From: a virus
Length of the DNA stretch: 36,286 bases
Reading direction: 5' to 3' (one strand)
IMG/VR virus record: IMGVR_UViG_3300028840_000114
Coordinates: 1-36,286 of that record
Part shown: positions 1-36,286 of the stretch, piece after piece
How the letters are laid out: each line of letters opens with the position of its first letter
How positions within the stretch are numbered: the stretch's first letter is position 1
Program-made: the position numbers and the translations under genes
Notes under the pieces: generated by a model
What the model saw: only the letters and a program-made list of their open reading frames with translations
What the model was told of the DNA's origin: nothing
The model's database searches: none

Positions 1-1098
1 ATCATGCTTTTGTTTGACAACGATGACAAAGGGGCTGACAATGCCAAAGCTGTAGCAGATATACTCACACCGGGGAAAGTAAAGATATGCCCAGCCTTTC
101 CTGAAGAGATGAAGGACGCTAATGAGTATCTCTTGAAGTCAGGAGACCCTCGCTTCTTTGTGAATGAGATTATTTACAAGGCTAAGACATACAGCCCAGA
201 TGGTATTGTTGCCCTTCAGGACTCATGGGAGGCTCTCTGGGAGTCTGAGAGTACTGAGTCTATACCTTACCCTTGGGAGGGTATGAACAGCCTCTTATAC
301 GGTCTCAGGCCAAGAGAGATAGTGACACTTACAGCAGGCTCAGGCATGGGAAAGAGTGCAGTCACTCGTGAGCTAGAGCATTGGTTGCTTCGACATACTG
401 AGGATAACATCGGCATCTTAGCTCTTGAGGAGAATGTAGCTCGTACTGCATGGGGTGTTATGAGTGTGGAAGCTTCCCTTCCATTATCAATCCGTGAGGA
501 ACGGAAAGGAGTTAGTCGTGAAGACATCCGTAAGTGGTTTGATGCGACGATGGGTACTGGGCGTTTGTTTACTTTCGACCACTTTGGTTCGACGAGTGAA
601 GACAACCTGTTATCAAAAGTACGGTACATGGTCAAAGGGTTAGATTGTAAGTGGATCATCTTAGATCACCTATCCATTGTAGTTAGTGCTATGGATGAAG
701 GTGGGGATGAGCGACGAACAATTGACTCTATTATGACTAAATTACGTCAACTAACTGAAGAGACTGGCGCAGGTCTTATTCTAGTAAGTCACTTGCGTAG
801 GGTCGGAGGAGATAAAGGTCATGAGCAGGGGCACGAGGTCTCACTTGCACACTTACGAGGATCGCAGAGCATCTCTCACCTCTCAGACGCGGTTATCGCG
901 CTTGAACGAAACCAACAGGCAGACGATCCAAAGGAGGCGAACATTACTAGGGTTAGAGTCCTCAAGAACAGATACGCCGGACTCACCGGAATTGCAACCC
1001 ACCTATATTATGAACGGGAGACTGGTAGACTTACAGAGTTACCGGGAACAGTTGAGGAGTTCTTGGCCCCAACCACAGAGGAGACAGGAGGATTCTAA
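1..1098 (+). CDS. T7 gp4-like primase/helicase, C-terminal part (5' end outside window)
   Basis: Replicative DnaB-family hexameric helicase, with the last part of a TOPRIM primase domain at the left edge. The frame is open to base 1, so the first ATG at base 4 is not the true start. The opening residues LLFDNDDKG match the acidic end of a TOPRIM fold. The helicase has Walker A GSGMGKS (about residues 112-118 counted from the base-4 ATG), Walker B-like WIILDH (217-222), HLRGSQSISHLSD (about 283-295) and the IALERNQQ segment carrying the arginine-finger region (about 298-305), all very close to T7 gp4. The protein ends in an acidic tail with a terminal Phe (EETGGF). In T7 the gp4 tail, also Phe-ended, contacts the DNA polymerase. 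The zinc-binding and main primase motifs, if present, lie outside the window. Identification is firm; domain content upstream is unknown. Confidence 0.95.
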   Translation: MMLLFDNDDKGADNAKAVADILTPGKVKICPAFPEEMKDANEYLLKSGDPRFFVNEIIYKAKTYSPDGIVALQDSWEALWESESTESIPYPWEGMNSLLYGLRPREIVTLTAGSGMGKSAVTRELEHWLLRHTEDNIGILALEENVARTAWGVMSVEASLPLSIREERKGVSREDIRKWFDATMGTGRLFTFDHFGSTSEDNLLSKVRYMVKGLDCKWIILDHLSIVVSAMDEGGDERRTIDSIMTKLRQLTEETGAGLILVSHLRRVGGDKGHEQGHEVSLAHLRGSQSISHLSDAVIALERNQQADDPKEANITRVRVLKNRYAGLTGIATHLYYERETGRLTELPGTVEEFLAPTTEETGGF

Positions 1099-1099
1099 C

Positions 1100-1372
1100 A
1101 TGATCTGGGAAGTGTCTCCACTTTGGTATTATCTTGATCATGTAATAGATAATATGGAAGCCACGATAACTTCCCCACTCAGGGATGTACAACATTTAGA
1201 AGGAAAGACAGATGAAGAAATGCTTTTGGAGTTCGGCACTGACCCTTATGATGAGTGTGATGGCGTTGAGTTCCCCGCTGTTGTCCAGTTTGGCGAAGGC
1301 ATCAGGCTCAGACTCTCGGTCAGAGATATCCATCCTGATTGGTTCGAAACATGTTTCGAAGACGAGTTTTAA
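1100..1372 (+). CDS. Small acidic protein of unknown function (90 aa)
   Basis: I do not recognise this protein. The ATG at 1100 follows the helicase stop by one base and has a good Shine-Dalgarno (GGAGG ending about 8 nt upstream), so I prefer it to a longer open frame that starts inside the helicase gene at 821. The product begins MIWEVSPLWYYLDHVIDN, is rich in Asp and Glu and ends FETCFEDEF. There is no signal peptide or membrane segment. The last 161 nt overlap the start of the next gene in another frame. Both frames look coding, so this is a true overlapping pair or one of them is a relic. The alternative is that only the secreted protein at 1212 is translated. Confidence 0.6.
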   Translation: MIWEVSPLWYYLDHVIDNMEATITSPLRDVQHLEGKTDEEMLLEFGTDPYDECDGVEFPAVVQFGEGIRLRLSVRDIHPDWFETCFEDEF

Positions 1373-1694
1373 TGAGGTCAATCCGGGGGTAGTATATTCG
1401 TACTACCCAGACCGGACAAATGGGTTTCACTTCTTCGGAGGTGGTTATAGGAACTCACTCGATAGAAACTCACTCGTGTTTGGTGTGGGTAACTCGTATG
1501 AAGTACCAACAAACTCGGTACTTACCAGAGTTAACCTCAAAGCAGGGTTGGTTTCTGGGTATAACTCTGACTTTCCAACCCCGGCCCTGCCTGCGATAAT
1601 TCCGCAGGTGGAATTATTTAACTTTATTGTTGTCTCAGTACCAGTGAGTGACGTACCTACAATTGGTTTTGGAATTAAATTGCCGGGGTGGTGA
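1212..1694 (+). CDS. Secreted or outer-membrane-like phage protein with signal peptide (160 aa)
   Basis: The first about 31 residues form a typical Sec signal peptide: MKK, a hydrophobic stretch with LMMSVMALSSPLLSSL, then LAKA-SG as a likely signal peptidase I site. The mature part contains SKHVS, FNEVNPGVVYSYY, GGGYRNSLDRNS, LKAGLVSGY and a C-terminal alternating pattern ending IGFGIKLPGW. This series (NE-NPG, G-Y-NS, GLV-GY) recurs in small exported proteins of phages and Gram-negative bacteria and suggests a small beta-barrel or beta-sandwich at the outer membrane. Its function is not known to me. The start has AGAAGGA about 7 nt upstream. It overlaps the preceding gene by 161 nt in a different frame. 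A role in altering the infected cell surface is possible but is inference. Confidence 0.75.
   Translation: MKKCFWSSALTLMMSVMALSSPLLSSLAKASGSDSRSEISILIGSKHVSKTSFNEVNPGVVYSYYPDRTNGFHFFGGGYRNSLDRNSLVFGVGNSYEVPTNSVLTRVNLKAGLVSGYNSDFPTPALPAIIPQVELFNFIVVSVPVSDVPTIGFGIKLPGW
1343..1360. repeat. Perfect 18-bp palindrome
   Basis: The bases TTCGAAACATGTTTCGAA read identically on both strands, with no interruption. The palindrome lies in the double-coding overlap between the genes at 1100 and 1212. It could be an operator for a dimeric protein, a small RNA hairpin, or chance. The flanking bases (G at 1342, G at 1361) do not pair. Confidence 0.85.
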
Positions 1695-1724
1695 AAAATG
1701 AACAATATACAAGGAGCAAGGGGA

Positions 1725-1988
1725 ATGATATCGAAAGATAGACTAATAGTTAATGAAATCTACGAATGTAAGGCACGTAATTTTACATATGGTATCTGGA
1801 ATGGAGAGTCTTTCGACTACCTGCGTACTAAATTCGGATGTAAGTTTTGGGATAAGGAATACCATTGGGATGATGGTGCTCCATACGGAACAGTCAAGCC
1901 AATTAAACGACTAACTGATGCCGATCTTGATCGAATGGGAGCAGAAGGTATGTATTTAAACAGGAGGGAGCAGAAGGTATGTATTTAA
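1725..1988 (+). CDS. Conserved small phage protein (87 aa), altered C-terminus
   Basis: I choose the ATG at 1725 because AAGGAG lies 8 nt upstream; an in-frame ATG at 1698 lacks a good site. The protein has a compact core, YECKARNFTYGIWNG, RTKFG, EYHWDDGAPYGTVKPI, resembling small conserved phage proteins of unknown function with a Cys and several aromatic residues. There is no signal or membrane segment. The C-terminus is unusual: a 29-bp perfect tandem duplication at 1937-1994 shifts the frame, so the last residues repeat part of the motif and end in REQKVCI. Removing one copy would make the gene end in RSQDNE with its stop overlapping the next start codon, like its neighbours. The core is probably functional despite the altered tail. 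Confidence 0.7.
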   Translation: MISKDRLIVNEIYECKARNFTYGIWNGESFDYLRTKFGCKFWDKEYHWDDGAPYGTVKPIKRLTDADLDRMGAEGMYLNRREQKVCI

Positions 1989-1994
1989 ACAGGA
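1937..1994 (+). repeat. 29-bp perfect tandem duplication
   Basis: Bases 1937-1965 and 1966-1994 are identical 29-mers, each beginning GGGAGCAGAAGG and ending AAACAGGA. The unit spans the end of one gene and the Shine-Dalgarno region of the next, so the duplication gives two copies of the CAGGAG site. Because 29 is not a multiple of three, it changes the C-terminus of the upstream gene and separates its stop from the next start. Confidence 0.95.
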
Positions 1995-2003
1995 GTCAAG
2001 ACA

Positions 2004-2264
2004 ATGAGTGATAATAAAAGAGACTGCGATTTAATCATAAGAGACTGCATTGATTATGGACTAGATAGGGAATATGACTACCTGATGACAGGTGAGAAAA
2101 AGGATGTTTTAAATAGGTTTGATGAATTGTGCGAAGCAGTCCAAGAAGTCGAGAGGATGAGGACTGCGATTCAATACGCATTAGACAACCAGCCGTACAT
2201 GGCAACAAGAACTGTAGAAGTCTGCAATGAATTGAGGCAGGCACTAAAGGAGCAAAGACAATGA
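2004..2264 (+). CDS. Small helical protein of unknown function (86 aa)
   Basis: Not recognised. It starts MSDNKRDCDLIIRDC and is mostly predicted helix, with a charged stretch EAVQEVERMRTAIQ near the middle that resembles the EIERL segments in the next two genes. There are no membrane or secretion signals. The ATG follows AGGAG by about 8 nt, within the repeated initiation cassette. The stop overlaps the next start by 4 nt (ATGA), so the two are probably translated as a coupled pair. It belongs to an accessory cluster between helicase and polymerase. Confidence 0.65.
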   Translation: MSDNKRDCDLIIRDCIDYGLDREYDYLMTGEKKDVLNRFDELCEAVQEVERMRTAIQYALDNQPYMATRTVEVCNELRQALKEQRQ

Positions 2265-2524
2265 GTAACATAATGGACGATATTGAGTTTGAGTTAAGTA
2301 GAAATAATGACATCACGCTCGATCTTGAGGACATCCCGACTGGTACACATGAAGTATTGCTCGCTTGCAAGGAAGAAATTGAGAGGCTGGATGGGTTGCT
2401 AGAAGCGGCTATTGAAGTCATTCAGAAATCAGACCAAGTTGGGGAGGCTAATTGGCACAGGGAGAAAATATTAGAAGACCTTGCCATTGATGCAAACATA
2501 GAACAGGATCAAGACAATGAGTGA
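2261..2524 (+). CDS. Small acidic helical protein (87 aa)
   Basis: Not recognised. The product is acidic, with MDDIEFELSRNNDITLDLEDIP at the N-terminus and a helix KEEIERLDGLLEAAIEVIQ in the middle that probably forms a coiled coil. The same EIERL-LEAA pattern occurs in the following gene, suggesting the two share ancestry. The start overlaps the upstream stop by 4 nt and has AGGAGC upstream. The C-terminal DQDNE is encoded by the initiation cassette of the next gene, with which it overlaps by 8 nt. No enzymatic motif is visible. Confidence 0.65.
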   Translation: MSNIMDDIEFELSRNNDITLDLEDIPTGTHEVLLACKEEIERLDGLLEAAIEVIQKSDQVGEANWHREKILEDLAIDANIEQDQDNE

Positions 2525-2816
2525 CTGGGAAAAGGCAAAGCAGGAATATAACCTTGGTGGCCCTCCATACTACAAAGACCGTGACCGTCATTTGCGACTG
2601 GTAGAGGCAGGAGATAAAGAAATCGAGAGGCTGGAAAAAGACCTTGCAGACTGTGATCCGCAATGGCAACACGCAGTATCTGAAAATATAAAGATGGAGC
2701 AAGAAATCGAGAGGCTGGAGGCCGCGCTCAGAAGAATAAGGGATCATGATTACCCTGATGCCGCAGCGGCATCTTACTGGCCGTGGAAAATTGCAAAAGA
2801 TGCACTACAGGAGTAA
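2517..2816 (+). CDS. Small coiled-coil protein (99 aa)
   Basis: The product has two copies of KEIERLE/QEIERLE (about residues 34-40 and 61-67) in a coiled-coil region, then LEAALRRIRDHDYPDAAA and a C-terminal IAKDALQE. Short proteins with EIERLEAALR and a terminal IA-ALE-like helix are frequent in phage genomes and have no assigned function. The two EIERLE sites are encoded by an identical 17-nt DNA repeat (2619-2635 and 2703-2719). The start overlaps the preceding gene by 8 nt. The Shine-Dalgarno AGGA is weaker than in the neighbours, so coupling to upstream translation is likely. Confidence 0.7.
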   Translation: MSDWEKAKQEYNLGGPPYYKDRDRHLRLVEAGDKEIERLEKDLADCDPQWQHAVSENIKMEQEIERLEAALRRIRDHDYPDAAAASYWPWKIAKDALQE

Positions 2817-2821
2817 AGGCA

Positions 2822-3168
2822 ATGAAGCTAATCATAGCAGGTAGTACGATCTACTAAGAAACGTAATTACTCGAATGTACCCCAATCCCTACATGGATAT
2901 AGAGCAGGTCGTCTCAGGGACAGCTAGAGGTGCTGACAGAGTCGGAGAGCAATTTGCTGAGCGATTCGGAATAGAACTTAAGAGGTTTCCAGCTGACTGG
3001 AAGAGGTGGGGTAAATCAGCGGGGGCTATTCGTAATGCTGAGATGGCTGAGTATGCTGATGCACTGATAGCCTTCTGGGACGGGGAGAGTAAAGGAACTC
3101 AACACATGATCAAAGTGGCCACAAAGAAGGGCCTCGAAGTAAGTGTAATTAACTATAAGGAGAAATAG
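2822..3168 (+). pseudogene. SLOG/DUF2493-type nucleotide-binding protein, frameshifted near the N-terminus
   Basis: The ATG at 2822, with CAGGAG upstream, opens MKLIIAGS, the first strand and glycine turn of the SLOG (YspA/DUF2493, cpYpsA-like) fold, but reaches a stop at 2855 after 11 codons. The rest of the domain continues in another frame as YDLLRNVITR, then VVSGTARGADRVGEQFAERFG, FPADWKRWGKSAG, RNAEMAEYADALIAFWDG and SKGTQHMIKVA, all family hallmarks. The usual stretch between AGS and YDLL (Arg plus a few residues) is missing, so a short frameshifting deletion at about 2843-2848 is the simplest reading. An ATG at 2875 could give a truncated protein but has no ribosome-binding site. A sequencing error is the main alternative. 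Confidence 0.75.
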
Positions 3169-3169
3169 G

Positions 3170-3292
3170 CTGGAGGAAGACTTAGCTTCCATCAATAGTC
3201 TAGTGTCGTGGGCGTTAAATGAAGATATTCTGCTAGACAAGCAGAGATTAATAACCATTTGGATAAAGAGTCAAGGCAAAGCAGGAGGTTAA
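3170..3292 (+). CDS. Possible 40-aa protein with CTG start
   Basis: An open frame runs from 3149 to the stop at 3290-3292, directly touching the exonuclease start at 3293. It has no ATG, GTG or TTG at a sensible place, but CTG at 3170 lies 7 nt after a perfect AAGGAG (3157-3162). The product would read MEEDLASINSLVSWAL and then DILLDKQRLITIW, a short helical peptide. Composition and tight packing between neighbours favour coding. The missing standard start could instead mean the gene has lost its 5' end. Function unknown; this call is tentative. Confidence 0.35.
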   Translation: MEEDLASINSLVSWALNEDILLDKQRLITIWIKSQGKAGG

Positions 3293-3832
3293 ATGACAAG
3301 ATGTGTATTCGATATAGAAGCCGATGGCTTTCTTGATACTATTACAAATATCTGGTGCATAGTTATATATGATTTGCAAACTGATAAGATGAAATCATTC
3401 AGACCAGATAATCTTATTAACGGAATACTGGAGCTGAGTAGATATGACACACTTATTGGTCACAACATTGTTGGTTACGATATACCTGCTGTGCGCATGG
3501 TCATTGATAATCGAATTACGCAGTTCATTAGACAAACAAATGTCCTTGACACACTGGTTACGAGTAGGTATTTGTGGCCTGAGCGTCCTTGGGGTCATTC
3601 TCTTGAAGACTGGGGAACTGTCTTAGGTGAACCTAAAGGAGACTTTAATGATTGGACTCGGTTCTCTGAAGAGATGCTGACCTATTGTGAACAAGATGTC
3701 AGGGTGAATGTGAAAATATTAAAAGCATTGGAGGAAGAGTATGGCGAGAGCATCCCCGGATTTCCAATCTATGATGAAAGCGTTGGAATGCGAGCACAAT
3801 GTGCAGCGTATCATAACCCAGCAGGAGATTAA
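3293..3832 (+). CDS. DNA polymerase, 3'-5' proofreading exonuclease part (T7 gp5-like N-terminal domain)
   Basis: DnaQ-like exonuclease domain that removes misincorporated nucleotides during phage DNA synthesis. Exo I is FDIEADG (Asp7, Glu9), Exo II is GHNIVGYDIP (Asn58, Asp63) and Exo III is TYCEQDV (Tyr131, Asp135), so the catalytic set is complete. The segments WGHSLEDWG and LGEPKGDF match T7 gp5. T7 carries this domain and the polymerase in one chain of 704 residues; here the frame ends after 179 residues, the last about 27 of which do not look like a polymerase. The rest follows in another frame from 3741. GGAGG lies 4 nt before the ATG. The split may be natural, or a +1 frameshift or sequence error may separate one gene into two. 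Confidence 0.9.
   Translation: MTRCVFDIEADGFLDTITNIWCIVIYDLQTDKMKSFRPDNLINGILELSRYDTLIGHNIVGYDIPAVRMVIDNRITQFIRQTNVLDTLVTSRYLWPERPWGHSLEDWGTVLGEPKGDFNDWTRFSEEMLTYCEQDVRVNVKILKALEEEYGESIPGFPIYDESVGMRAQCAAYHNPAGD
3730..3743 (+). promoter_or_regulatory. Internal Shine-Dalgarno and ATG before the polymerase frame
   Basis: GGAGG at 3730-3734 is followed after 6 nt by ATG at 3741, inside the exonuclease gene. It could start independent translation of the polymerase domain. Caution: the same bases encode an ordinary Glu-Glu-Glu-Tyr run in the exonuclease frame, so the match can arise by chance. Confidence 0.55.
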
Positions 3833-5096
3833 TGGTGTCGTATTTAATAAAGCAAGAGCCAGATTCTATATCTACGTGCTACGGGAGAAACAGATTCGAC
3901 TCTACAGAAAGATACGTCCTTTTCTGTCGTCTGAGTACACCTTGCCAAACAAAGGTATACCTGTTTCGAAACCCTTCCTCAAATCAGGTGGCTATACTGC
4001 TCAAGTCTGTAAATGGTACGAAGACCCTTCGGTTGTCTCAGGCCAATTTACACGAGTGGAGTTCGTGGAACCAGACTTGGGGAGCCGTGCTAAGCTTATT
4101 GCCCAGCTCCTCAGACTCGGCTGGCATCCTCAGAACTTCACTATTAAGGGCAATCCGAGACTTACAGTTGATGGGGAACCCTGCCCCTCACTCCTCCAGA
4201 TTGATAGCGAGGTCGGATCGTGGATAGCATCATGGTACATTTATTCACACAGGGAGTCTCAGATTGCTGGATGGCTGAGGAAGCTGCGCCCTGATGGGAA
4301 ATTAACAGCATCGGGTATTACAATAGGCACACCAACATACAGGTTCAGGCATTCTATAGTGGTGAATGTTCCTAAAGCAGCTAGTTATGTTCCCTTTGGG
4401 TGGCAGATGAGAAGTCTGTTCACAGTTCCTAGAGGCCGCAGGCTAGTAGGTCATGATGCCTCTGGGCTTGAGCTCCGTATGCTAGCTCACTATATAAATG
4501 ATGATGACTTCAGTAAGGAGGTAGTAGATGGAGACATCCACACGAAGAACCAAGTTGCAGCAGGACTGCCTACGAGAGATGCGGCAAAGACTTTCATCTA
4601 TGCGTTCAACTATGGAGCAGGAGATGTCAAGATTGGACGAATTGTTGGAGGAGGTAGAAAAGAAGGGAAGCGGATTAAGTCCGAGTTCCTTGCAAATAAT
4701 CCTAAGCTCGCAACCCTCATTGAACAAGCTCAGCGTGCTGCTGGGAGAGGCTATCTCGTTGGGCTCGATGGCCGTAAAATCAGAATGCGTCGGGACAAAG
4801 ATTCCGGACAAGTGCAAGTGCGGAAAGCTCTCAACACATTGCTGCAAGCGGCAGGGGCCACGGTAATGAAGTACTCTATGATTATGCTTGATGAGTGGGA
4901 CAGGATAGAGGGTCTCGACGCTAAGAAAGTTATAGACATGCACGATGAGGGTCAGACAGATGTAGCTAAGGATGATGCAGAGCGCCACGCAGAGCTTGCT
5001 GCTGACAGTGTGAGGGCTGCTGGTGAGTATCTACAGCTAAATGTCCCACTAGCGGGAGAGGCTAAGATTGGGCTTAACTGGGCCCAGACCCACTAA
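3741..5096 (+). CDS. DNA polymerase, family A polymerase part (T7 gp5-like)
   Basis: Palm, fingers and thumb of a family-A replicative polymerase. The domain begins around ALECEHNVQRIITQQEINGVVF. Motif A is GHDASGLELR (Asp239), motif B is RDAAKTFIYAFNYGAG (Arg279, Lys283, Tyr287, Tyr291) and motif C is MHDEGQTD (His401, Asp402, Glu403). The C-terminal GLNWAQTH resembles T7 GPNWAICH, including the terminal His. Residues about 58-131 hold an insertion in the thumb where T7 has its thioredoxin-binding domain; it looks shorter than in T7. The frame overlaps the exonuclease frame by 92 nt and is offset by +1. Either this is a separate subunit started at the internal ATG, or it joins the exonuclease by frameshifting. 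All catalytic residues are present, so it is probably active. Confidence 0.93.
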   Translation: MARASPDFQSMMKALECEHNVQRIITQQEINGVVFNKARARFYIYVLREKQIRLYRKIRPFLSSEYTLPNKGIPVSKPFLKSGGYTAQVCKWYEDPSVVSGQFTRVEFVEPDLGSRAKLIAQLLRLGWHPQNFTIKGNPRLTVDGEPCPSLLQIDSEVGSWIASWYIYSHRESQIAGWLRKLRPDGKLTASGITIGTPTYRFRHSIVVNVPKAASYVPFGWQMRSLFTVPRGRRLVGHDASGLELRMLAHYINDDDFSKEVVDGDIHTKNQVAAGLPTRDAAKTFIYAFNYGAGDVKIGRIVGGGRKEGKRIKSEFLANNPKLATLIEQAQRAAGRGYLVGLDGRKIRMRRDKDSGQVQVRKALNTLLQAAGATVMKYSMIMLDEWDRIEGLDAKKVIDMHDEGQTDVAKDDAERHAELAADSVRAAGEYLQLNVPLAGEAKIGLNWAQTH

Positions 5097-5140
5097 GTGT
5101 AGTAGTTTCTCTAAATTTTCGGTATAATAAGGGTACGCTT
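5097..5140 (+). promoter_or_regulatory. AT-rich gap with a TATAAT box before the sigma gene (tentative promoter)
   Basis: This is the longest gap between genes in this part of the + block. It holds a perfect TATAAT at 5123-5128, but I see no convincing -35 element at 16-18 nt upstream and no extended -10. AAGGG at 5129-5133, 7 nt before the ATG, serves as Shine-Dalgarno. If the box is used, the message would have a very short leader. Confidence 0.3.
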
Positions 5141-5896
5141 ATGAAAATTGATAATGAATTTATTAATAATTATAATGCTCTAGTACGGTCAACCATACGT
5201 GATATGAATATTAAAGATGAAGAAACTCTTGAGCTTCTTTATTCTGATGTATGGATTAAACTTCTAGAACGTCAAGATACTTATGATGAGAGCAGGGGCT
5301 CTGAGTCTACCTTCATTGTGTGGGTAACTCGTTCTGTTGTCTCTCATTATATGGAGAAGTTGAAGGCCAGTGAAGATGTAATGAATACTGGTCTCGCGGT
5401 TAGTCTAGATGCAAAGGCAAGCGATGAACCCGGAGCATCAACTTGGGCAGAGCATATCCCTGATGCTGCTCAAGAGGAACGGACTAACACAAAGCAGATA
5501 GTAGAGAGCCTGTATTTCTACACTGCTAGTATGAAGCCTAATATGCGGGATGTCCTCCGACTGAAACTTGTTGAAGGGTATTCTCATCAGGAAATCGCTG
5601 ATCGTCTTGGTATTGAGCGCAGGTCGTCTGAGACTCTATATCTACGAGGTGTGAAGAAGATTAAAGGCTTACTACGATCCGATGGACGCGGAGAGTTTGA
5701 CAAGAATGCGGGAAAGACGTATCAGGATATGTACAACACACTCCCGCCACAACTGATGTACCCACTTAAGTTTAGGCTAGAAGGGAAGACTTGGGAAGAG
5801 ATTAGTGATCTTACAGGTGAACCTCTCTCTGTCCTTCAGACTAGGGTAAACAAGGCAAAGGATGAACTTCATGACAGATTCGGAGCAACGCTATGA
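5141..5896 (+). CDS. ECF-like sigma-70 family factor with two region-4-like HTH units
   Basis: A 251-residue protein with the layout of a small sigma factor. Residues about 1-75 fit region 2 (LYSDVWIKLLERQDTYDESRG and then FIVWVTRSVVSHYMEKLK, the helix that usually binds core polymerase and the -10 element). Residues about 119-178 form region 4 (MRDVLRLKLVEGYSHQEIADRLGI, then VKKIKGLL). A second similar unit follows at about 199-247 (PPQLMYPLKFRLEGKTWEEISDLTG, then VLQTRVNKAKDELHDRF). Two region-4-like units in one chain is unusual. Its likely role is to redirect host RNA polymerase to phage promoters, which would fit the absence of a phage RNA polymerase in the window. It could also be a sigma-like DNA-binding protein without sigma activity. 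It sits between the polymerase and the ssDNA-binding protein. Confidence 0.75.
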   Translation: MKIDNEFINNYNALVRSTIRDMNIKDEETLELLYSDVWIKLLERQDTYDESRGSESTFIVWVTRSVVSHYMEKLKASEDVMNTGLAVSLDAKASDEPGASTWAEHIPDAAQEERTNTKQIVESLYFYTASMKPNMRDVLRLKLVEGYSHQEIADRLGIERRSSETLYLRGVKKIKGLLRSDGRGEFDKNAGKTYQDMYNTLPPQLMYPLKFRLEGKTWEEISDLTGEPLSVLQTRVNKAKDELHDRFGATL

Positions 5897-6029
5897 TGAA
5901 GATGTTCTAATTAAACAACTTGGTTACAACCCTACTTCTGACCTTCCTGACCACGAGTGGGAAGCGATGAAAAAGCGTAACGAGCTTTCAAAAACTTTAG
6001 AGGAAAACGCTAATGACACTAGTACTTAA
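5871..6029 (+). CDS. Small acidic protein bridging sigma and SSB genes (52 aa)
   Basis: An ATG at 5871 with AAAGGA 8 nt upstream opens a 52-codon frame that overlaps the sigma gene by 26 nt and the next gene by 17 nt. The product starts MTDSEQRYDEDVLIKQLG, then PTSDLPDHEWEAMKKRNELS, and is acidic and hydrophilic. The overlap with both neighbours covers what would otherwise be the only gap, and the codon pattern looks coding. I do not recognise a family. Interaction with the sigma factor, for example as a regulator, is conceivable from position only. Confidence 0.6.
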   Translation: MTDSEQRYDEDVLIKQLGYNPTSDLPDHEWEAMKKRNELSKTLEENANDTST

Positions 6030-6609
6030 AAATGTAAAAACAGGTGGAGCTAAGAAAGACTTGGGCCGTATTCCGGACGGTACGTACCCAGCCCGTATTG
6101 CACAGGTCGTCGATTTTGGTATCCAACCACAAACTGATTATCAGACTGGAGCCCCTACGGAGTCTAAGCCTCGGCTGATGATTACCTTTGAGGTTCCAAG
6201 TGAACGAATCAAGTTCGAAGATAAGGAAGGTAATGAGGTTGACCGCCCTCGCTGGATTGGCAAGGAATACACTATCTCTACTTTTGAGAAGTCCAACCTG
6301 ATGAAGCTGGTTCAGACTCTGAAGCCTGACGCTGCATCTTTTGATCAGCTTCTAGATCTGCCATGTCTCCTGTCAGTAGGCAGTACTAAGACTGGCAATG
6401 CTAAAGTCACCAATGTAATGCAGGTGATGGCAGGTGTAGAAGTACCTGAGCTTGAGAATCCCGCGACATACTTCGACTTCGATGTACCAGATCAGGAACT
6501 CTACATGAGTCTCCCACGCTGGCAGCGAGAGAAGATCAAAGAGGCTGAGAACTACTCTGGCTTTGCTGATACTTGGCTCGAAGAAACCGATGAAGATCTG
6601 CCATTTTAA
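6013..6609 (+). CDS. Putative single-stranded DNA-binding protein
   Basis: A 198-residue protein whose N-terminal two thirds looks like a beta-rich OB-type domain (RIPDGTYPARIAQVVDFG, KPRLMITFEVP, WIGKEYTIS). The C-terminus is acidic and ends in TDEDLPF. An acidic tail with an aromatic last residue is the hallmark of bacterial SSB (DDDIPF) and of T7 gp2.5, where it recruits polymerase and helicase. It lies in the replication block, downstream of the polymerase. It probably coats ssDNA at the fork. No catalytic motif is visible. The call rests on the tail, predicted fold and context, so a different replication accessory role cannot be excluded. Confidence 0.7.
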   Translation: MTLVLKNVKTGGAKKDLGRIPDGTYPARIAQVVDFGIQPQTDYQTGAPTESKPRLMITFEVPSERIKFEDKEGNEVDRPRWIGKEYTISTFEKSNLMKLVQTLKPDAASFDQLLDLPCLLSVGSTKTGNAKVTNVMQVMAGVEVPELENPATYFDFDVPDQELYMSLPRWQREKIKEAENYSGFADTWLEETDEDLPF

Positions 6610-6618
6610 GGAGTGCTT

Positions 6619-6822
6619 ATGGAATTTGAAACTAACAATTACAAACTTACTGTTGAAGAATATGAAGGCGAACTTGGCTATGTCATCCGTCATAAGGAAT
6701 CTGGCGTAACTGAGTATCGAGATAATATTCTACCACGAGCTTACTCCGCAATGAAAGATATTCAGAGTAAGCATGACGAAGCATTTGGCCCCGAAGAAGG
6801 AGGCATTAAGCTAGTCCAATGA
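6619..6822 (+). CDS. Small protein of unknown function (67 aa)
   Basis: I prefer ATG 6619, which follows AAGGAG by 5 nt, to an in-frame GTG at 6613 that overlaps that site. The product starts MEFETNNYKLTVEEYEG, contains YVIRHKESGVTEYRDN and ends GGIKLVQ. It looks like a small beta-alpha domain without membrane or secretion signals. The stop overlaps the exonuclease start by 4 nt (ATGA), so expression is probably coupled to it. No family recognised. Confidence 0.65.
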   Translation: MEFETNNYKLTVEEYEGELGYVIRHKESGVTEYRDNILPRAYSAMKDIQSKHDEAFGPEEGGIKLVQ

Positions 6823-7670
6823 AATTCAAAAAGGTACTGATTGATGGCGACATCGTGATGTACTCTGTTGGATTTGCAACACAAAAGAATATCTACTCAT
6901 TGTATCAGGAAGGGGCATGGACGGGGGAACCTGTCCTTGTCTCCTCTGATAAGAGGCAGATTAATGAAGCTATAAAGTCGTTAGAGGGGGATGCTTGGAG
7001 ACTGACCCACGAGGTCAAGATCCAGCCCCCTCTTTCGGCTTTTCTTACTATTAAGAATATGATTCGTAAGTATCAAAAGATGTTTGAAACCGATGACATC
7101 ACTGTGTTCTTAACTGGTGAGGGTAACTTCAGAGAGAAAGTTGCTACCATACAGAAGTACAAAGGCAATCGGGATGGTATAGAGAAGCCTGTCAACTATT
7201 CACATATCAAGAAGTGGCTGTTGAAGCAACCTTATACTCAACTCATATCTGGAGAGGAGGCTGATGATAAGTTAAGTATCGGTTTGATGGAGGGAGGTGA
7301 TGATGTAGTCATTGTCACAGACGACAAAGATCTCCTTAACACACCCGGTTGGCATTACAGACCGAGGAAAGAGGAGTTACTTTATGTTACCTCAGATCAA
7401 GCAGATCGTAATTTTTACCAGCAGCTCCTTACAGGAGACGATACAGACAATATCCCCGGAATCAAACGGATGGGCCCTAAGACAGCTCAGAAAGCTCTTA
7501 GTGATTGCAACACTATTGCTGAGATGGAACGAGTGGTCGGGCTGCATTATGCCATCCAATACGACGATCCAGAGAAGGCGATGGTAGAAATAGGCCAGCT
7601 CTTATGGATGAGACGTATGGAAGCTGAGTTCTGGAGACCACAATTTTTAGGAGGACCTAAGTGTGACTAG
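6819..7670 (+). CDS. 5'-3' flap exonuclease (T7 gp6 / FEN-like)
   Basis: A PIN/5'-nuclease superfamily enzyme that removes RNA primers and degrades 5' ends of DNA. Visible motifs are VLIDGDIVMYSVGFA at the N-terminus (first metal Asp), FREKVATIQKYKGNR (arch region with the conserved YKGNR), SGEEADDKLSIG (Glu/Asp metal cluster), VIVTDDKDLLNTPG and the helix-hairpin-helix TGDDTDNIPGIKRMGPKTAQKAL. At 283 residues it is close to the size of T7 gp6. It is coupled to the preceding small gene by a 4-nt overlap and to the next gene by 8 nt. In phages of this kind the enzyme supports replication and host DNA breakdown. Confidence 0.93.
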   Translation: MKFKKVLIDGDIVMYSVGFATQKNIYSLYQEGAWTGEPVLVSSDKRQINEAIKSLEGDAWRLTHEVKIQPPLSAFLTIKNMIRKYQKMFETDDITVFLTGEGNFREKVATIQKYKGNRDGIEKPVNYSHIKKWLLKQPYTQLISGEEADDKLSIGLMEGGDDVVIVTDDKDLLNTPGWHYRPRKEELLYVTSDQADRNFYQQLLTGDDTDNIPGIKRMGPKTAQKALSDCNTIAEMERVVGLHYAIQYDDPEKAMVEIGQLLWMRRMEAEFWRPQFLGGPKCD

Positions 7671-7926
7671 AGCTGAGTTCTACGAGAAGTATAAGGATGT
7701 AGAGTTGTCTTTTAGTTCCTACTTTAAATACACTTTTACTTACAAGGCTGAACTAGATGACGGTTTGATTGTCATGGCGAGGGTTGGAGGGGATCATGAT
7801 ACCATCTATCGTATGAATGTGTCCCACGAGGATAAGGGCACAATGTATACGTTAGATCCTTATGCTGGAGAGGTCTACCATAAAGATAATCCTAACAAGA
7901 TTATCGACGAATTCTATGATTATTAG
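7663..7926 (+). CDS. Conserved small phage protein (87 aa), GTG start
   Basis: The start is GTG at 7663, set by AGGAGG 8 nt upstream, overlapping the exonuclease stop. The product begins MTRAEFYEKYKDVELSF and continues as a series of short beta strands (YFKYTFTYKAELDDGLIVMARVG, then YRMNVS, MYTLDPYAGEVYHKD). It is acidic and soluble, with no recognised motif. The compact beta-rich pattern fits a small single domain. Its place next to the exonuclease and the HNH nuclease puts it among replication or recombination accessories, but no function can be assigned. Confidence 0.7.
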   Translation: MTRAEFYEKYKDVELSFSSYFKYTFTYKAELDDGLIVMARVGGDHDTIYRMNVSHEDKGTMYTLDPYAGEVYHKDNPNKIIDEFYDY

Positions 7927-7935
7927 GAGAGATTC

Positions 7936-8286
7936 TTGGGACGTAAGACACCACCTTGGCCCACTTACCCTGAGTGGACAACAGCTAAGTTCTGGAGCTT
8001 TATTAGGTCAGGACTAAGGGAGAAGTTTAACCGATGGCCCCCGAAGTATGAAGCTATTAGGGAAGCAAAGGTTGCAAGAGGTAAGTACCAGTGTGCATCG
8101 TGCGGTGAACTGTTCAAACAAACTGAGGTTCAAGTCGATCATATTACTCCGACAGGTACTTTGAAATCGTTCGAAGACTTGCCCGAGTTTGTGGAAAAGA
8201 TGTTTGTAGATACATCTGGACTACAAGTGCTCTGTAAGCCTTGCCATCAAATCAAAACTAATGAAGAGAGGAAAGCCAATGCCTAG
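7936..8286 (+). CDS. HNH endonuclease (116 aa), TTG start
   Basis: A small HNH nuclease with a structural zinc site. Cys53-x2-Cys56 (CASC) pairs with Cys100-x2-Cys103 (CKPC), and the catalytic strand reads VQVDHITPTG (Asp68, His69), followed by the closing CHQIKTNEER. The N-terminal half (WTTAKFWSFIRSGLREKFNRWPPKYEAIREAK) is a helical extension. The frame has no ATG; TTG at 7936 has AGGAG 6 nt upstream. It overlaps the metallophosphoesterase gene by 8 nt, so it is integrated in the operon rather than looking like a freshly inserted homing endonuclease. It may cut host DNA or act in recombination. Confidence 0.85.
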   Translation: MGRKTPPWPTYPEWTTAKFWSFIRSGLREKFNRWPPKYEAIREAKVARGKYQCASCGELFKQTEVQVDHITPTGTLKSFEDLPEFVEKMFVDTSGLQVLCKPCHQIKTNEERKANA

Positions 8287-9061
8287 AGAGCATATAGTAA
8301 TTCCAGACGTACAAACTAAAGAGGGAGTCGATTATGATTATTTGGACAACATCGGACGTTATATCGTTGAGCATCGGCCTGACGTTGTTGTTTGTCTGGG
8401 TGATTTCGCTGATATGGAGTCACTCAGTAGCTATGATCGCGGCACTAAAGGGTTCGAGGGGCGCAGATATTCCAAGGACGTACAAGCGACTCGCAAAGCG
8501 ATGTCGGTCTTACTTGGGCCTCTCAACGACTTCAACCGACGACAGAGGTTAAACAAACAGAAGCAGTATAAACCAGAGATGATCATGACCCTTGGGAACC
8601 ATGAGAATCGAATCAATAGGGCTATTCAAAATGACGCAATCTTGGACGGAACTATATCGACAGACGACCTCGGGTATAAAGAAGCAGGATGGGACGTATA
8701 TGACTTTCTCGACACTGTTACAGTGGACGGAGTCACATATTCTCACTACTTCCCAAGAAGCGGAAGTGGCAGAGTTATGCAAGCGGCTAGAGGAGCACCT
8801 TCAGCAAGAGCTCAGGGTCAGCGAGAAATGCGCTCATGCACTTCTGGACACTTACAAGGACTTGATTTCGATATACATCAGTTGGGAGACCGGAGAATAT
8901 ATAATATTATTGCCGGATCTTGCTATACCCATGACGAGGATTACCTCTCTCCACAAGGAACACAGTACTGGAGAGGGATTATTCATAAGTTCGACGTACA
9001 TGAAGGGATGTACGATCCACTCTTCGTCTCTCTCGACTACCTAGAACGGAGGTATGGCTAA
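8279..9061 (+). CDS. Calcineurin-like metallophosphoesterase
   Basis: A two-metal phosphoesterase. Motifs are VIPDVQ (first metal Asp, with Gln where His is usual), LGDFADME (GD motif), LGNHENR (GNHE) and TSGHLQGLDF (a GHxx variant), followed by IAGSCYTHDEDYLSPQG. I choose ATG 8279 because GAGAGGA lies about 6 nt upstream and it overlaps the HNH stop; an ATG at 8261 is also in frame. With this start the product has 260 residues. The phage substrate is unknown; relatives act on nucleic acid ends, cyclic nucleotides or phosphoproteins. The next gene starts in a TAATG overlap. Confidence 0.85.
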   Translation: MPREHIVIPDVQTKEGVDYDYLDNIGRYIVEHRPDVVVCLGDFADMESLSSYDRGTKGFEGRRYSKDVQATRKAMSVLLGPLNDFNRRQRLNKQKQYKPEMIMTLGNHENRINRAIQNDAILDGTISTDDLGYKEAGWDVYDFLDTVTVDGVTYSHYFPRSGSGRVMQAARGAPSARAQGQREMRSCTSGHLQGLDFDIHQLGDRRIYNIIAGSCYTHDEDYLSPQGTQYWRGIIHKFDVHEGMYDPLFVSLDYLERRYG

Positions 9062-9366
9062 TGAGTTATGAACAAGTAGAGAAGGCTGTATATGAATGGG
9101 CTCATGAGAAGGGAATCTATACACACTCATCTCCTTTGGGCCAGTATAATGGGAAGCTACTTGAAGAAGTAGACGAGCTTCACCAAGGTATTCTTAAGGA
9201 TGATAGAGAAGAGGTAATGGATGCAATTGGTGACATTCAAGTGGTACTTAAGAATATTGCTACGTTCTATGGTCTCACTAATACTGAGTGCTTTGCTCAT
9301 GCTTATGGTGTTATCTCTAGCCGTAAGGGGCGCATGGTAGACGGAGTGTTTGTGAAAGATGAGTAA
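9061..9366 (+). CDS. MazG-like nucleoside triphosphate pyrophosphohydrolase
   Basis: A 101-residue all-helical protein with the MazG metal-binding pattern: KLLEEVDELHQG on one helix and REEVMDAIGDIQVVLKNIATFYG on the next (the E-x2-E and E-x2-D style pairs). Such enzymes hydrolyse NTPs or dNTPs to monophosphates. Phage versions are thought to tune nucleotide pools or alarmone signalling. The C-terminal SSRKGRMVDGVFVKDE is common in phage MazG proteins. It is translationally coupled to both neighbours (TAATG upstream, 8-nt overlap downstream) and sits a short distance before the ribonucleotide reductase genes, which supports a nucleotide-metabolism role. Confidence 0.85.
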   Translation: MSYEQVEKAVYEWAHEKGIYTHSSPLGQYNGKLLEEVDELHQGILKDDREEVMDAIGDIQVVLKNIATFYGLTNTECFAHAYGVISSRKGRMVDGVFVKDE

Positions 9367-9754
9367 CAGGATTGACGTTATCGGTCAGAATGGTAATGAT
9401 GGACTCCACTATGAAGAAGTTAAGAAACATATGATGGACCACCCTGAAGAATACAATGGAGAAAAGAGTATGAACACAGAAGCAGTAGAAGTAGATAAGG
9501 TTCTAGAGGAACGGGGCAGTCGTTATGGTCGATTCGAAGATCATGCTTTCATTACACAGGCATTGAAGTCTTGTCTGTTCTCTGATGATGAGAAGACGGC
9601 CCGACTATCAGCATCTCAGCGAGAGTCACTTGAGATGATCTGTCATAAGATGGGTCGTATCATTAATGGTGATCCAGACTACTCAGACAGTTGGATTGAT
9701 ATTGCAGGCTACGCTAAGCTGGTAGCTGACGAGCTAGAAGGTGTATCACGGTGA
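9359..9754 (+). CDS. DUF6378-like phage protein
   Basis: A 131-residue protein with a disordered N-terminus of about 45 residues, then a helical domain containing VLEERGSRYGRFEDHAFITQALK, SASQRESLEMICHKMGRIINGDP and DSWIDIAGYAKLVAD. This combination (RGSRYG, H-K-GRI-NGDP, DSW-DIAGY) is the signature of a widespread phage family whose function is not established. Its helical make-up and frequent co-occurrence with nucleotide-metabolism genes suggest a relation to the MazG-like all-alpha pyrophosphatases, but this is inference. It overlaps the upstream MazG gene by 8 nt and shares its stop with a GTG start downstream. Confidence 0.75.
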   Translation: MSNRIDVIGQNGNDGLHYEEVKKHMMDHPEEYNGEKSMNTEAVEVDKVLEERGSRYGRFEDHAFITQALKSCLFSDDEKTARLSASQRESLEMICHKMGRIINGDPDYSDSWIDIAGYAKLVADELEGVSR

Positions 9755-9894
9755 TCCGCTTCTATAACATCATAGTCACTCCTGTCGTATGGATTGGAAT
9801 CTTATTTGAGATACTACTCAACGGCCCTTTCCAATATGGCAGGGATGTAGTAGCTTCAGCAATGTTGGAGGTAGCGAATAAAGATGCTGATTGA
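9751..9894 (+). CDS. Single-pass membrane mini-protein (47 aa), GTG start
   Basis: GTG at 9751 overlaps the preceding stop (GTGA), with AGAAGG about 9 nt upstream. The frame runs to TGA at 9894, overlapping the nrdA start by 11 nt. The product starts MIRFYNIIVTPVVWIGILFE and continues ILLNGPFQYGRDV, giving one strong hydrophobic segment near the N-terminus and a short soluble tail. It fills the only gap between the DUF6378 gene and nrdA exactly, which argues that it is real. Function unknown; a small inner-membrane protein is the plain reading. Confidence 0.55.
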   Translation: MIRFYNIIVTPVVWIGILFEILLNGPFQYGRDVVASAMLEVANKDAD

Positions 9895-11707
9895 TGAATC
9901 ATTAACTAAGAACTTAACTCCATTTAGTCAGGCTACGTTGAAAGAGAGGTATGTATATGAGGGGGAGACGATTCAGCAGGCATTCGCAAGGGCAGCTACA
10001 GCGTTCTCGGACTCGGACGCAATGGCACAGCGAATCTATGAATATGTCTCAAGACAGTGGCTATCACTGGCCTCTCCAGTTCTCTCCAACGCGCCTGAGC
10101 GACTTGAATGGGCCCAAGAAGACGAAGACTGGGATGTAAACTTTGAAGCGGATAAGTATGGTAAGGCTCGTGGCCTGCCAATCTCCTGCTTCCTGAACTA
10201 TGTCCCAGATTCACGAGAAGGGCTAGGAGATCACTATGTGGAAAATATATGGCTTGCTTCTTCTGGGGGAGGTATTGGCGGGTATTGGGGTCATATTCGC
10301 TCTAATGGCACACGAACATCCAATGGTTCTGCCTCCACTGGCTCTGTCCCTTTTATGCATGTGGTGGATAGCCAAATGCTTGCCTTCAATCAAGGTGTAA
10401 CACGAAGGGGAAGCTATGCAATCTGGACAGACATCGGGCATCCTGAGATCCTTGAAGTATTGGATATCAGAAAGCCTACGGGTGGGGATGCTAATAGGAA
10501 GTGTCTCAATCTTCATCATGGGGTTGTTATCACTAATAAGTTTATGCGTATTATTGACGCTGCTATTACTGACCCCCATGCTGATACCAGTTGGGATCTT
10601 ATAGACCCACATACAGGGGATGTAGTAGAGACTGTCGATGCTCGTGTACTTATGCAGAAGATTGTCGAGTCTCGTCATGAGACAGGCGAACCCTTTGTTA
10701 TGTTTAAGGACACAGTGAATGAAGCTCTGCCAGAAGCACTGAAGGAACGTGGACTTCTGGTTCACCATTCTAATCTGTGTAGTGAGATCACACTCCCAAC
10801 TAATGCTGAAAGGACAGCAGTGTGTTGTCTGAGTAGTTTGAACCTAGAGAAGTGGGACGAGTGGAAGGATCATGAGTTGTTCGTTGCAGATGTAGTGAGA
10901 TTTCTTGATAACGTACTGGAGTATTTCATTATCAACGCACCAGCTTATCTGGGACGAGCTATTGCTTCTGCTAAGGCTGAGAGGTCAATAGGTATTGGGG
11001 CATTGGGGTGGCATTCACTCTTGCAGTCTAAGATGATTCCTTTTGAGAATCCTGTAGCTGTGGGTATGAATCGTCGTATCTTCAAACACATTAAGGAGAA
11101 GGCTTATGATGCATCGGTCGCCCTTGCTGCTGAACGAGGAGAGCCCTCTGATCTCGAAGGCACTGGCGTTCGCAACGCTCATCTTCTTGCCATTGCTCCT
11201 AATGCTTCTAGTAGCATCATTGTAGGTACATCACCAAGCATCGAACCTATTGTAAGTAATGTATTCACACATAAAACTTTATCAGGTTCTTACCCGGTCA
11301 GAAATAAGCATCTTGATCATATCATCAGAGAAAGGTTTGATGACAAGGATGCTGAGAGGGTATGGAAAGATATACTTCTGCACGAAGGGTCAGTCCAGCA
11401 TGTTGATTGGCTTGATGACTGGGAACGTGAAGTGTTCCGTACTGCCTATGAGATCGATCAGCAGTGGGTTATTGATCATGCGGCAGACAGGCAGCAGCAT
11501 ATTTGCCAGTCACAGTCGCTTAACCTTTATATTAATCCTGAAGTTCACGTTAGCGTCCCTCTGGGGCTTATTTTGCGAGCGTGGAAGAAGGGTGTGAAAA
11601 CTCTCTACTACCAGCGCACCACGGCTACTAGGAGGGCTGAGAAGGTTGCTCAGAAGGTTGAGCGCATCAAGTTGGATGAAGTTGAATGTTTAAGTTGCGA
11701 GGGTTGA
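9884..11707 (+). CDS. nrdA: Ribonucleoside-diphosphate reductase large subunit (class Ia, no ATP cone)
   Basis: Reduces ribonucleotides to deoxyribonucleotides together with the NrdB encoded next door. Key residues are all visible: the redox pair Cys102 (SCFLNY) and Cys314 or Cys315 (AVCCLSSLNLEKW), the catalytic Asn297-Leu-Cys299-Ser-Glu301, and the radical-relay tyrosines in LYYQRTTA (575-576). The C-terminal CLSCEG is the swinging thiol pair that takes electrons from thioredoxin or glutaredoxin. At 607 residues it is about 150 shorter than E. coli NrdA. The core starts at LTPFSQATLKERYV, so the N-terminal ATP-cone that senses dATP is absent. nrdB follows after one base. No thioredoxin or glutaredoxin gene was seen nearby. 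Confidence 0.96.
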   Translation: MLIDESLTKNLTPFSQATLKERYVYEGETIQQAFARAATAFSDSDAMAQRIYEYVSRQWLSLASPVLSNAPERLEWAQEDEDWDVNFEADKYGKARGLPISCFLNYVPDSREGLGDHYVENIWLASSGGGIGGYWGHIRSNGTRTSNGSASTGSVPFMHVVDSQMLAFNQGVTRRGSYAIWTDIGHPEILEVLDIRKPTGGDANRKCLNLHHGVVITNKFMRIIDAAITDPHADTSWDLIDPHTGDVVETVDARVLMQKIVESRHETGEPFVMFKDTVNEALPEALKERGLLVHHSNLCSEITLPTNAERTAVCCLSSLNLEKWDEWKDHELFVADVVRFLDNVLEYFIINAPAYLGRAIASAKAERSIGIGALGWHSLLQSKMIPFENPVAVGMNRRIFKHIKEKAYDASVALAAERGEPSDLEGTGVRNAHLLAIAPNASSSIIVGTSPSIEPIVSNVFTHKTLSGSYPVRNKHLDHIIRERFDDKDAERVWKDILLHEGSVQHVDWLDDWEREVFRTAYEIDQQWVIDHAADRQQHICQSQSLNLYINPEVHVSVPLGLILRAWKKGVKTLYYQRTTATRRAEKVAQKVERIKLDEVECLSCEG

Positions 11708-11708
11708 T

Positions 11709-12722
11709 ATGAGTTTATTAGGTACAAGAGAGTATTACAAACCTTTTGACTATCCTTGGGCATTTGAATACTACCAAGCTCAACAAAGGATGCATTGGAT
11801 TCCTAAAGAGGTTCCACTGCACGAGGATGTTAGAGATTGGAGAAGGGCAGGTAAAGAGGAACGGAACCTGATTACTCAGCTCTTCCGTTTCTTCACTCAA
11901 GGTGATGTGGATGTAGCAGCGGGATATTATGATAAGTTTATCCCGTTGTTTCAGAAGCCAGAACTTCGTATGATGATGGGTGCTTTCGCTAATATGGAGA
12001 GCATTCATCAGGAAGCCTACTCACTTCTACTGGATACAATCGGTATGCCAGAGGTTGAGTATCAGGCTTTCTCTAAGTATGAGGAGATGGCAGCTAAGCA
12101 TGATTACGTCAGTAACTATGACCCTATGGCTGCTAGATTACTGGACAGTCCCTATGTCGAAGAGGCAGAGCTGAAAGAAATGACACGCACCCTAGCAGTG
12201 TATCCAGCATTCACTGAGGGACTGCAGCTATTCAGTTCCTTTGCCATCCTCCTGAACTTCAGTAGGTTTGGCAAGTATAAGGGGATGAGTCAGATTGTCA
12301 CATGGTCTATTCGTGATGAATCGTTGCATGTTGAAGGGATGATTGAGCTATTCAAAACCTTCATTAGAGAAAATAGGGAGGTATGGACAGATGATTTCAA
12401 ACGAGAAATCTACGACATTGCCCGTGAGATGGTATCTCTTGAAGATGCGTTCATTGATCTGGTGTTTGAACTTGGTGGCATCGAAGGTTTGGAGCCTGAT
12501 GAGGTCAAATCCTACATTAGATATATCGGAGATAGACGTTTACTGCAACTCGGTCTTAAACCAAACTGGGGAGTTAAGGATAACCCTCTACCTTGGCTCG
12601 ACGAAATCCTCAACGGAGTAGAGCATTCTAACTTCTTTGAGACACGATCAACTGAGTATTCGAAAGCTTCCTTAGTGGGAGATTGGAGTGAAGTATGGAT
12701 ATCGAAGAGCAGCGAAGAATAG
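11709..12722 (+). CDS. nrdB: Ribonucleoside-diphosphate reductase small subunit (class Ia, diiron-tyrosyl)
   Basis: Ferritin-like subunit that holds the stable tyrosyl radical. By spacing from E. coli NrdB, the metal ligands are Asp66, Glu97 and His100 (ESIHQEAY), Glu170 (FTEGLQLF), Glu204 and His207 (RDESLHVEG). Tyr104, seven residues after Glu97, is the radical tyrosine, so this is a standard tyrosyl radical type. Size (337 residues) is near normal. The C-terminal residues that dock into NrdA are less conserved (DWSEVWISKSSEE). The gene starts one base after nrdA and its end overlaps the next small gene by 28 nt. The pair supplies dNTPs for phage DNA synthesis. Confidence 0.96.
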   Translation: MSLLGTREYYKPFDYPWAFEYYQAQQRMHWIPKEVPLHEDVRDWRRAGKEERNLITQLFRFFTQGDVDVAAGYYDKFIPLFQKPELRMMMGAFANMESIHQEAYSLLLDTIGMPEVEYQAFSKYEEMAAKHDYVSNYDPMAARLLDSPYVEEAELKEMTRTLAVYPAFTEGLQLFSSFAILLNFSRFGKYKGMSQIVTWSIRDESLHVEGMIELFKTFIRENREVWTDDFKREIYDIAREMVSLEDAFIDLVFELGGIEGLEPDEVKSYIRYIGDRRLLQLGLKPNWGVKDNPLPWLDEILNGVEHSNFFETRSTEYSKASLVGDWSEVWISKSSEE

Positions 12723-12934
12723 AAGCCCTGATCTTGGGAAGGATCCCCGAGGAGGATAGAGAGGGCATGAATGATGCCCTCCTTTCCAGACAAGTGAAAG
12801 TGACAAAGGTGGAGGGGCCAGTAGAGGCCCCTGTTGTCACCTATGAGTACAAAGGAAAAGTACTTGGAAAGTTTGAGATTAAAACAGATAGAGTGAGAGT
12901 TACTTCGATGAGAGAGATTGTCGAAGATCCATAA
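12695..12934 (+). CDS. Small protein of unknown function at the end of the + block (79 aa)
   Basis: Starts at ATG 12695 inside the end of nrdB, with GGAGTG upstream. The N-terminal half is helical (MDIEEQRRIEALILGRIPEEDREGMNDALL) and the C-terminal half looks like beta strands (VVTYEYKGKVLGKFEI, then RVRVTSMREIV). There are no membrane or secretion signals and no recognised family. It is the last gene of the left block; its final 35 bp overlap the end of the convergent gene on the other strand. The frame is intact with a normal start, so I accept it as real. Confidence 0.65.
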   Translation: MDIEEQRRIEALILGRIPEEDREGMNDALLSRQVKVTKVEGPVEAPVVTYEYKGKVLGKFEIKTDRVRVTSMREIVEDP

Positions 12935-14069
12935 TCTTCTGAGCAGTTCCTTCACCAAACTCTTCTTGCCAGACATGCTCTGGTACGTCATCTAGTGCAG
13001 CTTTAAGGGATTCAGGGTCGTGAAGAAATTCACCCTCCTTGAGTCCCTCTGCTCTTTTACGAACACGGGCAGCTCGTTTGGGCTGCTCTCCTTCAATCCT
13101 ACCAGCGACCCTCTCGGCTGCCTCTGCACGTTCTGTGTACTTAGCTGCGTATTCCGGGTCAACCTGCATCCTGAACTTATGCTGAACTGCTCTTGCCTCT
13201 ACCTCTCCGTGGTTGAGAGCATACAGTCTCCATAGATCATCCCTTTCAGCGCTATAGCCCATAGCATCTAGGCGATTCTTTACGACACTGAGATTAGCCC
13301 CATTACTGAAAGCTTCTACTGTCTGTACAGCGTGCTGCATCTCATGAATCATAGTAGAAAGTTCACCAATAGGATCTCCTTCTGAGATATCAAGAGTAAC
13401 TCTCTTCTGTGAAGGACTGAAGCTACCCTTTTGTGTCTCACCCGGCTTGTTCCTTACTACAACTAAGTCATAGTTTCTAAACTCTGGGTAAGCGGCATAA
13501 AGCTCTTCATGATCTAGAACATCACCTACCTTATAGGAAGGAGTCATTCCAGCAGGAGCTTCTCCTTTAGGGGTGAGGAACTGAGGGTCATACTTCCATG
13601 AAGCAGCAGAGTCGTCAATCTCCCACTTAAGATTTCCATCAGGAGTAACCTTAACACCAGATTTCTTAAATGCTTTATTGATGATGTCGGGCTCTACTCC
13701 ATCCCATCTCATCTCCAGAGCTGTATCGTAAGCTACACGTTTAGGATGATCCCAAGGAAGCTTCTGAATAGCATTAGGGCCAGCTAAGATACCAGCCAGC
13801 CCGCTTACCTTGCTCATAGGAGTGACGATATCCATCGCCTGTGCAATAGAATCTTCACTAGGAGTAGAAGCAGGGCCAACCTTCTCACCTCTCATATGAG
13901 CTTCAAGCTTAGCCTTATTCTGAGCATTCAGATCCGCTAGGGGCTTCAACCCAGCCTCAAGGTACTTACCACTCGTCACATCAGAGACGTAAGTTTTGAG
14001 TCCCTCCATGACATCTGTTCCAGTAACAGGGGCAGGCTTCCTTACCTGCCCTCTCATCTTTTTATCCAT
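12900..14069 (-). CDS. Virion-module zincin-like metallopeptidase (polyvalent-protein type)
   Basis: A 389-residue protein with a zinc protease signature: HEMQH at 242-246 (HExxH, in TMIHEMQHAVQTVEAF) and a downstream GEVEAR at 288-293 that can supply the third ligand. These two motifs together mark the zincin-like LPD family of large polyvalent phage proteins. Residues about 114-154 (YDTALEMRWDGVEPDII, then GNLKWEIDDS) match a short module often found beside such domains. No signal peptide. It is the last gene of the late block, directly after two internal virion proteins (start overlapping the upstream stop by one base), so it may be packaged and enter the host with the DNA, or mature other virion proteins. 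The substrate is unknown. Its end overlaps the convergent + strand gene by 35 bp. Confidence 0.75.
   Translation of the reverse strand: MDKKMRGQVRKPAPVTGTDVMEGLKTYVSDVTSGKYLEAGLKPLADLNAQNKAKLEAHMRGEKVGPASTPSEDSIAQAMDIVTPMSKVSGLAGILAGPNAIQKLPWDHPKRVAYDTALEMRWDGVEPDIINKAFKKSGVKVTPDGNLKWEIDDSAASWKYDPQFLTPKGEAPAGMTPSYKVGDVLDHEELYAAYPEFRNYDLVVVRNKPGETQKGSFSPSQKRVTLDISEGDPIGELSTMIHEMQHAVQTVEAFSNGANLSVVKNRLDAMGYSAERDDLWRLYALNHGEVEARAVQHKFRMQVDPEYAAKYTERAEAAERVAGRIEGEQPKRAARVRKRAEGLKEGEFLHDPESLKAALDDVPEHVWQEEFGEGTAQKIMDLRQSLSSK
12903..12939. other. Two overlapping inverted repeats at the convergent junction
   Basis: CTTCGA (12903-12908) pairs with TCGAAG (12921-12926), and GAAGAT (12923-12928) pairs with ATCTTC (12934-12939). 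The hairpins share bases and exclude each other. Neither is followed by a run of T on either strand, so they are not typical intrinsic terminators, yet they lie exactly where the two transcription blocks collide. Confidence 0.4.
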
Positions 14070-16168
14070 TACCTTACTCCGTATAGATTACGAATCATAC
14101 CAAGCACTTCTTCATCATCTCCATACAATTCAATAATCTCATTAGGATCGGCTCCCTGAGTCAGATCATTCAAGACCTTCACAGCTTTCTCATTACCAGC
14201 TACTCCCAGTACCTCAGCAATCTCTCCAGAGCTGGGGGTGATTCCTTTCTCCTGCAGTTTAGAAATACGTTCTGATGGGTTAGAAGTAGAGTCGATAATA
14301 TCCTGTACTTCAAAGCGAGTAGCGCCAGCAGCATCATCTACAATGTTAGCAGTGGTGAAGTTGACACCAGTTCTCAGAGTATTAGAAGCTTTGCGGTAGT
14401 CCTTATGACCACTAGCATGAGCAGCAGCCCTGACAGAATTATTGTAACGATTAGCGTAGCCCTTGTTGAACTTATTCACTACTCCCTGTACACGAGACTT
14501 CAACTCAGGATCAGACTTAACTGCTCCCTCGTTCACTGAGAAGGTCATAAAGCCTTCAGCATCGAAGCTCATAGTTACAGCATCTTTAACACTCAGTCGT
14601 AGATCATTAGGATTAGGACGGCCTACCTGACCACCAACCTTAATCTGACCCAGCTCCATGTTAAGCTTCTGAGTGATGTCATCAGAGATGTCACCAACAA
14701 ACCTACTTACACCATTGGTCACTTTCTCACGATGAGGATTCATCTCAGTGCTCTTAGTTACAGCACCGTAGAAGCCATCACTAGCCGCAAACTTCAGCAT
14801 AGCATCTGCTTCTTCTGGAGTGTAGACAGGGCGATCCATTCCAAGAATACCAGACATAGCTGAAGTAAACTTGAGAGCAGTCTCCCGATCTTCCTGACTA
14901 AGTGAATCCCAATCTGCACTAATAGCAGCAAGGCTATAGTCAGTGATAGACTTCAGTGCATCCTGATAGCCCGGTACATCAGTAGGCATATTAGGTGGGA
15001 AGCCTCCGCCATAGAAGATAAAGCTAGAGATATCAGAGAACATCCTAGCACCTTCTGGGCTCTCAGCAATGTGAGACATATAGAACTGAGTGACTTCTGG
15101 GCCAAATGCCTTACCAGCAGACACGATACGAGCGACTGAAGGGTTCCGCAGCATCTCATTAGTCAGAGTGGAGGTGATCATTTCATTACGGTTGTTAAGC
15201 TGATCAAGCGACATTTCACCAGCCATGACCTTATCCATATCCGAGATGTAGTCTTCAAGCTGCTGACGAGTCTGACCATACATCTCATTACTTACAGTGT
15301 CACCGAATACGGTACGCTGAGTATTCATGTAAGTGTCGAGGTATTCGTTAGCTTTTAAGTTAAACTCTTCACGAGATAACTCTCTGCCAAATTCCTGCTG
15401 GAAGCTCTGTACCTGCTGTTGCAAGTCAAGCTTAAACAGTTCAACACGACCACGTTCAGACTTCTGATAACCTTTGGCACCTTCTACCTTAGCCATTTTA
15501 TCGTCGTTCATATAACGAGTATAGGCAGTAGCTGAACCGTTAATATCAGCAATCTCCATAGCCAGAGAATCTAGGTCAGCAGTCATGAAGCCCGGAATAC
15601 CGAGGTTCATGGCTTCAGTACGGATAGTCTTATCCATATCAACCATAGACTTCTGATCAATCTTCTCCTGAGCCTCAATAATAGATAGGCGGAGTTGGTT
15701 GTCAGACATTACCTGACCGTAGATCTTACGGAAGTCATCAGCATAGCCGGGGAAGTTCTGGTTACGCATCTTCCATTTAGTATCTAGGTGCAACTTCAGC
15801 TCAGTAGTAGACATAGAGCCAGCCTTAGCTGCAGCAATTAAGGAGGCCGCTTCTTCACGAGCCTCCCTAATCATTGGATCATCTTGACTTACCAAAGAAT
15901 CCTCATCTGGAGATCCGAACATCTCACCCTCTGCGGCAGCAATGGTAGCCCTACGATCAAAGAAGTTATCAATGTCACCTTCCAAGTCTTTCTGTAGTTC
16001 AGCAACTTTGATTTCTTTGTGTGCGCTAAGGGCTGTAGTGCCAGCAGTCTCTACGAGTCCAGCAAGAGCAGCACCCTCTGTAGCAGCCGACTGATCTACG
16101 ACAGGCTTACCTGTGTATCCCAAACTGCCAGCAGATTTCTTTTCTTCTGCTCGATAAATAGTAGCCAT
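14069..16168 (-). CDS. Internal virion (ejection) protein, gp15-like by position
   Basis: A 699-residue, mostly helical protein beginning MATIYRAEEKKSAGSLGY. Much of it is charged helix (KEIKVAELQKDLEGDIDNFF, then FKLDLQQQVQSFQQEFGREL). No enzyme motif is visible. T7-like podoviruses store three internal core proteins (gp14, gp15, gp16) that are ejected to form a channel through the envelope. The neighbours here fit that set: a gp14-like protein and a very large protein upstream. The start overlaps the upstream stop by one base. Sequence resemblance to T7 gp15 itself is weak by eye, so the name rests on order, size and composition. Confidence 0.7.
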   Translation of the reverse strand: MATIYRAEEKKSAGSLGYTGKPVVDQSAATEGAALAGLVETAGTTALSAHKEIKVAELQKDLEGDIDNFFDRRATIAAAEGEMFGSPDEDSLVSQDDPMIREAREEAASLIAAAKAGSMSTTELKLHLDTKWKMRNQNFPGYADDFRKIYGQVMSDNQLRLSIIEAQEKIDQKSMVDMDKTIRTEAMNLGIPGFMTADLDSLAMEIADINGSATAYTRYMNDDKMAKVEGAKGYQKSERGRVELFKLDLQQQVQSFQQEFGRELSREEFNLKANEYLDTYMNTQRTVFGDTVSNEMYGQTRQQLEDYISDMDKVMAGEMSLDQLNNRNEMITSTLTNEMLRNPSVARIVSAGKAFGPEVTQFYMSHIAESPEGARMFSDISSFIFYGGGFPPNMPTDVPGYQDALKSITDYSLAAISADWDSLSQEDRETALKFTSAMSGILGMDRPVYTPEEADAMLKFAASDGFYGAVTKSTEMNPHREKVTNGVSRFVGDISDDITQKLNMELGQIKVGGQVGRPNPNDLRLSVKDAVTMSFDAEGFMTFSVNEGAVKSDPELKSRVQGVVNKFNKGYANRYNNSVRAAAHASGHKDYRKASNTLRTGVNFTTANIVDDAAGATRFEVQDIIDSTSNPSERISKLQEKGITPSSGEIAEVLGVAGNEKAVKVLNDLTQGADPNEIIELYGDDEEVLGMIRNLYGVR

Positions 16169-19100
16169 TAATTCAAGCCTCCTCTAGACTCTTTGAGGGC
16201 ATCCAGTGTAGCTTCAACGCCTTCTGGAGCATTTAGGTATTGTGTAAATGTTCTGTATTCTTCTGCAGCAGGAGACTTATAAATCTCTCTGATAACTCCT
16301 GACCAGAAGTTCTCCTCTCCTTTCTGCATCATGCTTCGGGAGAGTTTACTAATAGTACGATAAGCTACCTTCTTCTCTTTAGGTGTGTTGTACATCAGCA
16401 TAAGCTGACGAGTAAACAACATAGCCTTATCAGAATCAGACATATCTGAAGTCTTCATGATACGGTTCATGCCACGGAAGAGATCAGTAACTTCAGATTC
16501 GATCTCAGCTTCCCTACCCTTGCCTGAAGTCTTACCACCACTTACAGACTTGAGACTAAAGAGCTTATCTCTTGCGCTATAGATGTCAGCTTCTAAACCT
16601 GTCTGGAAACCAGTAAGCTTCCACAAGGCCTCAGCAGTATTGACACTACCAACCTCATTACCAAACTTAGAGTTCAGTTTACCAGTTTGTATGGCAACAG
16701 TAGTCTGAGTGATATGACCCATAGCTGGGGAGATCTCAGCCATTGTGTGCAGGGTACGGAGGAAGATATCTTGATTAGTAAAGATCTCATCATCCATAGC
16801 CCAAGCAGTAGTCAGAACATCCCAAGTATCCATTCCCACACCGATAGTTGCAATGGGAGCAGAAACATAAGGACGGTACTCAGGACTTTGAGTAAGCACA
16901 TCCACAAAAGTATGTAGAGTAGCGTCGATGTTACCCATAGGAGCCAAAGACTTCTGAGGACGTACATCTACTTTCTCTCCTGCAGCAATACTCAGAGCCT
17001 GACTTACCAGATAGTCTGACATACCAGTTTTAATTAGCTGAGCCTTCTCAGGCGACATCTCTGGATCAACCTGAGCGATCATGTCATCTACATAGTCACT
17101 GACGATAGGCCATACAGTAGCGCCGAAGATCAGTGTATTACCAGTAGCAAGCTTGATCTTCTCTGCCTTAGTAAAGGCCCTCGATCCACCAGCGAACTGA
17201 GGCCACATACTCATTAACATCTTGTGAGAGTGGCTGAAGAACTGAAGCAGCATAGAACTGAATGCACCAGTAGTGGTGCCCCAATCCTGATAGCCCATCT
17301 TACCAGCAGGTGAGAAGTTCAGTGAGATATCACGAGCATCTGCCTGAATTTGAGCTGAAGCCTTCTGAGTCTTCCAACTCTTGCCGGGGTTCTTCTGCAT
17401 CCAACGATGACGAGCGAAGAGCCAATGACCAAGAATGTTGATGTTTTCGCCGTACTCAAAGCCCTTACGAGGCACTGCAATCGACTGACCAGCACCACGC
17501 ATAGCCTTAGTACCTATATCAGCAAACTGAGGCGCTAGAGGGCTGTGGAGAGCTTCTGAGCCGGGGTTCAAGAAGACGTGTTTCTGTACTGCATCAAGCA
17601 GACCAGTCTTCTCAAATTCCTTAGCCAGCTCCTGTCCCTTCTTAGATCCAAACTTACCACCTGATATAAGTACCATAGCTACATCAGAGAAGTCAGCAAT
17701 GAATCCAGTAGTGGCATACACAGGATGCAGAATAGACATCTGTACCATCTGTGTAGGCTGTAGCAGTAAGTGCTTGATAGGGTTCAGAGCAATGAAGAGG
17801 TTGAATGCAGCCTTCTTCATAGAGTTCATAGGAGCTGTATCAGCAGCCTTAGAAGCCAGAGTCTTCAACAGGGAAGCGCCGGGGAAGTTCTTATGGTCAA
17901 GGATCTCAGCAACAGTCAGCATGTAGCTCTTCCATACCTGACTAACTTCTGAGGGCATACCCCTTACCATATTAATGAACTGCCAGTGAGCCCTAGCCTT
18001 AGCCCTTACAGTAGGATCAGTGACCTGCTTCAAGAAGCTATCCAACTCTGAGATAGAGATAGGGAACTTCTCATAACCGTGTGGAGCACCAAAGGTCTTC
18101 ATCCATGCAGCAGCCTGACTATCGAAGAAAGGCTTAACAGCTTCACGATGAGAGACAGCATTGATGGTGCGAGCCATAGCTTCGAGAGGGTTCTCAATAG
18201 CAGCATGACTACCTTCATGGTTCAGGAGGCGATCACCACGACGCTTCTGAGCAGACATATATCCACCAGTCAGTCGTTCGTAATCAAGCTCTTCCTTACT
18301 CATGTGCTTGATGGCATCCTTACGGTCAAGGATAGACAGCTCACCATCATACTCAGTATGCTTCGCAATGAAAGCTTCAGCTTCCTTACGAGAGCCAGTC
18401 ACAGCGACAGTCTCTACATGACCACGAGTGCTCTCTCTGCCATTAACCTTAGCAGTCCTAGAACCTTTAAGCTGGACAAAGAACTCATTATCTTTGTAGA
18501 TGCGAGAGATATGTCCATGACGATACTTGAGAGGAGTGTGAGTCAGGTTGCCAATACGTGTCTTCTGGTTAGGTTGAACCAGTACATATTCATAGACATC
18601 GTCTACTTCCTTAATAGGACGATAGGCTTCATGCCTACGACCAAGGATAGCGCCTTTACCATACAGCTTCTCAAGTTCATCAAAGCCACTAATCTGCTGG
18701 AGGCTATTGCGAGTTACGTTATAAACTACGATAGGCTTCTCAACAACCTTAGCAGCGATCTCTAGGTCAAGAGGCTTCATAGGCTTGTCAATAATGTTAC
18801 CAGCCTTATCATAGAGAGACTGCCAACCTTCTTTCAGCATCAACCTACGAGTGTCTTCGTTAGCCAGAGCCCATAGTTCATCCTGTACAGCTCGGAACTC
18901 ATAGTAAGCCTGCATAGCACCGCTGTCGATAGCGATACCAAACTGCTCACGAAGTTCAGCAGGAGTGAAGACTTTTTCTACACGATCACCTTCCTGCAAG
19001 GCATCCATAACCTGATGGAAAGCCTTCTTATCTTCAATACGCTTAGCAGAGTCAGCAACAATCTTCTGCATACGTGTTTCCATAGAAGCCTGACGATCCC

Positions 19101-20784
19101 TAGCAACAGTAGCAGGATTCATGATGTTCTTGTCAAACATTCCATGAGGGCCAAAGATATACTTACTTACACGACCAGTGTAGGCACGTACATAGTCAGG
19201 GCCGAGGGCAGCCTTCCAAATAGGATCATCGTCCACTTTGATATTAAGACTGTAAGCCCATTCGCCAGCTCTCTGCTCAGCGATCTTAGGAAGTTTACCA
19301 TCTACCTTCTCCCATTTAGTAGAGTCAGCAGGCTTGAACCAGAAGTCCAGCCCTTCTACATCAGAGCCTCGCAGCTTAGCCATAACATCATTAACCATAG
19401 CACCACGAGATGTCCAGCCCTTGCCAGACTCAGGCTGCATGATTGTGTTGATCTTAAAGCCATCATCCACTACTTCAATTGGAGAAGAAGCGATGTTAGC
19501 TTTGGTGTACAGCTCATCAGTAACAGGTAGAGTCTTACCGAGGTCGTTCAGAATGAGAGCCATTTTGCCTTCAGCAGCAGCTTTAACCTCAGCTTCGGCA
19601 TCAAGAATAAGACGCTTAGGCGTGCGTCCCTGAGCTGCGTGAAGCTTCATCTGGTGACGAACGTGGTTAACACCCTCTGCTACTTTAGCAGGGAGTGACT
19701 CTACAATACGTGCAGTGTCTAGACCAACAGTAACCTTCGGCAGCATTTGAGAAGTAAGCTGGGCTCGGGTAACACCATAAGCAGCTAGAGCTTCATCCCT
19801 TTCATTCAGGAGACCACGAATAGCGATGTGTTCCTGAGCAGCAGGGTTAGCAATACCAATGATCTTGAAAGGAGAACCAGCAGGAGGCTCATTCAGATTC
19901 TTAACTGACTTGCCATAATACTTAACTGCCTTCATACCAATCTTAGCAATACCAGCTACGTCAATCATACCAATGACGTTATCCAGCAGTTCCATAGCTG
20001 TGTCTGGGTTAGGGTTCTCGATCAGTGCATCAGCATAGAAGTAAGCCATAGCATCATTACCACCAAAGAAACCAGAGTGGTTATCAAGGTAGTTCTTAAT
20101 CTTGTAGGCAAACTCTCTCTGACGCTCAGGAGACAAAGACCTCATCTTGTTCTGGATCTGAGCAGTCTTAGTGCCGTAGAGCATATAGTCCTTCAGAGAG
20201 GTCTCCATTCCAAGCTCTTCAGCTACACCAACAATGGTCTTAGCTTCAGCGAAGGGCAGCATAATCTCAAGGAAGTCACCAGCCCACTTAAGAGGACTAG
20301 CTACTTCTTCCTGAGAGAAGGTTTCCCAAGCTTCCAGCTTAGCATCAGTACGCTCGCCATAGATAAGGTCACGCATGTTAGCCTGACGCATGGCAGAGAT
20401 TTCTGCATTCAGTTCCTGCTTAGCCAGATCAATACCAGTCTCTGTAGCGAGGTCAGTACCAATATTAACTTGGTCCTGATACTGTTCAAGAGCTGCCTGA
20501 GCATCTGCTGCAGACACATCTGGGTTAGAGAGAATCTCTTCCAATTGACGACGAGAGACTTTCTGATGACGGATATTAGCATTGGTCTTAGCCTGCTCTA
20601 CTTCGGCAGACTTGCCATCGGAGTGTAACTGTCCTTCTAAGAGAGCGGCATGAGGAGCTATGTCCTTTCTGCCGCCCATCATAGAAGTATAGGCTGCATC
20701 TTCTTTAGCCTGTGGGCCATATACAGCAGGGACTTTCTCTTCTTCTGCTAGAAAGTCTACATTATTTTGTTCAAGAAAGTCCAT
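16168..20784 (-). CDS. Giant internal virion (ejection) protein, gp16-like (1538 aa)
   Basis: The largest gene in the window. It begins MDFLEQNNVDFLAEEEKVPA. T7 gp16 has 1318 residues and an N-terminal lytic transglycosylase; I see no such motif here. Most of the chain is charged helix. Hydrophobic stretches lie in the C-terminal third: around residues 985-1045 (AFNLFIALNPIKHLLLQP, then a segment ending VAMVLISGG) and about 1210-1235 (TLIFGATVWPIVSDY), which could insert into the host membrane. By size, position between the gp14-like and 699-residue proteins, and these segments, it is the main ejection-channel protein. No frameshift or internal stop was seen over 4.6 kb. Confidence 0.8.
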   Translation of the reverse strand: MDFLEQNNVDFLAEEEKVPAVYGPQAKEDAAYTSMMGGRKDIAPHAALLEGQLHSDGKSAEVEQAKTNANIRHQKVSRRQLEEILSNPDVSAADAQAALEQYQDQVNIGTDLATETGIDLAKQELNAEISAMRQANMRDLIYGERTDAKLEAWETFSQEEVASPLKWAGDFLEIMLPFAEAKTIVGVAEELGMETSLKDYMLYGTKTAQIQNKMRSLSPERQREFAYKIKNYLDNHSGFFGGNDAMAYFYADALIENPNPDTAMELLDNVIGMIDVAGIAKIGMKAVKYYGKSVKNLNEPPAGSPFKIIGIANPAAQEHIAIRGLLNERDEALAAYGVTRAQLTSQMLPKVTVGLDTARIVESLPAKVAEGVNHVRHQMKLHAAQGRTPKRLILDAEAEVKAAAEGKMALILNDLGKTLPVTDELYTKANIASSPIEVVDDGFKINTIMQPESGKGWTSRGAMVNDVMAKLRGSDVEGLDFWFKPADSTKWEKVDGKLPKIAEQRAGEWAYSLNIKVDDDPIWKAALGPDYVRAYTGRVSKYIFGPHGMFDKNIMNPATVARDRQASMETRMQKIVADSAKRIEDKKAFHQVMDALQEGDRVEKVFTPAELREQFGIAIDSGAMQAYYEFRAVQDELWALANEDTRRLMLKEGWQSLYDKAGNIIDKPMKPLDLEIAAKVVEKPIVVYNVTRNSLQQISGFDELEKLYGKGAILGRRHEAYRPIKEVDDVYEYVLVQPNQKTRIGNLTHTPLKYRHGHISRIYKDNEFFVQLKGSRTAKVNGRESTRGHVETVAVTGSRKEAEAFIAKHTEYDGELSILDRKDAIKHMSKEELDYERLTGGYMSAQKRRGDRLLNHEGSHAAIENPLEAMARTINAVSHREAVKPFFDSQAAAWMKTFGAPHGYEKFPISISELDSFLKQVTDPTVRAKARAHWQFINMVRGMPSEVSQVWKSYMLTVAEILDHKNFPGASLLKTLASKAADTAPMNSMKKAAFNLFIALNPIKHLLLQPTQMVQMSILHPVYATTGFIADFSDVAMVLISGGKFGSKKGQELAKEFEKTGLLDAVQKHVFLNPGSEALHSPLAPQFADIGTKAMRGAGQSIAVPRKGFEYGENINILGHWLFARHRWMQKNPGKSWKTQKASAQIQADARDISLNFSPAGKMGYQDWGTTTGAFSSMLLQFFSHSHKMLMSMWPQFAGGSRAFTKAEKIKLATGNTLIFGATVWPIVSDYVDDMIAQVDPEMSPEKAQLIKTGMSDYLVSQALSIAAGEKVDVRPQKSLAPMGNIDATLHTFVDVLTQSPEYRPYVSAPIATIGVGMDTWDVLTTAWAMDDEIFTNQDIFLRTLHTMAEISPAMGHITQTTVAIQTGKLNSKFGNEVGSVNTAEALWKLTGFQTGLEADIYSARDKLFSLKSVSGGKTSGKGREAEIESEVTDLFRGMNRIMKTSDMSDSDKAMLFTRQLMLMYNTPKEKKVAYRTISKLSRSMMQKGEENFWSGVIREIYKSPAAEEYRTFTQYLNAPEGVEATLDALKESRGGLN

Positions 20785-20792
20785 ACCTATCC

Positions 20793-21365
20793 TTAAAAGC
20801 CTCTATTTTGTGACCAAAGCATACGATCCTGCTGGCTCATAAAGTTAACACCAGCTTGTCCACTCATGCTTGGGATGGCAGAACCACCTCCCTGAGCGAA
20901 CTGACCAAAGCCACCAGTAGCGCCGAACACACCACCAGCAATCTTACCTACCGCACCCCACATAGCAGAACGCGACTGCGACTGAGCCGCGCTAACAGAT
21001 AGATCACCGATCTGTTGATTAGATGCAAAGATCCGATCACCAGCAGCCTGCCCCATGAGATTGAATCCAACCTCACTAGCAGAGCGTGTGAGCAGAGATC
21101 CAGAGCCTCCGGCTAGGGCAGAACCCCCTGCCCCACCAGTTGCCTCAGCTTGAGCAACCATCGTCGCTCGCCTGATTCGCTGGTTCCTAGCAATCTCGGA
21201 GCGTTCACGAGCAGCCTTTACATCTGCCACTCGCTTCTGAATCTCCTGTTGCTTCTTCTGCTCGCGTGCGATATCCTCTTGGATCTTCGCCTGCTTCTGT
21301 GACTCTCTGTACTGTTGTACTGCAGAGAATGCTGTGACAGCTAGAGCAATAATACCAAAAATCAT
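20793..21365 (-). CDS. Internal virion protein, gp14-like
   Basis: A 190-residue protein: an N-terminal hydrophobic segment (MIFGIIALAVTAFSAVQQ), a highly charged coiled coil (about residues 22-65, with EQKKQQEIQKRVADVK), then a Gly/Ala/Ser-rich part with GGAGGSALAGGSGSL and a glycine-rich C-terminus. This layout and its place right after the tail tubular proteins and before the two giant proteins match T7 gp14 and homologues, the first protein ejected and thought to form a pore in the outer membrane. AAGGAG precedes the start by 6 nt. Confidence 0.82.
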   Translation of the reverse strand: MIFGIIALAVTAFSAVQQYRESQKQAKIQEDIAREQKKQQEIQKRVADVKAARERSEIARNQRIRRATMVAQAEATGGAGGSALAGGSGSLLTRSASEVGFNLMGQAAGDRIFASNQQIGDLSVSAAQSQSRSAMWGAVGKIAGGVFGATGGFGQFAQGGGSAIPSMSGQAGVNFMSQQDRMLWSQNRGF

Positions 21366-21375
21366 AATACTCTCC

Positions 21376-23988
21376 TTATGGTCTCATACCGCCAGAAGCG
21401 ACAATACTCCAACCAAGAAGTTTCATATCCTTCCCTCGTTCACTTTCAATGTGAATGGAAAGACTACGTCCACGTCCCCTAAGCTTACTCTTAGTGACAA
21501 CCACGCCTTGACCATAATCGAAGCTATCAATAGCAGTTTCGGCATACCAATGTCGAGGTAGTCTGTAAGCTTGGAACTGTGTACCCCATTTACCTGAGTT
21601 AGCAGAGTTTGCCCAATCCCACTGAGATCTGACCAAGCAACTAGAAGGATTGTCAGGATCACCTGCATCTAGTTCTTGTTCCGTCTGGTCAAAGAACATG
21701 AGCAAGTAGTGGCTTTGCTTCTTAGTAGCCTGAGATCCCATCAGGTCAAAGCCTGTTACTAAGTAGCTAGAGAAGTCATATCCATTGCCGTCATCATCTC
21801 TCCAATCCACATAGGCTGAATCGTTGAAGTTGGCGAAGGTCATGAACCAATATCCTGCCAAAGATGGGTTAGTCCTCTGTTGACCAATAGCTAGATACTT
21901 AGACTGTACAAAAGAATCCCTAGTTGTCCTACTAACGGCTATAACATCATTACCCAGACTGTCTACAACTAGATCACCGTTAGATTTCCTAACATTGTCC
22001 TCAGTTGAGATAGCTGTTACATCCTGAGTATTAAATACACCAGCAATGAACGGTCTCAAGCCATTAGAAGCTGGGCCACCTAGAGGAAGCTCATACTTAT
22101 ACCAAGCCTGTAGAACAAGATCAAACCTCAGTATCATGTTGTAGTTAGTAGGTGTAACTTCCTTATTAGCAAGGAGTTCAGCATAATCTAGATCAGTATT
22201 GATCAGCCATTCGACAGTCTTAGTGGTAGGGTCGTAATGTCCCTTAACGTACTTCTTATTCTCACTAGGAATGTCATTAAACAGCGACTGAATCGTAACC
22301 TCTGAGATATTAGAAGATGCGAATGCCTGTGACACTTCGTTAGCAGCAACAGTGTAGATACCACCTTTAGCCCAATAGAAGATCTGGTTCTCTGCAGCAA
22401 CTACGGAGAATGGCCCCCACGCACCGACAGAACTAACCTTATCTACTCGGTAAGCTGTAGCAGTAAATGTACCGTCAATACCGCTAATCTTCCACACACC
22501 ATTATTACCAAAGACAAAGAGATCAGAGCCCATCGGCACCAGTGTAACACATCTATCCATTTCTGGAATTACAATATATCCACCATCAGTGTCAACTAGA
22601 TCGCTCTGATGCTCTGAAGTTGGGTCAGCCTCTTGAAAGCATTCGCCAACAAACTCAGCTCTTTCAAGTGTCTTACTATAGAAGACATAGCTAGAATACT
22701 GACCACCATCAATACCAGAATACCAAGCTCTCCCTGCATAGCCAGCAACAGTCTCGAATCGACGTTCTTCAATCTCTTCCTCTAGTACATCAGTTGAGAG
22801 ATTGTAATGAACCCTACCACCACTAAGAACCAAGGTCTTATTACTAACTCTAGAGCCTCCCCATCCAGTGGGGATATCACCATCCCATTTCCACCTGAAT
22901 GTGATCGTGTTCGTGGTAACACTATTTACTTTGTAGTACTTGTTATTAAGGTTATCTTTCTCATGTTTAATGACGATACTACGAGTTCCTACACTCCCAC
23001 TTTCCCAATCTTCCTCTTCCCAAGTAGCAGTCTGTTTAACACCCTTTAGCTTAAACTCATCACCAACCACCATGCTGTGAGCAATACCAAAATCTACAGT
23101 GATTAGGCCATTACTATAGCTAATCGTGTTAGCTGGTAGAGTGTTGGTGAAGGAGAGGTTTGCATACTTCTTATGAAGTATGTTGTAAATAAACTTACCT
23201 TTAGGTGCAGGAGTATTACCAAAGTACTGCTTATCTAGCTGTGCAGCAGTGAAGGCTCCTGTTGAGTCCTTACCGAGATGCTGAATATCCGCATTACTCG
23301 GGTAAGCAGACTTTGCCGTATTATAGGTAGTCAGGTTAGCTGTAAGCCAGCCTTGATTATACAGGTTATAATAGTGTTCTGTATTCATCTCAGCAGTAGG
23401 AGGACGATAATCGATCTCGAACTCATCCTCCAAGCCTGTGAAGTCTCTCACCTCAACTGTAATAGTCGAAAGGGTAAATGACCTTTGATCTGGATCATAC
23501 TTAATAAGGATCGGATCAATGGCAGCAGATGTAACAATTAAATACCCTTTAACATTTGCTACTGATATAGGGGACATCCTAAGCATTGCGTCTGTAGCTT
23601 CAGGGGCTTGGTAGTATGGGAGGTATACTAAGAAATCCAACTTATTCTGAGAAATAGCACTCCCTTCCATAGCATAAAAGTAGATGTACTTACCCTGCTG
23701 AACTACAGCAAAATCATGACCCCCTCTATTACCAGCAGACTTCCATTCAAAGGACATATAGATCTGTTCCTGAACAATCGTATCATTATAATAGTTCAGA
23801 AAGTGACTAGCATCCGAATACAGGAACTCATATCCGATACCAAGTCTACGGTATCTAGCTCCGTTGCGTTGCAGTTCAAAGTTGGCTTCATCAAGGGAAG
23901 CATTAGCTGGGTACGTTAGAGGACTTGCTTCAGTGATAAGACCTTGTACGAACGAATTGTAATCAGCAACTCCGCCTCGTTTAGCCAT
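21376..23988 (-). CDS. Tail tubular protein B / nozzle (T7 gp12-like)
   Basis: An 870-residue beta-rich structural protein. The N-terminus, NSFVQGLITEASPLTYPANA and then SLDEANFELQRNGARYRRLG, is the characteristic opening of podovirus tail nozzle proteins. Later parts contain propeller-like repeats such as VTLVPMGSDLFVFGNNGVWKI. It forms the distal tail tube below the adaptor. T7 gp12 has 794 residues, so this one is slightly longer. The next gene in transcription is the gp14-like protein. Confidence 0.9.
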   Translation of the reverse strand: MAKRGGVADYNSFVQGLITEASPLTYPANASLDEANFELQRNGARYRRLGIGYEFLYSDASHFLNYYNDTIVQEQIYMSFEWKSAGNRGGHDFAVVQQGKYIYFYAMEGSAISQNKLDFLVYLPYYQAPEATDAMLRMSPISVANVKGYLIVTSAAIDPILIKYDPDQRSFTLSTITVEVRDFTGLEDEFEIDYRPPTAEMNTEHYYNLYNQGWLTANLTTYNTAKSAYPSNADIQHLGKDSTGAFTAAQLDKQYFGNTPAPKGKFIYNILHKKYANLSFTNTLPANTISYSNGLITVDFGIAHSMVVGDEFKLKGVKQTATWEEEDWESGSVGTRSIVIKHEKDNLNNKYYKVNSVTTNTITFRWKWDGDIPTGWGGSRVSNKTLVLSGGRVHYNLSTDVLEEEIEERRFETVAGYAGRAWYSGIDGGQYSSYVFYSKTLERAEFVGECFQEADPTSEHQSDLVDTDGGYIVIPEMDRCVTLVPMGSDLFVFGNNGVWKISGIDGTFTATAYRVDKVSSVGAWGPFSVVAAENQIFYWAKGGIYTVAANEVSQAFASSNISEVTIQSLFNDIPSENKKYVKGHYDPTTKTVEWLINTDLDYAELLANKEVTPTNYNMILRFDLVLQAWYKYELPLGGPASNGLRPFIAGVFNTQDVTAISTEDNVRKSNGDLVVDSLGNDVIAVSRTTRDSFVQSKYLAIGQQRTNPSLAGYWFMTFANFNDSAYVDWRDDDGNGYDFSSYLVTGFDLMGSQATKKQSHYLLMFFDQTEQELDAGDPDNPSSCLVRSQWDWANSANSGKWGTQFQAYRLPRHWYAETAIDSFDYGQGVVVTKSKLRGRGRSLSIHIESERGKDMKLLGWSIVASGGMRP

Positions 23989-23992
23989 TTAT

Positions 23993-24283
23993 TTATTCCT
24001 CGTCTTCAGGTGCTTCAGTCTTCTTCTTTACAACTTTAGCAGCAGATCTACGTTCTTTATGTTCTGCAATAGTGCTTAGGTTATGCAGCCATTCCAGAAT
24101 CATCTGCTTAGCAGTAGCAGTATCAGTAAAAGTACCTTGGAGTGGAGCAGGTACATGACCGCTTTTAGTTGACCACTCAATCTTGTAAATGCCGAAGCGA
24201 CCGTCTCCAACAACATGCAAGGCCCCTTTATATTGGCTCTTATTAAAATAATCTTTAGTGTCGATAATTAGTGCTGGTTCCAT
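23993..24283 (-). CDS. Small protein between tail tubular genes (96 aa)
   Basis: A 96-residue protein, MEPALIIDTKDYFNKSQYKG, with a short beta-rich part (GRFGIYKIEWSTKSG), a helix (TATAKQMILEWLHNLSTI) and a charged, probably disordered C-terminus (AAKVVKKKTEAPEDEE). It lies between the two tail tubular genes and overlaps the end of the upstream one by one base, so it is probably expressed with the tail genes. It may be a tail assembly or virion accessory protein. Not a family I can name. Confidence 0.7.
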   Translation of the reverse strand: MEPALIIDTKDYFNKSQYKGALHVVGDGRFGIYKIEWSTKSGHVPAPLQGTFTDTATAKQMILEWLHNLSTIAEHKERRSAAKVVKKKTEAPEDEE

Positions 24284-25080
24284 TAGTCTCTCCTGCGTAC
24301 TCGAACTGATCCCCTACCACCACGGCCATAGTCAGGGTAGCGATTGATTGCTCCCTTGTTCTGGCTGCGTTTGTTACGAGCCATCCATGTGCGATGCCTG
24401 CGAGAGCGTTGCTCTTCTTTAGGGTTAGCAGCTTGGTTAATTACATTAAAGCTTACAGACTTTGATTCAGAAAGCAAGAAAGGGAAGACCTTCCCCGGTA
24501 GGTCTGGAACAAAAGTATCCAGAATAGTGAAGGGAGGCTCCACCACTCCATGAGCAACAACTTTGCTGGTCTGGAGGGTTGCTTCTATATTGCTGTTGTA
24601 AGCATCGAAAATTACATGCTCGTCATCTACAATAGTGTAGTAGGTTGGGTTGCGATCATTATAGATCAACAGAGGGCCAACTACTGATTCGTCATACACC
24701 TCTGTCACATTAGCATCTAGTGAATTACGCTGAGAGATCAAGTCAACGAACGCTGAAGGGTCTTTATACTTAATGTCAGTTAGTTTACGTCTAGGGTTAG
24801 GATCAGCAGGATCGATTAGATCGTACTTAATCCACTGGACATACTGGACATTCTCAGGGATGCTAAGGTAGTTTGGTTTAGCTGAATCTGAAAGGGAGTT
24901 AAGCTGAATAAACTTATTCAGATGAGGCCAATCCCTACTAGCGATAATATCATAAAAGGTGGTTTTGATAACCTGAGCAACCTGACGAGCTTCCAGTGTA
25001 TCATCAATACTGTTCACTTCATCTGAATCCATATCATTCAGAATATCCTGAACCATTTCTAATAGGGTCATTTTAGCCAT
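24283..25080 (-). CDS. Tail tubular protein A / adaptor (T7 gp11-like)
   Basis: A 265-residue adaptor that joins the portal to the tail nozzle. The opening MTLLEMVQDILNDMDSDEVN, then VAQVIKTTFYDIIASRDWPHL, is typical for gp11-like adaptors, which begin with a helix bundle; the middle is beta-rich. The C-terminus is rich in Arg and Lys (RSRRHRTWMARNKRSQNKG and GRGGRGSVRVRRRD), which might bind DNA or acidic neighbours. It follows the head-fibre-like gene and precedes the 96-residue protein and nozzle. Confidence 0.88.
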   Translation of the reverse strand: MAKMTLLEMVQDILNDMDSDEVNSIDDTLEARQVAQVIKTTFYDIIASRDWPHLNKFIQLNSLSDSAKPNYLSIPENVQYVQWIKYDLIDPADPNPRRKLTDIKYKDPSAFVDLISQRNSLDANVTEVYDESVVGPLLIYNDRNPTYYTIVDDEHVIFDAYNSNIEATLQTSKVVAHGVVEPPFTILDTFVPDLPGKVFPFLLSESKSVSFNVINQAANPKEEQRSRRHRTWMARNKRSQNKGAINRYPDYGRGGRGSVRVRRRD

Positions 25081-25081
25081 C

Positions 25082-25681
25082 TTATCCTACTCTTTCAAAT
25101 GTCATATTAATAGCTCTAATTTCTACTTCACTAATAGTACCTTCTGATCGAGCCATTATATATACTCTATCTCCAGCAGCGAATGTAGGGAAACAGGCTA
25201 AACTTACAGATTCATTATCTGAAGTATTATTAGCAGTTGTGTAGGAACGAATAATAGCAGACTGTTCAAGTATTGAACCTGCACCACCAACTTGCTTACC
25301 AATAGTGAAGCTCCAATGGCGTGCTCCACTAGAGGCCCCTCTAACAGCTAATGAAATATTCATCTGGTAGGTGCCAGCTTCGGTCATTGTCAAATAGCCA
25401 TTAGCTAGATCACCAGTAATTTTACCATTTGGATCGACAATTAAACCTGACCAATTAATTCCTAGAGATGCGTTATTGATTTCTTGATACGCTGTAGTCA
25501 TACCAGTAGTTGTCTGGTCTGAGTTTACACGTAAACAAGCATAGGCTGATACAACACCGGGTTCCCAATTGCCACTACCAGCTCCATCGGCTACGTATAT
25601 TTGACCAGCACCAGCAGCATCAACGCCTTTGGGTTCATGCAGTTCGGCACCAGTTAGGTCTTTATGTTGAATCGTTGCCAT
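25082..25681 (-). CDS. Head fibre-like virion protein (C1q/TNF-like C-terminal domain)
   Basis: A 199-residue protein. The N-terminus, IQHKDLTGAELHEPKGVDAA, then GQIYVADGAGSGNWEPG, is a capsid- or tail-attachment type segment common in phage fibre proteins. From about residue 48 the sequence alternates like a jelly roll (TMTEAGTYQMNISLAVRG, HWSFTIGK, VSLACFPTFAAGDRVYIMA), as in C1q/TNF-like head-fibre and decoration domains. It is the first gene after a strong terminator that follows the capsid gene pair, so its expression may be lower. It probably decorates the capsid or tail neck. Confidence 0.7.
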   Translation of the reverse strand: MATIQHKDLTGAELHEPKGVDAAGAGQIYVADGAGSGNWEPGVVSAYACLRVNSDQTTTGMTTAYQEINNASLGINWSGLIVDPNGKITGDLANGYLTMTEAGTYQMNISLAVRGASSGARHWSFTIGKQVGGAGSILEQSAIIRSYTTANNTSDNESVSLACFPTFAAGDRVYIMARSEGTISEVEIRAINMTFERVG

Positions 25682-25690
25682 GTTCTATCC

Positions 25691-25722
25691 TATAAAAGAT
25701 GGGGAGAGCCGAAGCCCTCCCC
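25691..25722 (-). terminator. Strong intrinsic terminator between capsid and tail genes
   Basis: Read on the - strand, GGGGAGGGC pairs with GCTCTCCCC (9 bp, one G-U pair) around a TTCG tetraloop, occupying 25701-25722, and is followed by ATCTTTTATA. This is a textbook Rho-independent terminator shape. It lies 9 bp after the capsid-neighbour gene and before the head-fibre and tail genes, so some polymerases probably stop here and others read through. Confidence 0.9.
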
Positions 25723-25731
25723 GGTTCTTAT

Positions 25732-26184
25732 TTACTCACCAATGTAATCATACTGTACTACAATCTTACCTTTACCAACAACGGTAGCAGCAGCAGTACC
25801 AGCAAAGCTGATATACAGAGATGCGTCTGCAGCGGCGATAGCACCTACAGCAGCGCCTTCGGTGCCGTCAAAGATGCCAGCAGCATCGATTGGAGCAGCA
25901 ACGATTTCAGCACCGCCAGCAGAAGTACCTAGCTCAATAGTAGGATCAGTACCGTCGCTTGCAGCTTCGATTACCTGTACCAGCACTTTGGTCGGTTTAG
26001 CCCCCTTGGGCAGCTTACCTTCCAGTGCATTGTTGCCTAGTACGTCCAGAGAGTTCTGGTCGTAGTAGACGGTAATCTCTTTTTCTTTGCCGTAAGTACG
26101 GGTTTCCAGTACGCTCGCATACTCAATAGTGCGAGGGCCGTACCAGTTACGAGTACCACGAACAGGGCCAGTTTCGTAAGCCAT
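25732..26184 (-). CDS. Putative capsid decoration or head structural protein (150 aa)
   Basis: A 150-residue protein directly after the major capsid gene. The first about 55 residues are polar (MAYETGPVRGTRNWYGPRT, then YGKEKEITVYYDQ). The rest is Ala/Gly-rich with alternating strands and ends GKGKIVVQYDYIGE, suggesting a beta-sandwich. Its place between the capsid gene and a strong terminator implies expression as high as the capsid protein, as expected for a decoration or head-stabilising protein. No clear homologue is recognised, so the role is inferred from position. Confidence 0.6.
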   Translation of the reverse strand: MAYETGPVRGTRNWYGPRTIEYASVLETRTYGKEKEITVYYDQNSLDVLGNNALEGKLPKGAKPTKVLVQVIEAASDGTDPTIELGTSAGGAEIVAAPIDAAGIFDGTEGAAVGAIAAADASLYISFAGTAAATVVGKGKIVVQYDYIGE

Positions 26185-26199
26185 TAGTTTTTACCTCTC

Positions 26200-27153
26200 T
26201 TAGTAGTTAGATGCAGAAGTGATAAGAATACCAAGAGTATCTACACGCTGAGGGCCGAAACCGAAACGGGCAGTAACATCGTATTCATCACGCTTCTTCT
26301 TAACGTGACGCTCGCCTTCAGCTTTAGGCATCTGACGCCATGCAGCCATAATAGGACGAGTGTTGTCATCCAGCACGTTCATGAAGACGTTAGCAACACC
26401 ACCAGTAACAGTGGTAGCACCGATGGTTTCAGAGGCGATACGAGCCAGACGGTTAGAAGTATAGATATCCCAACCGAACAGGTTCATTACGAACTCATGT
26501 TCCTGTACAAAACCGTCTTCCAGAATACCCTGGAAACGTGGGTTAGAACGGTTAACGGTAGAAGTGCTAGTTACCAGACCGTCCAGAGTAGCACCAACCA
26601 CAGGGTCAACGATAGCTACACGACCAGCATAAGGGTTTTTAGCTTTGTCGAAAGCCAGTTTCATCTGACGGAAGTGATCCAGAGAAGCTACAGCGTTGGT
26701 CTCGGCAGAAGCGATGCGGTGGGCAAAGCCGTTAATCAGGTTAGCATCGGCAGCAGTCTGAGAGCTGTTACATACTTCCAGAAAACGAGTTTCGAAGTAT
26801 TCCTGAATAGCGCGAGTTGCTTCCTGTGCGCGAGCAGCGTGCAGAGCTTCAATCTGAGCACCGTCCTGACGCAGAACATCAGTGATGTACCATGCATCGC
26901 CAACATAGTCAGTGATCTGCAGGGTTACGTTGCCAGTGTCGATTGGGTTATGAATGATATCTTCATTCTCGGTTACTTCCTGAATAGTGGCAGAGCCGAT
27001 AGATTTGATATTCAGAGTTTCGCCAGTACCGAAATCAGATACGTTGCGATAGAAACCTTCAGGGAGTAGACCATCCTTCAGGTTACGCAGAATAAAGTTT
27101 GAATACTGTTCCGCTTCAATAAAAGCGCGAGTATTCCCAGTAGTCTGAGACAT
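26200..27153 (-). CDS. Major capsid protein (HK97 fold)
   Basis: A 317-residue protein between scaffold and terminator. Features common to podovirus capsid proteins are visible: an N-terminal arm (MSQTTGNTRAFIEAEQYSN), an E-loop-like region (GTGETLNIKSIGSATIQEVTEN), a long spine helix (AARAQEATRAIQEYFETRFLE), NPYAGRVAIVDPVVGATL, and the A-domain end DVTARFGFGPQRVDTLGIL. It forms the icosahedral shell. GAGGA precedes the start by 7 nt. The combination with a separate coiled-coil scaffold upstream supports the call strongly. Confidence 0.92.
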   Translation of the reverse strand: MSQTTGNTRAFIEAEQYSNFILRNLKDGLLPEGFYRNVSDFGTGETLNIKSIGSATIQEVTENEDIIHNPIDTGNVTLQITDYVGDAWYITDVLRQDGAQIEALHAARAQEATRAIQEYFETRFLEVCNSSQTAADANLINGFAHRIASAETNAVASLDHFRQMKLAFDKAKNPYAGRVAIVDPVVGATLDGLVTSTSTVNRSNPRFQGILEDGFVQEHEFVMNLFGWDIYTSNRLARIASETIGATTVTGGVANVFMNVLDDNTRPIMAAWRQMPKAEGERHVKKKRDEYDVTARFGFGPQRVDTLGILITSASNY

Positions 27154-27168
27154 TAGTTAATCCTCGTA

Positions 27169-27858
27169 TTAGGGTTTAGGTGCAGAGTCGCGCCACACAT
27201 CAATCGCTTCTTTAGTCGTTGATCCCCACATTACTGTCTTCTGAGTGCTTTCGCGCCCAACGTCCAGTGCAGCAGGATTGATTTCAGAACCTGATTTGAC
27301 AGAGCCTTCCTCTACTTTAGGGACACCGATAAGTGTCAATGCGGCTTCAGGTGATTGAGCAGCCAGTGCGGTTAGAGCAGAAGTGCTCATACCCAATTCG
27401 GATGCACGTTGTGCATACTTACCTTTTGCGTCATCACCGTATACTTCTTCAAGCTTAGCTTTGACAGAACCCACGTTCGCCTGTTGTTGGTTAACTTGGT
27501 CTCTCTGTTTCATACTAGCTTCTACATGCTCAGCGATGGCATTAATGTCGATAGCGGGAGCCTCGGTCTGAGTGCTTGTATCTTCTTTCTTGCCATTCAG
27601 CTTTTCAAGTACAGCTTCCAGTTTATTAGCTTGCTCGACTTGTGCCCGTAGCTTGGCATTCTCTTCCTCAAGTTTAGAGATATGTCCTTGTGCTGGAGCA
27701 ATAGATTTGATAGCAGAACCTAGGTCGCTGTATTTTTTACCTTCTCCAATAAGTTCCTGAACTTCTGGTGTAAGCTCAAACTCAGGAGTGGTAGCGGCAG
27801 GAGCTTCAGAGGAAGCACCTTCAGTTGGCTGGTCAGCCGTAAACATTTCATCAGACAT
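27169..27858 (-). CDS. Capsid assembly scaffold protein
   Basis: A 229-residue acidic, low-complexity protein: a disordered Ser/Ala/Pro/Glu-rich N-terminus (EGASSEAPAATTPEFELTPE), a coiled coil (HISKLEEENAKLRAQVEQAN, then KLEAVLEKLNGKKED), a second helical part, and a positively charged C-terminal tail. That is the usual layout of phage scaffolds, which template the procapsid and then leave. It lies immediately upstream of the capsid gene with a good Shine-Dalgarno (GAGGA, 6 nt). Confidence 0.88.
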   Translation of the reverse strand: MSDEMFTADQPTEGASSEAPAATTPEFELTPEVQELIGEGKKYSDLGSAIKSIAPAQGHISKLEEENAKLRAQVEQANKLEAVLEKLNGKKEDTSTQTEAPAIDINAIAEHVEASMKQRDQVNQQQANVGSVKAKLEEVYGDDAKGKYAQRASELGMSTSALTALAAQSPEAALTLIGVPKVEEGSVKSGSEINPAALDVGRESTQKTVMWGSTTKEAIDVWRDSAPKP

Positions 27859-27860
27859 TG

Positions 27861-28097
27861 TCAGTCCTCATAGATTGATAATTGCTTTTTAATAGCTTTA
27901 CGTTGGCCTAACAGATCAATCTGTTTAGCCTCAAAATTTACATCATACTCACAACTGAAAATTTCCTTTTCAATACTAGCGAGTTCCTCTCGCAAGAGAT
28001 ACCGGATCACCTCCCATGCAGATTCATGTGCGGAAAGAAAAGCATCTTTATCTTGCACCTCCTTTAGAGCTGTTTTCAGTTTAGAATTAAGTTTCAT
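27861..28097 (-). CDS. Small helical protein in the head operon (78 aa)
   Basis: A 78-residue all-helical, charged protein (MKLNSKLKTALKEVQDKDAF, then YLLREELASIEKEIFSCEYD, and GQRKAIKKQLSIYED). It lies between the HNH-derived basic protein and the scaffold, overlapping the upstream gene by 4 nt, so it is co-expressed with head genes. It may assist assembly. No family can be named and no catalytic motif is visible. Confidence 0.7.
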   Translation of the reverse strand: MKLNSKLKTALKEVQDKDAFLSAHESAWEVIRYLLREELASIEKEIFSCEYDVNFEAKQIDLLGQRKAIKKQLSIYED

Positions 28098-28363
28098 CCT
28101 CTTTTTCTCCCAGCCTTCTTAGTCCGGGCGAATGATCTATTCTTACTCTTTGACTGAACACTGAGGTTCTTACGAGAGTTGTTGCGAGTATTATTATCCT
28201 TATGGGCTACGTCTTTCCCGTCACCCTTACGCACTTTGCCAGTTTTCGCCATTTGACTCCGTGCTTTGTTGTTCTGCGCACGTTTCTTTTTAGCCGCTGG
28301 TTTTGAGTGGTAGTTTTCATATTCTTTCTTGTAGTTACGTTTGTAGTTCTTAGAACTGGGCAT
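28094..28363 (-). CDS. HNH-derived basic protein next to portal (89 aa)
   Basis: A very basic small protein (KNYKRNYKKEYENYHSKP, then AAKKKRAQNNKARSQMAK). The part at 51-77 reads DVAHKDNNTRNNSRKNLSVQ and then SKSKNRS, which follows the HNH pattern (V-DH-GN, N, NL, N). His54 and the later Asn residues are kept, but the Asp that normally precedes the His is Ala53, and there are no zinc-binding Cys pairs. Small HNH proteins beside terminase and portal genes are essential for packaging in some phages, such as HK97 gp74. This one may be a weak nuclease or a DNA-binding packaging or head protein that has lost activity. It overlaps the portal gene by 14 nt. Confidence 0.7.
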   Translation of the reverse strand: MPSSKNYKRNYKKEYENYHSKPAAKKKRAQNNKARSQMAKTGKVRKGDGKDVAHKDNNTRNNSRKNLSVQSKSKNRSFARTKKAGRKRG

Positions 28364-30122
28364 TTGGATCCTCCGTGCTGGTCATACCTTCAGCAGTTAG
28401 CTGATCTTCAGCAGTCTGAACAAGGGCTTGTGTCTCTTTCTGTTCTGCAATAGCCACATTAGGACGGAAGATATCAAAGCGATTAAGCCCAAACGTATCT
28501 TCAAGCAGCTTAGCAAGTTGCTTAGCAGAAGTGTGCGGAGCAATCATCTGTCCTACTGGAGAGTTAAACAGGCCAGTCAGATTCTGAACAAGCTGACTTC
28601 TAGCTGCGAAGTGACGAGCACCTACAGGACGAATCTTTCCGTTCGCTGTGAGGTCTTCCCTACTCACTTCTACAAACTTCTGAACACCGAAGTCAGAGTC
28701 GAGAGTACGTGCTACATCAGTGGCTACCATATTCCTCTTAGCCATTTCAAGCATCCTATTCAGGAGAGGCTCAAGGAACTCTGTCTCGAACTGAGTGATC
28801 TTATATTGGAAGATACGACTAGCTGCATTCTCTAACTGACTCACCTCGTAAGCTGTCTTCTCACCGGGAGTACGGAAGCCAAGAGCCTGCTTAGGAGCAC
28901 CTGCCATCTCTTCCATTTTTGCTTCTAGCATCGCAATCTGGTTCTCAGCGGTAATAACACCATTCAGATTACGACCCATTTCCTCGATCTCACCATCATC
29001 ACCGAGGTCAATTTCTTCTCCGGGGCCCCAGATAAACTCTTCTACGTTACCACGAATCTTAAGAGGCGGAAACACTGCCAGATCCATAGCATCAGATTTC
29101 AAGTTTTCAAGGTGGTCAATCCTGTACTGCATACCAACAAGATTGTCCAGTGGGCCCATGCCTACGAGGTTGTCTGGACGATTACGCCAGCCTACGTGGA
29201 CATAGTCTGTGTTAGGAATCCAACTCTTGCGTGGAGCATTGCGAGCTACGTGGAGCCTATCCACAATTGTAATTGAGCGATCAACCAGAAGCTCCCCAGT
29301 GCGGGTATCGTGGATGTCGCCCTCGAACTCAAGGATCTCGACATAAGGGCTATTGTAGTAATCACCGAGGCTGTTAAAGCCATCGACTACAAAGCCAAGT
29401 GACTTATCGATATCACTATACTCATAGCGAGAGAGAAGAGCACGAGTTTGTTCTACCTTCTCAATAATATCTGAGTAGTAGCCAAGCTCAGGCTTCTCTA
29501 AAATATCTTTCTTCAACTGGCCCAAAGTCCTCATCTTACGGACTATTTTGGGAGTCTTCTCAAAAGAAGAGGAAGTGTTCTCAAACACAATGTCAAGAGG
29601 ACTTACCCGAACAGCCTTGGGGCCGATGTAGCCGGGAATCAAATCACCAGTGATGGGATCAGTCTTCTGTTCATTAATGAACTCTACAGTAGCGAAAGCG
29701 TTCCCGTAATCAATATAGTCAGTAAGGCACTGACGAATGACACGTCGAAAACCTCCATCACGTAGCTTAGTTGACATATATGCTTCAATTGCTTCTGCCT
29801 TCTTCTTTAGATTATCATCAAGTGAAAACGCCTCCCATTTCAGCCAGTCGTCATTAGGGAACAGTGCCATTTCGTAGTTTGCTTGCAGGTTATCTCTAAT
29901 CTGCGTAAGCTTAGGGATCACCGTCTTGTTTCGCCAAGGAAGTGCTCCTGCTGTAGTCATCGAGGTATCTGTAGCAAAGAGATACTGACGAATTTCCAGT
30001 TTCTCATCTAGCCACGGCCTGCGATCCTGCTCATAGCGATTGTATTTATATGCGATACCTTGGGCGATGCTATCTGAAGCAGCCAACTGCTGTAGCTCTA
30101 GTACCTTATCATTACTTGACAT
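28350..30122 (-). CDS. Portal protein / head-tail connector (T7 gp8-like)
   Basis: A 590-residue portal subunit forming the twelve-fold ring through which DNA enters and leaves the head. Characteristic parts are RPWLDEKLEIRQYLFATDT, PWRNKTVIPKLTQIRDNL, LFPNDDWLKWEA, DYIDYGNAFATVEF and GRNLNGVITAENQIAMLEAKMEEM followed by GAPKQALGFRTPGEKTAYEVSQ. T7 gp8 has 536 residues. AGGAG precedes the start by 5 nt, 8 bp after the terminase stop. The C-terminus ends in an acidic, Thr/Ser-rich tail (TSTEDPNAQF). Confidence 0.93.
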   Translation of the reverse strand: MSSNDKVLELQQLAASDSIAQGIAYKYNRYEQDRRPWLDEKLEIRQYLFATDTSMTTAGALPWRNKTVIPKLTQIRDNLQANYEMALFPNDDWLKWEAFSLDDNLKKKAEAIEAYMSTKLRDGGFRRVIRQCLTDYIDYGNAFATVEFINEQKTDPITGDLIPGYIGPKAVRVSPLDIVFENTSSSFEKTPKIVRKMRTLGQLKKDILEKPELGYYSDIIEKVEQTRALLSRYEYSDIDKSLGFVVDGFNSLGDYYNSPYVEILEFEGDIHDTRTGELLVDRSITIVDRLHVARNAPRKSWIPNTDYVHVGWRNRPDNLVGMGPLDNLVGMQYRIDHLENLKSDAMDLAVFPPLKIRGNVEEFIWGPGEEIDLGDDGEIEEMGRNLNGVITAENQIAMLEAKMEEMAGAPKQALGFRTPGEKTAYEVSQLENAASRIFQYKITQFETEFLEPLLNRMLEMAKRNMVATDVARTLDSDFGVQKFVEVSREDLTANGKIRPVGARHFAARSQLVQNLTGLFNSPVGQMIAPHTSAKQLAKLLEDTFGLNRFDIFRPNVAIAEQKETQALVQTAEDQLTAEGMTSTEDPNAQF

Positions 30123-30130
30123 GCTTACTC

Positions 30131-31672
30131 CTAGTGAGCAACACCCAAACCACCGAATCGGCTATGGGCCTGAAGTTGAATTGCGTTACTATTTCTCTTT
30201 CGAGTCCTACGTGTAGGTGCTACAGCAACATCGATAGCTGCAGCGAGAACGTCTTTGATATCATCGTGAGGCGGGTTAGCCTGAACAATCTCCTCCTCAA
30301 GAGTATGACAAAGACCGCCTTTATAATGCCAGATCGTGCCGTTTTCATACCTTGGAAGAAGAATTGAATCTACACGCTCTTCTTTTGTACCTTCATGCTT
30401 CGTAGGTTTATATGAGTCGATAGACAGGGCTAGTCCGTTAGGACGGATATACTGAGTTTTAAGTTCCTCTACGATGGCAGCCTGTGCTGCAGTCGCCTCA
30501 GCCCTGATCTTACGAAAGTACCACTTATTGTGGAGCTTCATAATCGAGTCATAGTAATCTCGAATCTTATCTGTCTTAAATCGGTCAATCTCAAGAACAT
30601 ATACGTTGCTCTCTTGATCAATACCAATAACAATTACCGCTGTGTAGTCAGCTCGCTTACTCGTGGAGTATGCAAAGTCAACAGCAGCGTAGATAGCTAA
30701 GCGTTGATCCCTGTAGAACCAATGCCCTTCCTCGTACAGCACATGCTTACGATCAAAATACTGGAAGCTACCTCTGTCCACTCGATCCAAAGAGGGATCG
30801 TTTGGGTTATTGTAGTATTGAGCAAAAAATTGAGTTCTGTCAACGTACTTAGCTCTCTTTCGAGCAAGTTCTTTCTGATCAAATCCAAAGAATTTACCAT
30901 CTTTGCGACGCTCCCGAGGCCAGAGAAATACATTCTCTTCCTCTACAACACGTTCAAAGACCTCATAAACGCGCTCGTAGTCAATAATCTCGCCATCCTC
31001 GTTAAATACTTCTTCTTCAAGTTCTAAAAGAGTATCATAGAGATCTTTAGGGTGATAGCGAGTACCTACTACAGTCTCTTCAGCGCCCGTAGTTTCAATC
31101 GAGGCAAGCTGGGAGTACATAGAAGCTACCTTACCCCTACCTTCCTCTGTATAGGCATTACCGGGCACTACACAGTCATCTAGGAATACATCAGAGGCAT
31201 GGAAACCAGTGATATTCGTAGTAAGACCAGCAGCTTTAATAGAAGGATCACGAACACCTTCTGCTTTTCTCAGTGGATGGTCAACAGCAATCTCTGTCTT
31301 AGACCATGTCTCACGCTTGCCCTCATCTGGATGAATCATATCAGGCCAATACATCTTATAGGTCGGATTATCGATCATATTCTTAATCGCATATAACTGT
31401 TTCTCAGCTAGATCCGACGTAGCAGAGACGTAAAGAATAGTTTTAGTTGGATCTTTAGTGAGTTTCCAAGCCGCGTACACAGCAGCACAATGACTCTTCT
31501 GATGGTCTCGGGGTAACAGTAAGAGCTGGTTGTCTTTCTTACCCGGACGTGTAAACCAATGAAAGACTTCCTCGTGTACTTTCCCGTATACGCGGTTTGG
31601 GTTTACCAACTTTGCAAATGTTAGTAGATCTTTCTCGGCAGCTTCTCTGATTTTGTCAATCGCAGAAGACAT
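30131..31672 (-). CDS. terL: Terminase large subunit
   Basis: ATP-driven packaging motor with nuclease domain, 513 residues. Walker A is degenerate, LLLLPRDHQKSH (residues 51-61), keeping the Lys and Ser of the usual PRGHGKS-type loop but with Asp and Gln where Gly is common. YVSATSDLAEKQ follows. Walker B is DVFLDDCV (161-168). The nuclease starts with AIYAAVDFAYSTSKRADYTAV (Asp332, Asp342). GTRYHPKDLYDTLL (203-216) is a conserved link segment. The C-terminus carries RRTRKRNSNAIQ. AAGGAG lies 5 nt before the start. The small subunit precedes and the portal follows, the standard order. Confidence 0.95.
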   Translation of the reverse strand: MSSAIDKIREAAEKDLLTFAKLVNPNRVYGKVHEEVFHWFTRPGKKDNQLLLLPRDHQKSHCAAVYAAWKLTKDPTKTILYVSATSDLAEKQLYAIKNMIDNPTYKMYWPDMIHPDEGKRETWSKTEIAVDHPLRKAEGVRDPSIKAAGLTTNITGFHASDVFLDDCVVPGNAYTEEGRGKVASMYSQLASIETTGAEETVVGTRYHPKDLYDTLLELEEEVFNEDGEIIDYERVYEVFERVVEEENVFLWPRERRKDGKFFGFDQKELARKRAKYVDRTQFFAQYYNNPNDPSLDRVDRGSFQYFDRKHVLYEEGHWFYRDQRLAIYAAVDFAYSTSKRADYTAVIVIGIDQESNVYVLEIDRFKTDKIRDYYDSIMKLHNKWYFRKIRAEATAAQAAIVEELKTQYIRPNGLALSIDSYKPTKHEGTKEERVDSILLPRYENGTIWHYKGGLCHTLEEEIVQANPPHDDIKDVLAAAIDVAVAPTRRTRKRNSNAIQLQAHSRFGGLGVAH

Positions 31673-31681
31673 AGACTCTCC

Positions 31682-32239
31682 TTATTTAAGGCCGAGACGT
31701 GCCAGATCATTATCTACTGTCTTCAGCTTTATTACTTCAGTTTTAGCAGCCTTCTCAATATCTGCTTTCTTGGGGCGGCCTTTTTCAGCCTTGCCCTTAT
31801 ACTCTTTACTAGCAAGGAATTTAGCAGCATTGTAGGCTGTAGACCCTTCACCAGCAGCTTGCACACGTAGATGCTGAATCTCTTCAGCGTGTAGCTTAGC
31901 GTCAAGCTCTTCTTTCCACTCCTCAATCAGAGGGCCAGTTACCTTACCAGCCTCAAGCATCTGGAAATGTTTCCAACTTCCCAGCACTTCGAGAGCGAAC
32001 ATATAGCCAGTAGGGTCGTTAAACTCCATAAAGATCCTACGAGCTGAGATAAACTTATCGCCATTCTGATTTGTGTAGTCCCTCTCACGAGTAGTAAAAG
32101 GAGGTCTAATCCCTGAGCGATGGCGTGTAGTGTGACTCAGTTCATAGAATAGAGCTGCAGTCGAATAACCAGCATTAGGGTTGTCATCTCTTAGACTTGT
32201 AATAAAATCTCGAATTTCATGAACCTCTGTCAAGTCCAT
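31682..32239 (-). CDS. Putative terminase small subunit
   Basis: A 185-residue protein immediately before the large terminase. The N-terminal part (MDLTEVHEIRDFITSLRDDN, ALFYELSHTTRHRSGI) is helical; the middle contains FNDPTGYMFALEVLGSWKHF and a charged helix ending in WKEELDAKLHAEEIQHL. The C-terminus is basic, with KGKAEKGRPKKADIEKA, a likely DNA-contact segment seen in several phage terminase small subunits or DNA-maturase A-like proteins. It would recognise the packaging site and bring DNA to TerL. The call is from position and general features. AGGAGA lies 6 nt before the start. Confidence 0.7.
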   Translation of the reverse strand: MDLTEVHEIRDFITSLRDDNPNAGYSTAALFYELSHTTRHRSGIRPPFTTRERDYTNQNGDKFISARRIFMEFNDPTGYMFALEVLGSWKHFQMLEAGKVTGPLIEEWKEELDAKLHAEEIQHLRVQAAGEGSTAYNAAKFLASKEYKGKAEKGRPKKADIEKAAKTEVIKLKTVDNDLARLGLK

Positions 32240-32324
32240 ACCTATCTCCTGTAATGAGGAACCCCTCGGGGTGCGCCTACTACCGCGTAATGGGTAATTA
32301 TTCTTCTCGGCGTGAGGGGTGTTG
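32240..32324 (-). other. 85-bp gap between holin and terminase with alternative hairpins
   Basis: The largest gap in the right block. ACCCC (32261-32265) can pair with the adjacent GGGGT (32268-32272), while ACCCCTC (32261-32267) can also pair with GAGGGGT (32314-32320) over a loop of about 46 nt. There is no T-run after the short hairpin on the - strand, so it is not a clear terminator. I see no convincing promoter. It may be a processing or leader structure before the terminase genes. Confidence 0.4.
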
Positions 32325-32702
32325 TTACTTCTTAAAGAAATTAGTTACCCTAATACCGAATGATGCTAGGATTGCTGCCATAAGCGTATACTGATACCAC
32401 TCTGGCATTGTGCTTAGTACCTCAAAACCTGCTCGAACATGAGGAACCATGTCAGGAATAAAGACTAAGACAGCAGGGATAGACAGGATGACAGTCCAAT
32501 ACTCGTCTTTCCATGATCCCTTGCTGGCCTCAGCCTGAATCTTTTCCCAATCAGCAGTGTTCTGAGCTGCCTGTTGAATGACTTGAATCTCACCTTCAAC
32601 CTTGGCTTTCTTGATTGCAGCTTTATCTTTGAAGTGGCCTACGACTCCATCAACTCCCATCTTAGCAAGTTCGATGACACCACTGATTACTGGAATACTC
32701 AT
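32325..32702 (-). CDS. Holin (GTA/DUF3154-like family)
   Basis: A 125-residue membrane protein. The N-terminal part is soluble and helical (KAKVEGEIQVIQQAAQ, then TADWEKIQAEASKGSWKDEYWT). Two hydrophobic segments follow: VILSIPAVLVFIPDM and YTLMAAILASFGIRVTNFF. The pattern ADWE-IQAE-S-WKDE, then the segments and MPEWYQYTL, resembles the GTA/DUF3154 holin family. It would form holes in the inner membrane at the end of infection so that the endolysin reaches the wall. Its ATG overlaps the stop of a 15-codon basic micro-ORF (ATGA), and the M15 endolysin lies just upstream. Confidence 0.82.
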   Translation of the reverse strand: MSIPVISGVIELAKMGVDGVVGHFKDKAAIKKAKVEGEIQVIQQAAQNTADWEKIQAEASKGSWKDEYWTVILSIPAVLVFIPDMVPHVRAGFEVLSTMPEWYQYTLMAAILASFGIRVTNFFKK

Positions 32703-32746
32703 CGACCTCTACCCCTGCCTTTACCTTTTCCTTTCTTACAAGCCAT
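32699..32746 (-). CDS. Micro-ORF of 15 residues, Lys/Arg/Gly-rich, in the lysis cassette
   Basis: Between the endolysin stop and the holin start an ATG (32746-32744) with GGTGG about 6 nt upstream opens a frame reading MACKKGKGKGRGRGR and ending at TGA 32699-32701. Its stop overlaps the holin ATG by 4 nt (ATGA), and it begins 2 bp after the endolysin stop. The perfect fit and the one-sided composition suggest it is translated, perhaps only to couple holin synthesis to upstream translation. A free basic peptide could bind membrane or nucleic acid. Too short to judge by codon use. Confidence 0.45.
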   Translation of the reverse strand: MACKKGKGKGRGRGR

Positions 32747-32748
32747 AA

Positions 32749-33096
32749 TCACCACCTCGCCTTGTTATCCCTCACATCGACATGGCACCAGCCTTCGTAC
32801 AGGCCCGCACCACCTCTACCTTCGAGGATAATGTCAATGTATTCATATACTTCGGACGGGTTAATTCCCCGCACAACGATGTCAGCCGCTTTTCCCAGTT
32901 TGTGCTGTGACGTTGGCGAGCCTCCGATAGCTCTGTTGTGGGACTCACATCTACAGCCAGATGTAATACTGACTGGTGCGTTGAAGTAGGTTCTGATCTT
33001 AGTAAGTATGTCGAGAAGCTCAACGTCCACAGCATCAAAACCGCAACCACACTTACAAGCAAACTCTTCACGTTTGAAATAGTCATTGTCGATCAT
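32749..33096 (-). CDS. Endolysin, peptidase M15 (D-Ala carboxypeptidase-like)
   Basis: A cell-wall peptidase of the M15 family that cuts peptide cross-links. Visible are YFKREEFACKCGCGFDAVDVE at the N-terminus, ITSGCRCESHNRAIGG, SQHKLGKAADIVV (Zn-binding His and Asp), and GLYEGWCHVDVR (second Zn His). I choose the ATG at 33096, 115 residues, because it begins the conserved part and overlaps the upstream stop by 4 nt (ATGA); a longer frame with unrelated N-terminus also exists. There is no signal peptide, so release depends on the holin. It lies upstream of the micro-ORF and holin. Confidence 0.9.
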   Translation of the reverse strand: MIDNDYFKREEFACKCGCGFDAVDVELLDILTKIRTYFNAPVSITSGCRCESHNRAIGGSPTSQHKLGKAADIVVRGINPSEVYEYIDIILEGRGGAGLYEGWCHVDVRDNKARW

Positions 33097-33401
33097 CCTA
33101 CTTTCCAACCTTTCATGTAAGCAATGACAGCCCCGATAGCAATACCAACAGCTACTACCCATCGGACGGCTTTACCAAACCACCCCATCACTGTAAGAGC
33201 TCCCTTTCCAGCTTGGAAGATCTTAAGCAGTTCGTCTATTGAATCCTTTAAGGACTGATGCTCCGTGTGCAGTTGCTCTACGCTCGTGGTTAATCTTTTC
33301 ACGCAGTCATGTAGGTCGGTAATCTGCTCACGGTTATTAGCAATCTTAGAGTCTACTTCATGTTTACAAGCCTCCAATTTTTCATTGAATACTTTTTCCA
33401 T
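33093..33401 (-). CDS. Coiled-coil, C-terminally membrane-anchored protein in the lysis module (102 aa)
   Basis: From ATG 33401 the protein reads MEKVFNEKLEACKHEVDSK, then a long coiled coil (ITDLHDCVKRLTTSVEQL and LKDSIDELLKIFQ), then a C-terminal hydrophobic segment (VVAVGIAIGAVIAYM) and a basic end (KGWKVG). It has no N-terminal signal. The layout is that of a tail-anchored protein, as seen in several phage membrane proteins placed beside endolysins. It may be an antiholin, second holin or spanin-like factor; a classical inner-membrane spanin has its membrane segment at the N-terminus. The start shares one base with the stop of the upstream gene (TGATG). The end overlaps the endolysin start by 4 nt. 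Confidence 0.7.
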   Translation of the reverse strand: MEKVFNEKLEACKHEVDSKIANNREQITDLHDCVKRLTTSVEQLHTEHQSLKDSIDELLKIFQAGKGALTVMGWFGKAVRWVVAVGIAIGAVIAYMKGWKVG

Positions 33402-34084
33402 CACGTAGCCCCTTTCAATGCAATAGCTGCAGAGAAACCATCCTGTCCTGGGATCGGAACAGTCCACTTAGGATTGACCGAACCAGCCGAGACATTGTCT
33501 GCATAAGCAGCGCCCCATTGTAAAGCAGAAACACCTAACGATGTCAAGAAGATATCAGTGAACTGCGCATCAAATGTAGGTGGTGTAACCATATCTGTAC
33601 GCTCTACTTCAGTAGCGATATAAGAAATAACTGTTCTATTGTTAGCAGAAATAGTGAGGGCCGGAAACAGATCGTATGTTCTACCGGGACACTCACCACC
33701 ATTCTCATATCCATCAAAAGGATCTGCTGTATCAACACCACTAAAGGAACTTATAGCTGCTACAACATCACTTGTTGAGCCGGGGAATGAGAATGTATAA
33801 TTAGCTGGCTCTGAAGCAATTACTCTGTAAAATACATCTATTGTAACGTCGTTACCACAATCACTTTTCAATGCTGCAATTCGTGTCCAGCCTGAAGGTG
33901 GTGTAAAGTCAGAGTACACATAGCTTGATGCACAAAAAGCGATTAAGAAGTTTGCGCCAGTAATGTCAGGCCGAGCAACAGTAATTGGGCCACCTGTAGT
34001 CGTACCTGCGTATGTTGTATCCACATATGCAGGGAATGTTGGTACGGAGCGACCACTAGCTCCAATGATTCCATGTTTAAGCAA
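33401..34084 (-). CDS. Tail/fibre accessory protein with Ig-like beta-sandwich domain
   Basis: A beta-rich protein with the segments PPSGWTRIAALKSDCG, DVFYRVIASEPANYTFSFPG and ISSFSGVDTADPFD, typical of a small beta-sandwich found in phage tail and surface proteins. The start is uncertain. ATGs at 34126 and 34108 have poor ribosome sites; TTG at 34084 has GGAGG 8 nt upstream and overlaps the previous stop, giving 227 residues starting before LKHGIIGASGRS. I prefer TTG. It probably decorates the tail tip or binds carbohydrates. It follows another small fibre-type gene and precedes the lysis module. Confidence 0.7.
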   Translation of the reverse strand: MLKHGIIGASGRSVPTFPAYVDTTYAGTTTGGPITVARPDITGANFLIAFCASSYVYSDFTPPSGWTRIAALKSDCGNDVTIDVFYRVIASEPANYTFSFPGSTSDVVAAISSFSGVDTADPFDGYENGGECPGRTYDLFPALTISANNRTVISYIATEVERTDMVTPPTFDAQFTDIFLTSLGVSALQWGAAYADNVSAGSVNPKWTVPIPGQDGFSAAIALKGAT

Positions 34085-34553
34085 ACCCTTTCCCTCCAGT
34101 GAATCCATACCAAGTAGTTCCACCATCGGTCGTCATCAGGTTATAAATATCTATAGCATTAGCTGCACTCGATATCGATGGAGAGGCACCACCTGCCCAT
34201 TTAACTGACGCAGGCCAAGCAAATGTCCTACTACCAGTGGCATCCTGTTTTAAGATCAGCGTAATATTAAAGCTGTCTCCGCTTGCAGGTGAGGGTAGTG
34301 CAAGGGTGGTTACGTTCTCGGTCAGTGTCACTTCATTGACATTATAACCTACTGCTAATGTAAGTACTCCTGAAACAGAGCTAGGAGTTGCTACATCTTC
34401 GTAGTAACCCGCTAGAATAGTTGTGCCGCTCCCCGGCACACCCCACTCTAAACTATTACCAGTAGCGTCAACGCGTAGAAACTGGCCGATCTCGGGAGCA
34501 GCGTAGTCTGGTAGTTGCCAACCTTTGTCAGCTAGATTTCTTGAACGTCCCAT
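34077..34553 (-). CDS. Small tail fibre-type protein (158 aa)
   Basis: A 158-residue protein. The N-terminus, MGRSRNLADKGWQLPDYAA, then GQFLRVDATGNSLEW, is a typical attachment-type start of phage fibre or baseplate proteins. The C-terminal half is beta-rich and contains LPSPASGDSFNITLILKQD, FAWPASVKWAGG and MTTDGGTTWYGFTGGKGF, a pattern common at the ends of tail fibre proteins. It would add a distal domain to the tail or act as a separate receptor-contact subunit. AAGGAG lies 8 nt before the start. It follows the tailspike gene by 25 bp and overlaps the next gene by 8 nt under the TTG start. Confidence 0.72.
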   Translation of the reverse strand: MGRSRNLADKGWQLPDYAAPEIGQFLRVDATGNSLEWGVPGSGTTILAGYYEDVATPSSVSGVLTLAVGYNVNEVTLTENVTTLALPSPASGDSFNITLILKQDATGSRTFAWPASVKWAGGASPSISSAANAIDIYNLMTTDGGTTWYGFTGGKGFA

Positions 34554-34578
34554 TATTTGAACTCCTTAAGCTGCTTGA

Positions 34579-36286
34579 TCATTGGAATATAATCCCGCCA
34601 GAATACACAGTATTGACTGCCGCCATATTAATAGACGTTCCTCCAGTCGCACCGTTAATAGTTTGAGTTGACCCAAGAAATATCTGATACTCATTACCTA
34701 CTGTATTGATGTTTGAGTTGGAGCAATCTGCTCGTGACTGCCCCTCACACCTAACACCGACACTGCCAGCAGTTGAGTTAGTCAGAGTCATGAATCGACA
34801 ATTTAGAGTAGAGGCGTTTTGAGCTAGTATATTAGAATTACCATAACTAGAGGTGATTGTAGCCGTATGCAAATTAATCTTACAACTTGACGCAGCAAGA
34901 GCAACCCTGCCAGTAAAATTCGATATATTAGTATCTCTCGCATTTATCGAGCTACTGCTATCTGCCTGGAGGCAACCAACACCATTAGTAAAGGTAGCCG
35001 ATCTCACATCTATGCTAGAACTACGCGAACTACTTACAGCCAGTACTGTAGTGTTGTTTATCGTTGCGATATTAGCGTGAATAGAAGAACTACCACTAGC
35101 AGACAGTCCAGTTGCCGAACCACTAGCAGTACCAGCCTCGAAATTAATACTGCTATTAAACTCAGCAAGCGCACCAAGAGTAGTACAGGAGCTCGCATCA
35201 GCAGCTCTAGCATTGATACGTGAAGTATCAGTAGCGCGAATACCATAGTTACAACTGTCCGCAATCAGAGACTCAGCGTTCATATTTGAGCCATCATTGA
35301 CCCACAGCCCAACGTCCCCAGCCCCACTTACATCAGCAAAAGAACAATCACCACTAGACACCCTATGGACAACAATTCCATATCTACCAGCACCAGAAAA
35401 GTCGGAACCTCTAGCCCATAGCTCTGATTGATACGCCTGAATACCATCAGCGCCAGCGTTTCGTATACCACCACTACAAAGCAGTTTAGACTGATTTAAA
35501 AAGAATCCGTTTCGTTCTGTAGCAGAACCAGAAGAATCCATAACAAACTGCACAGAGATGGTTGGCAGTGTAGCTTTGTAGGCATAGAACGCTGGATAAA
35601 CCCAACCACCATCTAGAGCCTCTGTTAAAGCACTGCGTGTGATGGACACAGTAGCGTCAACAGAAGTTAAATGAATCCAGCCAAGGTCTTTATATGTGAC
35701 TGATACTTGCTCTGCCATCACAAAGCCTGACTGAAGCTCTAGCGTCACAAATGGGTCATGTATACCAACCCCATCAGCAGTAGACTGATTCACTGGATAT
35801 TTGGCAGACAGATCATCAAGAGCAGCCTGAATAGTTGCATAGTCACCAGTAGCACCAACAGTATAAGTGACTGAACTATTGACTAGCGGAGCAACATCAG
35901 CTTTAGAATAAACATCAAGATTAGTACGAGCTGTAGCGGCGTCACTAACACCAGAAAGATCAGCAACATCCGACTGTGTAGCATAGTCAGGCGGTAGAGC
36001 ATTGTGATCTACGTTGTAGGTGAGGACAGTGACAATATCATCAGCAGCGGCACCTGATGTTAGAGCGATGGTCTTAGTAGCTACTGTGTACGTGTACTCT
36101 GTATCTGACAGAGCAGCGCCATTTAGGAACACCTGAGCATATTTAGCTTCATATGGGAGAATGAAGTCAGTCTGAGCTGCTGTAGCCGCTGGGAATGAAT
36201 AACTAGACACACCACCAACTAGACCCACTGTCACCTCTACCCAGCCAGTGCCATCATAAACCTTCATAGTTTGAGAATTAGTGTTC
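34579..36286 (-). CDS. Tailspike/tail fibre with pectate-lyase-like beta-helix (5' end outside window)
   Basis: The frame is open past the right edge (codons NTNSQT precede MKVYDGTGWVEV), so the start lies outside. Numbering is from the ATG at 36267. Residues 1-88 form a beta-rich N-terminal region. A linker with DVYSKADVAPL follows, then SSVTYTVGATGDYATIQAAL (131-150), which opens many pectate-lyase-like beta-helices. From about residue 255 to 532 the chain is a series of units of about 22-25 residues with a recurring SSSI-A/D-R-like core, for example SSSIHANIATINNTTVLAV, SSSIDVRSATFTNGVGCLQ and SSSINARDTNISNFTGRVAL. These are the rungs of a right-handed beta-helix. Such spikes bind and often cut surface polysaccharide. 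Catalytic residues could not be assigned. Confidence 0.88.
   Translation of the reverse strand, partial: NTNSQTMKVYDGTGWVEVTVGLVGGVSSYSFPAATAAQTDFILPYEAKYAQVFLNGAALSDTEYTYTVATKTIALTSGAAADDIVTVLTYNVDHNALPPDYATQSDVADLSGVSDAATARTNLDVYSKADVAPLVNSSVTYTVGATGDYATIQAALDDLSAKYPVNQSTADGVGIHDPFVTLELQSGFVMAEQVSVTYKDLGWIHLTSVDATVSITRSALTEALDGGWVYPAFYAYKATLPTISVQFVMDSSGSATERNGFFLNQSKLLCSGGIRNAGADGIQAYQSELWARGSDFSGAGRYGIVVHRVSSGDCSFADVSGAGDVGLWVNDGSNMNAESLIADSCNYGIRATDTSRINARAADASSCTTLGALAEFNSSINFEAGTASGSATGLSASGSSSIHANIATINNTTVLAVSSSRSSSIDVRSATFTNGVGCLQADSSSSINARDTNISNFTGRVALAASSCKINLHTATITSSYGNSNILAQNASTLNCRFMTLTNSTAGSVGVRCEGQSRADCSNSNINTVGNEYQIFLGSTQTINGATGGTSINMAAVNTVYSGGIIFQ

Follow-up and report, generated by a model that had tools for sequence, protein, structure and literature searches.

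A phage sigma factor with two region-4 units, a probable late switch of a Zobellviridae-type podovirus

The stretch of DNA analyzed here, referred to as the window, comprises 36,286 nt and corresponds to positions 1 to 36,286 of the virus record IMGVR_UViG_3300028840_000114. It is a fragment of a phage genome, with a partial primase/helicase as its first ORF and a last ORF that is open at the contig end. A 251-aa sigma factor gene directly follows the gene of a family A DNA polymerase (Table 1), in keeping with an earlier note that had placed it in the replication block, and the two are separated by a gap of 44 bp amid tightly packed replication genes. Based on the major capsid protein (60-85% identity), the terminase and the gene order, the nearest relatives of the window are Zobellviridae. 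The closest record is IMGVR_UViG_3300040801_000306 (48.6 kb, referred to as G001), with identities to the window of 85% for the capsid, 83% for the terminase and 70% for the DNA polymerase. The DNA polymerase of G001 is a single 613-aa ORF spanning both parts that are split in the window; the split may be a natural frameshift, a split gene or a sequencing error. The 55-aa ORF that overlaps the 3' end of the sigma gene has no Pfam match and is 45% identical to its G001 counterpart over 44 aa (E = 1.2e-7). Its product could work together with the sigma factor or antagonize it. An Rfam search gave no matches.

Table 1. Features of the window, with E values for domains cut out and scanned alone against Pfam and superpositions of the predicted structure
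Feature	Position	Strand	Remarks
ORF matching phrog_3600 (annotated PagP-like, lipid A acylation)	1212-1694	+	between primase/helicase and DNA polymerase; G001 counterpart 32% identical
Family A DNA polymerase	3293-5096	+	two overlapping ORFs: exonuclease 3293-3832, polymerase 3741-5096
Candidate promoter GTAGTAGTTT-N8-TTTCGGTATAATA (TTTCGG-TATAAT-A)	5099-5129	+	in the gap before the sigma gene
Phage sigma factor gene	5141..5896	+	251 aa; region 2, region-4 unit 1, region-4 unit 2
Sigma region 2, residues 1-80	5141..5380	+	PF04542 E 1.5e-7; 4lup Z 10.3, 1.9 Å
Closest sigma70-like sequence in the window, TTGATA-17-TATAAT	5148-5176	+	11/12; inside the first sigma codons
Linker, residues 81-116, acidic, low-confidence	5381..5488	+	net charge -5; pLDDT <50 for residues 75-123
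Region-4 unit 1, residues 117-181, basic (+5)	5489..5683	+	PF08281 E 9.9e-10; 5fgm Z 9.9
Region-4 unit 2, residues 191-249, near-neutral	5711..5887	+	PF08281 E 6e-4; 8jzt Z 9.9, 1.4 Å
55-aa ORF, overlaps the sigma gene 3' end	5862..6029	+	G001 counterpart at the same place, 44945-45109
Strong hairpin GGGGAGGGCTTCGGCTCTCCCC, then T-rich tail	25701-25722	-	between late genes, immediately downstream of the capsid genes' region; G001 has GAGGGGGCTTCGGCTCTCTCCC, a near-identical hairpin, in the corresponding position
Last ORF	34579-36267	-	open at the contig end

A Pfam scan of the whole protein detects Sigma70_r2 at residues 8-74 (E = 9.5e-7, above the cut-off) and Sigma70_r4_2 in two stretches (E = 4.3e-14). 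Cut out and scanned alone, region 2 and each of the two units are matched again (Table 1), unit 1 above the cut-off and unit 2 with a significant match that reaches 19.9 bits against the curated Pfam cut-off of 25.7 for Sigma70_r4_2; unit 2 of the G001 homolog alone (E = 0.013) is likewise under the family cut-off. The NCBIfam profile TIGR02937 (sigma70-ECF) is matched with 65.6 bits against a cut-off of 42.9. The protein carries both the region 2 fold and profile and the region 4 helix-turn-helix of the sigma-70 family. As in ECF (group IV) factors, it consists of regions 2 and 4 only, with no match to region 1.1 and none in Pfam to region 3, but it departs from their single region 4 in having two units. 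The length of the linker before unit 1 is usual for the spacing of regions 2 and 4 in ECF sigma factors. By homology, recognition and melting of the -10 element and binding to beta' may be assigned to region 2. Unit 1 was also considered as a region-3-like domain, which is ruled out by its strong region 4 match.

The AlphaFold2 models of the window protein and its G001 homolog were built from an input alignment of these two sequences only, and the placement of the domains relative to each other lies outside the models (pTM 0.35 and 0.51). In the window protein, separate helical units are predicted after region 2 at residues 109-181 (unit 1, block pLDDT mostly 72-87) and 194-247 (unit 2, 77-82). 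VIA-align superposes region 2 of the model on that of sigmaE (4lup), unit 1 on region 4 of SigR (5fgm; 2.0 Å over 65 residues) and of the sigmaE-DNA complex (2h27; Z 9.1, 2.1 Å), and unit 2 on region 4 of SigF (8jzt; 56 residues), SigD (3vfz; Z 9.8, 2.0 Å) and Taq sigmaA (1rio; Z 8.4, 1.4 Å). Both units are seen again in the model of the G001 homolog, which superposes on 5fgm and 2h27 with Z values of 9.8 and 9.4 and has unit 2 as its most confident part (block pLDDT 81-94). The unit 2 models of both homologs deviate from solved sigma region 4 structures by 1.4-2.3 Å. Separate Pfam scans, models and superpositions agree, confirming that the ORF encodes two distinct region-4 units downstream of a sigma-70 region 2, as had been claimed; the boundaries proposed for the units, residues 119-178 and 199-247, were correct within about 10 residues, and neither a lack of units matching sigma region 4 nor a missing region 2 fold was seen. 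It should be mentioned that the top Foldseek match, 9n9q_C (an RpoE of 'RNA-guided transcription'), was rejected as a precedent for a double region 4, the one stretch matched by sequence being a single region 4 near its C-terminus.

The identity between the window protein and its G001 homolog is 48% in region 2, 25% in unit 1 and 46% in unit 2, and the net charge in the two homologs is +5/+7 for unit 1 and -1/+3 for unit 2. The conservation indicates that unit 2 is kept by selection. Being less basic and more conserved than unit 1, unit 2 appears to have a protein partner, most simply the polymerase. A profile search of solved structures found that E. coli sigmaE region 4 (2h27) is best matched by unit 2 and not by unit 1; as this is a DNA-binding domain, the match leaves room for DNA contact by unit 2. 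The likeness of the two units to each other is weak (shuffle Z of 3.4 for the window protein and 6.3 for the G001 homolog) and would fit an old duplication or two sources. With the two-sequence profile, six matches at E <= 1e-7 were obtained in 398 genomes of one bacterial phylum, none reaching unit 2, in a survey with a loose first pass and a limited number of candidates. One other genome has 21 sigma-like places, none of which spans both units. An exact-word search of part of the literature returned no relevant paper on a duplicated sigma4. These results suggest that a double region 4 is rare in sigma factors, as far as searched.

Within the viral contigs, a direct scan found no close relatives of the window protein, and a scan with the homolog or the two-sequence profile found G001 only; the phage collection held no near match. 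The G001 homolog (247 aa) has 38% identity along its full length, and Pfam detects both of its units. A homolog in a further genome, G017 (241 aa, about 27-30% identical), has region 2, one region 4 and an unrelated C-terminus. In all three phages the sigma gene lies between the DNA polymerase gene and a phrog_862 gene. Several other Zobellviridae encode ECF-like sigma factors of ~160 aa with one region 4; in CW02 and T2S2-k141_370465, the gene annotated as a sigma factor is located before the DNA polymerase. In the two Cobavirinae checked, a sigma gene would not fit at the position that it has in the window, and the ORF after the DNA polymerase has the size of the phrog_862 gene. The identity of about 37-38% between the sigma factors of the window and G001, compared to 62-84% for the neighboring genes, fits a fast co-evolving pair of sigma factor and promoter.

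The earlier note had described the phage as having no visible RNA polymerase gene. None was recognized, and to this extent the statement stands, although the 36-kb fragment alone says little on the matter. The RNA polymerase profile PF00940 gave no match, though its positive controls also gave no signal, and the larger unassigned early ORFs of G001 that were tested gave matches to amidoligase, glutamine amidotransferase or ATP-grasp families or no match. Genes for COOH-NH2 ligase, amidoligase, glutamine amidotransferase and ATP-grasp proteins are clustered at 12984-18741 in the early region of G001, and clusters of this type are also annotated in CW02 and ctOsX528.

A common motif before the late - strand genes, which the earlier note had proposed to look for, was found in G001, the nearest complete relative. 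The motif GTAGGGATTT-N8-TTGGCGTATAATA occurs exactly twice in this genome, with 23/23 fixed bases each. One copy, at 44170 on the + strand, lies in the gap that corresponds to that of the window and precedes the sigma gene (44220); the other, at 28961 on the - strand, precedes the long virion operon that extends on this strand from 28669 down to 3367. Comparison of the two leaders yields a score of 40.4, whereas shuffled pairs average 21.9 (sd 3.0, 0/300), and the wrong-strand control was not significant (240/300). The motif was not found in other viral contigs. What the two copies have in common is limited to one -35-like and one -10-like block; no conserved block is present further upstream. 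The late leader also carries ordinary sigma70-like matches. In G017, with its single-region-4 homolog, the motif differs, being GATTAGACA-N13-TTGGTAATAT, with copies at 22410 on the + strand (sigma gene at 22464), at 5730 on the - strand (- strand genes from 5668) and, with one mismatch, at 8401 on the - strand. It was obtained from an unbiased intergenic pair scan with exact pattern counting, and was not picked by the generic 31-bp leader comparison (47/300). As read from the sequence, transcripts from the G001 and G017 motifs are predicted to begin some 14-16 nt ahead of the sigma start codon and to include a Shine-Dalgarno-like AAGG. In CW02, a GTAGAGATT...ACTAT motif is present twice on the - strand, once directly ahead of the scaffold and capsid genes.

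The late-operon leader of the window lies off the contig; a motif shared with late genes is seen in G001, with an analogue in G017. The candidate promoter before the window sigma gene has the same spacing and -10 as the G001 motif and 17/23 of its fixed bases (6 mismatches). The similarity of the window sigma leader to the G001 sigma leader is beaten by 5/300 shuffle pairs, and that to the G001 late leader by 37/300. Its -10 is so near the ATG that a transcript from it would have only some 6 nt ahead of the start codon, with no Shine-Dalgarno. With moderate support, the candidate can be regarded as a weaker cousin of the G001 motif.

That sigma gene and late operon of G001 are preceded by one and the same bipartite motif supports the role in the early-to-late switch that had been suggested for this protein. 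We consider it probable that the ECF-like sigma factor of this Zobellviridae-type lytic podovirus is a self-amplifying late switch acting on the host core polymerase. The host holoenzyme would transcribe the early and replication genes, and the sigma factor would at first be made from transcripts running on out of the DNA polymerase operon, and later from its own promoter, in a positive feedback. Together with host core RNA polymerase, it would recognize a phage-specific bipartite promoter before its own gene and the - strand virion operon, and this phage holoenzyme would transcribe the late operon. Region 2 would open the TATAAT-like -10, and the basic unit 1, at the end of its ECF-length linker, would rest on the beta flap, where it reads the -35-like block. 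Unit 2, on a tether of about 10 residues, would provide a stronger grip on the core polymerase (the flap or a neighboring surface) or on upstream DNA, with no sequence specificity. The scheme starts from what is observed, namely the fold and sequence of the three domains, the conservation of unit 2, the synteny, the shared promoter of G001 and its analogue in G017. We infer the steps that go beyond a promoter shared by sigma gene and late operon, as we do recognition of the promoter by the sigma factor, the timing, the application of the scheme to the window phage and all roles given to unit 2.

Several points speak against such a late switch: TATAAT, present here without a mismatch, is the -10 of host housekeeping promoters and could thus serve host sigma70; the window has one copy only, which is imperfect and would give the very short leader described above; the leader comparisons between window and G001 are beaten by some shuffle pairs; and the G001 late leader has sigma70-like matches as well. 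The shared motif could instead be a middle-type promoter of host sigma70 with a phage activator on the GTAGGGATTT block, the sigma factor being a product of that promoter class with other targets. T4 MotA, in sigma appropriation, acts with its box plus TATAAT. An explanation of this kind, which we regard as unlikely, would agree with the exact TATAAT of the window and G001 next to a -35 block that is not TTGACA, and with the TAGACA (5/6 to TTGACA) in the -35 block of G017, 17 bp from the -10. However, the -10 varies from TATAAT to TAATAT/TAACAT in G017 and a ACTATATTA-like form in CW02, for which use by host sigma70 gives no reason; no activator was identified, and the sigma gene is directly behind the motif. 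That motif and sigma factor differ together among the phages favors recognition by a phage factor over host sigma70.

Other alternatives concern unit 2. The charges and conservation of the two units, as seen in two sequences, would suit a division of labor by domain duplication, in which unit 1 reads the -35 block and unit 2 holds the beta flap, the host flap being constant while promoter blocks drift. We find this rather unlikely; the linker length puts unit 1 at the normal region 4 site on the flap, and it is unit 2 that best matches sigmaE region 4, a DNA-binding domain. Unit 2, with its region-4 fold and helix-turn-helix, could also read a second promoter element, as the earlier note had suggested, such that a three-part promoter would be needed. 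This proposal seems quite improbable: the G001 copies share two blocks with nothing upstream, and the single-region-4 homolog of G017 goes with blocks of equal size, a weak comparison of two sites. On these few sites, there is no support for a second DNA element dedicated to unit 2, and unit 2 most likely does not read a DNA sequence of its own. It is also very improbable that unit 2 is a degenerate, functionless leftover of a duplication. Its Pfam scores alone under the family cut-off would be expected of such a leftover, but unit 2 is far more identical than unit 1 (46% vs 25%) and is the best-modeled part of the G001 homolog.

The double region 4 of this sigma factor is real and, as far as searched, rare; its setting makes the protein a likely late switch, and it is a variant on a known phage sigma type rather than a new kind of system. 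What is new here is the promoter pair of G001, with one copy ahead of the sigma gene and one ahead of the late operon. Phage sigma factors are models of polymerase reprogramming, and a two-region-4 factor could be used to ask which of the functions of region 4 can be relocated or be shared between domains. If region 4 was duplicated and its copies divided flap binding and -35 reading between them, which we hold to be doubtful, this would be a natural system separating holoenzyme assembly from promoter recognition. Promoter pairs whose motif changes with the sigma factor are ready-made test templates, and may explain the switch to late expression in Zobellviridae without a recognizable RNA polymerase.

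Among known factors, E. coli sigmaE (RpoE) and the group IV/ECF sigma factors share the region 2 and region 4 folds, with region 3 or 1.1 not found, and both units superpose on their region 4; unlike the window protein, they have one region 4 and other -10 and -35 consensus sequences. The phage late sigma factor gp55 of T4 has the region 2 fold (7d7c chain F against residues 2-75, Z 8.9). In T4, gp33 and the sliding clamp serve instead of a normal region 4, of which the window protein has two units. CW02 gp21 (161 aa) and T2S2-k141_370465 ORF24 are, like the window protein, encoded in the replication block of Zobellviridae and combine an ECF-like region 2 with region 4. On its - strand, CW02 carries a promoter-like motif, GTAGAGATTT..., in more than one copy, one of which precedes scaffold and capsid. 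In contrast to the window, the two proteins have a single region 4 and their genes precede the DNA polymerase; they are barely detectable by sequence (profile E of 1e-4 to 1e-3). The phiEco32 gp36 (sigma-36) is an ECF-family late sigma factor of a podovirus that uses host core polymerase; its middle and late promoters have tAATGTATAtA in common (PMC4281155). The sigma gene of SU10, a close relative of phiEco32 with an identical protein, has a host-type promoter (PMC4281155). Although phiEco32 belongs to another phage group and the gp36 motif is one -10-like block, it is to gp36 that the switch proposed for the window phage is likened.
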